Of a stretch of 62,231 nucleotides of DNA, positions 1-62,231 are shown piece after piece. The position numbers were made by a program, and so were the translations under genes. The stretch's first letter is position 1, and every line of letters begins with the position of its first letter. The notes below the pieces were generated by a model that was not told where the DNA came from, made no database searches, and was given only the letters and a program-made list of their open reading frames with translations. Where the stretch lies: contig JASLPR010000056.1 of assembly GCA_030744875.1 (NCBI GenBank), forward strand, positions 1 through 62,231, given 5' to 3'. The DNA comes from Chloroflexota bacterium. GTDB lineage: Bacteria > Chloroflexota > UBA11872 > VXNJ01.

Positions 1-274
1 CGGCCAGTTCGATGCCCCCGCCCAGTTGCCCCGTCACCGGCACCGCGACGCCCAGGGAGGGCACGTACAGCGCCAGGGCCCGGATCAGCAGACCGGATAG
101 CAGCGAGCCGAGCGCCTCGGCCCCGTTCGCGTCGACCCCGCCGACACCCAGCAGAAGCTCCGGGGCGGTCGGTCTCGGGGACACCAACAACACCACGTCC
201 AGCAGGATCGGGATGGTCAGGAGCAGGGGTCTTTGAACCACAATTCGAAAGCCCTCATTGAGGGCGTCGATCAC
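1..274 (-). CDS. Hypothetical membrane protein, 5' part only (runs off the left edge)
   Basis: Reverse-strand reading from GTG at complement(272..274): (V)IDALNEGFRIVVQRPLLLTIPILLDVVLLVSPRPTAPELLLGVGG... open to the window edge, hydrophobic; not in the supplied ORF list. Confidence 0.55.
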   Translation of the reverse strand, partial: MIDALNEGFRIVVQRPLLLTIPILLDVVLLVSPRPTAPELLLGVGGVDANGAEALGSLLSGLLIRALALYVPSLGVAVPVTGQLGGGIELA

Positions 275-526
275 ACCCAAGCAGTGCTCCAGTTGCCGAG
301 GATTCAGCCCCCGTGGTGGCCCCTTGCCGTAGCTTGCGGCGAAGTGAAGTCAAATCCCTCAATTACCCTGAACAATCTTGACATAATTGGCCCATTTTGT
401 CCATCTTTGAGACTCTTCTGGCGGCCCTTTTCTTGGCTCGCCGGGACGCCCGCCGCGAACCGGGCTTGTATCATTAAGGCGGGACCGCCACAATCGGACC
501 GTGACCACGGACCGAGAGGAGTCGCA

Positions 527-772
527 ATGGCCGGAAAGATCGACATCTCGCTCGAATACTGCTCTGCTTGAAACTATCTCCCTCGGGCCGTGAGCCTGAC
601 TACCGAGATTCTTGAAGAGTTCAGCACCGACATCGATAATTGGGCGCTCATCCCCTCCGGAGGGGGCGTCTTTGAACTCGTCATCAACGGCGACTTGGCC
701 TTTTCGAAGAAGGGCGAAGGTCGCTACCCGGAGACCGCGGAAGTCCGCAGCCTGATCAGGCAGGCGATGTAG
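527..772 (+). CDS. SelW/Rdx-family selenoprotein, Sec encoded by TGA at 569..571
   Basis: MAGKIDISLEYCSA-U-NYLPRAVSLTTEILEEFSTDIDNWALIPSGGGVFELVINGDLAFSKKGEGRYPETAEVRSLIRQAM; CxxU at the Rdx redox site; frame is open across the TGA to TAG; AGAGGAG upstream; stem-loop 3' of the TGA. Confidence 0.85.
583..599 (+). promoter_or_regulatory. Candidate bacterial SECIS stem-loop
   Basis: UCGGGC-CGUGA-GCCUGA: 6-bp stem (one G-U), 5-nt loop with G at loop position 2; loop starts 17 nt after the UGA. Confidence 0.65.
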
Positions 773-841
773 CGAAACGCAACGAGCGGGCGCGGCGTCA
801 GCCGCGCCCGCTTGTTCTTGCTTTCCGGGTTGGGGCGCTGG

Positions 842-1195
842 CTATTCGACGAATTCGGAGGCCGCGTTGATGCCCGGGTAGAAGAACGTCATCTTCAACT
901 GGCCGCCGGAGTCATTGCGGAAGCCGTGCGGCACGCCGGCCGGGGCCAATATGGCGTCGCCGACGGCGATTGGGATCTCGCGGTCGCCGACCAGTGCCAC
1001 GCCGGTTCCTTCGTAGATGCGGAAGGCCTCTTCGATGAGGTGCTTGTGCAGCGGTAGCACGGCACCGGGCGCGAAATCCAGCTCACCCATCGTCACCGCG
1101 CCCGCGCCCTGGTCCGGGCCCATGATCTGGCGCACCTTCATGCCTTCGATAGTCGAGTCTTTCCAGGCTCCGTCCGTCGTCGCGATCACCGTCAT
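842..1195 (-). CDS. Cupin domain protein
   Basis: FAPGAVLPLHKHLIEEAFRIYEGTGVALVGDREIPIAVGDAILAPAGVPHGFRND, typical cupin motifs. Confidence 0.85.
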   Translation of the reverse strand: MTVIATTDGAWKDSTIEGMKVRQIMGPDQGAGAVTMGELDFAPGAVLPLHKHLIEEAFRIYEGTGVALVGDREIPIAVGDAILAPAGVPHGFRNDSGGQLKMTFFYPGINAASEFVE

Positions 1196-1300
1196 TTTCG
1201 GGCTGCCCCTTTCCGCGTCACCATGGCTTCGTTAACCCGGTGATGCTCGCAGTTCCGCCCCCCCGGTGTCCAGCCGCCCGGCCGCGCGCTGGCGGCGTCG

Positions 1301-1900
1301 CTAGTTTGGCGAGGCGGTGGTCTCGCGCTCCAACCCGGGCCCCGGCAGCTCATCGAACAGACCCGGCAGGCGCCGCATCGTCCCCACCACCGACCCGCTG
1401 GTCGCCACCGGCAGCGCGCTCATGGCGAACGTGGAGGGCGCGTAGATTTCGGCTGCTTCCATGCGCACGCCGAGCCCGTCGCGCACGAAGGCCCGGTCTC
1501 CATCGATCAATACGATTCGCTTGCCCAGGTGGCGGCTGTGCAGTCGATCCAGTACCAGGTCCTCGACCGGGAACCGGAAGTCCCACTTGCCGACCAGCCG
1601 GTTGACTGGCACGTCGGTAAGTGCGATCTCGAACACGGCGCTGGAAATCTCGTTGAAGACTTCGGTGGCACGCTCGAAGAACTCGTCCAGCCAGGGCCCG
1701 CCGGTACGCTGCACGCGACGCCAGCCGTGCAGATCCACCTGTCCTTCGATCTCGGTCAGGAGCTGCCGTGCCTCGAGATCGGTGTGCCGGCGCACCAGCC
1801 GCCGCAGGTCGTCGAAGGTCCGCGGCCGCAGCAGCGACAGCGACCCGCCCAGTCCACCGGTCTGTCCCGTCGAGCCTCGTTTCATGCCGGCTCCTCCCAC
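1301..1900 (-). CDS. Conserved hypothetical protein
   Basis: 199-aa ORF downstream of and overlapping the dinB end; no family recognised. Confidence 0.6.
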   Translation of the reverse strand: MGGAGMKRGSTGQTGGLGGSLSLLRPRTFDDLRRLVRRHTDLEARQLLTEIEGQVDLHGWRRVQRTGGPWLDEFFERATEVFNEISSAVFEIALTDVPVNRLVGKWDFRFPVEDLVLDRLHSRHLGKRIVLIDGDRAFVRDGLGVRMEAAEIYAPSTFAMSALPVATSGSVVGTMRRLPGLFDELPGPGLERETTASPN

Positions 1901-3222
1901 ACTTCGCCCGCGCCTATCGAAAATGCGCTGGCCACTCGCGCCACCGAGCGGAACAATCCGCCCCGGCGGACGCTGCCGCGCCCGAAGCGCGACTCGAGTC
2001 CGTCCACCGCCACGTTCAGGCGTTCCGACCGATTGGTTCCGAACAGTGGCATCTCCATTTGGCGCGCGTCCTCAGGGGCGAAATCCGCTACGTGTACGCC
2101 AAGGAGACGGTACCGCTCACCGGGCTGAAACTCTGTGCGCATCAATACACTGGCCACGTCATAGATTGCGCCGCCGTCGTCGGTGTAGACCGGCAGCGTC
2201 CGCCGCCGCGTCAGGGTGGTGAAGTCGGCCCGTCGGATCTTTACTGTCACCACCCGGCCCTGCAGCTCGTGGGCGCGCAACCGCCGGCCGACCTCGTCGC
2301 TCAGGCGCAACAGCTCTTTCAAGAGCGCGTCCAGGTCGCCGACATCCTCGCCGAACGTGTGCTCGTTGCCGACCGACTTGCGCAGACCTTCGGTCGATAC
2401 CGAACGCCGATCGATCCCGCGGGCCAGGTCGTGCAGGCGGTGGCCGAACTGCCCCAACCGGCCCACCAGTTCGGCCCGGCGCATCTCAGCGAGTTGCCCG
2501 ACCTTTTCGATGCCCAGCGCCCGCAGGCGCTCTTCGGTGCGCGGGCCCACCCCCCAGATGCGCCCCACCGGCAGCGGCGCCAAGAAGGCGCGCTCGCGAC
2601 CTAGCTCCACGGTCAGCAGGCCGTCGGGCTTGCAGATGTCGGAGGCGATCTTGGCCACCGACTTGTTGGTGGCCACCCCGATGCTGATGGTCAGGTTCTG
2701 CTCGGCCTGGACGGTCGCACGGATCTCGCGCGCGATGTCCTCGGGCGACCCGAAGCGGCGCTCGCCGCCGAAGACGTCCAGGAACGCCTCGTCCAACGAA
2801 ATCGCCTCCACCAACGGGGTGAAGCGGTGGAACACGTCCATGACCTCGCGGGATACCTGCCTGTATACCTCGTGGCGGCCGGATACAAACTTGGCGTGCG
2901 GGCAGCGCCGCGCCGCCTGCCGCAGCGGCATGGCGGAATGGATGCCGTATTCGCGGGCCTCGTAGGACGCCGCCGCCACGACTCCGCGCGAATCCGGGTT
3001 GCCCCCAACCACCACCGGCTTGCCGCGCAGCGCCGGGTTGTCGCGCTGCTCGACGGAGGCGTAGAAGGCGTCGAGGTCGGCATGCAGGATGGACGCGGTC
3101 GCATGCGGCCCGCTCATCCCCGCCCCGCCCGTGGATTCCTCGCCGGCCGCGCTCGCCGCCCGGTCTGCCGCCTTGTCGTTCATAGCCGTCGCACCCTGTC
3201 TTTTTGCCCGTTTTCCGGACAA
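1882..3222 (-). CDS. dinB: DNA polymerase IV (Y-family)
   Basis: ILHADLDAFYASVEQRDNPALRGKPVVVGG; SLDEAFLDV; SIGVATNKSVAKIASDICKPDG. Confidence 0.95.
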   Translation of the reverse strand: MSGKRAKRQGATAMNDKAADRAASAAGEESTGGAGMSGPHATASILHADLDAFYASVEQRDNPALRGKPVVVGGNPDSRGVVAAASYEAREYGIHSAMPLRQAARRCPHAKFVSGRHEVYRQVSREVMDVFHRFTPLVEAISLDEAFLDVFGGERRFGSPEDIAREIRATVQAEQNLTISIGVATNKSVAKIASDICKPDGLLTVELGRERAFLAPLPVGRIWGVGPRTEERLRALGIEKVGQLAEMRRAELVGRLGQFGHRLHDLARGIDRRSVSTEGLRKSVGNEHTFGEDVGDLDALLKELLRLSDEVGRRLRAHELQGRVVTVKIRRADFTTLTRRRTLPVYTDDGGAIYDVASVLMRTEFQPGERYRLLGVHVADFAPEDARQMEMPLFGTNRSERLNVAVDGLESRFGRGSVRRGGLFRSVARVASAFSIGAGEVWEEPA

Positions 3223-3490
3223 TACCGAACGATTACCAAACAGTCAACGACTTCCTCGACTATTTCCTCCTTTCCAACGCCGTTTTGGCCCCGGCCGTTG
3301 CGCCCCTGGGCCTCGCGGAGCCACAGATTCCGATCGTCGATCGCGACGCCTGCCAAGCTCCTCTAGGCTGCCCACCCTGCCGGTGCGGTAGGCTTTGCGA
3401 AGGTTCCTCGATCGTCTGGAAGACCCGGTACGATCTGACGACAGCACCTCAGATCAATCGACCACCTCGCCATTCATACGGAGACAACCA

Positions 3491-3790
3491 ATGACCACCA
3501 AAGATGACGTAATCGCCGCCCTGGAAACCGTTGTCGATCCCGAGCTCAACCTGGACATCTGGAACCTGGGCTTGATCTACAACGTGGAAGTCGATGAGTC
3601 CACTGTGAACATCGACCTGACGCTCACCACACCGATGTGCCCGGTGGGGCCGATGATCGTCTCCAATACCAAGGAGGCGGTGGAGAAGGTCGATGGCGTC
3701 GAACTGGCCAACATCGAGATGGTCTGGGACCCGCCCTGGGACATGGAGATGATGAGCGAAGACCTGCGCTTTATGCTGGGCAGGATATAG
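3491..3790 (+). CDS. Metal-sulfur cluster assembly factor (MIP18/SufT/DUF59-like)
   Basis: ALETVVDPELNLDIWNLGLIYNVEV...LTLTTPMCPVGPMI...WDPPWDMEMMSEDLRFMLG. Confidence 0.9.
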   Translation: MTTKDDVIAALETVVDPELNLDIWNLGLIYNVEVDESTVNIDLTLTTPMCPVGPMIVSNTKEAVEKVDGVELANIEMVWDPPWDMEMMSEDLRFMLGRI

Positions 3791-3840
3791 CCAACCGCCC
3801 GCGGACGCACGGGGGTGGGTCTCCCTCGAGGGCAGTCCCC

Positions 3841-4680
3841 ATAAGCACGCTCTGCGATCTTGTCGACCGCGCCATCCCACCGGATCCCTGGGCCGAGGGC
3901 GACAACATCCCGTGGGACGACCCTGATTTCAGCGAGCGCATGCTGGCCGCCCGCCTGGATCAGTCCCACGACCTGGCGAGCCGCCGCGCCGGGCTGATCG
4001 ATCGGCACGTCGCTTGGGTCCATGACACGGTCCTTCGCGGCGAGCCATCGCGGGTGCTCGAACTGGCCTGTGGGCCGGGGCTCTACCTGCAGCGCCTGGC
4101 GGTGCTGGGCCACGAGTGCGTCGGGATCGACTTCGCGCCGGCGGCCATCTGCTAAGCGACTGAAACCGCCGCCGACCTTTGCTGCACGTACCGGCGCGGC
4201 GACATTCGCCAGGCGGACTTCGGCGAGGGATTCGACCTGGTCCTGCTGATCTACGGGCAGCTCAACGTATTCCGCCCGGCTGAAGCCGCCGACATCCTCC
4301 GGCGCGCCCCTGCGGCGCTGGCGGCCGGCGGGCGCGTCGTGCTGGAGCCGCAGACATTCGCTCATGTGGAGGAGGGTGGCCAATCACGTAGCAACTGGAG
4401 CGCCCCCGAATCCGGTCTGTTCGCGGCGGGTCCCCACCTCCTCTTGCAAGAATCCTCCTGGGACGCCGGGCAGAAGGCCCGGACCGAGCGGTTCTTCGTC
4501 ATCGATCCGGCGTCCGGAGCCGTCGAGCGCCACGTTATGACCATCGCGGCCTACTCCGACGAGCAACTGGCCGCGATGTTGATCGAGGCCGGCTTCCGGG
4601 ACGTGGACCCCTGGCCCTCGCTCACCGGCGAGCCGGACCCGGAGCATCCGGCCACCACGGTCCTGCTGGCCAGCCGCTAA
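3841..4680 (+). pseudogene. SAM-dependent methyltransferase, decayed
   Basis: LELACGPGLYLQRLAVLGHECVGIDFAP continues in frame past TAA (4153..4155) to VVLEPQTFAHVEE...; ATA at the expected start position. Confidence 0.8.
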
Positions 4681-4763
4681 TCCGCGCGGTTTTCCCGCCC
4701 TCGCCGTCGCGTTGTATCCTCGGCATCGGTCCGGCCGCCACCAACCAGAATCAGGAAGACGCC

Positions 4764-5792
4764 ATGCCTCAGGTTCCCACCGAAGCCCTCCGCGAGTACG
4801 CCGAAGGTCTGTTCGTGAAGGCCGGCACCCCCGGCGACATCGCCACCGCGCTGGTCGGTTCGCTGATCCTAGCCGACCAGTCGGGCCATCCTTCCCACGG
4901 CGTCATCCGCGTGCCCCGCTACCTGGAATACATCGACACCGGCCGCGCCGTCGCCGACGGCCGACCCGAGATCATCAAGCAGACCGCGACCTCGGCGCTG
5001 GTCGACGGGCACCTGGGGTTCGGGCAGTTCACGGCAGCCTTCGCGACCCAGACGGCGATCGACCTGGCGAAGGAAAGCGGCATCGCCATCGTCGGCTGTA
5101 TCCGCTGCAACCACACCGGCCGCATCGGCCAGTGGGCCGAGCAGGCCGCCGACCAGGGCATGATCCTCTTTGGCGCGGTCGGCGGGCCCATCGGTTTGGC
5201 GAGTGCTCCGTTCGGCGGACTCGGCCGCGCCCTTTCGACCAACCCGCTCACCGCCGCGGCCCCCGGCGGCGACCACGCGCCGCTGATCATGGACTTCGCC
5301 ACCACTGCCACCGCCGAAGGCAAGATCCAGGTGGCCCGGGCCAAGGGCGCCCATTTGCCTCCCGGCCAGGCCCTGAACAAGCACGGCGAGCCGACCACCG
5401 CCCCGGCCGAGTTCTACGACGGCGGCATGCTGCTGCCCTTCGGCGGGCACAAGGGCTACGCCCTGGGCTTGCTGGCCGAGGTTTTGGCCAGCAGTCTCAC
5501 CGGCGCCGGCGACTCCCACGACACCCCGCTGATGGGCTTCACAATCATCGCCATCGACCCGGGTATCTTCCGCTCCGTGGCCGACTACGGCGCCGACGCC
5601 GATAGTGTCTACGAGCGCGTCGAGTCGGTCCCGCCGGCCCCGGGCTTCGACGGCGTCATGATCCCCGGCGAGCCCGAGCGCCGCTCGCGCGCCGCTCATG
5701 CCGAACGCGGGATCGAACTGGCCGAGGCCACAATCCAGTTCCTGCGCGACGAAGGTAAGCGGCTCGGGGTCGACTCCGCTGCGCTAGGCTAG
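4764..5792 (+). CDS. Ldh family (malate/L-lactate) oxidoreductase
   Basis: QSGHPSHGVIRVPRYLEYIDTG; IMDFATTATAEGKI; PFGGHKGYALGLLAEVLA. Confidence 0.9.
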   Translation: MPQVPTEALREYAEGLFVKAGTPGDIATALVGSLILADQSGHPSHGVIRVPRYLEYIDTGRAVADGRPEIIKQTATSALVDGHLGFGQFTAAFATQTAIDLAKESGIAIVGCIRCNHTGRIGQWAEQAADQGMILFGAVGGPIGLASAPFGGLGRALSTNPLTAAAPGGDHAPLIMDFATTATAEGKIQVARAKGAHLPPGQALNKHGEPTTAPAEFYDGGMLLPFGGHKGYALGLLAEVLASSLTGAGDSHDTPLMGFTIIAIDPGIFRSVADYGADADSVYERVESVPPAPGFDGVMIPGEPERRSRAAHAERGIELAEATIQFLRDEGKRLGVDSAALG

Positions 5793-5895
5793 ACCCGGGG
5801 GATCACCGGCAGCCGGCCGGCGCCGTTCGTTGACACCTCGCGGAGCCGCGCCATGACCCGACCATCCTAACCCGCCCGACGCCGTTGATCCGCTG

Positions 5896-6768
5896 ATGTA
5901 CGAACTGGTGGTCATCGGCTGCGGCCCGGCCGGGCTGGCCGCCGCCTTCTTTGCGGTCCGCCAGCGGATGCGCGTAGCGGTGGTCGGTCGCGAGATCGGC
6001 GGTCAGGCCATCCACAGCGTCCACGTCGAAAACTACCTGGGCTTCGAGGGCATCGCCGGCGAGGCGCTGGTGGATCGCTTCACCCGTCAGCTCGCCGAGC
6101 AGTTCGTTGAGTATCTCTAGGACGATGTCGACCACCTGGACCACCGCGGCGACCATTTCGAACTCGTCCTCCACGGCGGTGCGGTCATGACCGCCCGGGC
6201 GGTGATCCTGGCCACCGGCATGACCCCCAACCGGCTGGGCGTCCTCGGCGAGGCGGAGCTGATCGGCAACGGCGTCAGCTACTTTGCCGACAACTACGGC
6301 CCGACCACCCACGACAAGAATGTCCTGGTCGTCGGCGGCGACAACTCCGGACTGCAGGCCGTTCAGGAAGTCGCCCCCGTCGCCGCCCGCGTGCACGTCC
6401 TCACCCGTGGCGGCTGGACTGGCGACCCCGATCGCATCACCGCCGTGCAATAATTCGACAATGTCGAGATGCTCCCCGCGGCTACGGTGCAGCGCATCGA
6501 AGGCGATGAGCGTGTCGAGCGAGTCGTCATCGCGCTCGCCGAGGACGACACCGAGCAGACCCTCGATATCCATCTCATCTTCGTTGAGATCGGCTTCCGC
6601 CCGGCCACGGCGATCGTCAAGGATCTGGTCGAGCTAAACGACCACGGCGAAGTGATTGGCGATCGCGAAAACCTGACCGGGATCCCCGGTCTCTTCGCCG
6701 CTGGCGACGGCGCCCGCGCGGCGCTTTCGGCGAAGCGGTTCGTCCGACCGGGCGATTGGGGCGGGTAG
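5896..6768 (+). pseudogene. Thioredoxin reductase-like FAD oxidoreductase with in-frame stops
   Basis: MYELVVIGCGPAGLAAAFFAVRQ...; one frame interrupted by TAG (6118) and TAA (6451), ending at TAG (6766); homologous-looking sequence on both sides. Confidence 0.8.
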
Positions 6769-6862
6769 GCGCTGGTCCGCTCGGCCGCGGTCCCACTCGC
6801 GCCCCGCCTGCTCGCCCCTCCCGCCAATCAGATGAAGGTGCCTGTGGCACTGGCCGGGCCGT

Positions 6863-7930
6863 CTAATCAGGGCGGCCGCCGAAATTCCGCGCGCTGGGCT
6901 CGAACAACTCCGCATACATGTCCACCGCGAAGCGGTCGGTCATCCCGGCCAGGAACCGCGCCACCACCATCGCCGTCTCCGCACCCGGCTCCTTCAGCTT
7001 CTGTCGGGTCGATAGCGGCAGTAGTCGCGGGTCCTCGACGAAGGCCCCGAAAAGCTCCCTGAGCACCATCTGGCCGCGGGCGGTCTGCCGCAGGATCGAC
7101 GGCGAATCGTAGACCCGTTCCTGCATGAACGCGCTCACCTCGGCGCGGCGCACCCTGATCTCGTCCGATGGTGCAATCAGCACCGCGTCGTGCCCGCGCA
7201 CCGCTTCCGCCGTTTCGATACCGGCCCCCTCCAGGCCCTCCCTCGCGGTTCGGACGACGTCCTTGATCAGCACCCCGATCACGTGACTGGTCGCCCGGCG
7301 CAACACCACCCGGGCGCGGTCGAACTCCAGGTCCGCGCGTTGCTCGCCGGAGCAGACCTCCTCGGCGTAGGTCACGGCGTCTGACCACAGCCGCGGCCCG
7401 GCGCGGAGCAGGTCCTCCAGGCCGATCAGCCCGGCGTTCACCGCGTCCTCAATGTCATGGGCCAGGAAGGCGCACTCGTCGGCCTGCGAAACGGCCTGCG
7501 CCTCGGGGCCGGGCTGCGGGTGGTGGTCGAACTCGGCGCTTTCGGTCGGGATGTCGTACAGCGTCTCGTGGCGGGCGATTCCTTCGCGGGTGGCCCAGGT
7601 CAGGTTCAGCCCGCGAAATCCCGGGTAGGGCGCTTCGATGTCGTCCACCACCTCCAGCGAGTGCTTGTTGGCGTGCCAGCCGCCGCGGTCGGCAATCAAC
7701 TCGTTCAGGGCCGCCTCGCCGGCGTGCCCGAAGGGGCCGTGGCCCAGGTCGTGGCCCAGCGCGATCGCCTCGGTCAGGCTCTCGTCAAGGCCGAGTTCAA
7801 AGGCGATGCTGCGGCCGATCTGGGCGACCTCCAGCGAGTGGGTGATGCGGGTCCTAAAGAAGTCCGCCTCGGTGACCACGAACACCTGGGTCTTGTGCAG
7901 CAGGCGGCGAAAGGCGCGCGAGTGCAGCAA
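6863..7930 (-). CDS. dgt: dGTPase-like HD-domain triphosphohydrolase (true start probably upstream, near 8020)
   Basis: LLHSRAFRRLLHKTQVFVVTEADFFRTRITHSLEVAQIGRSIA...GHDLGHGPFGHAGE; frame continues upstream as TPFARDRDR. Confidence 0.9.
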   Translation of the reverse strand: MLHSRAFRRLLHKTQVFVVTEADFFRTRITHSLEVAQIGRSIAFELGLDESLTEAIALGHDLGHGPFGHAGEAALNELIADRGGWHANKHSLEVVDDIEAPYPGFRGLNLTWATREGIARHETLYDIPTESAEFDHHPQPGPEAQAVSQADECAFLAHDIEDAVNAGLIGLEDLLRAGPRLWSDAVTYAEEVCSGEQRADLEFDRARVVLRRATSHVIGVLIKDVVRTAREGLEGAGIETAEAVRGHDAVLIAPSDEIRVRRAEVSAFMQERVYDSPSILRQTARGQMVLRELFGAFVEDPRLLPLSTRQKLKEPGAETAMVVARFLAGMTDRFAVDMYAELFEPSARNFGGRPD

Positions 7931-8048
7931 CCGGTCGCGGTCGCGGGCGAAGGGCGTCCGGCGGGCCGGTTCCTCGGCCTGCCCGTGGGCACGATCGGTC
8001 CACGGGGACTCCCTGGGTGTTGCCAGTTTCGACGAGATTGCGATCGCG

Positions 8049-8801
8049 CTACTCCATCATGTTTCGGGGGACGGTGAGGGAGTCGAACTTGGCGATGGCC
8101 TTGTCGATGTGCGCCTGGCCGTTTTCGAGCGCGGTGGCGGCGTGGCCGGGCAGCAGGGCGTCGATGCCGGCGTCACGGAAGCGGGTGATGCTGTTGCCCA
8201 ACTCGAACACCGAAGTCTCCTCGGCCTAATTGAGCACCACTAGCCCGCCGGCGAACACAAGGTCGCCGCCGAACATGTACTTCTTGCCATCGACTTCCAG
8301 GATGTATCTCATGTGCCGGGCCGCGTGACCGGGCGTGGATAGCGTGTGCAGCCGCAGGTTACCGACGCGAATCTCCTCGCCGTCGTCCACCTCCCGAGCC
8401 ACCGCCACCGGTTCCACCCGGTAGGACGCCGGGTAGCGCCCGGCCTCCCGGGCGCGGGCCAGGTTAGTGGCGTCCTCGTCGACGGTGCGGCCCTCGTGCA
8501 GCCAGCCCCGGGTGTCGACCGGCGCGATCACTTTCAATCGGTACTGCTTGCGCAGGTAGGCGCCGCCGCCGGCGTGGTCGCCGTGGCAGTGGGTGAGGAT
8601 CAGGTATTTGACGGTGTCCGGGTCGATGCCGTCGGCCTCGACGTTGGCCACGATCCGCTCCGGCTCCATGCCCACGCCGGCGTCGATCAGGGCGGTCTCC
8701 TCGCCGTCGGTAACGGCGTAGACATACCAGTCGCCCGGGTGGCTAAGCCCGAAGCCCATGAGGCCGCCACCGACGATATGGATGCTGTCGGTAAGTTTCA
8801 T
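8049..8801 (-). pseudogene. MBL-fold metallo-hydrolase with one in-frame TAG
   Basis: LTHCHGDHAGGGAYLR...GGDLVFAGGLVVLN-(TAG, complement 8226..8228)-AEETSVFELGNSITRFRDAGIDALLPGHAATALENGQAHIDKAIAKFDSLTV. Confidence 0.8.
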
Positions 8802-8973
8802 CGTTCCGCCTTTGCCGCCGGGCCGGGTCCTGGCGGTTTTCCGCCCGGTCCCCGGCTAATTGGCTACGTTCCCGGCGAAAGTAGCTTACCGCCGCCGGCC
8901 GAGTCCCGCGTACCGGCGATCCTCGCCGCCCCATTACAATGGCCGGACTATTGGGGAATACAGGGAGAACGCC

Positions 8974-10020
8974 ATGCCGGGACTTTTTGACACCTACGCG
9001 ATCCGTGCTCTGACCCTCAAGAACCGTATCGTCATGCCGCCGATGTGCATGTGGGCGTCCGACGCCAACGGCGAGGCCACCGACTGGCACTTTGTCCACT
9101 ACGGCGCCCGCGCGGTCGGCGGAATGGGGCTCATCATCGTCGAGGTCAACGCCGTCGAGCAGCGCGGCCGGATCGACGATATCGACCAGGGCGACCTGGG
9201 CATCTGGGACGACTGCCACATCGAGCCGCTGGCCCGGTTCGTAAAGTTCTGCCGCGAGCAGGGTGCGGCGATGGCGATCCAGATCGGTCACGCCGGCCGC
9301 AAGGCCTACGGTGGACTCAAGGGCCGAGGCGCCGTGCCGGCAGTGGCTCCCTCGGCAATCCCCTTCGACGACGGCTGGGAGACGCCCCACGAGCTGTCGC
9401 TCGCCGAGATTCCCGGCATCATCCAGAGCTTCCGCGACGGGGCCCGTCGTGCCGTGCAGGCCGGATTCCAGGCCATCGAGCTACACGGCGCCCACGGCTA
9501 CCTGCTGAGTTCGTTCCTGTCACCGCTGGCCAATCACCGCGGCGACGCCTATGGCGGCGACATCAATGCCCGCGCCCGGCTGGCCTGCGAGGTGACCGAG
9601 GCCGTTCGCGGTGACCTGTCCGACGAGGTGCCGATCATCGTTCGCGTATCGGCCACCGACTGGCAGGAAGACGGCAACACGATTGACGATCTGATCGCGG
9701 CGTCGAAGCTGCTCAAGGGGGCTGGCGCGGACATGATCCATGTCAGCTCGGGTGGCAACCACCCGGGCCGCCCGTCGACCCACCCGGGGTACATGGTTGG
9801 GTTCTCGGAGGCCATCCGGAATGGTGCGGATATCCCCACCATCGCCGTCGGCCTGATCCGCCATCCGGAGCTTGCAGAAGAGGTGATCCGCAACGAGCGC
9901 GCCGATCTGGTCGCGATCGGCCGCGAGATGATGCGTACCCCCGCCTGGCCTTACGTGGCGGCGGCCCGACTGGGGGTCGACCTGGAGTGGCCCGAGCCCT
10001 ACGAGACCGCGAAACTCTAG
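8974..10020 (+). CDS. NADH:flavin oxidoreductase / Old Yellow Enzyme family (YqjM-like)
   Basis: LFDTYAIRALTLKNRIVMPPMCMWAS; QIGHAGRKA; ELHGAHGYLLSSFLSPLANHRGDAYGG. Confidence 0.95.
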   Translation: MPGLFDTYAIRALTLKNRIVMPPMCMWASDANGEATDWHFVHYGARAVGGMGLIIVEVNAVEQRGRIDDIDQGDLGIWDDCHIEPLARFVKFCREQGAAMAIQIGHAGRKAYGGLKGRGAVPAVAPSAIPFDDGWETPHELSLAEIPGIIQSFRDGARRAVQAGFQAIELHGAHGYLLSSFLSPLANHRGDAYGGDINARARLACEVTEAVRGDLSDEVPIIVRVSATDWQEDGNTIDDLIAASKLLKGAGADMIHVSSGGNHPGRPSTHPGYMVGFSEAIRNGADIPTIAVGLIRHPELAEEVIRNERADLVAIGREMMRTPAWPYVAAARLGVDLEWPEPYETAKL

Positions 10021-10164
10021 GAACGGCGCGCTCGGGCAGGGTACCTCGGCGGCCGCCCCGCCCCGCCGGACTAAGAGAGCGGTCTTTCCCGAAAGTGTTG
10101 GCAGGTCTATATACATTCTGTTTTGACGGACCTACCTTCATCGGACGAATAAGCCACCCGGGGG

Positions 10165-11121
10165 GTGTTGCCCTTGCAAGACTGGGAAATATCGGCCGCC
10201 GACTTCTATTTCGCCGTGCCAGTCGCCGACCTTCCGCTGGGCACCGTCGCCGCGGTGGATTTCTACATCCGCACTCGCGACGGCCACTCTGTCTATCTGA
10301 CCGCGGGCCAGGATCTCAACGACTCGATCCGGCTGGCGCACGACAGTTCCGGAATCGAGTCGCTGTATGTCCAGTCCGGCAAGGCCGGGCCGTATGTGCG
10401 GGGGGCATTTGAGGCCGCCCGCCTCCTGTTGGATTCGACGGATGCACCGGCCGCCAAACGCGCCCAGGCGATTCGCACGTCCGCGGGCGCGACCGCGCTG
10501 CACCTGGTCCACAACCCCGGGGTGCAGTCGTTCCAGATGGCCCGGGAGATTACCGAACTAACCGTGGCCGAGACGCTTGAGTCTCCTGAATCGCTCACCG
10601 CGCTGGTCAAGATGACCTACGTCGACCAGGAGCTTCACTACCACCTGGTCAATTCGTCGATCTACGCCATCGCGCTGGCCGGTCCGCTGGGCATCAGCGC
10701 CCCAGATTGCCTGATCACGATTGGTCTGGCGGGGCTGCTCTACGACCTCGGCATGGCCCGCATCGCGCGCCGCACGAGCACCGGCGATCCCGACCTCGAC
10801 CCGGTGGTCCGGCAGCACGTCTACATTGGCCGCGATCTCATTCAGTCCGTGCCCGGCATCTCCCGCGAAGTCCGCGACGCCGCGGTCGGCCATCACGAAC
10901 GCTGGGACGGCGGGGGCTACCCGGCTGGCCTGCAGAGCACGCGCATCCCACTGACCGGCCGTATCTGTGCTGTGGTCGATACCTTCGACGTGCTCACCAC
11001 CACGGTACCCGACGGCACCCCGGTGGGCGCGTTCCAGGCCCTGCGCGCGATGAGCCGCGATATGCCCGGTCGCTTCGATCCGGCGCTGCTCCGCGCGCTT
11101 GTCGTCGGGCTCAGCGCCTAG
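10165..11121 (+). CDS. HD-GYP-like protein with degenerate HD (YD)
   Basis: GLAGLLYDLGMARIARR; VGHHERWDGGGYPAGLQSTRIPLTGRICAVVDTFDVLTT. Confidence 0.85.
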   Translation: MLPLQDWEISAADFYFAVPVADLPLGTVAAVDFYIRTRDGHSVYLTAGQDLNDSIRLAHDSSGIESLYVQSGKAGPYVRGAFEAARLLLDSTDAPAAKRAQAIRTSAGATALHLVHNPGVQSFQMAREITELTVAETLESPESLTALVKMTYVDQELHYHLVNSSIYAIALAGPLGISAPDCLITIGLAGLLYDLGMARIARRTSTGDPDLDPVVRQHVYIGRDLIQSVPGISREVRDAAVGHHERWDGGGYPAGLQSTRIPLTGRICAVVDTFDVLTTTVPDGTPVGAFQALRAMSRDMPGRFDPALLRALVVGLSA

Positions 11122-11233
11122 CTCCCGGCGCGACCCGGTTTCGCCTCCACCACCGCGCTTCGGGCCGGTCGGCAAACCGCTACACTGAGTCCCCTCGGCG
11201 CGAATCAGGCGCCACCAGAAAGCGGGTAGCGAC

Positions 11234-12274
11234 ATGGCGGACATCAAACTCGGCCTCATCGGTTGCGGCGGAATCGTCGGCATGCTCCACCTGCCGGTTT
11301 ACATGGGCCAGCCCGAAGTCGAAATTGTCGGACTGGCCGACCCCAATGCCGACGCCATCAAGGTCGCCAAAGAGCCCCATGACTCGCTGGCCGACGTGCC
11401 CGAGTACGCCAATCACCGCGACCTGCTGGACAAATCTGGCGCCAACGCCGTCCTGATTTCCTCGCCGCACGCCTTCCACAGCCAGCAGATGATCGACTCC
11501 CTAGACGCCGGCTGTAACGTCCAGACCGAGAAGCCCGCCGGCGCGAGCCCGGCCGATGTCGAAGCCGCCATCGCCAAACGCGACGCGACCGGCAAGATCG
11601 TCCTGGTCTCCTACAACCGGCGCTTCATCCCGGTTTACCAGGGAATCGTGAAGGCCCTTCGCGACGGCAAGATCGGCAGCGTCCACGGCGTCTCCCTGAC
11701 CCACACCGAGAACTGGTTCGAGCGCAACCGCACCACCTGGCGCACGGTGAAGAAGATGGCCGGCGGCGGATTCATCATGGACACCGGCGCGCACACCCTG
11801 GACTTCATCCATCACGCCATCGGCAAGGACCCGGCGCTCGTCTCGGCCCGCCTCGACCGCATGGGCAGCGAAGTCGATGTCGCCGCCGCCGTCAGCTTCC
11901 AGTTCCAGGACGGCCCGATCGGCTCGGTTTTCACCACCGGGCTCGGCCCGGCGGTGGCCGGCTATCTCTGGGAAGACATCAGCTTCTTCGGTGACAAGGG
12001 CGCGATCATGCTGCGCTCGGTCGGTCCGGAGGCCTTCATGAATCCGACCGTCTTCTGGAACGATTTCGAGTCCGGCGAGACCACGGTCGAGGCGAACCCC
12101 GACGGTATAACCGACGACTACTTCCCCGGCCCCGGCACGAACTTCGTGAACGCCGTCATGGGCCGCCCGACCGCCGAGTACGCGACGCTCGAAGACGCCC
12201 TCCGCGTCCACAAGTTCGTCGACGCCATCTACCGCTCGGCCGATGCCGGTGGGGATGAGGTCACGGTCTTCTAG
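11234..12274 (+). CDS. Gfo/Idh/MocA family oxidoreductase
   Basis: IKLGLIGCGGIVGMLHLPVYMGQPEVEIVGLADPN; QTEKPAGAS. Confidence 0.92.
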   Translation: MADIKLGLIGCGGIVGMLHLPVYMGQPEVEIVGLADPNADAIKVAKEPHDSLADVPEYANHRDLLDKSGANAVLISSPHAFHSQQMIDSLDAGCNVQTEKPAGASPADVEAAIAKRDATGKIVLVSYNRRFIPVYQGIVKALRDGKIGSVHGVSLTHTENWFERNRTTWRTVKKMAGGGFIMDTGAHTLDFIHHAIGKDPALVSARLDRMGSEVDVAAAVSFQFQDGPIGSVFTTGLGPAVAGYLWEDISFFGDKGAIMLRSVGPEAFMNPTVFWNDFESGETTVEANPDGITDDYFPGPGTNFVNAVMGRPTAEYATLEDALRVHKFVDAIYRSADAGGDEVTVF

Positions 12275-12372
12275 GCCCTCAATCTCTGGCTCGCGGGGGA
12301 TGCAACGTATTCTAGGCAGTGAAGCTGGCCAGTGTCCGGCTATGCCGGTGACTCGGTAGGAAGTTTCACCTG

Positions 12373-12783
12373 ATGAACGACGAGCCAGGCACCAACGACG
12401 TGGAAGATCGATTCCACCGGGGGATGGCCGACGTTTATCAGCAGGCGAAGGACGAGTGCGATTACACCGCCACACGTTTCTTGCAGATGCTCGCCGAACA
12501 GGGAGGCCTGGGGACGGCCAGGACATTGCTGGGCGATTCAAAGACTTCGGACGGTTTCACTGCACTGAGGAAATGTGGCTGCCTGCACCTGACCGTCGAA
12601 AACCTTGTGCTCCGGTCTGAGTTTCAGGAATTGTTCACACCAGCCGAGCGCGAGACTGCTCTGAATCGTTTGAAGTTGCGTGGCTTCGATCCCGCCGGCC
12701 TTGCGACCGGCCAAGAAATGAAAGTCCCGAAAGGGTTCAGTCCCACGGCTCCCGACCGTCGGTGCACTCCGGCCAGCGTGTGA
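12373..12783 (+). CDS. Conserved hypothetical protein
   Basis: QAKDECDYTATRFLQMLAEQGGLGTARTLLGDSKTSDGFTALRKCGCLHLTVENLVLRSEFQELFTPAERETALNRL; 3' end overlaps mmsA. Confidence 0.55.
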   Translation: MNDEPGTNDVEDRFHRGMADVYQQAKDECDYTATRFLQMLAEQGGLGTARTLLGDSKTSDGFTALRKCGCLHLTVENLVLRSEFQELFTPAERETALNRLKLRGFDPAGLATGQEMKVPKGFSPTAPDRRCTPASV

Positions 12784-14254
12784 TCACGACCTTTGCGTCG
12801 GTGAAGAACTGCACCGCGTTGCCGCCCTGCCCGTGCAGGTCGCCGAAGAACGACGCCCTGCGGCCACTGAACGGGAAGAACGCCATCGGCGCGGCAACGC
12901 CGACGTTCACGCCGACGTTGCCGATATCCACTCGCTGCGCGAACTCCCGCGCCGCTCCGCCGTGGCTGGTGTAGATCGACGCCGCGTTGCCGAATTCCGA
13001 CGCCTCGATGGCGGCGATCGCTTCGTACAGGGTGTCCATGCGGATCAGGTTCACCGCCGGTCCGAACACCTCTTCCCGTGCGATCTTCATGTCCATCGTT
13101 ACGCCCTCCAGCAGCGTCGGCCCCACCCAGTAGCCGTCCGGGTGACCTTCCACCGTCGCGCCGCGGCCGTCGACGATCACCGTCGCGCCCTCGGCCTCCG
13201 CCCCATCCACGTAGCCGACGATCCGCTCCTGGGCTTCCCTGGAAATCACCGGGCCCATCCCGGTCGCCGGGTCGAGCCCGTCGCCCAGCGCAATCGCCTC
13301 GGTGGTCGCCACGAGGCGTTCCTTCAGCGGTTCGTAGGCTTCACCGACGGCGATGATGTTCGATCCGGCCAGGCAGCGTTCGCCGGCACAGCCGAAGATC
13401 GAGCCCATCATGTTCGACACTGCGGCGTCCATCACCGCGTCGGGCAGTACGACCAAGAAGTTCTTGGCTCCTCCCTGACACTGGGCGCGCTTGCCGTTGG
13501 CGCTCGCCGCCGCGTACACGCTCCGGGCCACCGGCGTTGACCCTACGAACGACACTCCCTGGACCTGCGGGTGCGCGCAGAGCGCCTCGCCGACTTCCGT
13601 GCCCCCGTGGAGGATCGTCAGCACGCCGGGCGGGAATCCCGCTTCGAGAACCAGCCGGGCGAGCTCCATCTGGCTCAGCGGCGCCTGCGGCGAGGGCTTG
13701 ATCACGTAGCTGTTGCCGGTGGCCAGCGCGTAGGGCGCGAACCACCAGGGCACCATGCTGGGGAAATTGAACGGCGCAATCTGGGCGAAGACTCCGAGCG
13801 GCTCGCGGATCATCGTCTCGTCGAAGCCGGCCGCGATGTCCGCCGCGAAGTCGCCCATCTGCAACGACGGTATCCCGGCCGCCATCTCGACGTTTTCGAG
13901 GGTGCGGATCACTTCGCCGCGCGATTCCTCCAGAGTCTTGCCGTTCTCGAGTGTGCACAGCCGCGACAGGTCCTCGAAGTTCTCCTCGATCAGCCGGTGC
14001 AGTCGGAACAGGTAGCGCGCGCGATTCACCGCCGGGACTTTGCGCCACTCCAGGTACGCGGCCTGAGCCGCCGCCAGCGCCGCGTCCACCTCGGCTGGCG
14101 TTGACAACGGCACCGTGGCGATGGTTGCGCCGGTGGCCGGATTCGTCACCGCCACCGTCTCGGTCGCCTGTGACGGGACCTCTTCCCCACCGATCAGGTT
14201 GGCCAGGGGCGTGTCCGGGGAAATGCTTTCGAGGATGGAACCGTTGCCGCTCAT
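12737..14254 (-). CDS. mmsA: CoA-acylating methylmalonate-semialdehyde dehydrogenase
   Basis: GGAKNFLVVLPDAVMDAAVSNMMGSIFGCAGERCLAGS; PMAFFPFSGRRASFFGDLHGQG. Confidence 0.95.
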   Translation of the reverse strand: MSGNGSILESISPDTPLANLIGGEEVPSQATETVAVTNPATGATIATVPLSTPAEVDAALAAAQAAYLEWRKVPAVNRARYLFRLHRLIEENFEDLSRLCTLENGKTLEESRGEVIRTLENVEMAAGIPSLQMGDFAADIAAGFDETMIREPLGVFAQIAPFNFPSMVPWWFAPYALATGNSYVIKPSPQAPLSQMELARLVLEAGFPPGVLTILHGGTEVGEALCAHPQVQGVSFVGSTPVARSVYAAASANGKRAQCQGGAKNFLVVLPDAVMDAAVSNMMGSIFGCAGERCLAGSNIIAVGEAYEPLKERLVATTEAIALGDGLDPATGMGPVISREAQERIVGYVDGAEAEGATVIVDGRGATVEGHPDGYWVGPTLLEGVTMDMKIAREEVFGPAVNLIRMDTLYEAIAAIEASEFGNAASIYTSHGGAAREFAQRVDIGNVGVNVGVAAPMAFFPFSGRRASFFGDLHGQGGNAVQFFTDAKVVITRWPECTDGREPWD

Positions 14255-14429
14255 CAGGGTCGCTCCCGCTCCCCGCCGCGAGCCACGGGGTATTGGTTCT
14301 TGTTGCGCGGCGAAGGTAGCAGGTCGGCCACCATTCTGGAAACATCACCGCCGACATTGACGCCGGGGCTTAACATAAGGCCGAAACACGGAGCGTTGCG
14401 CAACTGAGGGGCCCGATCGGAGGCCGGCG

Positions 14430-14858
14430 ATGACGACCGACGACGGACGGCTGCGCTATACCTTCGCATTCTGTACCTACCGGCGCGGCTGCGTCATCGA
14501 GGACGCCATCGGCAGCCGGCTCCAGGAACAACTATCCCGCCTCACCGCCGAATTCGACGCTGACCTGCTGGATATCGGTTGCGCCGCCGACTCGGTCTTG
14601 ATCCGCGTTGCCGCCCCGCCCACCATCGCCCCGACGGATCTGGCCCTGGCGCTCAAGGAAGGCTCCGAACGCACCCTCCGCGCCGAGTTCCGCCAGTTGC
14701 GCGCGGTCACCGCCCTCTGGACCTCCGGCTACCTGGTCACCACCGACCCGCGACCCGATTCCGATCGTCTCGCTCGCTTCGTGGAGGAGGAACGCGACCA
14801 CGAGTCCGGCTTGCGGGTCATCATCACCGCCCCGCCGTGGACTTCCACGTCTCGCTAG
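14430..14858 (+). CDS. IS200/IS605 TnpA (Y1)-like protein lacking HUH and catalytic Tyr
   Basis: YTFAFCTYRRGCVIEDAIGSRLQEQL...LLDIGCAADSVLIRVAAPP...LKEGSERTLRAEFRQL..ALWTSGYLVTT...LARFVEEE follows the TnpA fold order. Confidence 0.65.
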   Translation: MTTDDGRLRYTFAFCTYRRGCVIEDAIGSRLQEQLSRLTAEFDADLLDIGCAADSVLIRVAAPPTIAPTDLALALKEGSERTLRAEFRQLRAVTALWTSGYLVTTDPRPDSDRLARFVEEERDHESGLRVIITAPPWTSTSR

Positions 14859-15715
14859 TCGTCCGCTTCGCCGAGGGCCTCGCCCACAAACTCCACCACC
14901 GCCGCCACCATCTTCTCCCCGGCCAGCAGCGCGTGGTCGTTGTGGTCAGCCCCGGCGATCTCCAGCAGGCGCTCGCCCCTTCCCGCCGCCGCGAAGAGCC
15001 GCCGGCTCTGCTCCGGCGGGACCAGGCTGTCCGCCGTCCCCACGATCACCAGCAGCGGCGCGATCACCCGACCGATCCGGTCGATCGACGGGAACCGATC
15101 CTTCAGCAACAGCCCTGAGAGCAGGAACGGGTAGTGCGTTCCGGCCATTTCCACCAGCGAGGTGAACGGCGACCGCAATATCAACGCCGCCGGCGGGCGC
15201 TCCCGGGCAAGCCCCACCGCCACCGCCGCACCCAGCGACTCCCCGAAGTACACGATCCGCTTCGGGTCCACATCGGCCCGGTCTTCTAGGTACCGCACCG
15301 CCGCCCGGGCGTCCACCGCCAGGCCCTCCTCGGTCGGGCTGCCTGGATTTCCGCCGTAGCCGCGATAATCAAACAACAGGACGCCCAGCTCCGCCGCCGC
15401 CAGCGCCTTCGCCAGCGGCGCCCGCAGGGCGCGATTGCCGCCGTTGCCGTTGAAGACCAGCACCGCCGCGGACACCGTCCGTTTCTTCCCGGGTTGTTGG
15501 AACGCCGGCAGGAACCACCCGCCCAGTTCCAGCCCGTCCTCCGTCACCAGCACCGCCTCCTCCCCGCCCGGCAGCAGGGCCGCCACCGGACCCGGCGCGC
15601 CGCCGGATGGGAAATAGATAAGGCTCCTTTGCAGCAACCAGGCCAGCAAAAGCACCAGCGCGACCACGAGCGACACAGCCGCCACCGGGACCAGCCACCG
15701 CTCCATTCCCGGCAC
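14855..15715 (-). CDS. Alpha/beta hydrolase
   Basis: AAVLVFNGNGGNRALR; LLFDYRGYGGNPGSPTEEGL; YFGESLGAAVAVGLA. Confidence 0.9.
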   Translation of the reverse strand: MPGMERWLVPVAAVSLVVALVLLLAWLLQRSLIYFPSGGAPGPVAALLPGGEEAVLVTEDGLELGGWFLPAFQQPGKKRTVSAAVLVFNGNGGNRALRAPLAKALAAAELGVLLFDYRGYGGNPGSPTEEGLAVDARAAVRYLEDRADVDPKRIVYFGESLGAAVAVGLARERPPAALILRSPFTSLVEMAGTHYPFLLSGLLLKDRFPSIDRIGRVIAPLLVIVGTADSLVPPEQSRRLFAAAGRGERLLEIAGADHNDHALLAGEKMVAAVVEFVGEALGEADD

Positions 15716-15719
15716 CCGC

Positions 15720-16712
15720 CTAGCCCTCCCCCGCCACCTCGAGCTCCCGGTGCCGCATGCGATAGAACTCGGTGGCGAACTCCGCCCCGACCAGCAGCAC
15801 GATTGCCGACAGGTAGACCCACAGCATTACCGCGATCACCGTCCCCAACGAGCCGTAGACCACGTTGAAGGTCGCCAGATTGGTCGCGTACCAGGCGAAT
15901 CCAACCTTTAAGAGCTCGAACAGCACCGCCGCCAACGCCGCGCCCGGTAGCGCCTCCCGCCACGGCACCGGCGTGTTCGGCAACAGCACGTAGGTCAGTG
16001 CGAACGCCAGCGTGCTCACCGCCAGCGGGATGAACCGCCCGATAATCCCGGCCCCTGACTCGGTTGCGAAGTAGCCGATAACTGGAATCGTCTGGCCCGC
16101 CTGCTCAACTACGAACCGCGCTGCCTCGATCGCCCCCGATGCCCCCACCGATACGATCGCCAGTCCAGGCAATACCAACACCGCGAACAGGTCCACCAGC
16201 TTACCGTGCACCAGGCGGTGGTGCCGGTCCGCGTCCCAGGCCACCGTCAGCGCCCGCCGCAGCGCTGCGAACAACCGTGACGCCGACCACAGCAGGGCCA
16301 CGAACGCCACCAGGCCGACCCAGCCGCGGAAGTCCCCGGAGCCATTGCCGGCGTCGGCGATCAGGCTCTTGCCCGCTGGGATCGCCTGGTTCAGCGCCTC
16401 TAGGAGCGCCTCGTAGGCTTCCTGCCCGAACGAAAAATACGACACGATTACACCGGCGCCCAGCAGTAGCGGAAACAGCGCGAAAAACGTGTGATACGCG
16501 ATCGCCGCCGCATGCGTGGCGCAGTCGTCCTCCTCGAATTCGCGCCCGGTCCGGCGGATCAATTTCACCAGCGATCGCAACGGACCCGGCAGTCGTCGTT
16601 CCAGCGCCGCGGCCCGTTCACCGATGCCCCGGCCCGTCTCCCCGACCCATCCCGCAACCCCACTGCGCCGGCCCGACTCCCGGCCTTCGCTACCCGGCGG
16701 TTCGGATTTCAT
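15720..16712 (-). CDS. YihY/BrkB family inner membrane protein
   Basis: DDCATHAAAIAYHTFFALFPLLLGAGVIV; YGSLGTVIAVMLWVYLSAIVLLVGAEFATEF. Confidence 0.9.
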   Translation of the reverse strand: MKSEPPGSEGRESGRRSGVAGWVGETGRGIGERAAALERRLPGPLRSLVKLIRRTGREFEEDDCATHAAAIAYHTFFALFPLLLGAGVIVSYFSFGQEAYEALLEALNQAIPAGKSLIADAGNGSGDFRGWVGLVAFVALLWSASRLFAALRRALTVAWDADRHHRLVHGKLVDLFAVLVLPGLAIVSVGASGAIEAARFVVEQAGQTIPVIGYFATESGAGIIGRFIPLAVSTLAFALTYVLLPNTPVPWREALPGAALAAVLFELLKVGFAWYATNLATFNVVYGSLGTVIAVMLWVYLSAIVLLVGAEFATEFYRMRHRELEVAGEG

Positions 16713-16739
16713 ACCGCGATTATTGCAGGTGGTCCACAA

Positions 16740-16834
16740 CCGCTTTCCTGCGCCAAAACGGCGGCGGTCACAGACCGCTTTCCCGCGCCGAAGCGGCGGC
16801 GGTCGCAGACTGCTTTCTTGCGCCGGGGCGGCGG
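16740..16834. repeat. Imperfect 35-bp tandem repeat, about 2.7 copies
   Basis: CCGCTTTCCTGCGCCAAAACGGCGGCGGTCACAGA / CCGCTTTCCCGCGCCGAAGCGGCGGCGGTCGCAGA / CTGCTTTCTTGCGCCGGGGCGGCGG. Confidence 0.85.
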
Positions 16835-16926
16835 GGGGGCGATATCGTTCCCTGGCTCGGATGGCGGCGCAAACCCGGTGGGGTCCGCTAATATCGCCTT
16901 ATCAACTGCCAGGGAAGGGGATCACC

Positions 16927-17679
16927 ATGGCGCTGCAACTCGACACCATCCAGGAGACCGGGGAACAGGTCGAAGCCGCCGCCCGCGAACTCGGTGCCGA
17001 AATCTACGGCGTCGCCTCCGTCGAAACCTTCAACCGCCTCTTCCCGCGCAAGCCCTCGCCCGACAAGTTCGTCGAAGGCGCCCGCTCGGTCATCGTCGTA
17101 GGCCTGCCGTTCAGTCCCGAAATCCAGGACACTATCGCCAGGCCCTGGATGGCCGAAATCCACCGCGAGGCCTCCATGGACGCCGCTATGGGCGATTCCG
17201 CCGAGCAGCACCCGCCGCCCGGCGCCGAGCGCTACTACCACGGCCCGGAAAACGACATGCTGACCCACGAAACCCACATGATCGCCTATCGCCTCGCCGC
17301 CCAGATTCGCGCCGAGGGATACAGCGCCTTCTACTTCCCCGACGTCAAGATCGAGCCTCGCTTCAAGACGGCGCCCTTCTACTTTCTGCCCACGATGTTC
17401 GCCGCCGGCATGGGCCAGCTGGGCATGAACTGCTGCATCCTGACTCCGGAGTACGGCCCGCGCTTTCGGGTGACCGCCATCATCACCGATCTCGAGTTGC
17501 CGGCCGGCGAGCCAATGGAAGAGCGCAACTACCCGGGCTGCGAGGACTGTAAGGAGTGTGTCAAGCGCTGCCCCAGCCACGCCATCAACGGCAAGTACTG
17601 GAAGAACGTCTTCCGCTGCTCCGACTACGGCTGCTCCAGCACCTGCCTCAGCGTCTGCCCGGTCGGCAAGGAGAACTAG
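16927..17679 (+). CDS. QueG/reductive-dehalogenase-like 4Fe-4S protein
   Basis: FAAGMGQLGMNCCILTPEYGPRFRVTAIITDLEL...CEDCKECVKRCPSHAI...CSSTCLSVCPVGKEN. Confidence 0.75.
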   Translation: MALQLDTIQETGEQVEAAARELGAEIYGVASVETFNRLFPRKPSPDKFVEGARSVIVVGLPFSPEIQDTIARPWMAEIHREASMDAAMGDSAEQHPPPGAERYYHGPENDMLTHETHMIAYRLAAQIRAEGYSAFYFPDVKIEPRFKTAPFYFLPTMFAAGMGQLGMNCCILTPEYGPRFRVTAIITDLELPAGEPMEERNYPGCEDCKECVKRCPSHAINGKYWKNVFRCSDYGCSSTCLSVCPVGKEN

Positions 17680-18686
17680 CGGCCGGCCTCCAATCGCCCG
17701 GTGGCCTTCAGTACCCGCAGCACGTTGAGAGTGATCATCTTGCTCGGCTCGCGGCGGCTCCAGTCGGTGATTTCCACACCTGACCCCTTGAGGCCCGGCC
17801 GCCGCCAGTGGTATCCCTCCGGCCACCAGCGCCCGTCCTGGCGGCGCTTTCCGGCGATCAGATCCACGGCCTCGTCGACGCGCGCGTCCGCCAGCGGCCC
17901 GAACCGACTCAGCACCAGCAGCCCCGGCAGAACGTCGTAGCGCCAGTAGGCGGGATAGCGCAGCTTTAGCTACGCCGGGTTGATGACCTCCCCGGTGTGA
18001 TCCGAGCGAAACATCCGGTGACGCAGAAACAGCTCTGCCGCCCGCCCCGCCGTCGCCCGGGTCGCCTCGTCGCCGGTGGCCCGGTGGAACTCGGTCAGAC
18101 CCCAGATCGGGATCAGGCTCTCGTTGAACGACGAATGCCGCGCCTCCGGGTTCACGTCGCAATTCCAGCCGCAGTCCGGCCATTGCCACTCGACCAGCGA
18201 CAGTGCCAGCAATTCCGCCCGGGGGTCGTTGGCGATGCCCAGCCGGCAGGCCACCGCCAGCACGTTGCCCTCCTGGGACGCGCAACGGCGCACCCGCCCG
18301 TCGATGGTCGGGATTCGCTTCCGGTGGTGGACGCTCACGTAGAAATCCAGCACCGGGTCGAGCATCGCCAGCGCCGTCGGTTCGCCGGCGGGCACGCCCA
18401 GCTCGACCGCCGACACCAGCCGCCAGTGGGCGCCCTGGAACTTCTGGTAGCCGCCGGCGACGCCCTGCCCGTCGGGATGGTCCGGCCCCAGCAGGTCCTG
18501 CGGGTGGCGGTCCTTGCCGATCTCGTCGTGCGCTTGCCGTACCTCCGGCTCACCGGCCGGGCGATCCAGCAGATCGGTCAGCGCTAGATAGCGCACCGCC
18601 GGGTCGGCCGCTTCCAGCAGCCACTCAATTGTCGGGGCGTTCCGACTCAGCCGGGGCAATTCCGGATCGGCTCTCCTTGTCCGCAC
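17676..18686 (-). pseudogene. Alpha/alpha-toroid (prenyltransferase/squalene-cyclase-like) protein with in-frame TAG
   Basis: ...FLRHRMFRSDHTGEVINPA-(TAG, complement 17970..17972)-LKLRYPAYWRYDVLPGLLVLSRFG... same frame on both sides. Confidence 0.75.
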
Positions 18687-18721
18687 CGCCGAGACCGAAA
18701 CCGCCCGAAGGTCGCCGCCCG

Positions 18722-19891
18722 CTAGAGCTCCTTCGGCGAGTCGGCCGTCCAGCTCTGCTTGGGACGACGGTATTCACCTTCTTTGGAGTGACCCAGGATG
18801 CCCGGGTCAAGCCACGGCTCGACGTGCTCCGGCGCGTAGCGGGCCGCCCGGTAGACGTTCACCAGCTGCCCGCCGAAGAACGGCGAGTAGTAGTCCCACA
18901 CGATCTCCTTCTCCGGCGTCACCTCAAATATGTGGCCACAGTCGGCCTCGCAGATCAGAGTGTTACCGTTAGGCAGCCGCTGCTGGCCGGCGCGGAACGG
19001 GCTGGCGAAATTCTTCGGGTCCTCGTAGGTCCAGATCACATTGTCGGGCTCGCACGGGTCGAACTCGCGGATGATTGAGTGGCCGCGCAGGGTGCCGTTA
19101 TCGAACAGCAGGATGTGGCCGTTGTCCAGCATCTGCGCCTGGTGCTGACCATCCAGGGTGCCCAGGCCCCAGGCCCAGACGATGTCTTTGGAGTCCTGGT
19201 CGACGATCGAGATGATGTCCAGCGCGCGGTGGCTCAGCAGGAAATTGCCCTCGCGGAAGCGTGGGTCCTCGCGGCCGATCGGGTTGTCCGGTAGCACCGT
19301 CAGGGTATTCGTGTGCGCCCAGTCGGCCTGGTTGCGCGGCAGTTCTAGCCCGCCCAGTTCGACCAGTTCGTCGACGTGATCGCTGAGCCACCACTCCCAG
19401 TGCACGAAGCTGTCGCCGTCGATCTGCACGATCATGTCGTCCTGGATCGGCCCCCGGCTGAAGATGTCCGGCCGGTCCCGGTCGCGCTGGTAGAGAGTCA
19501 GGATCGCGCCGGTGTCCGGGTAGCGGTGGTAGTCGTGATGGGTCCTCCCATGCCACGTCCAGACCAGGTTGCCGTCGACATCGGACTCGAAGAGTCCGCC
19601 GAAGTAGTTGTCCCAGAACAGCGATCCGTCGGGGTTCAACTCGCCCCACTGGCTGTGAACCACCGGCCACGAGTGCACCACGCGCCCGTTCATGTCGATC
19701 AGGTACGAGGTGTCACCAAACGCCGGCGAGAACAGGGTGTAGCCCGGCCAGGCCTTGTTCTTGTCCCACTTGCGCACCCCGCGCAGGCCGTTGTAGATCC
19801 GCGGCGGTTTCGGGCGCACGCGGTCGCCGTAGTCGCGCCCCGGCTCTGCCTCGGTCCCGAACTTTACCTGCGACGGTCGTAGGATTCTCAT
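18722..19891 (-). CDS. Arylsulfotransferase (ASST)-like protein
   Basis: GYTLFSPAFGDTSYLIDMNGRVVHSWPV...VWTWHGRTHHDYHRYPDTGAILTL. Confidence 0.8.
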   Translation of the reverse strand: MRILRPSQVKFGTEAEPGRDYGDRVRPKPPRIYNGLRGVRKWDKNKAWPGYTLFSPAFGDTSYLIDMNGRVVHSWPVVHSQWGELNPDGSLFWDNYFGGLFESDVDGNLVWTWHGRTHHDYHRYPDTGAILTLYQRDRDRPDIFSRGPIQDDMIVQIDGDSFVHWEWWLSDHVDELVELGGLELPRNQADWAHTNTLTVLPDNPIGREDPRFREGNFLLSHRALDIISIVDQDSKDIVWAWGLGTLDGQHQAQMLDNGHILLFDNGTLRGHSIIREFDPCEPDNVIWTYEDPKNFASPFRAGQQRLPNGNTLICEADCGHIFEVTPEKEIVWDYYSPFFGGQLVNVYRAARYAPEHVEPWLDPGILGHSKEGEYRRPKQSWTADSPKEL

Positions 19892-19914
19892 ACTCGGCTC
19901 TCCCTCTTCTACCG

Positions 19915-20865
19915 CTACGCGGTCCCGGCGATAAGTCCCTGAATGTAGCCGATCGCGTGGGCTCTTGCGCGGTAGCCGTAGCCGGCGTCGTTGACGATCC
20001 CGGGTACGTGGTCATCCAGCAGGTAGCCATCGAACCCGGCCTCGCGCAGGGTCCGGATGGCCTTGGCCACGTCGACATTGCCCTCACCCAGGAAGCATTC
20101 CTGGAACTTGCCGGCCGACCCCTGAACGTCGCGGAAGTGCACGTAGAAGATTTTGCCCCGGCCGGCCAAGTTGCGGATCGCGTCCAGGCACTGCATCCCC
20201 ATCATTTCCGACCAGCAACCCATACAGAAGTCCAGGCCCAGGTTGGGGCTGTCGATGATCGCCAGCATGCGCTCGAAGCCTTCGCGATCCTTCAGGATCC
20301 GCGCCACCCCGCCCAGCGACTCCACCGGCGGATCGTCCGGGTGGGCGGCCAGCTTCACCCCGGCCTCCTCGGCCACCGGCACGACGGCCTTCAGGAAGTA
20401 CTCCAGATTCGCCCACATCTCATCGGCCGTGTATTCGCGATCGAACGACAGCGGCGCGTCCTTCGCCAAGTCCATATCGAACGAAGTCACCTGCGTCCCG
20501 CCCCGCCCCGGCGTCGTCCGCGAAGTCCGCCAGACGGAGTTCGGCATCCAGTGAAAGCCTAGGATCGGGACGCTGGCCCGGCCCAGGTTGCGGATGGTTT
20601 CGGAGTAGTTTTCGATCTGCTCGTCGCGCCCCGGCAGACCCAGCATCGCCTTGTCGAAGAACGAGTTCGGCATGTTCTCCAGCGCGAAAAGCTCCAGTCC
20701 GGCGTCCTCGATCCGCGTGCGCAGGTTTAGCAGGTCCATGAACTCCCAGCGCTCTTCGCCGGGCAGGTCCGGGTTGTTGAGCTGGATTCCGGTGGCCCCC
20801 AACTGCGCCGCGAACGCCAGCGCCTCGTCGTCCAGACTCCGCAACTGCCCCACCGCGATCTTCAT
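19915..20865 (-). CDS. Mannonate dehydratase-like (UxuA family)
   Basis: AGVKLAAHPDDPP; GLDFCMGCWSEMM; KIFYVHFRDVQGSAGKFQECFLGEGNVD. Confidence 0.85.
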   Translation of the reverse strand: MKIAVGQLRSLDDEALAFAAQLGATGIQLNNPDLPGEERWEFMDLLNLRTRIEDAGLELFALENMPNSFFDKAMLGLPGRDEQIENYSETIRNLGRASVPILGFHWMPNSVWRTSRTTPGRGGTQVTSFDMDLAKDAPLSFDREYTADEMWANLEYFLKAVVPVAEEAGVKLAAHPDDPPVESLGGVARILKDREGFERMLAIIDSPNLGLDFCMGCWSEMMGMQCLDAIRNLAGRGKIFYVHFRDVQGSAGKFQECFLGEGNVDVAKAIRTLREAGFDGYLLDDHVPGIVNDAGYGYRARAHAIGYIQGLIAGTA

Positions 20866-21066
20866 GTTCCCCGGCTCCCGGTCGTTACGTCAACGAGGTC
20901 TGGATTATGAGCGGCAATCCGGAACCGGGGCAAATGCCGGCTCATCGGCATTGCACGTCCCGCTTTCTCCCCGAGTGCTCTGCCCAACCGACGTCGGGAC
21001 TCAGAAGATGGGTGCCTCCGGCCCAGGCCCGCAATCAGCCATCAGAACGAAGCACTCGGAAGGGTG

Positions 21067-21678
21067 TCAGGCGCCGATCAAATCCAGGATGATGTCCGCC
21101 CCCAGGATGGCCAGCGCCGAGATCGCCAGGTTTTTCGCCAGCCTCCCCAGCCAGGAGGCGACAACGAAGCGTTGCCAGCCGAACCGCGCCGCCCCGGCCA
21201 CGGCCCCGGCAATATCGAATACTGGATTCGGCGTCGCCGCGAGGACTAGGATCGTCACGAAACCGTGAATCCGCAGGAAACGCTGCACCCGGTAGTACCA
21301 GCGATTGCGCCGTATCCAGCGCGAGCCCGTGTACCCCAGGAAATAGGAGTACATCTCACCGATCACCTGGCCGGTGGTCCCGATGATTGCCGGCAGCCAC
21401 CAGCTCTCAAATGCGATCGCGAATGCCCCGATGGCCGCCCAGCCGAAGCCGGGCAACATAAACAGCGCCCCGCTCAACACCGCCGCCACGAAGAGCGCCA
21501 GGTAACCCTCCGTCTGGTTGCGCATCAGGTTGTCCGCCAGCGGGATGGCCGCCACCGACACCCCGAGCACGACTACCAGTGTCACCAGCTGAATAGCCAG
21601 CACCATCCGCCGCCGCCGCCCGTACTCCTCGTCGGTTTCGGGAATCTGCCTCGGCTCGTTCATCGCCAGGAAACGCAA
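21067..21678 (-). CDS. VTT/DedA-like membrane protein
   Basis: GQVIGEMYSYFLGYTGSRWI...HGFVTILVLAATPNPVFDIAGAVAG, multiple TM segments. Confidence 0.8.
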   Translation of the reverse strand: MRFLAMNEPRQIPETDEEYGRRRRMVLAIQLVTLVVVLGVSVAAIPLADNLMRNQTEGYLALFVAAVLSGALFMLPGFGWAAIGAFAIAFESWWLPAIIGTTGQVIGEMYSYFLGYTGSRWIRRNRWYYRVQRFLRIHGFVTILVLAATPNPVFDIAGAVAGAARFGWQRFVVASWLGRLAKNLAISALAILGADIILDLIGA

Positions 21679-21776
21679 TCTCCAACGTCATCGTGTTCGT
21701 GAATCGGAGCATAATACCGGCAACAACCCCGGACAAAGTCCTCGCCGCCCGGCACCACCGAACCGCAGGTCCCTCC

Positions 21777-22793
21777 ATGAAGGCCGCCTATCTCGACAGT
21801 GCCAACCAGGTGTCCATCCGCGACGTCCCCTGCCCCGCCCCCGGGCCCCGCGACGTTCTCGTGAAGGTCGTGTCAGTCGGCGTCTGCGCCTCCGATGTCC
21901 ACTACTATGAGCACGGTCGCATCGGCTCGTTTGTTGTCGAAGAGCCGCTGATCCTCGGTCACGAGTCAGCCGGCGAAGTCATCGAAGTCGGCACCGAGGT
22001 GACCACGCTTTCTCCGGGCGACCGCGTCTCGATGGAGCCCGGCGTCCCCTGCGCCGAGTGTGCCTACTGCCGCTCCGGCCGCTACAACCTCTGCCCCGAC
22101 GTGGTCTTCATGGCGACCCCGCCGGTCCACGGCGCGTTTTGCGAGTACATCGCCCACCCGGCTGCCTACTGCTACAAGATTCCCGACTCGATGACCTTCG
22201 ACGAGGCCGCGATGATGGAGCCGCTGTCGGTCGGCCTGTTCTCGGTCGAACGCTCCGACGCCCAGTCTGGCCAGCGCGTTGCCGTGCTCGGCGCTGGCCC
22301 CATCGGCCTGGCCGTCCTGCTGGCGCTCACCGCCCAGGGCGTAACCAACGTCACCCTCTTCGACATCCTCGACAGCCGTGTCGCAAAGGCTATGGAACTC
22401 GGCGCGGCGGCCGCGGTCAACGTCGCCCGCGTCGCGCTCGAAACCGACTACGCCAACCGTTTCGATATCGTCATCGAGACAGCCGGCGCCGAATCGGCCA
22501 CCACTGCCACCACCCGCATCGCCACCCCCGGGGCCACCATCGTGCTGGTGGGCCACGTGGCCACCGACGTCGTCGCCATCGACACCAACGAACTCATCAT
22601 CAAGCAGCTCGATGTCGTCGGCTCGTTCCGCTATGCCCACACCTACGCCCGGGGGATCGAATTGGTAGCCGCCGGCAAGATCGACGTCGCGAAATTCATC
22701 TCGCGGCACTTCACGCTCGACGAAGCCGAAGCCGCGCTCCGGTTCGCCCGCGACGCCAAGGACCAGTGCATCAAGGCCGTCGTGACGCCCTGA
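21777..22793 (+). CDS. Zn-dependent medium-chain alcohol/polyol dehydrogenase
   Basis: GVCASDVHYYEHGRIG; GHESAGEV; GVPCAECAYCRSGRYNLCPD; GAGPIGLA. Confidence 0.93.
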   Translation: MKAAYLDSANQVSIRDVPCPAPGPRDVLVKVVSVGVCASDVHYYEHGRIGSFVVEEPLILGHESAGEVIEVGTEVTTLSPGDRVSMEPGVPCAECAYCRSGRYNLCPDVVFMATPPVHGAFCEYIAHPAAYCYKIPDSMTFDEAAMMEPLSVGLFSVERSDAQSGQRVAVLGAGPIGLAVLLALTAQGVTNVTLFDILDSRVAKAMELGAAAAVNVARVALETDYANRFDIVIETAGAESATTATTRIATPGATIVLVGHVATDVVAIDTNELIIKQLDVVGSFRYAHTYARGIELVAAGKIDVAKFISRHFTLDEAEAALRFARDAKDQCIKAVVTP

Positions 22794-22861
22794 CGGCACC
22801 CGCCGCGCCGGTGGGCAATAATGCCTGCGAGTCCACCGCCGCCAATCGCGAGGTTGCCGAA

Positions 22862-23569
22862 ATGAGTGAAACAACTGGGGCGCTCACCATCGACTACCTG
22901 GGACACTGCGCCTTTCGCTTCACCACCCCGGCCGGGCAGCGCATCCTGGTCGACCCTCACCGTAACTGGCCCGATGGCCGCCAATGGTTCAAGCGTGAGT
23001 GCGCAAACGTCGAAGCCGATGTCCTGCTGGTTAGCCATCCCCACGCCGACCATGACCGCGTCTCCTCGGCGCTCGGCCGGCCAAAACTGCTGGAAGGGGA
23101 GGGCGAACTTGCCGGACTCGACTTTGTGGTTCACGGTCTGACCGGCCGGCACTCGGCGCGCTTCGGTCGTGACATCGACTACTTCAACACCATCTTCGTC
23201 CTCGAATCCGCCGGGTTGCGCGTCTGCCTGATGGGCGACAACGAGGCCAATTTGTCGGAGAGCCTGCGCAACGAAATCGGCCCGCTCGATGCCCTGGTGG
23301 TGCCGGTCGAAGACGCCGGCCTGATCCTCAGCGCCGCCGAGGCCGAGCGTCTGGCCAATCGCCTCCAGCCGCGCGTCGTCATCCCCACCCATTACTTCAT
23401 CGAAGGGCTGACCGAGCCGTCTTCAGGCTTCGAGGGGATCGACGAATGGCGCGCTCTTCAGACAACCATCCGAGACCTGCCCGGCGCGACGCTTGAACTT
23501 CGACCGGAAGGCTTGCCCGAGAATCGGGAGGGCTGGGTATTCGGCGACTGCCTGGTGCCTCAGGACTGA
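22862..23569 (+). CDS. MBL-fold metallo-hydrolase (UlaG-like)
   Basis: IDYLGHCAFRFTTPAGQRILVDPH; LLVSHPHADHDRV; VIPTHYFIEG. Confidence 0.88.
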   Translation: MSETTGALTIDYLGHCAFRFTTPAGQRILVDPHRNWPDGRQWFKRECANVEADVLLVSHPHADHDRVSSALGRPKLLEGEGELAGLDFVVHGLTGRHSARFGRDIDYFNTIFVLESAGLRVCLMGDNEANLSESLRNEIGPLDALVVPVEDAGLILSAAEAERLANRLQPRVVIPTHYFIEGLTEPSSGFEGIDEWRALQTTIRDLPGATLELRPEGLPENREGWVFGDCLVPQD

Positions 23570-23605
23570 TTGCGCAGAATCAATTCATCGGAAAGGAACC
23601 GGCCC

Positions 23606-24406
23606 ATGCCCCGCCAGATCATCGACCTCACCGCCACGATCGAAGAAGGCATGATCCAGAACGCCCCGTTTCATCCCCGCGCCCCGTTGCTCTGGACCAA
23701 CCAGAACCACAACGTCACCCAGTGGTACCAGGAACACCTCTGGAGCGGCGATTTGCCGCCGCTTTTCGACGGCCTGCCTCCGGAAGCCGGCCAACACGGC
23801 CAGGGCCACGGCCAGCAGAGCGAGCAGGTGCTTTTCGGCACCCACATGGGCACCCACATCGACGCGCCGCTGCACTTTGACGACCGGCCCGAAGCCGGCG
23901 ACGCCACCACCATCCCGGTCGAAATCTGCATGGGCGCGGCTATCCTGCTGGACCTGCGGCCGGAGGTCGGTGACGACTGGGGCCACGTCATCACGGCGGT
24001 CGATCTCGCCGCCGCCGAGGCCCGCTCCGGCGACAGCGTCCGACCCGGTGACATCGTGATCCTACACACCGGCCACTCCGCCGCCAACGCCTACGGGCCC
24101 GACGCCAGTTCGGCCAACTACGCCCCGATTCACCCCGGGCTCGGCTACCACGCGCCGGAGTGGTTCTTGGATCGCGAAGTGTCCCTGATCGGTGTCGATA
24201 CCGCTAACCTGGACACGAACCAGGTCCTCTCCGCGCACGTCAACTTCCTGCTGCGCCCGTGGATCGGCAAGGAACCCGTCTATATCATCGAGAACCTGGT
24301 CCGGCTTGAGGATATCCCGCGCAGCCGCTTTGAATTCATCGGTCTGCCGCTGCCGATCAAGGACGGCAGCGGCTCGCCGATCCGCGCGCTGGCGATACTC
24401 GACTAG
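23606..24406 (+). CDS. Cyclase family protein
   Basis: IIDLTATIEEGM; FGTHMGTHIDAPLHF; GVDTANLDT. Confidence 0.88.
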   Translation: MPRQIIDLTATIEEGMIQNAPFHPRAPLLWTNQNHNVTQWYQEHLWSGDLPPLFDGLPPEAGQHGQGHGQQSEQVLFGTHMGTHIDAPLHFDDRPEAGDATTIPVEICMGAAILLDLRPEVGDDWGHVITAVDLAAAEARSGDSVRPGDIVILHTGHSAANAYGPDASSANYAPIHPGLGYHAPEWFLDREVSLIGVDTANLDTNQVLSAHVNFLLRPWIGKEPVYIIENLVRLEDIPRSRFEFIGLPLPIKDGSGSPIRALAILD

Positions 24407-24658
24407 CGCTTCTCGCTAGCCCGCCGCCGCTCGCCGGTCCAGGGCGCGCAGCAGGCTGTCCAGTCCGCCGGCCAGGTCCGCCAACTCCACCTCCCGGCAG
24501 AGGTAGGCGAGCGCCTGGCATCCGCTGGGCGCTCGTGCGTTTCCGGGCTGCCGGGATCGCAATCGGGCTGGCCCCGCACCCTTCGGCGAAATAGACTCAT
24601 CGGCGCCACGGTCCCCTCCTGATTCTGGCGGCGAAGCCCGCCCCCCGGAGCCAGTACC

Positions 24659-26848
24659 TTGCTCGAACGCCTCGGCCGCCTGTTCGCCCGCCGCCGCTGG
24701 TACGTCATCGGCTTCTGGGTGCTGCTGGCGGCGCTCTCACTGCTGCTGGCTCCGCGGGTCGGTTCGGTCCTGCGCGCCGGCGGTTTTTCGGCCGCCGGAC
24801 TCGAATCGGAGATCGCCTTCGAGCGCTATCAGCAGGACTTCGGCTCGCCAGGCTCGGCGGTCAGCATCGTGTTCCATTCCGAGGAACTGGCCGCGTCCGA
24901 TCCGGTGTTTGTCGAAGCGGCCCGCGCCGCGCTGCACCCGCTCAACCAGCTCGACTACGTCCGGCAGGTGCTGCCGTTCTGGGACAACCCCACGCAGGTG
25001 GCCCCGCGCGGGCACACCGCCTACGCGGCCGTGGTGGTCGATATCGACGACGAGCGCGCCCACCGGATCGTGCCGGACATCCGCGCCGCGCTGGCGCCCA
25101 TCGAAATCGAGATGCACGTCGCCGGGGCGGCGGCGTTCTACGAAGACATCCAGTCCACCAGCGAGAGCGATCTCCGCCGCGCCGAGGCGATCGGCCTGCC
25201 GTTCGCGCTGCTTGCGCTGCTGCTGGTGTTCGGCTCGCTGGTGGCGGCCGGCGTCCCGGTGATCTCGGGCGGGGTGAGCGTGATCGTCGGCCTGGCGGCG
25301 ATCTTCCTGCTGGGTCAGGTGGCCAGCTTCTCGATCTTCGCGCTCAACGTGGTCACTCTGGTCGGACTGGGCCTCGGCGCTGATTATTCGCTGTTCCTGG
25401 TCAGCCGATTTCGCGAGGAACTGGCCCGCGGGCTGAGTCCCGAGGACGCGGTGGCGGTCACCCTGTCGACCGCCGGTCGCGCGGTTCTCTTTTCGGGCCT
25501 GGCGGTCATGATCGGTCTGTCGTCGCTGACGATGTTCGAGTTCATGATGCTGCGCTCAATCGGCATCGGCGGCACGGTCGTCACCATCATTGCGGTCCTC
25601 GCTGCGACAACCTTGGTCCCGGCGATCCTGATGGTGCTGGGGCCCAACATCGACCGCGGGCGAGTCTGGCGACCGCGCTTCGGCGTCCGCGACGGTTGGG
25701 CGCGTTTGGCGCGCCTGGTCATGCGGCGCGCCGGGCTGGTCTTCCTGCTGGTCGGGCTGTTCCTGCTGCTGATGGGCGCGCCGCTGCTGCGCATCCGCGT
25801 CAACGCTCCCGACGCCGGCGTGCTCACCCCGGACAGCGAGTCGCGCCAGGTATATGACCTACTCAGCCGCGAATTTGGCGTCGGCCACATCGCTCCTTCG
25901 TTCATCGTCGCCCGCTTCGAAGGTGGCGCCCTCGGCCCGGCCGGCATCGACACCCTCTACCGCCTGGGCCTGGCCCTCGAAAACGACCCCCGGGTGGTCC
26001 GCGTGCGCGGCCCGCTGAATCTCGATCCGCGCATCACGTTCGACGAATACCGCCTGCTATACGCCGATCCGGACCAGATTGCCGACCCCTACGCGGCCGG
26101 CTTCGCGACGGTCTTCACCCGTGGCGACACCGTCGTGATGTCCATCGAGCCCCGCGCTCCGGCCGCCTCCCCGGAGGCCCGCGGCCTCGTCGACGCGCTG
26201 CGCGAATACCGCGATCGCCACGGCCTGGACCTGCTGGTCGGCGGCGGCGCGGCTGGTCTCAGCGACTTCTCCGACCGCCTGTACGAAGACTTCCCGAAGG
26301 CCGTGGCGCTGATCCTGCTGGTCAGCTACGTTGTCCTCCTCTTCCTCTTCCGTTCCATCCTCCTGCCCCTCAAGGCTGTCTTCATGAACACACTCAGCCT
26401 GGCGGCCAGTTTCGGTATGCTGGTCTTAGTGTTCCAGGACGGCTGGCTCGCCAACGTTTTCCGCTTCGAGCCGCTCGGCTACGTCGAGGCCACACTGCCG
26501 GTGCTGATGTTCGCGCTGCTCTTCGGGCTCAGCATGGACTACGAGGTGTTCCTGCTGGCCCGGGTCAAAGAAGCCCACGATTCCGGTAGCGACAACACCG
26601 AGGCGGTGGCGTTGGGACTGGAGCGGAGCGGGCGGGTCATCACCAGCGCGGCGATGGTGGTGATCGTCGTCAGCCTGGCCTTCGTCACCGCGGACATAGT
26701 GCTCATCAAGGCCGTAGGACTCGGCGCGGCGGTGGCGATCTTCATCGACGCCACGGTGGTGCGCACCCTGCTGGTCCCGGCGACGATGAAATTGCTGGGC
26801 GAGTGGAACTGGTGGGCCCCGGGGTGGCTGTTTCGAGGAGCGAAATGA
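24659..26848 (+). CDS. MMPL family transporter
   Basis: Two RND-like TM blocks; GLGLGADYSLFLVSRFREEL and LLFGLSMDYEVFLLARVKEAH. Confidence 0.93.
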   Translation: MLERLGRLFARRRWYVIGFWVLLAALSLLLAPRVGSVLRAGGFSAAGLESEIAFERYQQDFGSPGSAVSIVFHSEELAASDPVFVEAARAALHPLNQLDYVRQVLPFWDNPTQVAPRGHTAYAAVVVDIDDERAHRIVPDIRAALAPIEIEMHVAGAAAFYEDIQSTSESDLRRAEAIGLPFALLALLLVFGSLVAAGVPVISGGVSVIVGLAAIFLLGQVASFSIFALNVVTLVGLGLGADYSLFLVSRFREELARGLSPEDAVAVTLSTAGRAVLFSGLAVMIGLSSLTMFEFMMLRSIGIGGTVVTIIAVLAATTLVPAILMVLGPNIDRGRVWRPRFGVRDGWARLARLVMRRAGLVFLLVGLFLLLMGAPLLRIRVNAPDAGVLTPDSESRQVYDLLSREFGVGHIAPSFIVARFEGGALGPAGIDTLYRLGLALENDPRVVRVRGPLNLDPRITFDEYRLLYADPDQIADPYAAGFATVFTRGDTVVMSIEPRAPAASPEARGLVDALREYRDRHGLDLLVGGGAAGLSDFSDRLYEDFPKAVALILLVSYVVLLFLFRSILLPLKAVFMNTLSLAASFGMLVLVFQDGWLANVFRFEPLGYVEATLPVLMFALLFGLSMDYEVFLLARVKEAHDSGSDNTEAVALGLERSGRVITSAAMVVIVVSLAFVTADIVLIKAVGLGAAVAIFIDATVVRTLLVPATMKLLGEWNWWAPGWLFRGAK

Positions 26849-27960
26849 TAAAGAGGCACAGCCTCCTTTTCCTCCTCGGCGCGGCGCTTTTCACGCTGAC
26901 CCTCGCCGCGTGCGCCCGCGACTTCGCCCCCCTCGCCGACGTCCCTCCGGCCGCCGCCGACCCGGCTGCCCTCCCGCCCATCAGCCTCCCGGCCGACCAC
27001 GCCCCTCATGACAACCTCTCCGAGTGGTGGTACTTCACCGGCCATCTCAGCGATGATTCCGTCCACGAATACGGCTTCGAATTCGTGATCTTCCAGGCCG
27101 ACCGCGGCGGCGAGATCGCCTACGCCGCCCACTTCGCGCTCACCGATCCGGCTGCCGGCGACTTTGCCTACGACCAGCGCACATCGTTTGCGCACGGCTC
27201 CCGGCAGGCGGTCGGACTCGACCTCTGCGTGGGCGGCTGGACGCTGGCTGAGGCCGATGGCTCGTTCGCCTTCACCGCCGACCTGCCCGACCGCCGACTC
27301 ACCCTCCGCCTGAGCCCGATCAAGCCGCCGGCCATTCACAACCGCGACGGCCTGCTGGATTTTGCGCCCTACGGCTGGAGCTACTACTACTCCTATACGC
27401 GGCTGGACGTATCCGGCGAACTGTCCGGCGACGGCGGTCCGGCCGAAATCCACGGCCAGGCCTGGATGGACCACCAGTGGGGCGACTTCATCTCGGTCGG
27501 CGCCGGTGGCTGGGACTGGTTTAGCCTGCAACTCGACGACGGCCGCGACTTCACTGCCTCGATAATCCGTGGCGACGACGGTGAGGTCGTCCTCAAGTAC
27601 GCCACCCTGGTTGCGCCCAACGGTGTCGCCCGCCACCTGGAGGCCGGCGAGTTCACGATCACCGCCGGGGACGAGTGGGCCAGCCCGACCACCGGGGCGA
27701 TCTATCCATCGCGCTGGCGACTGGTGATCCCCGACGCGGCCATCGATCTGGAACTCCGGCCGGTCCTCGCCGCCCAGGAACTCGATGCCCGCGCCAGCAC
27801 CGGCAATATCTACTGGGAAGGGGTGGTGCTGGCGGTCGGCGAATCCGGCGCGCTGGGTCGCGGCTACGTCGAACTCACCGGCTACGCGCCGGGGGCCACC
27901 GCACTCAGCCTGGACATCCTCACCGGCCCCCGCACCGACCTCTGCGCACCGGCTCCGTAG
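26845..27960 (+). CDS. CrtC/AttH lipocalin-family lipoprotein
   Basis: Signal plus lipobox-like LTLAAC; PHDNLSEWWYFTGHL; AWMDHQWGDF; ATGA overlap with the MMPL gene. Confidence 0.85.
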   Translation: MIKRHSLLFLLGAALFTLTLAACARDFAPLADVPPAAADPAALPPISLPADHAPHDNLSEWWYFTGHLSDDSVHEYGFEFVIFQADRGGEIAYAAHFALTDPAAGDFAYDQRTSFAHGSRQAVGLDLCVGGWTLAEADGSFAFTADLPDRRLTLRLSPIKPPAIHNRDGLLDFAPYGWSYYYSYTRLDVSGELSGDGGPAEIHGQAWMDHQWGDFISVGAGGWDWFSLQLDDGRDFTASIIRGDDGEVVLKYATLVAPNGVARHLEAGEFTITAGDEWASPTTGAIYPSRWRLVIPDAAIDLELRPVLAAQELDARASTGNIYWEGVVLAVGESGALGRGYVELTGYAPGATALSLDILTGPRTDLCAPAP

Positions 27961-28012
27961 GAGTTCCCACCCACTCTGGCCCCGAGCCGGGTGATACCCT
28001 TGTCCATTCCGC

Positions 28013-28864
28013 TTGCAGCCGCCATCGGAGGCCGCCCCCATCAACCCTGTAATCGAAATCCCCTTCGCGCCCGAGTTCCATATCGGCCCGCTCACCATGC
28101 GCTGGTACGGGCTCATCATCGTCAGCGGCATTGGGGTCGGTTGGTGGATCGCCCGCCGCTACGCCCGCCACGCCGGGATCACCGAAGACGAGGTCGACCA
28201 GATCGCCTTTGTCGCCATCATCTGCGGCGTCATCGGCACCCGCGTTCTGCACGTCGCGGAAGAGTGGGGCGACAACTACTCCCGGGACCCCTGGACAGCC
28301 TTCCAGATGTGGAGGGGTGGTGGCTCGGTATGGGGTAGCATCATCGGCGGCATGGCCGGCGGCGTCGGCATGGCCGTCTATTACAAGCTGCCGAAGATAC
28401 CGCTGCTCGAGGTCGGCAGCATGGGGCTCATCGCCGGGCAGATGGTCGGCCGTATGGCCAACGTCGTTAATGGCGAGCACACCCGCTCCCCCAGCGATCT
28501 CCCTTGGGCCTTCCTCTACACCAACCCGAACACAGCCAACCAGGTCAGTTTCCCCGCCCACCCGTCCCCCGTATACGAAATGATCCTCAACGGTTTGATC
28601 CTGCTGATCCTGATCTGGCTGGTGAAGCGCTGGGGCGGATCCGGAATCGTCTTCGCCGCATACCTATTCCTTTACTCCGCCGGGCGTTTCGGGCTTACCT
28701 TCCTGCGCGTCGACGACTACTACGGCGGGCTGAGCCAGGCCCAGTGGATCTCGGTCATCGCCGGCGTCCCAGCCCTCATCGCGCTGGTCCTTTTCGCGGT
28801 CGGCCGCCTCCCGCTCAATGTCCCCCCCGCCCTGCCGGACGCCGTCCGCGATCGCGCCGGATGA
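28013..28864 (+). CDS. lgt: Prolipoprotein diacylglyceryl transferase
   Basis: [67 protein letters not shown]. Confidence 0.9.
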
Positions 28865-28871
28865 TCGCCGC

Positions 28872-30116
28872 ATGACCGACGCCGCCTTCAAGCAACTCCC
28901 GGTCACCGTCGTCTCGGGATTCCTCGGCGCCGGCAAGACCACCCTGCTTAACCACGTCCTCAACAACCGCGAGGGCCTGAAGGTGGCGGTGATCGTCAAC
29001 GACATGAGCGAGATCAACATCGACGCCCAATTGCTGGGCGAGGGCGGCCTGAGCCGGGTCGATGACAAGGTCGTGCAACTCAGCAACGGCTGCGTCTGCT
29101 GCGGGCTGCGCGAGGACCTGCTGCTGGAAGTCGTCGGCCTGGCCCGGCGTGGCGAATTTGACTACCTGCTCATCGAGCCCACCGGCGTCTCCGAGCCGAT
29201 GCCGGTCGCGCAGACCTTCACCTTCCCCGACTCGGCCGGTCGCGCCCTGAACGACATCGCCCGCCTGGACACCCTGGTCACGGTCGTCGACGCCGGCAGT
29301 TTCCTCGAAGATTTTGGCTCGCTGGACGAGATCGGCGATCTCGAAATCGAGGGCAAGGTCGAAGACGAGCACCGCGACATCGCCGAACTCCTGGCCGAGC
29401 AGATCGAGTTCGCCAACGTGATCGTCGTCAACAAGACCGACCTGATCGACGCCGAGGAAGTCGAAGGTCTGGCCGCACTGCTTGCCGAGCTCAACCCCGG
29501 CGCCGAGATCCTTTCCGCCGAGCACGGCCGGGTGCCGTTGGACCACATCCTCAACACCGGGCTTTTCGATCTGGACAACGTTAGCCAGTCGCCCGGCTGG
29601 GTCCGCACCCTGGGAGCGGAAGCCGAGCACGATCACGACCACGACGGCGAAGAGCACCAGTTCGAGCGCTACGGCATCGCCACGTTCGTCTATCGTGCCC
29701 GCCGGCCCTTTCACCCGCGCCGCCTGGCCGACCTCCTGAATGCCGACGGCCTGCAACACGTCCTGCGCTCGAAGGGCTTCATCTGGCTGGCCACCCGCAC
29801 CGACCACGTCGGGCTCTGGTCGCAGGCCGGCGGCGTTATCAATATCTCGCCGGCCGGTACCTGGTGGGCCACGGTCCCCGAAGCCGAGTGGCCCGACGAC
29901 CCCGACAACCGCGCCTATATCGAACAGCAGATGAAGGGCGACCACGGCGACCGTCGCCAGGAGATGGTGCTCATCGGGGTCGGGATGGATCGCGCCGCGC
30001 TGGTGGCCGCCCTCGACGCCTGCCTGATCACCGATGCCGAGATGGCATCCGGCGCGGCCGACTGGGCCGCCCTGGACGATCCCTTTCCCCCCTGGCCATC
30101 GCTCGGTCGCGACTGA
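28872..30116 (+). CDS. CobW/COG0523 family GTP-binding metallochaperone
   Basis: [43 protein letters not shown]; His/Asp-rich stretch [11 protein letters not shown]. Confidence 0.95.
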
Positions 30117-30241
30117 TTTTGCCCGCTGACACCGGCGCGGCGTGATCTGCGACAATGGTTCCCTGGCCATGCGGGGAGTCCCGGCGCGGTAGCGGAACCG
30201 AAGCCCTTGCCCGGCCGGCCGAACGGCGAAAGGATCCGACC

Positions 30242-31399
30242 TTGGCTAGAACTGTCCTCGTCCTCGGTGGTGGCATCGGTGGGGTCGTTGCCGCCCGTGA
30301 ATTGCGCAAAGGGGTCGGCTCCTCCGACCGCGTCATCCTGATCGATCGCGACGGCCAGCACCTCTTCCCGCCCTCGCTGCTCTGGGTCATGGAAGGCACC
30401 CGCAAGCCGGACGCGATCGTGAAGAACCTGGAGCGGCTCCGCCGCAAAGGCATCGAGGTCATCGTCGGCACGGTGACCGGCATCGACACCGACAACCGCC
30501 GTGTCGCCACCGATGCCGGCGAGCTTGATTACGACGCGCTGGTTATTTCGCTGGGCGCCGAACTGGCCCCCGACCTCATGCCCGGCTTCGCCGAGGCCGC
30601 CGTGACCCCGTTCGACCTGGCGGGCGCGCAGGCTACCCGCGACGCCATCGCCGGGTTCGACGCCGACAAGATCGTGGTGATGATCGCCAGTCTCCCCTAC
30701 AAGTGTCCGGCCGCTCCCTACGAAACTGCCATGTTCATCGATCACGCCCTGCGCAAGCGCGAGGTACGGGGTGGGGTGGAGATCGAGTTCATCACTCCCG
30801 AGCCGCAACCGATGCCGGCGGCCGGGCCCGAGCTCGGCCGCATCGTCGAGATGGCGCTGGCCGCGCGGCGCATCACCTACCGTCCCGGCCTCAACCCCGA
30901 GTCCATCGACGTGGACGGCAAGGAGGTGGTTCTGGCCGGCGGCGAACGGGTCGGCTTTGACTTGCTGGTCGGCATCCCTCCGCACCGGCCCCCGGCGGTC
31001 ATCCGCGAGTCCGGGCTGGCCAACGAGGCCGGCTGGATCCCGGTGAACCACAACACGCTCACCACGCCCGTGCCAGGCGTCTTCGCCATCGGCGATGTCA
31101 CCGCCATAATGACGCCGTCGGGGATGCCGTTGCCCAAGGCCGGGGTATTTGCCGAGGGCCAGGCGAAGACCGCCGCCGCCGGTGTCGCCGGATTTCTCAG
31201 CGGCGAGGCCAAACCCACCGCCAATTTCTACGGCCACGGCGAGTGCTTCCTAGAAACCGGCGGCGGCGTCGCCGGGCGCGCCACCGGCAACTTCTATGCC
31301 GAGCCCAAACCGCGGGTCAAGTTCAACATGCCCGGGCGCATCTGGCACTGGCAGAAATGGGTCTTTGAGAAGTGGTGGATGTTCCGCTGGGCGCCCTAG
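30242..31399 (+). CDS. Sulfide:quinone oxidoreductase-like FAD oxidoreductase
   Basis: TVLVLGGGIGGVVAARELRK; SLPYKCPAAPYE; PGVFAIGDVTA. Confidence 0.85.
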   Translation: MARTVLVLGGGIGGVVAARELRKGVGSSDRVILIDRDGQHLFPPSLLWVMEGTRKPDAIVKNLERLRRKGIEVIVGTVTGIDTDNRRVATDAGELDYDALVISLGAELAPDLMPGFAEAAVTPFDLAGAQATRDAIAGFDADKIVVMIASLPYKCPAAPYETAMFIDHALRKREVRGGVEIEFITPEPQPMPAAGPELGRIVEMALAARRITYRPGLNPESIDVDGKEVVLAGGERVGFDLLVGIPPHRPPAVIRESGLANEAGWIPVNHNTLTTPVPGVFAIGDVTAIMTPSGMPLPKAGVFAEGQAKTAAAGVAGFLSGEAKPTANFYGHGECFLETGGGVAGRATGNFYAEPKPRVKFNMPGRIWHWQKWVFEKWWMFRWAP

Positions 31400-31521
31400 C
31401 CGCGGAGTGCCTCCGTTCCCCTCCGACCGGCGTTGCGCGGCCCGAGAGCCCCTGTAGAATTGGTCCCCCAAAACCAGAACCAGAATCCCCACCGGCGCCC
31501 CGCCGGAAATGGAGCAACTGA

Positions 31522-32973
31522 ATGGCCAGCAACGTCCCGGTCACCGTCGCCCACGGAGATGGCATCGGCCCTGAAATCATGGGCGCGACGCTCGAAATCT
31601 TGGAGGCCGCCGGCGCCCGCCTCGATATCGAAACTATCGAGATCGGCGAAGCCGTCTTCAACCGCGGCCACACGGCCGGCATCGAGCCGGAATCATGGGA
31701 ATCGCTGCGACGCACGCGGGTATTCCTGAAGGCGCCCATCACCACCCCCCAGGGCGGTGGATTCAAGAGTCTCAACGTCACCACTCGCAAGACCCTGGGC
31801 CTCTACGCGAACGCGCGCCCCTGCGTCGCCTATTCCCCCTACATCCAGACCAAGCACCCGGGCATGAACGTGGTCATCGTGCGCGAAAACGAGGAAGACC
31901 TCTACGCCGGCGTCGAGCACCAACAGACCGCCGAAGTCACCCAGTGCCTCAAGATCATCACCCGCACCGGTTGCGAGCGGATCGTCCGTTACGCCTTCGA
32001 ATACGCCGTTCGCAACGGCCGTTCCAAGGTTACCTGCTTTACCAAAGACAACATCATGAAGCTCACCGACGGCCTGTTCCACCGGGTCTTCGATGAGATC
32101 GCGCCCGAGTACCCCGACATCGAGCCCGAGCACTGGATCGTGGATATCGGCGCGGCCAAGCTTGCCGACACCCCGGGTGTCTTCGATGTCGTCGTCATGC
32201 CCAACCTCTACGGGGACATCCTGTCCGATGTCGCCGCCCAGATCGCCGGCTCGGTCGGTCTGGCCGGCTCCGCCAACATCGGCGATGACGCGGCGATGTT
32301 CGAGGCCATCCATGGCTCGGCGCCGCGGCGCGCCGGCCAGAACATGGCGAACCCCTCCGGCCTGCTGCTCGGGGCGGTCCTGATGCTGGTCCACATCGGC
32401 CAGCCCCATGTGGCCGAACTGGTCCACAACGCTTGGCTGCGCACCATTGAAGAGGGCATCCACACCTACGATATCCACAGCGAAGAGCACAGCCGCGAGA
32501 AGGTCGGCACTCGCGAGTTCGGCGCCGCCGTCGCGGCGCGGGTCGGCCAGCAGCCGAATGAATTGCCCGCCGTTAGTTACGCGGCGGCCCCCGGGCAGAC
32601 CGTAACCAGCGCGACCGCGGCCCGCGCCGCCGTCAAGAAGGAGACCGTCGGTGTCGATCTCTTCCTCGACTGGAACGCGGGCTCCCCGGCCGAACTGGCA
32701 GCCGTGGTCCAGAAACTCGAAGGCGACGGCCTGGCGCTGGACATGATCGACACCCGCGGGATGATGGTCTGGCCCGGCGGCTTCCCGGAGACCAAGACCG
32801 GTGACCACTGGCGCTGCCGCTTCATACCTGGCGATACCGGCAATGCCGTCTCCCACGCGCAAATCGCGGCGCTGCTACAGCGCGCCGCCGATGCCGGCCT
32901 AGACTTCATCAAGACCGAGAACCTCTGCACCTTCGACGGTGAGCCCGGCTACACCCTGGCGCAGGGCCAGTAG
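31522..32973 (+). CDS. icd: Isocitrate dehydrogenase with C-terminal extension
   Basis: VTVAHGDGIGPEIM; RENEEDLYAGVEHQQT; NLYGDILSDVAAQIAGSVGLAGSANIGD. Confidence 0.92.
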   Translation: MASNVPVTVAHGDGIGPEIMGATLEILEAAGARLDIETIEIGEAVFNRGHTAGIEPESWESLRRTRVFLKAPITTPQGGGFKSLNVTTRKTLGLYANARPCVAYSPYIQTKHPGMNVVIVRENEEDLYAGVEHQQTAEVTQCLKIITRTGCERIVRYAFEYAVRNGRSKVTCFTKDNIMKLTDGLFHRVFDEIAPEYPDIEPEHWIVDIGAAKLADTPGVFDVVVMPNLYGDILSDVAAQIAGSVGLAGSANIGDDAAMFEAIHGSAPRRAGQNMANPSGLLLGAVLMLVHIGQPHVAELVHNAWLRTIEEGIHTYDIHSEEHSREKVGTREFGAAVAARVGQQPNELPAVSYAAAPGQTVTSATAARAAVKKETVGVDLFLDWNAGSPAELAAVVQKLEGDGLALDMIDTRGMMVWPGGFPETKTGDHWRCRFIPGDTGNAVSHAQIAALLQRAADAGLDFIKTENLCTFDGEPGYTLAQGQ

Positions 32974-32975
32974 CC

Positions 32976-33461
32976 ATGGCGGAGCCCCTGGTCGGCATCG
33001 TGATGGGCAGCACTTCCGACTGGCCCACCATGCAGAACTGCACCGCCGTGCTCGAGGAATTCGGCGTCGATCATGAGGTGAAGGTCCTGTCGGCCCACCG
33101 CACTCCGAAAGAGGCGGCCGATTGGGCGGCCGGGGCGCCGGATCGGGGTATCAAGGTCATCATCGCCGCCGCCGGCGGCGCCGCGCACCTGGCCGGCGCG
33201 ATGGCGGCGCAGACCGTCCTCCCGGTTCTCGGCGTGCCGATGACCGGCTGGGCGCTGGACGGGCTCGACTCGCTGCTTTCCACGGTGCAGATGCCGCGGG
33301 GCATCCCGGTGGCCACCTTGGCCATCGGCAAGGCCGGTGCGGTCAACGCGGCGCTGCTGGCCATCCAGATCCTGGCCACCGCCGATCCGGCGCTGACTGC
33401 CAAACTCCGCGACCACCGCCAGGCCGCCGCCGACGCCATCCTCAACGCCGAACTCGACTGA
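32976..33461 (+). CDS. purE: N5-carboxyaminoimidazole ribonucleotide mutase
   Basis: [44 protein letters not shown]. Confidence 0.95.
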
Positions 33462-33492
33462 TCGTCCGTCCCGCGCTCCGAAGGAGAGCCCG

Positions 33493-33840
33493 ATGAGCGA
33501 CAAGAAGACCTGGCGCGACATACTCGACGACTTCAAGGACAAGGCCCGCTCCGAATTCGAGGGCGAGCGCGGCGAGGAACTCAAGGAGAAGCTGCGCGGC
33601 GTTCGCGACGACATCGAAAAGGCCCTCGAGGGCGAGGACGCGCAGCGCATCAAGGATCGCCTGGCCGAGCTCGGCAAACAGACCGAAGACGCCATCAATC
33701 GCGCCGTCAAGAGTGACGCCGCCCGCGACATAATCGAGAATCTCGAAGAAGCCCTGGAAGACCTGGGCGAGAAGATTGAAGACCTCGCCGAACCTCCTCC
33801 CAGCCCCAAGAAAGCACCCGAAGAAGACACCACCGGCTAG
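33493..33840 (+). CDS. Small acidic helical hypothetical protein
   Basis: 115-aa charged ORF with good RBS (aaggag). Confidence 0.65.
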
Positions 33841-33859
33841 CCCCGAAAGGACCACCCCC

Positions 33860-34706
33860 ATGACCACGTTCCGCTACGCCGTCCACCAGATCACCTGGGA
33901 ACGCGACCTCGAAAAGGCCCTCGACGACATCGGCGCCTAGGGCTATCCCGGCACCGAGACCTTTTCCTACGTCGTGCAGGAATTCGCCGGCCGCGAGGCC
34001 GAGTTCAAGGCCATGCTCAACGCCCGCGGCCTGCAACTGGCGGCGCTCTACAGCGACGACAACGGCTACGATCCGGGCAGCGAAGCCGAGACCATCGAGC
34101 GGAACCTGGAGATCGCGCGCTTCCTGCAGGCCCTCGGCGCCGACATCCTGGTCTACGATCCCGGCCGGCCCCGTCCCGACCCGGCGCTGCCGGAGCATTT
34201 CGATGTCGTCGCCCACACGGTCAACGAGATCGCCCGCGCCAGCCACGACATGGGCGTCACCACCGCCATCCACCCGCACTGGCAGGCGCTGATCCAGGAA
34301 CGCGACGACGTCACCCGCATCTTTGACATGGTCGATACGAAGTACGCCAAGCTCACCGTCGATCCGTCGCACATGGTCAAGGTCGGCTACGACCGGAGGT
34401 CTGCGAAACCTACGGCGAGATCATCGCCTACATGCACATCAAGGACTTCTCCGAGGAATTGAACACCCGGAGAACAACCTGATCAACGACGAGGGCTGGA
34501 CGGAACCGTTGGTCTGGTTCACCGAGCTGGGCTAGGGCGTCATCGATCACAAGGCGGTCATCGACTCGCTGCGCCGCTCCAACTACGAGGGCTGGCTGAC
34601 GGTCGAGATCGACCTCTCGTAAACCACGCCCACGAAGAGCCTGGAGATCAACAGCCGCTACCTGATCGACGAGCTGGGCTTCGACCTAAAGAGCGAGAAC
34701 CACTGA
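33860..34706 (+). pseudogene. Sugar phosphate isomerase/epimerase (IolE-like), decayed
   Basis: TAG at 33938; frameshifts near 34395 and 34468; TAG at 34533; TAA at 34620; coding similarity throughout (YMHIKDFSEELN, GVIDHKAVIDSLRRSNYEGWLTVEID). Confidence 0.85.
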
Positions 34707-34803
34707 CGCAGTCAGTCTCTTCCGCTCCCGTTCCGCCGGGGTAGCTGGATTGCGGCCCGCGGCGAAAGCGCCTGCAGTGCCGGTTGTGTCCGTCAGCCCA
34801 TAG

Positions 34804-34837
34804 ATCCATCAAGTGGATGCATTTCTATCAAGTGGAT
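34804..34837. repeat. Hairpin ATCCA-TCAAG-TGGAT plus direct repeat of ATCAAGTGGAT (34808..34818, 34827..34837)
   Basis: Exact repeats spaced 19 bp in the AT-rich leader of the island. Confidence 0.7.
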
Positions 34838-35000
34838 CTCACTGGTTATCGTGTATGTGTGTGAATATGTTCTCGCCCGCTGTATATAAAGGGATATTGA
34901 AGTCTCTAATGTAAAGATCGCGTATGGAAAAATAGATTGCGTAATCATCGGGTTCATGACCAGTTGCGCGATTCGGGCTATTGCCTAGAGGTAGATCGCT

Positions 35001-35315
35001 GTGGGGCCTAACCGTGATGGCTTCCCTTTCCTACCCGCTGTTAAGGCGATGAGGCTAACCGGAAATGCGACCTACGGGCCAAGGAAATTTCTAGAATACG
35101 TAGACGAGAATTTCCCAGACCGGCCAGAGCGCCAGCGTCCAACGCCGGCCTACTTGTCTGTTCAAAGCCGAGCGGATTTCGATAAGGAAAGCCATATAGC
35201 TCTACGGGATGCGGGGATCATGATTTTCAGGCTCGGCCCTTCGAACGGTGCTCGCTTTGCGCTAATACGGGCTAAGTCACTAGATGACTTCTTTCTAACT
35301 AACCAACAAGAGTGA
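35001..35315 (+). CDS. Hypothetical protein (island ORF1)
   Basis: GTG start; VGPNRDGFPFLPAVKAMRLTGNATYGPRKFLEYVDENFPDRPERQRPTPAYLSVQSRADFDKESHIALRDAGIMIFRLG... Confidence 0.6.
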   Translation: MGPNRDGFPFLPAVKAMRLTGNATYGPRKFLEYVDENFPDRPERQRPTPAYLSVQSRADFDKESHIALRDAGIMIFRLGPSNGARFALIRAKSLDDFFLTNQQE

Positions 35316-35392
35316 GGGCCCGCTCAGGACGGGTCAGGCTGAGAAATTCGAACCAACCTGCAGCCTAGAGGCACTATTGCCGTTTCGATTAT

Positions 35393-35893
35393 ATGGGTAA
35401 GGCAATTGAGGCTAACGCTGTAAATTTAGCAGTAGTCAGCGGGGTACTGGAGGAAGCCCTACACCTTGATTCGGGGGCGCCACAGGTTAGTCCTGCCACT
35501 GACACGAGCGCCTATACCTTTACGGTCCGCCCGCATCGCGACTTTCCCGACCTCCAGTGGAATCACCAGAAAGGCCAGGTCGAAATTGATGCTCTAGTCT
35601 TTGGTAAACGGAAAGGGCGTCCGACGTTATTTCTTGTCGAAGCCAAGCGCGGCCACGATCACATATTGCCTAAGTACAAGCTTGTTTACCCCGCTCTCGC
35701 AATCGCGGAGCAAGTTAAGAATGATGGTCTTGACCTAATACCGGTATCCCTCTGTTCTTGGAGTGATTGCGCGAAGCTATATTTCCACATCGCTGAAATG
35801 GCCTGTCCGAACTTGGTGGATGGCGGTGCATACGTTTCCGATCTAACGCAAACGTCTGGACGGTTACTGTGGATGGAAAATCCATTCTACTGA
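35393..35893 (+). CDS. PD-(D/E)XK nuclease-like protein (island ORF2)
   Basis: QVEIDALVFGKRKGRPTLFLVEAKRGHDHILPKYKLVYPALAIAEQV: E..D(x)nExK arrangement. Confidence 0.6.
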   Translation: MGKAIEANAVNLAVVSGVLEEALHLDSGAPQVSPATDTSAYTFTVRPHRDFPDLQWNHQKGQVEIDALVFGKRKGRPTLFLVEAKRGHDHILPKYKLVYPALAIAEQVKNDGLDLIPVSLCSWSDCAKLYFHIAEMACPNLVDGGAYVSDLTQTSGRLLWMENPFY

Positions 35894-36025
35894 GCACCTG
35901 GCCAGTTATAGGACTTTACATAATGCCATCCACTCACCTCTTCTTCATAGACTTAGTCCGTATCACTTTACATAACGAGTACAAATGGCGCCCGACCAAT
36001 AAATTCAAACTCCCAGGGGCAGTGG

Positions 36026-36052
36026 TCTGAGACAATTACCGCCAATCTCAGA
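36026..36052. repeat. Perfect 7-bp inverted repeat TCTGAGA-N13-TCTCAGA at the right edge of the island
   Basis: Exact reverse complement. Confidence 0.6.
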
Positions 36053-36064
36053 AGCGTCTGCGGC

Positions 36065-36952
36065 TCAGACCTTCAGGTGCGGCCCGAGGCGCTCCCAGAT
36101 CAGGTCCAATTCGCGCACGTCTTCGGCGTCCAGTTCCACCGCCCCCGGCGTTCGCGTCCGCGCGTGGGCAATGACCCCGCGCTTCACCAGCATGTACTTG
36201 AACGCCGCGAACCCCAGCATCGTGTAGAGGTTGATCAGCGGCACCAGGGCGTCAAAGACGTCGCGCGCCTTCTCCTTGTTCCCGGCCTGCCAGGCATCCC
36301 AGATGGCCACGAACACATCCACGGTGTCCGACGCCGGCATGAAACCGCAGGCCCCGCGCTCGAGTTCGGACAGCATCCAGCGGCCGAAGGCCCCGCCGAA
36401 GACTCCGACCGGCTTGTCCTTGAGAGTTTCCATCACGATTGAAAGGTTGTGGGCGCTGGGCGGTTGCTCTTCCTTCACGTACTGGATCAGTTCGATCTCA
36501 TCGATCAGCTCGGCCACGAAGCTGGCGGCCATCCCGTTCTGGCCGTTCTGGATGAAGACCGGCAGCCCGGTGGCGGCGATGGCCCGGTAGTAGTCGAAGA
36601 GCTCCGCCGGGGTCGCCGAACTGACGAACGGCGGCAGGGCGATCACCGCCTGCGCGCCGGCCTGCGCCGCGTCCATGGCATAGGCTGCCGCCAGCGGCGT
36701 CGCCGGCGCGGCCACTCCGGCCACCACCGGCACCCGGCCTTCCGCCGCCCCGATCACCGTCCGCAACCCGCCCTGCCGTTCTTCTTCGGAGAGGAACTGA
36801 AACTCCGCCCCGAGCACCGGATAGACCAGCCCGTGGGCGCCGCACTTCAGGCAGAAGTCCACCTGCGAACGCAGCCCGGCATGTTCCAACCGTCCCTGCT
36901 GGTCAAACGGCGAACCCAGCACCGGGTAGATTCCGCGCATATCAGCCGCCAT
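36065..36952 (-). CDS. Dihydrodipicolinate synthase/N-acetylneuraminate lyase family protein
   Basis: GIYPVLGSPFDQQGRLEHAGLRSQVDFCLKCGAHGLVYPVLGAEF; VVAGVAAPAT. Confidence 0.85.
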   Translation of the reverse strand: MAADMRGIYPVLGSPFDQQGRLEHAGLRSQVDFCLKCGAHGLVYPVLGAEFQFLSEEERQGGLRTVIGAAEGRVPVVAGVAAPATPLAAAYAMDAAQAGAQAVIALPPFVSSATPAELFDYYRAIAATGLPVFIQNGQNGMAASFVAELIDEIELIQYVKEEQPPSAHNLSIVMETLKDKPVGVFGGAFGRWMLSELERGACGFMPASDTVDVFVAIWDAWQAGNKEKARDVFDALVPLINLYTMLGFAAFKYMLVKRGVIAHARTRTPGAVELDAEDVRELDLIWERLGPHLKV

Positions 36953-36980
36953 CGCTTACCTCCTCGTTCAGTTACCTCTT

Positions 36981-38921
36981 CTAGTCCGCCAGGTTGTCAA
37001 TCTCTACCGGCTCGATGTCGTCGGCCGGCGCGAACCCGAACACCCGGCCGTAAAAGTACAACTCGGCCTCCAGTGCCCGTTGCACGTTCTCGGCCCGCCG
37101 GAAGCCGTGCTGCTCGCCCTCGAATTCCAGCAGCGCCACCGGGATGCCCTTCTCGCGGATCGCTCCCGCCATGCGGGCCGATTGATCCGGCGGCACGATC
37201 CGGTCCTCCAGTCCCTGCAGGAAGATCACCGGGCAGGACAGTTGCTCCGCGTTTTCAATCGGCGAGCGCTCGTCGTACAGGTCCTCGCGTTCCGGGTAAG
37301 GGCCGATCAGACCGTCCAGGTAGCGCGACTCGAACTTGTGGGTGTCGCGGGCCAGGGCTCCGGCGTCGCTGACCCCAAAATGGCTCGCCCCGGCCTGGAA
37401 GACATCGGTGAAGGTCAGCGCGCAGAGCGTGGTCCAGCCCCCGGCGCTACCGCCACTGATCGCCAGCCGTGCGCCGTCCACCACCCCCCGCTCCACCAGG
37501 TAGCGGGCGGCGTTGGCGCAGTCCTCCACGTCCACAATCCCCCATGTGCCCTGCAAGCGTTCGCGGTACTCGCGCCCGTAGCCGGTGCTGCCGCCGTAGT
37601 TCACATCCACTACCGCGATCCCGCGGCTGGTCCAGTACTGCACGCTCAGGCTCAGCGAGTCGCCGGTGGCCCCGGTCGGCCCCCCGTGGCTGTGCACAAC
37701 CAGCGGCGGTAGCTCCCCGTCCGGTGCCACGAACTCCGGGTTTTGCGGCGCGTAGTAGTAGCCGTAGGCCTGTCGGCCGTTCGCGGTGGGAAAGGCCACC
37801 GGCTCGGCCACGGAAACGTAGTCCGGATCAACGTCCGTGTCGCTGGAGCGTTTCAATTCCGTCGCTTCGCCGGTTGCGATGTCCAGCCGCACCACCGCCG
37901 ATCGCCGCGTCGCCGACGCCCCGAGGAACGCCACTTCTTCCCCGGCCGTCCGGATCGACCCAAACGCCGAGTAAGCGGACTCGATTTCCGTCAACTCACC
38001 CGTCTGCGGATCCAGCACCGCTAGCCGTTCAACTCCGCCTTCGGAAAACGTGCAGGCGATCCTTCCCGAGGCCAGGAACCCGTAGGTCGACATCCGAAAC
38101 ACCCACTGCGGCAGGCCGAACTCGGCGTCGCGGGGCAGCACCGCCTTGATGGAGTCGCTTCCTCTGCGGTACAGGTTCCACCAGCCGGTCCGGTCGGAGA
38201 CGAAATAGAGCTGCCCAAACGGCGACCATTCCGGCTGAAAGACGGATTCCGTCTTCCCGCCAGCTACCAGCCAGCGATCCCCCACCGCCCCGTCCTCGGT
38301 CAGTGCCGCGACCCACAACTCGGTCCCGTCCCACGGCATGCTCGGGTGGTCCCAGCACAGCCAGGCCAGGTGCTTCCCGTCGGGGCTCACTCGCGGGTTC
38401 GCGTAGAAGTCCGCCCCCTCCACCAGCGTCGTCGGCTCGCCTTCGCTCCCGGTCCCGATGGCCACGATCCGGTTGCTCGCCTCCGCGCCTTCGGCCGAGT
38501 GATCCTCGGCAACCGCCACCAGGCGGCCTCGCCCGGCGTCACGGTCGAAATCGGCATAGCGCACCGGCGCCTCAGGGGTCAGCGCCGCCGGCGCGCCGCC
38601 GTCGGTCTGCCGGTAGATCCGTTGATCCGTCAGGTTGGTGAAATAGCAGACCCCGTCGAAGACCCGGAACGAACCGCCCCCGTACTCGTGCACCAGCGAC
38701 CGGGCGCTGAACTCCTTCGGCGTCACGTCCCCGCCGGCTTCGCCGGTCCGGCTCACCACATACCGCGCCCCGTCGGCCGGCCGCATCTCCTGCCAGTACA
38801 CGTCGTCGCCGTCGGTCTCCACGTCGGTCAATCGGGTGCCGCCGCGGGCGATCGACTCGGCCGTGATCGGCGATGCCCATACCCCGTAGCCGGCGATCTG
38901 CTTTTCGGTCATCGCGCTCAA
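36981..38921 (-). CDS. S9 family prolyl oligopeptidase-like peptidase
   Basis: LVVHSHGGPTGATGDSLSLSVQYWTSRGIAVVDVNYGGSTGYGREYRERLQGTWG; LAISGGSAGGWTTL. Confidence 0.93.
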   Translation of the reverse strand: MSAMTEKQIAGYGVWASPITAESIARGGTRLTDVETDGDDVYWQEMRPADGARYVVSRTGEAGGDVTPKEFSARSLVHEYGGGSFRVFDGVCYFTNLTDQRIYRQTDGGAPAALTPEAPVRYADFDRDAGRGRLVAVAEDHSAEGAEASNRIVAIGTGSEGEPTTLVEGADFYANPRVSPDGKHLAWLCWDHPSMPWDGTELWVAALTEDGAVGDRWLVAGGKTESVFQPEWSPFGQLYFVSDRTGWWNLYRRGSDSIKAVLPRDAEFGLPQWVFRMSTYGFLASGRIACTFSEGGVERLAVLDPQTGELTEIESAYSAFGSIRTAGEEVAFLGASATRRSAVVRLDIATGEATELKRSSDTDVDPDYVSVAEPVAFPTANGRQAYGYYYAPQNPEFVAPDGELPPLVVHSHGGPTGATGDSLSLSVQYWTSRGIAVVDVNYGGSTGYGREYRERLQGTWGIVDVEDCANAARYLVERGVVDGARLAISGGSAGGWTTLCALTFTDVFQAGASHFGVSDAGALARDTHKFESRYLDGLIGPYPEREDLYDERSPIENAEQLSCPVIFLQGLEDRIVPPDQSARMAGAIREKGIPVALLEFEGEQHGFRRAENVQRALEAELYFYGRVFGFAPADDIEPVEIDNLAD

Positions 38922-40027
38922 GCTCCCAATACCAGTTGGATCGTCACTTCGGTCAGCCTCCGCAATTCATCGTGGGGCATGAACTCGGTCACCGCATGGG
39001 CGTCGCGGTAGCCGGCCCCCATGCACACCGTATTCATGCCCTTCGCGTTGAACTCATGCGCATCGCTGCCGCCGCCGGTCGAGATGCGGTTCGGCGTCAG
39101 TCCCGCCGCCCGGATCGCCGCTTCGGCCCGCACCAATGCCGGGTCATCGTCCCCGAGTTGGTAGGCCCGCACAAACGGCTCCACCGCGTAGTCCACGCTA
39201 CCGGCGTAGTGCTCGGCGGCCTCGTTCATCGCCGCGCACATCACCGCCATCTGGGCGTCCAGGCGCTCCTCGCTGAGGCTGCGGGCCTGGGCCTCCAGGC
39301 GCGCGTACGGGGCCACGATATTCAGCGCCTGCCCGCCGGTGATCGTGCCGATATTGGCGACCGTGCCGGCGTCGATCCGGCCCAGCGGCATGTTGGCGAT
39401 CGCCCGCGACATGATTGAAATCGCGCTCACCCCGGCTTCGGGCTCGATCCCGGCGTGGGCCGCCCGCCCGTGGAAATCGGCCTGCAGGCGCCGGGTCCCC
39501 GGGGCCTCGGTCACCACGTCGCCCACCGGCGAACCGGCGTCCAGCACGAACCCCACCGTCGCCGCGATCGACTCCGGTGCAAACGCCTTCGAGCCCACGT
39601 GGCCCACGTCCTCACCGATCGTGAACACCAGGTCCACCGGCCCATGCGCCGCCCCGGACCCCTCCACGGCCAGCACCGCCTCGACGATGGCCGCCACACC
39701 GGCCTTGTTGTCGGCGCCCAGGATTGTGCTGCCGTCGGTCCCGACCCCTTCTTCGTCCACCACCAGCTTCAGCCCCGCCGTCGACTGCACGGTGTCCATG
39801 TGGGCGTTCAGCATTATCGGCGCCGCGTCACTCTCCCGGTCCGGCCACATCCCGATGAGGTTCCCGATCGCGTCGCGCTTGAAATCCACCTCGGCCGGCT
39901 CCAGTAGCTCCGTCAAAACCGCCACCACCCGGTCCTCATCGCCGAAGTACGAATCCACCCGCAGCAGCGCCAGGAAGGTCTCCAGCAACCGCTCGGTCGA
40001 AGGCTCTGGATTTGACATAAAGGTCAT
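38918..40027 (-). CDS. M20 family peptidase (PepT-like)
   Basis: IMLNAHMDTVQ; ILGADNKAGVAAIVEAVLA; STGGGSDAHEFNAKG. Confidence 0.92.
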   Translation of the reverse strand: MTFMSNPEPSTERLLETFLALLRVDSYFGDEDRVVAVLTELLEPAEVDFKRDAIGNLIGMWPDRESDAAPIMLNAHMDTVQSTAGLKLVVDEEGVGTDGSTILGADNKAGVAAIVEAVLAVEGSGAAHGPVDLVFTIGEDVGHVGSKAFAPESIAATVGFVLDAGSPVGDVVTEAPGTRRLQADFHGRAAHAGIEPEAGVSAISIMSRAIANMPLGRIDAGTVANIGTITGGQALNIVAPYARLEAQARSLSEERLDAQMAVMCAAMNEAAEHYAGSVDYAVEPFVRAYQLGDDDPALVRAEAAIRAAGLTPNRISTGGGSDAHEFNAKGMNTVCMGAGYRDAHAVTEFMPHDELRRLTEVTIQLVLGA

Positions 40028-40146
40028 TGCTCCCGGCCGCTGATTGTGCGTCGTGCATTATGACCCAAGCATCGAAATTGGTTGCCCGCCATAATGGCCG
40101 CGGCGAGCGTAGTCACTGCCTCAAGAGAACGTCCAGGAGACACCAG

Positions 40147-41520
40147 GTGAACGTAGTACTTGTCGTTATCGACACCCTCCGCCGCGACCACGTCGGCTGC
40201 TATGGCAACGACTGGATCAGCACCCCGACCCTCGACTCGCTGGCCGCCGATTCCGCCCGCTTCACCAACGTCTATCCCGAGGCCCTGCCCACCCTGCAGG
40301 TCCGCCAGTCCATCTACACCGGCAACCGCCTCTTTCCCTTCAACGACCATGCCTCGACCAAGGGGGATTTCGTCCGCTGGCCCGGCTGGCACCCGGTCGC
40401 CGAACCCCAGGTCACGTTGGCCGAGATCATGGCCCACGCCGGCTACCGCACCGGCGTCGTCACCGACACTTACCATCAGTTCAAGCCCTCCATGAACTAC
40501 CACCGCGGCTTCCACCAGTTCAACTGGATACGCGGACAGGAAGGCGACGCCCACGGCTCCTCCACCGTCATGGCCAACGCCGACCTGTCGGAGATCATCC
40601 ACCCTGGCTTTATCGGTACCCCGCGCGAGTGGTCGCTGCGCCGCTACCTGGCCAACACCCGCGACCACCACTACGAAGAGGACTATTTCGCTCCGCGCGT
40701 CTTTCGCGGCGCGATGGAGTTCGTTGAAGACAACCACGAGGACGACTTCTTCCTGGTCATCGACTCCTTCGACCCCCACGAGCCCTGGGACCCGCCGCCT
40801 TGGTACGCCGAGATGTACGACCCGGGCTACGAAGGCAAGAACATCGTCTGGCCCACCTACGGTCCGGCCGAGCTGCTTTCAGGAGCCGAGCAAAACCACA
40901 TCCGCGCCAACTTCGCCGGCGAGGTCACCATGGTCGACCGCTGGCTGGGCCATTTCGTCGACAAGCTCCGCGACCTCGACATCCTCGACGACACCCTGCT
41001 GGTCGTGATGTCCGACCACGGCATGCCGCTGAATGAGCGTGGCGTCATCGGCAAGTATGAAGACCACCTCTACCCCGAGTTGACCGACATCATCATGCTT
41101 ATCCGCGACCCGGCCGGTACCGGCGCCGGGCAGGTCGTCGATGGGTACGTCTACGATCACGACGTCATGCCGACCGTGCTGGCCCGCCTCGGCATCGAGC
41201 CGCCATTGCCGGTCGATGGCATCGACCTGGCCCCGGCCATCGCCGGCCAATCGACGGGCCGCGACTACGTCACCTGCTGCTTCGGTCAGTACCTGCAGTA
41301 CCAGGACCCGGCCTGGTGGTACATCGCCTTGCGCGACGGCTCGGAGCCGCGACTCTACGACCGCGCCGCCGACCCGGACCTGCGCACCAACGTCGCGGCG
41401 GACAATTCCGACCGCTGCGCCGCGATCTACGCCCTGCTGCTGGCCGACGCTGGCGGCGACATCCGCGCGATCACCCCTGCCGAGCTCCGCACCGAAGGCG
41501 AGTGGTACGACAAGGCGTAG
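40147..41520 (+). CDS. Sulfatase-fold hydrolase lacking the formylglycine Cys
   Basis: VNVVLVVIDTLRRDHVGCYGN; EALPTLQVRQSIYTGNR; LLVVMSDHGMPLNERG. Confidence 0.88.
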   Translation: MNVVLVVIDTLRRDHVGCYGNDWISTPTLDSLAADSARFTNVYPEALPTLQVRQSIYTGNRLFPFNDHASTKGDFVRWPGWHPVAEPQVTLAEIMAHAGYRTGVVTDTYHQFKPSMNYHRGFHQFNWIRGQEGDAHGSSTVMANADLSEIIHPGFIGTPREWSLRRYLANTRDHHYEEDYFAPRVFRGAMEFVEDNHEDDFFLVIDSFDPHEPWDPPPWYAEMYDPGYEGKNIVWPTYGPAELLSGAEQNHIRANFAGEVTMVDRWLGHFVDKLRDLDILDDTLLVVMSDHGMPLNERGVIGKYEDHLYPELTDIIMLIRDPAGTGAGQVVDGYVYDHDVMPTVLARLGIEPPLPVDGIDLAPAIAGQSTGRDYVTCCFGQYLQYQDPAWWYIALRDGSEPRLYDRAADPDLRTNVAADNSDRCAAIYALLLADAGGDIRAITPAELRTEGEWYDKA

Positions 41521-41540
41521 GCTTCGCCGGCTTCCCGTGG

Positions 41541-41562
41541 CCCAACCTACGTGCAGGTTGGG
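41541..41562. terminator. Candidate bidirectional terminator hairpin between convergent genes
   Basis: CCCAACCT-ACGTGC-AGGTTGGG, perfect 8-bp stem; no clear T-tract. Confidence 0.6.
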
Positions 41563-41571
41563 ACCTGTAGC

Positions 41572-42630
41572 TTACGCCTCGGTGAGCAACCGCAGGTATT
41601 CCCGGGCCAGCTCGAGGTCACGAAGCGCCTGCTGCGCGTCGCACATCGGCTCGCGCTCGCCGCGGATCGCGGCCACGAAATTCCGCGCCTGGGCGTACAT
41701 CGCGTGGGTCGAGGGCATCCCCGGACGGGTCGTCTCGGGCGGCAGGCCCTGCTCGGCGTCGCGCAGGATTTCCACCGTCCCGGCGCGATTCCGCGCCAGC
41801 GGCGGCGGCAGGTCCACCCGCACGTAACCCTTCGCAAAGCCCACCAGCGCCGACTCCTGCCAGTCCAGCGACGTCTCGTAGGGGCTCATCTCGATCGCCA
41901 CCGCCACCCCCGAGTCGCTCACTCCCGCTAGCAGCACGCCGGACGGATCGGCGTAGGTGATTTCGTAGTCCTCATCCAGCAGGAAGTTCACGTAGTTGAC
42001 CTGGTGGATGTAGTAATTCACGAACTTCACGTACTCCGCGTAGGCCGCCTCGTCCAGGTCCGCCGGGCGCTCCTCGGCCACCGATTCCGGGTACGGGTCG
42101 CTGGCGTCGATCAGGCCCTCGAAGCCGCCGGCGATCCAGTCACCGGCCGGCATCGTGACCCGCACATAGCGCAGTTTGCCCACCTCGCCCGACTGCTTCA
42201 GAGTGCGGATATGGTCCCGGGCGAACTCCGAGGCCGGGTCGCTGCGCTTGTGATAGCCGGGCATCACCCAGGCGTCGCCGGCCGCGATCTTCTCGAGCAG
42301 GAACCGCCCGCCGGCGACGCTCGCCGCCAGCGGTTTCTCGATGAACAGCGGAACCCCGGCCTCCAGCAATTCGGGCAGCAACCGGGCGTGATGCTCGAAC
42401 TGCTGCGAGGCGACGATGCCGTCCAGTTCTTCATTCGCGAGCATCGCCGCCGCGTCCGGGTAGACGTTGGGGATGCCGTAGGCCGCTGCCACCCGCCGCG
42501 CGGTTTCCTGCCGCACATCCGCCACCGCCACGACTTCGCATTCCGAGATCACCGCGTAGTTGCGCAGGTGCGCGCACTGTCCCATCCGCCCCACGCCGAC
42601 AAAGCCGATTCGCACCTTCTCCGCCGGCAT
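41572..42630 (-). CDS. Gfo/Idh/MocA family oxidoreductase
   Basis: VRIGFVGVGRMGQCAHLRNYAVISECEVVAVADVR; FIEKPLAASV. Confidence 0.92.
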   Translation of the reverse strand: MPAEKVRIGFVGVGRMGQCAHLRNYAVISECEVVAVADVRQETARRVAAAYGIPNVYPDAAAMLANEELDGIVASQQFEHHARLLPELLEAGVPLFIEKPLAASVAGGRFLLEKIAAGDAWVMPGYHKRSDPASEFARDHIRTLKQSGEVGKLRYVRVTMPAGDWIAGGFEGLIDASDPYPESVAEERPADLDEAAYAEYVKFVNYYIHQVNYVNFLLDEDYEITYADPSGVLLAGVSDSGVAVAIEMSPYETSLDWQESALVGFAKGYVRVDLPPPLARNRAGTVEILRDAEQGLPPETTRPGMPSTHAMYAQARNFVAAIRGEREPMCDAQQALRDLELAREYLRLLTEA

Positions 42631-42965
42631 GGGCGCCCTCCCCGGTGGTCCCGCGATGTTCGGTCAATGCCGCCGAGATTAGCGCATGCGGCGGAACCGG
42701 GATCGACGGGAAAGCGGGAACGGCCGGTGGCGGGTGTTGGCCGGAAGAGGAATCAGGCGAAACCGTCGAGCCGATCTTGCCAGCCGCATCGCCCCGCCAA
42801 TCCCTTCAAGACCAGTCCAGCGCAGTCACCGCCGCCACTCAGCACCGCCCTCATCCGCCGAATCCCGCCCTGTTCGTAAGCGCACGTAGCGCCTCCCGGG
42901 ACGCCGCCGCGTGATTTCCCTAATATCGGTCCGACCGCCACAACCGCACCCGCAAAGGGGACCCA

Positions 42966-43829
42966 ATGCCCAGAATCAAAGTCGTCGGCGCCGGAACCCC
43001 CAGCCGCACCCCCAACCGCTGGGGCACCTGCTTCCTGCTCGAAATCGGCGGCGAATGGCTGATGATCGACTGCGGCCCCGCAGCCACCTACAAGATGTAC
43101 CAGATGGACGTCTCCCCCACCGAGATCGAGCACCTCTTCTTCACCCACCTGCACTCCGACCACATCTCCGACTACCCCTGCTTCCTGATGACCCGCTTCG
43201 ACCAGTGCAACGGCACCCAGCCCGACCTGCAGGTCTACGGGCCGGAGCCGATCAAGGACGTCACCGAGCGCATCTGGAGCAAAGAGCGCGGCGCGTTGTG
43301 GTACGACGTCGTCGCCCGCACCAACCATCCGATGAGCGTCCACGCTTATCACACCCGCGGCGGCGAGGGCGACCGGCCCGAGCCCGTCATCCACGTCCAC
43401 GAGTACACCGACGGCAAGGTCGCCAGCGGCAAGACCTGGGAATGTACGGCCCTGGAAGTCAAGCACGCCCAGCCGTACATCAACTGCTACGGGTTCCGGT
43501 TCGAGACCGAGGAAGGCGTCATTGCGTTCAGCGGCGACACCGCGCCCACCGAGGCCGTGGTCGAGCTGGCCCGCGACGCGGACATGTTCGTGCAGGAGAT
43601 CGTCCGCCGCGAGGCCGACATCGCCGACCGCCCCAGCCGCATTTCGGAGACCGGCAGCATCGGCGCCGCCAAGATGGCGGCCGAAGCCGGCGCCAAGCGG
43701 ATGCTGGTCAACCACCAGGGCGGCGATCTCGAAAACCTGGACGCCATGGCCGTCGCCATCCAGGACGTCAAAGCCCACTACGACGGCCCGCTCTACTGGG
43801 CCCAGGACTTCACCGAAGTCGAGTGGTAA
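42966..43829 (+). CDS. MBL-fold hydrolase, RNase Z/AtsA-like
   Basis: MIDCGPAATYKM; LFFTHLHSDHISDYP; GVIAFSGDTAPT; LVNHQGG. Confidence 0.9.
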   Translation: MPRIKVVGAGTPSRTPNRWGTCFLLEIGGEWLMIDCGPAATYKMYQMDVSPTEIEHLFFTHLHSDHISDYPCFLMTRFDQCNGTQPDLQVYGPEPIKDVTERIWSKERGALWYDVVARTNHPMSVHAYHTRGGEGDRPEPVIHVHEYTDGKVASGKTWECTALEVKHAQPYINCYGFRFETEEGVIAFSGDTAPTEAVVELARDADMFVQEIVRREADIADRPSRISETGSIGAAKMAAEAGAKRMLVNHQGGDLENLDAMAVAIQDVKAHYDGPLYWAQDFTEVEW

Positions 43830-43872
43830 GGGTCCACGACCCTATTCCTTTCGATCTCGTAACCGGAATCCT

Positions 43873-44843
43873 CTAGAGTCCCAATGCTTCGAGGTCGGCG
43901 AGGGTCATGCCGGGGAGGATTTCGGGTTCGTAGAGGAGGCGGATGATGGCGCGGTCGATGGCGGCGAATTCGGTGGTATCGCTCCAGCCCTGATAGAAGG
44001 CGCTCCTCGGGTAGCCCCAGGAATCTTGGAGTAGTCCGAGTCCTTGGGTCATCTCTTCCCTGATCTGGTGGCGGCGAGTGGTGCTCGATTGTTCAGTGCC
44101 TACCCAGACCTCCATGCGGTATATCGTTCGACCCCAAACGGAGACATGGGCGAGGCAACAACACTCAGGGTCAAAGTACTGCTGGATGTCGGCGTACTCC
44201 GCGATGGTCGTGAAGTAGATCAGGGAGTTCCAGCCGGTGGTCACCCGGGAGATCGAGAGGCCGGTCAGGGAACTCAATTCGACAGCGACACGGTCGATTT
44301 CATCTAGATCGCTCTGGGTGGATGAGCCGCGGACGGCGAGACGGATGGGGCCGTACCACTTGTAGGTAATGGCAGGCCCAAGGCCTCCCTCCCCGCCAAG
44401 GGCGATCTCTTTGAAGTAGGCGATTTCGGCCTGCGAGTAGCACTGGTTGAGGGGGGCGGGGTTGGAGTCGCAGTTGGGGCCTGCGTGAGTGTGCTTTCGA
44501 GAAGTACGGTTCCCGGCGGATCGATGGCGGAGCCGGTCCAGTAGACCAACCCATCGACGGTCCAGGCCCAGTGGTTCCAGCCGTCGGTGAAGGTGGGGGT
44601 GTTGGTTGACCTGCGATAGAAGGAAAGGCCTGTGGATGTCTGCTGGAGGACGTCGCCGTTCGCAGGGCTTGAGTGGTTGCATTCGATGGGGTCGCTCATC
44701 GTGTCGCCAAGGAGTGATTTGAGGTGGGCGAAGCCGAAGGTGAAGGTGGGGGTTTCGAGGGGAGGGCGGTAGGGAGCGGCGGCGCTGGAGGTGGCCGGCA
44801 GGAGGGCAAGCGTTAGGACGAGGGCGAGAAGGAGGCGTTTCAT
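43873..44843 (-). pseudogene. Secreted DUF2927-like protein, frame split at a C6 tract
   Basis: Signal peptide ORF (MKRLLLALVLTLALLPATSSA) and downstream frame YSQAEIAYFKEIALGGEGGLG...REEMTQGLGLLQDSWGYPRSAFYQGWSDTTEFAAIDRAIIRLLYEPEILPGM. Confidence 0.65.
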
Positions 44844-45134
44844 TCGTGTTTACCGCGCCGGGCCTGAATGATGGCCGTAGCGACGTAGCCGAGTACTGCG
44901 GCGGCGATCAGGCAGTCGGGGCCTACCGTGCTACTGAGATTTGAACCGGTTGCCATGTCGATCGCGACCTTGCCAAGCAACACGACCTACCAGGCTCCAA
45001 AGCTTGCGGCAATCCAGACCTGCCATCAGGGCCAAGGGTCCTTGTCCGGCACGTCCCCACCCATCAGTCACGGTCTCGCAGAAAGCCCACTGAGCCCCAG
45101 AGAAGCCCGATAGCCGGGGACAGAAGAAGGCGTC

Positions 45135-45278
45135 TTATCGTCGGCGTGGTCGGTCCTGGCTGCGCCGCAGGTAGGCGAAAAACTGGAGGGCCGCCGTGAT
45201 CAGGGCCCAGATGATTATGAGAGGCCACACCTGGCGAACCCCCTTCAGGATCAGATTCGCTTCCCAATAATAAGGCAT
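45135..45278 (-). CDS. Small membrane protein
   Basis: MPYYWEANLILKGVRQVWPLIIIWALITAALQFFAYLRRSQDRPRRR, one TM. Confidence 0.5.
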   Translation of the reverse strand: MPYYWEANLILKGVRQVWPLIIIWALITAALQFFAYLRRSQDRPRRR

Positions 45279-45435
45279 CCTTGCACTAGACCCTGTGATG
45301 GTGCGAAGCCCGGCGATCCTCCTGCTCAAGACTGCTCGCTCAAGGAGCCAACCCTACCTCCAATCCCCGTTTGAACTCCCCGCTGCGATGCGCGATTATC
45401 CGACCCCGTCAATCCGATCCCCCGGGAGGCCCCCT

Positions 45436-46358
45436 TTGGCAATCCAGAACGTAGCCCTCATCGGCGCCGGAATCATGGGCGCCGGCGTCGCCCGCAACAT
45501 CCTCAAGGGCGGCTACGCCGTCGCCGTTTACGACATCAACCCGGAAGCCGTCGCCGCGCTTGAGGCAGACGGTGCCCGCGCTGCCACCAGCGCCGCCGAC
45601 GCCGGCCGTGATGCCGACATCGCCATTACCGTCCTCCCGGCCCCGGTCCACCTGGAGGCCGCGGTCTTCGGCGAAGACGGCCTTGCCGGGACCCTCCGCG
45701 AGGGCGCCATCCTGATCCAGCAATCCACTGTCGACCCGGCTGCGGTCGTCGACCTGGCCCGTCGGCTTGAGCCGCAGGGCGTCAAGGTCCTCGACGCGCC
45801 AATGCTGCGCAACCCGGTCGCCGCCGCCGCCGGCACCCTGGGCTTCGTCATCGGCGGCGACGAAGACGCCCTCGCCGCCGCGGTCCCCATCTTCGATTGC
45901 ATGGGCGAGTCCACCGAGTACCTGGGCCCGGTCGGTACTGGATCGGCCCTGAAACTCGTCAACAACATGCTCAACATCACCATCCTGTGCGCGGCTCTTG
46001 AAGCCACCGCCCTGGGCATGAAAAGCGGGCTCACCCTCAAGCAGATGGTCACCGCCTTTTCAAAGACCTCCGTCTGGACCCGCCACCTGGCCACGTATCC
46101 GCAGGTCTTCGAAGAGCGCGACTTCACCCTCGGATTCATGACCGCGCTGGCCCACAAAGACATCCGCCTGGCGATGCACCATGCCGCCAGCGTCGAAGTC
46201 CCGCTCAACGTCGCCCACGCCGCCTACGACCTCATGGCCCGCGCCGAGGCTCAGGGCTACGGCCGCGACCAGTACTTCTCGGTGCTCAGGTGATCGAAGA
46301 ATCGGCCGGTGTCACCGTCGAGTGCGAAGACAAGGCCCCTCCCGGCCTGCCGACCTAG
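45436..46358 (+). pseudogene. NAD(P)-binding 3-hydroxyisobutyrate dehydrogenase-like, C-terminal frameshift
   Basis: VALIGAGIMGAGVARNILKGGYAVAVYD...; frame lost after YFSVLR, while the other frame encodes VIEESAGVTVECEDKAPPGLPT, matching the C-terminus of the paralog at 47578. Confidence 0.75.
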
Positions 46359-46398
46359 AGTCCACGGACTGCCGGGAAGGATCGTCGCGCTCTGTGCG

Positions 46399-46566
46399 CT
46401 ACGCCTTGCGGCGCATGCCGACTCCGAAGAAGAACAGCAACAGCACCGCCGCTCCCGCCAGCACTAGGACAACCGGGAGCGGGTTATCCGAAGAATTCGC
46501 GATTGCCGGAATCGATATCACCCCGAGTGCGGCAAACAACCCGAGGAGTGCAATAGCTAGGCTCAT
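46399..46566 (-). CDS. Small two-TM membrane protein
   Basis: MSLAIALLGLFAALGVISIPAIANSSDNPLPVVLVLAGAAVLLLFFFGVGMRRKA. Confidence 0.55.
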   Translation of the reverse strand: MSLAIALLGLFAALGVISIPAIANSSDNPLPVVLVLAGAAVLLLFFFGVGMRRKA

Positions 46567-46830
46567 ATCAGGGAGTCTCCAATCATCATCACCGATCCGC
46601 CCTGAAGCACGGCGCGGATCACCCACAGCATAGGACGACCGGGCCCCTGGTGTCCCTCTTCGGCCCGGCCACCTCCGTCGTAATCCAGGCAACTCTCATC
46701 CGCAGGCCGAGTCCGCTACCGATGAAGTCGCGCCCGTCCCCACCCCCTATTCGACATCATCTCGGCTGTTTAGATAGTAGAGCACCAACCCGCGCTTACC
46801 GTCACCGCCGTACATCACCAACCCGGTCGG

Positions 46831-47442
46831 TCATTCCCGGGCGCTGACCTCAAACCTGTGGCTCAACTGCCAAAGCACCCAGCCGGACACCAACCCCATC
46901 GCCGTCACCGAGGCGATCGCCGCGTAGTCCAGCCAGTTCGTGCCCGTCCACAAAAACAAGAACAGGAAGGGGTAGAACGTCAGCCAGGTCTTCAGCGCCA
47001 GCGGCGCCCGCACTCCCCGCGACGCCCCGAGGTAGAGCAGGAAATTCAGCAAGGGATAGGCGATCCCGTACAGCGCCGCCAGCCCGCCGTTCAAACCCCC
47101 GACGAACGCCAGTCCCGCCACCACCGTGATCTCGCGCACGTGATCGCTCACCTGGTCCACCAGCGCCCCGTAGTCCGACGCCTTCCCGGTGTGTCGGGCC
47201 AGCGCCCCGTCGATCCCGTCCACCAGCAGGGTGAAGACAAACAACGCCGAAGCCGCCCGGGGCGCCGGCTCGATCAGCAGTACGATCCCGACTCCCAGCG
47301 GCAGTTGCGCCAGCGACACTGCGTTGGGCGGCACCCCCAGCTTCGCCAGCGTCCAAATGGCCGGCCACAGCGCCGCCCGCAGACCCTGCCGAAACGGGCC
47401 CAGGATCAGCTTTTCCAACCCCGAATACGAATCCGCGCCCAT
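46831..47442 (-). CDS. CDP-alcohol phosphatidyltransferase family protein
   Basis: LLVDGIDGALARHTGKASDYGALVDQVSDHVRE, CDP-alcohol motif DG..AR......G..D...D. Confidence 0.9.
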   Translation of the reverse strand: MGADSYSGLEKLILGPFRQGLRAALWPAIWTLAKLGVPPNAVSLAQLPLGVGIVLLIEPAPRAASALFVFTLLVDGIDGALARHTGKASDYGALVDQVSDHVREITVVAGLAFVGGLNGGLAALYGIAYPLLNFLLYLGASRGVRAPLALKTWLTFYPFLFLFLWTGTNWLDYAAIASVTAMGLVSGWVLWQLSHRFEVSARE

Positions 47443-47577
47443 GCCCGATTCTAGAGCCGACCCCAAGCCTGGGACCGTTCCCAACCCGCGCCGACCGCGG
47501 GGATCGGTCAGCCAGTGGCCGGAATCCGCCGGGAGAGTGGAACGGACTGCGTCCTTCCGCGGGAAGCAGAAGCCCGC

Positions 47578-48510
47578 CTAGATGCTCCACTCAGGCAGAC
47601 CCTCCGGCTGCTTCCCCTCGTATTGCACCGTCACTCCCGCTGGCTCTTCTATGACTTTCAGAACCGACACATAGCTGTCCCGGGCGTAGCCCTGCGACTC
47701 CGCCCGCGCCATCAGTTCGTACGCCGAGTGCGCCACACTCAGCGGCACCTGCAGGCTCGTCGCGTGCTGCATCGCCAGCCGGATGTCCTTGTGCCCGAGC
47801 GCGGTCATGAACCCGGGGCTGAAATCGCGATCCTCAAAGACCTGCGAAATGCCGCTCAGGTGTCGCGCCCACGCCGGTGTCTTCGCGAACGCCGTCACCA
47901 TCTGCTCCAGCGTCAGCCCGCTCTTGACCCCCAGCACCGTCGCCTCCATCGCCGCGCACAGGATGGTCACGTTCAGCATGTTGTTCACCAGCTTCAGCGC
48001 CGACCCGGTGCCGACCGGCCCGATGTGCTCCACAGAGTCCGCCATGCAATCCAGCACCGGCCGCGCCTTGTTCAGGGCCGCCGCGTCCCCACCCACCACA
48101 AAGCCCAGCGTACCGTCCTCCGCCGCGGCCGGGCCGCGCAGCATCGGCGCGTCCAGCACCGCCACGCCCTGCGGCTCCAGCCGCCGCGCCAGGTCGATAA
48201 CCGTCGCCGGATCGATCGTGGACTGCTGCACTAGGACCGTCCCTTCCCCGGCCGTCTCCGCCACCCCACCCGCGCCGAACACCGCCGCCTCCAGGTGGGC
48301 CATCTCCGGCAGGACTGTCAGCACCACGTCGGCGCCGTCGCTGGCATCGGCCGCGCTCGCTGCCGCCCGGGCGCCAGCGCCCTCCAGCGTTCGCACGGCG
48401 TTCGCGTCCGTATCGAACACCGCCACCTCATAGCCGCCCTTCATGATGTTCCGCGCCGCACCGCTTCCCATCAGCCCGACGCCGATCACTGCTACCTTCT
48501 GAATTGCCAT
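47578..48510 (-). CDS. NAD(P)-dependent 3-hydroxyisobutyrate dehydrogenase-like
   Basis: VAVIGVGLMGSGAARNIMKGGYEVAVFDTD...GTGSALKLVNNMLNVTILCAAMEA. Confidence 0.92.
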   Translation of the reverse strand: MAIQKVAVIGVGLMGSGAARNIMKGGYEVAVFDTDANAVRTLEGAGARAAASAADASDGADVVLTVLPEMAHLEAAVFGAGGVAETAGEGTVLVQQSTIDPATVIDLARRLEPQGVAVLDAPMLRGPAAAEDGTLGFVVGGDAAALNKARPVLDCMADSVEHIGPVGTGSALKLVNNMLNVTILCAAMEATVLGVKSGLTLEQMVTAFAKTPAWARHLSGISQVFEDRDFSPGFMTALGHKDIRLAMQHATSLQVPLSVAHSAYELMARAESQGYARDSYVSVLKVIEEPAGVTVQYEGKQPEGLPEWSI

Positions 48511-48688
48511 GCTGCGCTCCTGTTCCGTTTCGCCGGAGAAAGACCTTATCGCCGCTCGCGCGCCTCAGCATGACACGTCTACCCCCCGCCCCGCCCCGGC
48601 CCGCCAGCCGGTCCGAAAGCCCGGCGGCGCCCGCTGCCGTCGCCACGTCACAGCGTGCGTCCGCTGATAGAACCAGGGACCCGGTGGG

Positions 48689-49980
48689 TCAGACCAGCAC
48701 GGATGCCGTTGCCGCGCGTGGCCGCGCCACCCGGCGATAGGCCGCCCAGGCCCGCGCCAACCGCCGCACGCCCTCCTCCATCTCCGCCGCCTCGTGCACA
48801 TAGGGAATCCGCAGCCGGTCGCGGTGGCCTTCCGCCGGCGACATCATCGGCCCCGACAGCACCGCCATCTGGTGACGTTGCGCCACATTGGCGAACTCGT
48901 CGGCGTCGCCCTCCGGTATCCGCACCCACAGCGACAGCCCGCCACGCGGGGCGTCCCAGGTCCAATCCGGCAGCCACTCTTCCAGCAGCGCCGTCAGCCG
49001 CCCATAGCGTCTGCGTACCAGTTCCGCGCGGTCTGCTCGCGTCGGCGCGAACGTCGGCACCAGTTTTGCGGCGACCATCTGCGAGACGATGCTCGATCCC
49101 AGGTCCAGCCCCACCTTGCGCCGTGACAACCGATCGATCAGCGGCGCTGTCGCCCGAATCCAACCCACCCGCAGCCCGCCCCAGAACAGCTTGCTCCCCG
49201 AGCCCACGGTAATGATTGGCTCATCCGGGTCGTGCGCCGCCAAAGGCGGCGGCAGCGGGTCGTCATCCAGCCGGATTTCGGCCACCACCCGATCACCGGC
49301 ACCCCGGTTTCCTTCGCCAGCCGCGCCACCGCCCGCCCGGCCGCCTCCGGCATCACGGTGCCGGTTGGCGCCTGGAAGGTCGGCACCAGGTACACCAGCG
49401 CCGGCGGCGTCCGCCCCAGCGCCTCGCGCAGCGATTCCACGTCCGCCCCGTCGTGGCCCACCGGCACCGGGATCATCCGCGCCCCGGTCGCCCGAAAGGC
49501 GTCGATCGCCCCAATAAAGGTCGGGTCCTCCACCACGACTCGGTCCCCGGGCCGCAGGTACATTTGCGCTAGCAGCGAGATCGCCTGCTGGCCGCCGTTG
49601 GTTATCAGCACCTCGTCCGGGCTCGTCGGAACGCCCTCGGCGGCCAGGTGATCGGCCACCGCCCGGCGCAGTTCTGGTATTCCCAGCGCCTCGTAGCCGG
49701 ACTCCGCCTCCTGTCGGGCGATCTCGTTCGGGTCCAGCCCGGCGATCGTCTCGGCCACCACCTTTGCCCCGCCCAGCGCCGCCTGCGTGAACAGGGTCAT
49801 CGACTCCTTCGCGGCCATCGCGCCGCCCAGCAGGTCGCCTGCCTCGTCGCTCGCGATCCCCGGGGTCATCTCCAGCCCGCCTGACACTCGCGTGCCGCTG
49901 CCCCGGCGGCTTTCCACCAGCCCATCCTGGCGCAGCAGGTCATAGGCCGTCACCACTGTCGTGCGACTCACCGCCAACAT
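48689..49980 (-). pseudogene. MocR-like GntR/aminotransferase, 5'-truncated and frameshifted
   Basis: Begins mid-HTH (LAVSRTTVVTAYDLLRQDGLVESRRGSGTRV); frame changes near 49280 to AEIRLDDDPLPPPLAAHDPDEPIITVGSGSKLFWGGLRVGW. Confidence 0.8.
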
Positions 49981-50076
49981 CCGCGTCAGTCAGTCAGAAG
50001 AGACGGTCTGCGATCGCTGCGTGCAGGTTGGGATGCCGGTCGCGTCTTGCCTGGAAGCGCCCGTAATCGGATCGGG

Positions 50077-50622
50077 CTAGGAGTTGCCTTCGGGCGCCCC
50101 GGGGATCCACGTCTCCTCATCAGCCCCTGCCACCTCCGCCTGCCTGCGCACCAGCTCAAACAGGTAGTTCGAAAGCTGGTTCACATACTCCAGTTCCGTC
50201 TCCTTCAGCGGCCGAACTTCATGTAGCCGTTGCGCGGCTCGTTCCGCCCGTCGGCATACCGAACGGCACAGGTGGATCGCCGCCGCGCCCGGTTCAGCAC
50301 CGGGCACGATGAAGTTCTGCAGCGCCGGCAGCGCGGCCGCCAACGCCTCCTTCTTCTCAACCAGCCCCGCCAACTCCGCCGCGCCGATGCCCACGCTGTG
50401 CCGCGACTCCGGGTCCGCGATCCCGGCCCCGAGTTCCAGCAGGCTTCGTTGCAGTCCCAGCAGCGCCTCCCTGACCCCGTCGTCCGTCACCAACGACCGG
50501 GCCAGCGCCAGCGCCGAACCCAGCTCGTCCAGCGAACCCAGTACCTCCATCAGGAGATCGGTCTTCACGGTCTCCCCGCCAAAGTAGGCCGTCGTCCGCG
50601 GATCGTCCCGGCGCTTGGCCAC
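50077..50622 (-). CDS. PduO-type cob(I)alamin adenosyltransferase
   Basis: [41 protein letters not shown]...[15 protein letters not shown]...[14 protein letters not shown]. Confidence 0.9.
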
Positions 50623-50667
50623 ATTCCCTCCAATCGGCTTGCTTCGCGATTGCAAATATAATCGGCT

Positions 50668-53544
<2,877 letters not shown>

Positions 53545-53574
53545 TCCCGGAAGACGCCCCGAAGGGAGCAGGCC

Positions 53575-53958
53575 ATGGAACACGAAGTCATCGGCACCGT
53601 GATGCTGCACGTCGAAATCCGCCTTGCCAGCGGCGAATCCGTCTACACCGAAAAGGGCGGCATGGCCTGGATGGACGACGGCATCGCCATGGACACCAGC
53701 GCCCGCGGCGGCGAAGTCGCCGAGTACGCGCTGGCCGAGGGCCAGAAGATGAAGGTCGATCCCGGCCACGTCGCGCTGTTCGAGCCGTCGGTGGACTTCA
53801 GTATCGAGCGCGTCAAAGGGATCAAGAACATGTTCCTCGGTGGCGAAGGGCTCTTTCTGGCCACGCTCACCGGGCGCGGCCGCGTGTGGCTGCAGACGAT
53901 GCCGCTCACCGGTCTCGCGGCCGCCATCAACCGCCTGCTGCCCCGGCGCCACAACTAG
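53575..53958 (+). CDS. AIM24/TIGR00266-like protein with apparent internal deletion
   Basis: MEHEVIGTVMLHVEIRLASGESVYTEKGGMAWMDDGIAMDT | GGEVAEYALAEGQKMKVDPGHVALFEPSVDFSIERVKGIKNMFLGGEGLFLATLTGRGRVWLQTMPL. Confidence 0.75.
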   Translation: MEHEVIGTVMLHVEIRLASGESVYTEKGGMAWMDDGIAMDTSARGGEVAEYALAEGQKMKVDPGHVALFEPSVDFSIERVKGIKNMFLGGEGLFLATLTGRGRVWLQTMPLTGLAAAINRLLPRRHN

Positions 53959-54018
53959 CGCACCCCGCCCCGACACGCCAGCGTTAGCCGGCCTGGGTCG
54001 ACCGCCGAACCCGCCCGT

Positions 54019-54963
54019 CTACTGCGCGGGCGGTCGGAACTCCGAATCGTTCGCCGGAGCCGGCGGCTCGTCGTCGCCCGCCGCATCCGCGGCCGGCTCA
54101 ACCGCTTCCGCCTCATCGGCTTCCGCTGCCGCGCCCTCCACCGGATCGCCGTTCTCGTCCAGGTCCTCATCCCCGTGCAGCCCATGATCGAACTCGATGT
54201 GCTGCACCAGGTCCGGCAGGTCAAAGTCCAGCGGTCCTTCCGCCCGGCTCAGCCGCCCGTCCTCCATTAGCAAGGTGTCGTCGGTGAACTGACTCAGCGC
54301 CGGGTCGTGGGTGGCCATTGCAATCGAGATGCCACCCTCGTCCGTAATCCGGCGAAAGAGCATCATGATCTCCAGTCCGGTCACGCTGTCCAGCGCCCCG
54401 GTTGGCTCATCGGCGATCAGCAGTGACGGCTCATTCGCCAGCGCCCGGGCGATCGACACCCTTTGCTGTTCGCCACCGCTCAATTCGAAGGGCCGGTGCG
54501 TCATACGTTCGCCCAGGCCCACCAGTTCCAGCAACTCCCGCGTCCGTGCCCGCCGCGCCCGACCGCCCAGGCCGGCGATCCGCATGCTCAATTCCACATT
54601 CTCAAACGCCGAGAGCACCGGCAGCAACGAAAACGTCTGGAAGATGAATCCCATCTCGTGGCGGCGCAGTTTGGTCAACTCCCGGTCCCCCATCGCCGTC
54701 ATATCGCGGCCCTCGAAAAACAGTCGTCCCTCGGTGGCCTGGTCCAGCCCGCCGACCAGGTTCAGCAGCGTCGTCTTGCCGGAGCCCGACCGTCCGCGCA
54801 GCGCCAGGAAGCGCCCCCGCGGAATCTTCCACGTCACCCCGTCAACCGCACGCACCTCGTTTTCCTGGCCGATGTAGTAGTAGCGGCTCGCCGCCTCGAT
54901 GGTGATCAGGTCGTCGCCGACGTTGCCGTAGGTCTTCGCGCCCTGTTCCGCGGTGGTCGCCAT
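54019..54963 (-). CDS. ABC transporter ATP-binding protein with acidic C-terminal tail
   Basis: LRGRSGSGKTTLLNLVGGL; LSGGEQQRVSIARALANEPSLLIADEPTGALD. Confidence 0.95.
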   Translation of the reverse strand: MATTAEQGAKTYGNVGDDLITIEAASRYYYIGQENEVRAVDGVTWKIPRGRFLALRGRSGSGKTTLLNLVGGLDQATEGRLFFEGRDMTAMGDRELTKLRRHEMGFIFQTFSLLPVLSAFENVELSMRIAGLGGRARRARTRELLELVGLGERMTHRPFELSGGEQQRVSIARALANEPSLLIADEPTGALDSVTGLEIMMLFRRITDEGGISIAMATHDPALSQFTDDTLLMEDGRLSRAEGPLDFDLPDLVQHIEFDHGLHGDEDLDENGDPVEGAAAEADEAEAVEPAADAAGDDEPPAPANDSEFRPPAQ

Positions 54964-55917
54964 CTAGCCCGACCCCCGCCCAAACAGCCCGCGCCGCGCC
55001 GGGGTGTCCTCCGGCGCTTCTTCTTCGTTATCGTCGGCCGCCGAGCGCACCGTCACCCGCCCATCCTCCACGTCCACCACCGCCCGGCCCTCGATGCCGA
55101 GTTGCTGCAGGTACTCGCGCGGGATCTGCAGCCGGCCCGCCGGGTCCACGATTACAAACTCTTCGTGCGAGTGCTCGTCGCCATCTTCCTCCCCGCCCAC
55201 CCGGCGCACGGTCTCCGTGCTGGTCCGCCCGTCGCGGATCGCCACCACCCGGTCCACCCGGCGCGCGATATTGCGGTCGTGGGACACGATCACCACCGTC
55301 AGGTCGCGTTGCTCGCTTAGCGTCCGCAGGATCTCGTAGATATGCGACGCCGTCTCGTTGTCCACCTCACCGGTCGGCTCGTCTGCCAGGATCAACTCCG
55401 GCTGATTCGCCAGCGAAATCGCGATCGCCACCCGCTGCTGCTGCCCGCCGGAAAGCTCCCCGAGGTGGTGGTGCATCCGGTCCTGTAGCCCCACCGCCTC
55501 CAGTAGTTCCATCGCATATTCTTTGCGGTTGCGCGCCGACACATTCGCAAACAGCATCGGCGCCTGCACGTTCTCAAACGCGGTCAGGTAGGGGATTAGG
55601 TTCCGTCCGCTCTGCTGCCACACAAACCCAACCTTGTAACGCTTGTAGTAGACCAGTTCGCTCTCCGGCGCCTTCACCAGGTCTATCCCGCCCACCAGGC
55701 AGCCGCCGGCGCTCGGCCGGTCCAGCCCGCCGAGGATGTTCAGCAGGGTTGATTTGCCCGAGCCGCTGTTGCCGATAATGGCCATCAGCTCGCCCTTACG
55801 TACGGTCAGGTCCAGGCCCTGCAGCGCCACAACCTCCAGATCCGCCACCTTGAAGATCTTCACCAGGTTGTCGCAGACGATATAGGGCTCGCCGCCGTTG
55901 ATAGGTTGTTCGCTCAA
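54964..55917 (-). CDS. ABC transporter ATP-binding protein with C-terminal AbrB/SpoVT-like domain
   Basis: IIGNSGSGKSTLLNILGGL; LSGGQQQRVAIAISLANQPELILADEPTGEVD; tail IVDPAGRLQIPREYLQQLGIEGRAVVDVEDGRVTV. Confidence 0.93.
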   Translation of the reverse strand: MSEQPINGGEPYIVCDNLVKIFKVADLEVVALQGLDLTVRKGELMAIIGNSGSGKSTLLNILGGLDRPSAGGCLVGGIDLVKAPESELVYYKRYKVGFVWQQSGRNLIPYLTAFENVQAPMLFANVSARNRKEYAMELLEAVGLQDRMHHHLGELSGGQQQRVAIAISLANQPELILADEPTGEVDNETASHIYEILRTLSEQRDLTVVIVSHDRNIARRVDRVVAIRDGRTSTETVRRVGGEEDGDEHSHEEFVIVDPAGRLQIPREYLQQLGIEGRAVVDVEDGRVTVRSAADDNEEEAPEDTPARRGLFGRGSG

Positions 55918-58772
55918 CCCGCTTCGCCTCCGAATTTCATGGCCTCGTGAATCTTAATCCGCCGCAGCATCCACGCGGACACCGGGAACGACAGCACCAG
56001 CACCGCTCCGAAGAGTATGAATATCCGCCCGATATCGACCCAGGCCGTTTCCACGATAAAGGCCGGCGTATTCGCCAGCTGGTCGGCGCTCAGCTGCAAG
56101 AACGGGATGAACATGGCGCCGGTCACGATCCCCAGGATCGTCCCCACCAGCGTGCCCAGGAGAATCAGGAACCCGTTCTCAAACACAAACAGCGCGATCA
56201 TCTGCCTCACCGAGAGCCCCATCGCCCGCAATATGCCGAACTCCTGCAGCCGGCGTCGGAACGACAAGAAGGAATACATCAAGAAGCCGAGCAGCGTCAG
56301 CACGGTGGAAACTATAAAACCGATTGAGAGGATGCCGAACGTACCGGTCTGGGTCGCGTCGTTGCGTGTCTCCAGAATCTCCGCCTGCGCCCCGGTCGAC
56401 CCCATGATCACAATGTCCGCCTCGCGCCGCAGCCGGTTGCTCACATCCTGCGCCGCCGCCCCGGGCCGCAGCGTCGCCACGATGTCCCACGGGCTCTCTC
56501 CGAAGTTGCGATGGATGAAGTCCACGTTCGTCACCACGAACACCCCGTCATCCGGGTAATGGGTCGGGAACGAATCAATCCACCCGGCGATAAAGAACTC
56601 AATCTCGTTCTGCGCCAGGTTGAAGCGCACCGGGTCGCCGATCCGTAGCAAGAGCCGCTCTTGGAAGAATGCCCGGTCGGCCAGCAGCGCCCGCTCATCC
56701 ATCGCCAGTGAGTTCATCAATGCGTTCAGCGGAGCGTCCGAGAAATCGTCGCGCCACCAGACCGTCTGCGCGAAATCGATCGGGTCCACCCCGTAGGCGG
56801 TCAGCTTTTCGGTCCCGCCCTCGCCGGGAATCGGGTAGACGGCCTCCGACTCCCACAACCGCGCCAGCTGTTCGATCTCCGGCTCTCCTTCATCTGAAAG
56901 CAGGTCGTAGTGCCGGTCGGCCGGCGTAATCAGCCACAGTTGCCCATCCTCATCCCACAGTCCGGTTTCATCGAAATAGGCCTCGCCGCCCACCTTAAAC
57001 ATCACCCGGTCGTTGATATTGCGGTCGATCGTCGCGGCCATCGAGGCGCTAAAGGTACCCAGCGCGAAGGTCAGGACCAGCAGCAGCACCAGCCGCACAA
57101 ACTGACCCGGGCTCCGCGCAATCTGCCGCAGGCCCAGGTGGATGCCCACCCCGTAGATCCGGTTACCGACCGTCGAGATGGCCGCCACGATGTAGGGGAA
57201 AAAGCGCAGGAATACCAGCGCCACCGCGAAGATAAAGATCACCGGCGCCACCAGCAGCAGCGGGTCCGAAAACAGCTCGCCCTCCGGTCCTAGGCTCAGC
57301 AGCGATTCCCGCCCGCTCAGGATCATGAAACCGTAGATCGCCACCCCCAGCAGCGCCACGTCCAGGAAATAGCGCTGATACATGGGCCTGCGGGTGGCCC
57401 GCGACACATCCTGTTTATAGGTAACAATCGACTGCCGCGCGGCTCCGATCGCCGGACCCAGCGTCGCCGCGATCGACAGCACCACCGCCCCGGCCGCGAA
57501 CAGGTAGTGCTGCATGCTCAGCTCGATCGGCAGGTCTTCCCGGTTCGTAAACACCAGGAAGGTATAGGTCTTCCCGATCACCTGCGCCAGGTACTTCGCC
57601 AGGAAGGGCCCAATAATCATTGCTATCGCTCCCACAAGCAGCCCTTCCAGGATGTAGACCCCAACGATCTGCCACGTCCCCACTCCGCGGGATTTCAGGA
57701 TCGCAATTTCATTGCGTTGCCGGTCTACCACCATTCCCGCCGACAGGCTGATGTAGTACAGCACGATCGACACCACCGGCGCGCTCAGGATAAACAGCAG
57801 CAGCTTCAGGAAAAACAGCTTCTGGTCGAACTTGAAGAACGTCTCTTCCGGCGACACCTCCAGCTTGGTGCCCGGCAGGATTGTGTTGGTGCTCGCCCGC
57901 AGGGTGTAGAGGCCGCCGGTGATCTGCTGGTAGTTGCTGGCCTTGATGGCCGAAGCGTCGAAGTTCGAATACCAGGTCGCTTCGTAGAACATGCCGTCGT
58001 ACTGCTCGACCAGTTCGCTCAGGTAGACCTCGCGCTCCACGTACATCCCGGCGTTGTCGAACGCCGTCTCCGCGTTATACAGCCAGTAGGTCGAATCCGG
58101 GTCGGTCGGTACCCAGCGCCCCACAATATGCGCCCCCAGCAGGCTTTCCTCCTCGGTATCCGGGTGCTCGTACACGATCTTCACCCGATCCCCGACGAAG
58201 GCGCCCATGTTGTCGATCGCGTCGTTGATCATCAGGACTTCCAGCATCGGCATCTGCCCGCCGGCCCCGTCATCAACCATGGTCACATCGAGGCTGGGCG
58301 CGCGTCCTTCGATGATCTCAATGTGGTCGTACAGGTCGCTCATGTTGAAGAACATCCCGTAGGCCAGTTCTCCCCGCCGTCGCCCGGTGGTTGCTGCCGC
58401 GTCGTACTCCAGCACCGGCATCATGTCGGTCTGCAGGTAGGTCACCTGGTCCAATTCGGGCAGGCCGACCAGGTTAGGCAGGTAGTAGCCGAAGAAGGCG
58501 TCGGCCTCCTCATACTTCTGCCGCGTGGTCGCCACTTCCCCGCTCGCTCCGCGGTCGAAATGCCTCAGCAGCACGCTGCTGCGCGGCTGCAGGCGTTTCG
58601 GGTCGGGCTTCGCCAGTTCCAGCTTCAGCAGGAACTCGCTGATCCCCTCCGAGTAGAGCGGGATCGATGTAATCAGCGTCACTGTGATCAGCAGCCCCAG
58701 CGCCGTGCTCAGCACCAGGACCCCGTTGTTCACCAGGCGTTTGCCGACGAATGACAGCAGCGCGTAAATCAC
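55914..58772 (-). CDS. FtsX/MacB-like ABC transporter permease
   Basis: 952 aa; ILKSRGVGTWQIVGVYILEGLLVG; FGILRAMGLSVRQMIALFVFENGFLILLGTLVG. Confidence 0.9.
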   Translation of the reverse strand: MIYALLSFVGKRLVNNGVLVLSTALGLLITVTLITSIPLYSEGISEFLLKLELAKPDPKRLQPRSSVLLRHFDRGASGEVATTRQKYEEADAFFGYYLPNLVGLPELDQVTYLQTDMMPVLEYDAAATTGRRRGELAYGMFFNMSDLYDHIEIIEGRAPSLDVTMVDDGAGGQMPMLEVLMINDAIDNMGAFVGDRVKIVYEHPDTEEESLLGAHIVGRWVPTDPDSTYWLYNAETAFDNAGMYVEREVYLSELVEQYDGMFYEATWYSNFDASAIKASNYQQITGGLYTLRASTNTILPGTKLEVSPEETFFKFDQKLFFLKLLLFILSAPVVSIVLYYISLSAGMVVDRQRNEIAILKSRGVGTWQIVGVYILEGLLVGAIAMIIGPFLAKYLAQVIGKTYTFLVFTNREDLPIELSMQHYLFAAGAVVLSIAATLGPAIGAARQSIVTYKQDVSRATRRPMYQRYFLDVALLGVAIYGFMILSGRESLLSLGPEGELFSDPLLLVAPVIFIFAVALVFLRFFPYIVAAISTVGNRIYGVGIHLGLRQIARSPGQFVRLVLLLVLTFALGTFSASMAATIDRNINDRVMFKVGGEAYFDETGLWDEDGQLWLITPADRHYDLLSDEGEPEIEQLARLWESEAVYPIPGEGGTEKLTAYGVDPIDFAQTVWWRDDFSDAPLNALMNSLAMDERALLADRAFFQERLLLRIGDPVRFNLAQNEIEFFIAGWIDSFPTHYPDDGVFVVTNVDFIHRNFGESPWDIVATLRPGAAAQDVSNRLRREADIVIMGSTGAQAEILETRNDATQTGTFGILSIGFIVSTVLTLLGFLMYSFLSFRRRLQEFGILRAMGLSVRQMIALFVFENGFLILLGTLVGTILGIVTGAMFIPFLQLSADQLANTPAFIVETAWVDIGRIFILFGAVLVLSFPVSAWMLRRIKIHEAMKFGGEAG

Positions 58773-58826
58773 GGCGGAACCATCACCCGGCTGGTCTGCC
58801 CGGGCGCCTCGGTCGTCCGCGCGACG

Positions 58827-61061
58827 TTAGGGCGAAGCGAAGATCTGCTGCCCTTCTTCAAGGCCATCCAGTATCTCAATCTCGGTATCACTTTGAATGC
58901 CCACCGTCACCGGCAGACTCCGCCGCTGGCCATCGATGATCGTCTCCACAAAGTCGCGGTTGTTCACGGTTCGCACCGCCGTCAGCGGTACCTTCAGCAC
59001 GCCCTCCTGCACCTGCACCACGATCTTGAGCCGCGCCAGCATTCCTATGTCCATCCCGCCCCGGTCGAATTCCCCGTCGATGATTGTTTCCGGGATCTTT
59101 ACCGTCTGGCCGGTCGTGCTGATGATGTTACGCGGCAGGGTCGTCACGCGGCCCGTGAAGGTTACTCCCGCGAAGGCGTCCATGGTGATCTCTACCGGCT
59201 GTCCCACCGAAAGGCTTGGCTGGTCAACCTCGGGCACCACCGCCTCGATAACTAGCTTCGTCGGATTCGCCAGCCCGATGATCTCTTGGTAGGCGGCCAC
59301 CTGGTCGCCAGGCCGGCCGCGCACAAAGGTGACCTCGCCGGCGAACGGCGCGATCACCTGGTTCTCGAAGGTCTGCTCCTGCAATCGCTCCAGGCTGATC
59401 CGCGACTTCTCCAGGCTGTTACGCAGGATCACCAGGTCGAAGTCCTTCGACGACTCCCCGGCGTCATAGCGGGCCAGCGTGTCCCGGGCGGTCTCCAGGT
59501 TGCGGCGCAGGATCACCAGATCCAGGTCCGCCGAGGACTGTCCGGCTTCGTACTCGGCAAGTCGTTCTACGGCGATGTCGCGGTTGCTCACCGCCATGTC
59601 CACGGCACGGGTGGCCGAGTCAATATCGCTCTGTGTCGGGTTCAGGAGGGCGTCCAGGGCAGTTTGCGCGCGCACCAGGCCGGCGCCGGCCGACGCGGTC
59701 GAAGCGCGGGCTCGCTGCACGTCGGTCGTCCCTCGCCCGGCCTCCACCTGCGCCAGTTCGTACTGCGCCTCGGCCAGGTCGGCGCGGGCGCTTGACAGGG
59801 TCGCCTCAGCGGCCGCCAGGCCCGTGCCGTATTCGTTCTGGAACTCCGTCGCCATCCGGTCGATCGCCGCCTGCCGGGTCCCACCGCCCATCGCCACGTC
59901 CAGCGCCTGCTCCGCGCCCAGCAGGGTGCTGCGCGCGGCGGCGACGTCGGCCTCGGCCGCCACGATCTCCGCATTGGTGGCCGGCATCAGCGCGTCGTTG
60001 TAGGCCCTGATCGCCTCTTGCCAGGTGATCTCCGCCTTCAGCTTCGACTCATCCGAGCCGCTCCCGCCAACCGCCGCCTCGTGGTCCAGGCGGGCCTTTT
60101 CAAAAGTATTCTCCGCCTCGAGCCGCTGGGACGCCGTCGGCTTGTTCAGTACGTCCACCAGGTCGGCTTCCGACTGGTAGAACGCCGACTGCGCGGTCGC
60201 CACGTCGGCTTCCAGAATCTCCATCCGGCGCAGCGCGTCGGCCTGGGCCTCCACTGCGGTCGGCGCGCCCTGGGCCTGCACAGCCGCCAGCGTCTGCTCG
60301 GCCGCGGCCACCGCCGCCTGCTGGGTCGCCACGTCCGCCTGCACTCCGGCCAGGCTCTCCGAGATCGAAGATTCCAGTCGCGCCTGGGTCGTACTCGCGC
60401 TCACGTAGCTCGAGTTCGCCGACGCAACCGATGCCCGCGCCGAGGCCTGCTGGGCCTCGGTGCCGCCGGCCAGCAGGTTCTCGAGGGCCAGTTCCGCGGT
60501 CACCACCGAATTCTCGGCCTGCAGCACCGCCGACTCGGCGTTGGTGTACCCGGTCGCGCGCGTCTGTTCCTTCGCCGCCACGTTGTTCTCCGCCACCAGC
60601 ACCGCCGTTCGGGCCGAGGATCGATCCTGCTCCAGCCCCGCCTCCGCCGAGAACACCCGCAGTTCGGCCGTCTCAAAGTTCTTCTCCGCGTCAGCCACCT
60701 GCGACTCCAGGCCGCCGGTCTCCAGCTCCGCCAGCACCTGCCCCACTTCCACCGATTCACCCTGGCGCACCAGCACGTTCTTGATACGTCCGGGGGCCCG
60801 GAAGAACAGGTCCTGGCGCTCCTCGGCCTCCACCCGCCCGGTGACCTTGATCGCCTCTTCCAGTATGCCGAATTCCACCGCCACCATCGGGCGCTGTTGA
60901 CTCGATCCGGCGGTCAGCAGTGTTGGCGTGGGCGCCACCGACTGCACAAAGAATTCACAACCCGCGCAAGTTACCCCCACCACCATAGCGACCAGCGACA
61001 GCGCGATTCTGGATTTCAGGTCAAGACTCCTGGAGAGGTTTGCTCGGCGTGCGACCGTCAT
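58827..61061 (-). CDS. HlyD/RND-type adaptor with long coiled coil
   Basis: FRAPGRIKNVLVRQGESVEVGQVLAELE; IAPFAGEVTFVRGRPGDQV; PLTAVRTVNNRDFVETIIDGQ. Confidence 0.9.
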   Translation of the reverse strand: MTVARRANLSRSLDLKSRIALSLVAMVVGVTCAGCEFFVQSVAPTPTLLTAGSSQQRPMVAVEFGILEEAIKVTGRVEAEERQDLFFRAPGRIKNVLVRQGESVEVGQVLAELETGGLESQVADAEKNFETAELRVFSAEAGLEQDRSSARTAVLVAENNVAAKEQTRATGYTNAESAVLQAENSVVTAELALENLLAGGTEAQQASARASVASANSSYVSASTTQARLESSISESLAGVQADVATQQAAVAAAEQTLAAVQAQGAPTAVEAQADALRRMEILEADVATAQSAFYQSEADLVDVLNKPTASQRLEAENTFEKARLDHEAAVGGSGSDESKLKAEITWQEAIRAYNDALMPATNAEIVAAEADVAAARSTLLGAEQALDVAMGGGTRQAAIDRMATEFQNEYGTGLAAAEATLSSARADLAEAQYELAQVEAGRGTTDVQRARASTASAGAGLVRAQTALDALLNPTQSDIDSATRAVDMAVSNRDIAVERLAEYEAGQSSADLDLVILRRNLETARDTLARYDAGESSKDFDLVILRNSLEKSRISLERLQEQTFENQVIAPFAGEVTFVRGRPGDQVAAYQEIIGLANPTKLVIEAVVPEVDQPSLSVGQPVEITMDAFAGVTFTGRVTTLPRNIISTTGQTVKIPETIIDGEFDRGGMDIGMLARLKIVVQVQEGVLKVPLTAVRTVNNRDFVETIIDGQRRSLPVTVGIQSDTEIEILDGLEEGQQIFASP

Positions 61062-61313
61062 CCCGCGCTCGGAGTCCAGGCTTCGCCGTCACTGTGGCGA
61101 TTTCCCGGTGCTCTCATTCCGACGCGAGCTGCCTACAGGGTAGGGCCCCGCAGATTGCGACACTTACACAACTGAGGATGCTATCGATCCGCTCCTTCAC
61201 TGTCAACGATACATAAAGTCTTTGTAACCTCTACGCTTCCCTACCCTCACCTATTACAATCGACCCTGTTCTGGTCTGGTGTGCGGCAGCCGTCCCCAAT
61301 CGCGAAGGTCCCA

Positions 61314-62231
61314 ATGCCCCTCTCCCGACGTCGCTTGCTCGCCGGTTCCCTGGCCGCCGGGGCCGTCCTCGCCGCCTGTGGCTAGCCCGACCTGGCGGAG
61401 TTGCCCGATGGCTTCGCCGGCGACGCCGAGCCCACCCCGCCCCCGGCGCTGGCGGTCGACACCGCGGTCAAATCCGCCGGCAACGTCGCCGTCACCGTCG
61501 GCGTCGCCTCCGGCCACGCCAAGCTCGCCGAATTCGAAACCTTGATCCACAGCGCTGTCGCCGACGTCGAAGCGGCCATCCCCGCCCTCGACCTCGACGT
61601 CATTCAGGTCCGCATGGGCAGCGACCTGTCCGACTTCACCGGGGCCTTCATCAACTCCATCGAATCCGTCCTCGACCGGGGCCAGACGCTCGATCTGCTG
61701 GTCATCCCCGACCGCCCGGTGCTCCTGGCGCTGGCCGCCGCCGAGCTCATTGCCGACATCGAACCCTTCCTCGCCGGCGGCCGGCCGGAGCCCCGCCTCC
61801 CCCATCCCCTGGCCCTGCGGGCCACCTCGATCGACGGCTAGTGCTGGGCCAACGCCTAGGGCATCACTCCGCGGGCCCTCTGGTATCAGCCCGAGTTGTT
61901 CGACAACGTCGGCCTTGAGCCGCCGCCGTCGGCTGACTGGGACTGGGACGAGTTCCTCGAAGCCGCGCTCAAGCTCACCGTCCCCGCCACCGCCGACGGC
62001 AGCGGTGGCCAGTGGGGGTTCTGGTCCAACGACCTGGTCTCGCTCCCGTTCATCTGGCAGAACGGCGGCGACATCATCTCTGCCGACGGCGCCCGCAGCC
62101 TTCTCGACCAGCCGGAAGCCATAGGCGCCCTGCGTTTCTTGGCCGATCTCACCCACATCCACCGCGTGGCCCCCTCCCGCGTAGACATCGCCAAGCGCGC
62201 CTCCGGCAAGGACGGCTTCCGTATCCTAGTC
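61314..62231 (+). pseudogene. Extracellular solute-binding lipoprotein with three in-frame TAG codons (runs off the right edge)
   Basis: MPLSRRRLLAGSLAAGAVLAACG-TAG(61383)-PDL...ATSIDG-TAG(61839)-CWANA-TAG(61857)-GITPRALWYQPELFDNVGLEPPPSADWDWDEFLEAALKLT... Confidence 0.8.

Follow-up and report, generated by a model that had tools for sequence, protein, structure and literature searches.

A Y1_Tnp-fold protein of Chloroflexota without catalytic residues: retained protein or decaying remnant

Results

P0001 has the fold of an IS200/IS605 transposase

The window, which is the whole 62,231-nt stretch of DNA that was analysed, contains an ORF, P0001, whose 142-residue product has the fold of a Y1 transposase and none of its catalytic residues. 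The fold and the loss of these residues are established. That P0001 is a retained, non-enzymatic protein derived from a class 1 Y1 transposase is a reading to which we give an even chance. The positions of the ORF and of the features around it are listed in Table 1.

Table 1. Features of the P0001 locus, numbered from the first nucleotide of the window.
Feature	Position	Strand	Basis or remark
ORF P0001, 142-aa Y1_Tnp-fold protein without catalytic residues	14430..14858	+	ORF reading, domain and structure searches
GGAGG, Shine-Dalgarno-like	14419..14423	+	6 nt before the P0001 ATG, read directly
Codons S55-V56-L57 at the HUH position	14592..14600	+	Alignment with relatives
Codons F117-V-E-E-E121, in place of the Y-x-x-x-Q of TnpA (nucleophile, third metal ligand)	14778..14792	+	Alignment; Y---Q motif, PMC6006769
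Gap upstream of P0001 to the divergent ALDH gene	14255..14429	+	Promoter, hairpin and TGTAGAT-repeat searches negative
Aldehyde dehydrogenase (ALDH) gene	12737..14254	-	Aldedh E 2.6e-137; divergent from P0001
Alpha/beta hydrolase gene	14855..15715	-	Convergent with P0001, 4-nt stop overlap (CTAG)

The homology of P0001 to Y1_Tnp is beyond chance. Residues 8–119 matched the Pfam Y1_Tnp domain (E 1.9e-11) and a PHROG transposase was matched with an E of 4e-14, while the NCBIfam model of IS200/IS605 TnpA scored 54.9 bits (E 1e-14) against a cut-off of 55. A sequence search of the PDB returned 2ec2 (E 1.7e-8) as well as 2f4f and 2a6m. The AlphaFold2 model of P0001 had a pLDDT of 83 and a pTM of 0.76; when it was submitted to Foldseek, ranks 1–29 were all IS200/IS605 TnpAs, among them 2fyx (rmsd of 2.6 Å, TM 0.77/0.84). 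Overall, the Pfam, AlphaFold2 and Foldseek results bear out the Y1_Tnp fold that a sequence-only reading had proposed. In trees, the branch of P0001 was long (3.1–3.6 changes per column), and owing to this length its placement among TnpAs is not fixed.

The frame of P0001 runs from an ATG to a TAG with no internal stop and aligns to the profile of HUH-bearing TnpAs with 0 gaps across 115 columns, in agreement with the earlier description of the ORF as intact. Its codon-position GC (0.65/0.53/0.84) is host-like, a measure without power to separate a retained gene from a decaying remnant. According to a profile search, P0001 is present in a single copy in its genome. Neither a sigma-70-like promoter match nor a TGTAGAT repeat was found in the upstream gap. 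The earlier remark that several neighbours are visibly decayed appears to apply to one case, a minus-strand gene at about 17676–18686 that lies in two adjoining frames (17970–18686 and 17676–17915) and is probably frameshifted; the nearest neighbours, encoding ALDH, the hydrolase and BrkB/YihY, look intact.

P0001 lacks the catalytic residues and the positive charge of TnpA

The catalytic columns of P0001 were compared with those of 31 relatives, 30 of which have the HUH motif; L036, a member of the family of dead TnpAs described below, passed the motif filter. The two His residues are replaced by S55 and L57, the Tyr by F117 and the third metal ligand, Gln, by E121. The Y---Q motif and its role in TnpA have been described (PMC6006769). 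The alignment thus confirms the replacement of HUH by S-V-L and of the catalytic Tyr by Phe, and the claim that all catalytic residues are gone extends to the Gln ligand as well. P0001 retains 0 of 4 catalytic columns versus 7 of the 12 further columns with at least 87% conservation, a contrast with a one-sided chance of about 0.07 by our own arithmetic. Other conserved residues that were lost are H11, G77, S80 and G107.

P0001 is acidic, with a pI of 5.05, a charge of −4.4 and one Lys. By contrast, nearly all relatives with catalytic residues have a pI of 8.8–10.9, the exception being L080 at 6.3. Inverted-repeat and folding searches around P0001 yielded no convincing REP-like palindrome or IS-end hairpin: two inverted repeats were all that the searches gave, namely a palindrome of 13 nt within the ORF and a loose pair within the hydrolase gene. 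Upstream sequences folded no more stably than their shuffled versions (z of 0.4 to 0.8 for the 5′ region, DNA parameters), and the one lower fold (z −2.1) lay inside the hydrolase coding sequence. The low pI, the single Lys and the fact that neither REP-like nor IS-end hairpins were found around the gene weaken the suggestion that P0001 binds ssDNA or hairpins. The Foldseek match list also included 2xo6, the solved complex of the ISDra2 Y132F mutant with left-end DNA; the replacement of Tyr by Phe alone is therefore compatible with DNA binding.

No orthologue of P0001 was found

We searched for orthologues of P0001 at several depths. None was found in 40 genomes of the class, no match exceeded 33% identity in 400 genomes of the phylum, and a GTDB scan with P0001 as the sole query returned no relative. 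Phages, plasmids and viral contigs contained no orthologue and only distant TnpAs, those annotated being mostly labelled IS200/IS605 transposase. Synteny gave no orthologue either: the hydrolase gene is kept in G003 and G004 at 56–57% identity, where other genes adjoin it and P0001 is absent. A weak tblastn match of P0001 (L111, E 9e-4) overlaps two coding genes at their ends; we regard it as a chance match. The absence of orthologues under purifying selection is the outcome that the sequence-only reading had itself associated with a mere remnant. Of its proposal of a domesticated transposase, the fold, the catalytic loss and the intact frame stood, and no orthologue of P0001 under purifying selection turned up in the genomes searched.

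A separate family of dead TnpAs is associated with clpE

Proteins without HUH were among the best relatives of P0001 and led us to a separate clade of dead TnpAs, detected at over 100 bits in 15 of the 400 Chloroflexota genomes and supported at 100/100 in the tree (loci L061–L073, L045, L132–L141 and L144). In these proteins HUH is replaced by R-V-Y, or by A-V-F in G049, the predicted structure is the TnpA fold, and the tail carries an AT-hook-like RGRPRK, identified by eye and matching no entry of the domain library. Named records with the gene are mostly Ktedonobacterales, with others as well. The gene was present in 10 of the 11 genomes of one family; the eleventh genome is 58% complete and its ClpE gene lies 250 nt from a contig start. 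Three genomes of this family contained a second, weaker match (35–42% identity).

In all 15 genomes, the dead-TnpA gene is directly upstream of, and on the same strand as, a gene encoding a ClpE-like ATPase, a label that refers to the N-terminal zinc finger architecture and the Clp/Hsp100 domain matches. ClpE-like genes occur in 43 of the 400 genomes, 27 of them in another family, and no Y1-like gene was found upstream in the 18 of these 27 cases that were inspected. Pairwise dN/dS values (NG86) within the dead-TnpA family were 0.04–0.19; many dS were near or above 1, making these values rough, and the two closest pairs (dS of about 0.5) gave 0.04 and 0.10. Together, these data indicate that the AT-hook-tailed dead TnpAs are under purifying selection and fixed in the clpE operon. 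The general idea of a retained dead TnpA thus holds in this clade.

This family resembles a domesticated regulator. Several of the dead-TnpA genes are preceded by an inverted repeat, TGTAGAT-N11-ATCTACA, which is frequently degenerate and comes after a −10-like TATAAT (in L067, for example, roughly between −100 and −14 relative to the ATG), and most of the genes have a further half site, TGTAGGT or TGTAGAT, close to the start codon. The strict pattern occurred once each in 4 of the 16 genomes searched, each time upstream of the dead-TnpA gene; a reversed control pattern gave 1–3 matches in seven other genomes. By analogy with CtsR, the dead TnpA may be an autoregulator of the clpE operon, with TGTAGAT/ATCTACA as its candidate operator. 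CtsR is not known to be related to transposases. The analogy is functional only and concerns the AT-hook family alone, a candidate repressor encoded beside a Clp ATPase gene: CtsR is the repressor of clp genes in Bacillus (PMC12634643). A dead Y1 TnpA associated with clpE was not described in the literature searched, whose coverage was partial. Among the proteins compared, the closest catalytic-residue-bearing relative of the family by HMM score (115 bits) was L074, a TnpA from a Chloroflexales MAG in which HUH and Tyr are intact and which shares the APPTLAP motif.

Discussion

The fate of P0001 is open to several explanations. In the reading of a retained protein, the ancestor would have been a class 1 (IS200/IS605-type) Y1 transposase; with the loss of its element ends and of every metal-binding and nucleophile residue, what remains would now be a single-copy chromosomal gene whose frame selection presumably still keeps. 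The product would be a non-enzymatic scaffold or binder, not a transposase, and probably a dimer like other TnpAs. Because P0001 is acidic, its partner would more likely be a protein, or its contact with nucleic acid limited, than general hairpin binding. A single gene, as opposed to an element, is indicated by the single copy, the lack of a TnpB over the cut-off in this genome and the lack of terminal hairpins. The competing explanation is decay: P0001 would be what is left of an IS200-type element, its frame still open by chance. We place this serious possibility a little short of even. In a simulation of neutral decay, a sequence came down to the profile score of P0001 after about 0.3 substitutions per site, and about 6–14% of frames were stop-free at that level, indels being ignored. 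This share of open frames is not decisive but is compatible with a remnant; the lack of orthologues among the genomes searched and of a promoter match upstream, and the loss of positive charge, favour one; the long branch and the loss of H11, G77, S80 and G107 also fit relaxed constraint. Against a remnant and for retention stand the confident fold, the 115 columns without an indel or stop, the Shine-Dalgarno-like site and the host-like codon composition. If indels arise at 5–10% of substitutions, an assumed ratio, intact frames become rare. Retention is further favoured by the loss of every catalytic column while most other conserved columns were kept, and by the clear precedent for retained dead TnpAs in the phylum.

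Two other explanations carry less weight. P0001 could belong to the AT-hook/ClpE family as a divergent protein whose tail was lost and whose gene changed place. Both are chromosomal Y1_Tnp proteins of one phylum without HUH, pairwise matches to the family are among the best of P0001, and grouping the two was not rejected (AU p 0.40). However, P0001 scored 66 bits with the profile of HUH-bearing TnpAs versus 55 with that of the dead family, and it has none of the AT-hook-like tail, the clpE operon, the upstream inverted repeat and the dN/dS evidence that mark the family; indeed, a search of its genome gave no ClpE-like gene over the limit used. Moreover, its replacement residues, S-V-L and F, differ from those of the family, which are R-V-Y and, when read without gaps, mostly R. 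Membership is unlikely, and the two probably represent independent catalytic losses. Far less probable still is that the locus works as a transcript and not as a protein. This has a precedent in the quiescent IS200 of Salmonella, whose 5′tnpA RNA is a functional product (PMC12594629), and would suit a protein without catalytic residues, but folding of the 5′ region does not surpass that of shuffles, and both the frame and the fold of the protein have been preserved. As a tentative extension, somewhat improbable as a whole, the Y1 fold may have been co-opted on more than one occasion in Chloroflexota for a non-catalytic protein, with P0001 as an orphan case and the AT-hook family as a former transposase that autoregulates a ClpE stress operon by way of the TGTAGAT/ATCTACA repeat.

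A Y1 protein kept after the loss of all catalytic residues would, if true, have been domesticated in another way, one comparable with that of TldR. TldR proteins are nuclease-dead. They are regulators derived from TnpB (PMC13418256). The AT-hook/clpE family, with its defined operon and candidate operator, makes the question directly testable.

P0001 resembles the class 1 IS200/IS605 TnpAs (ISHp608, ISDra2, 2fyx) in fold, size, motif order and its ungapped profile match, and differs from them in having no HUH, Tyr or Gln ligand, in being acidic, and in being a single copy without element ends. With TnpA_REP/RAYT proteins (class 2; PMC6006769, PMC8266576) it shares the Y1 fold and the status of a single-copy chromosomal Y1 gene, as in domesticated cases; TnpA_REP is presented in PMC8266576 as the first domesticated prokaryotic transposase. 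However, RAYTs retain both HUH and Tyr (Y---NP) and occur in association with REP palindromes; P0001 has neither, and the Foldseek match to the RAYT 4er8 was weak (E 5e-4). Sequences were included in the survey of the TnpA_REP superfamily only if they had both motifs, HUH and Y (PMC6006769). The sole other Y1_Tnp match in the genome of P0001 is a RAYT-like fragment (L011) on contig C51 of G000, at about 10945–11106, in which HUH is present and the frame appears to be shifted.
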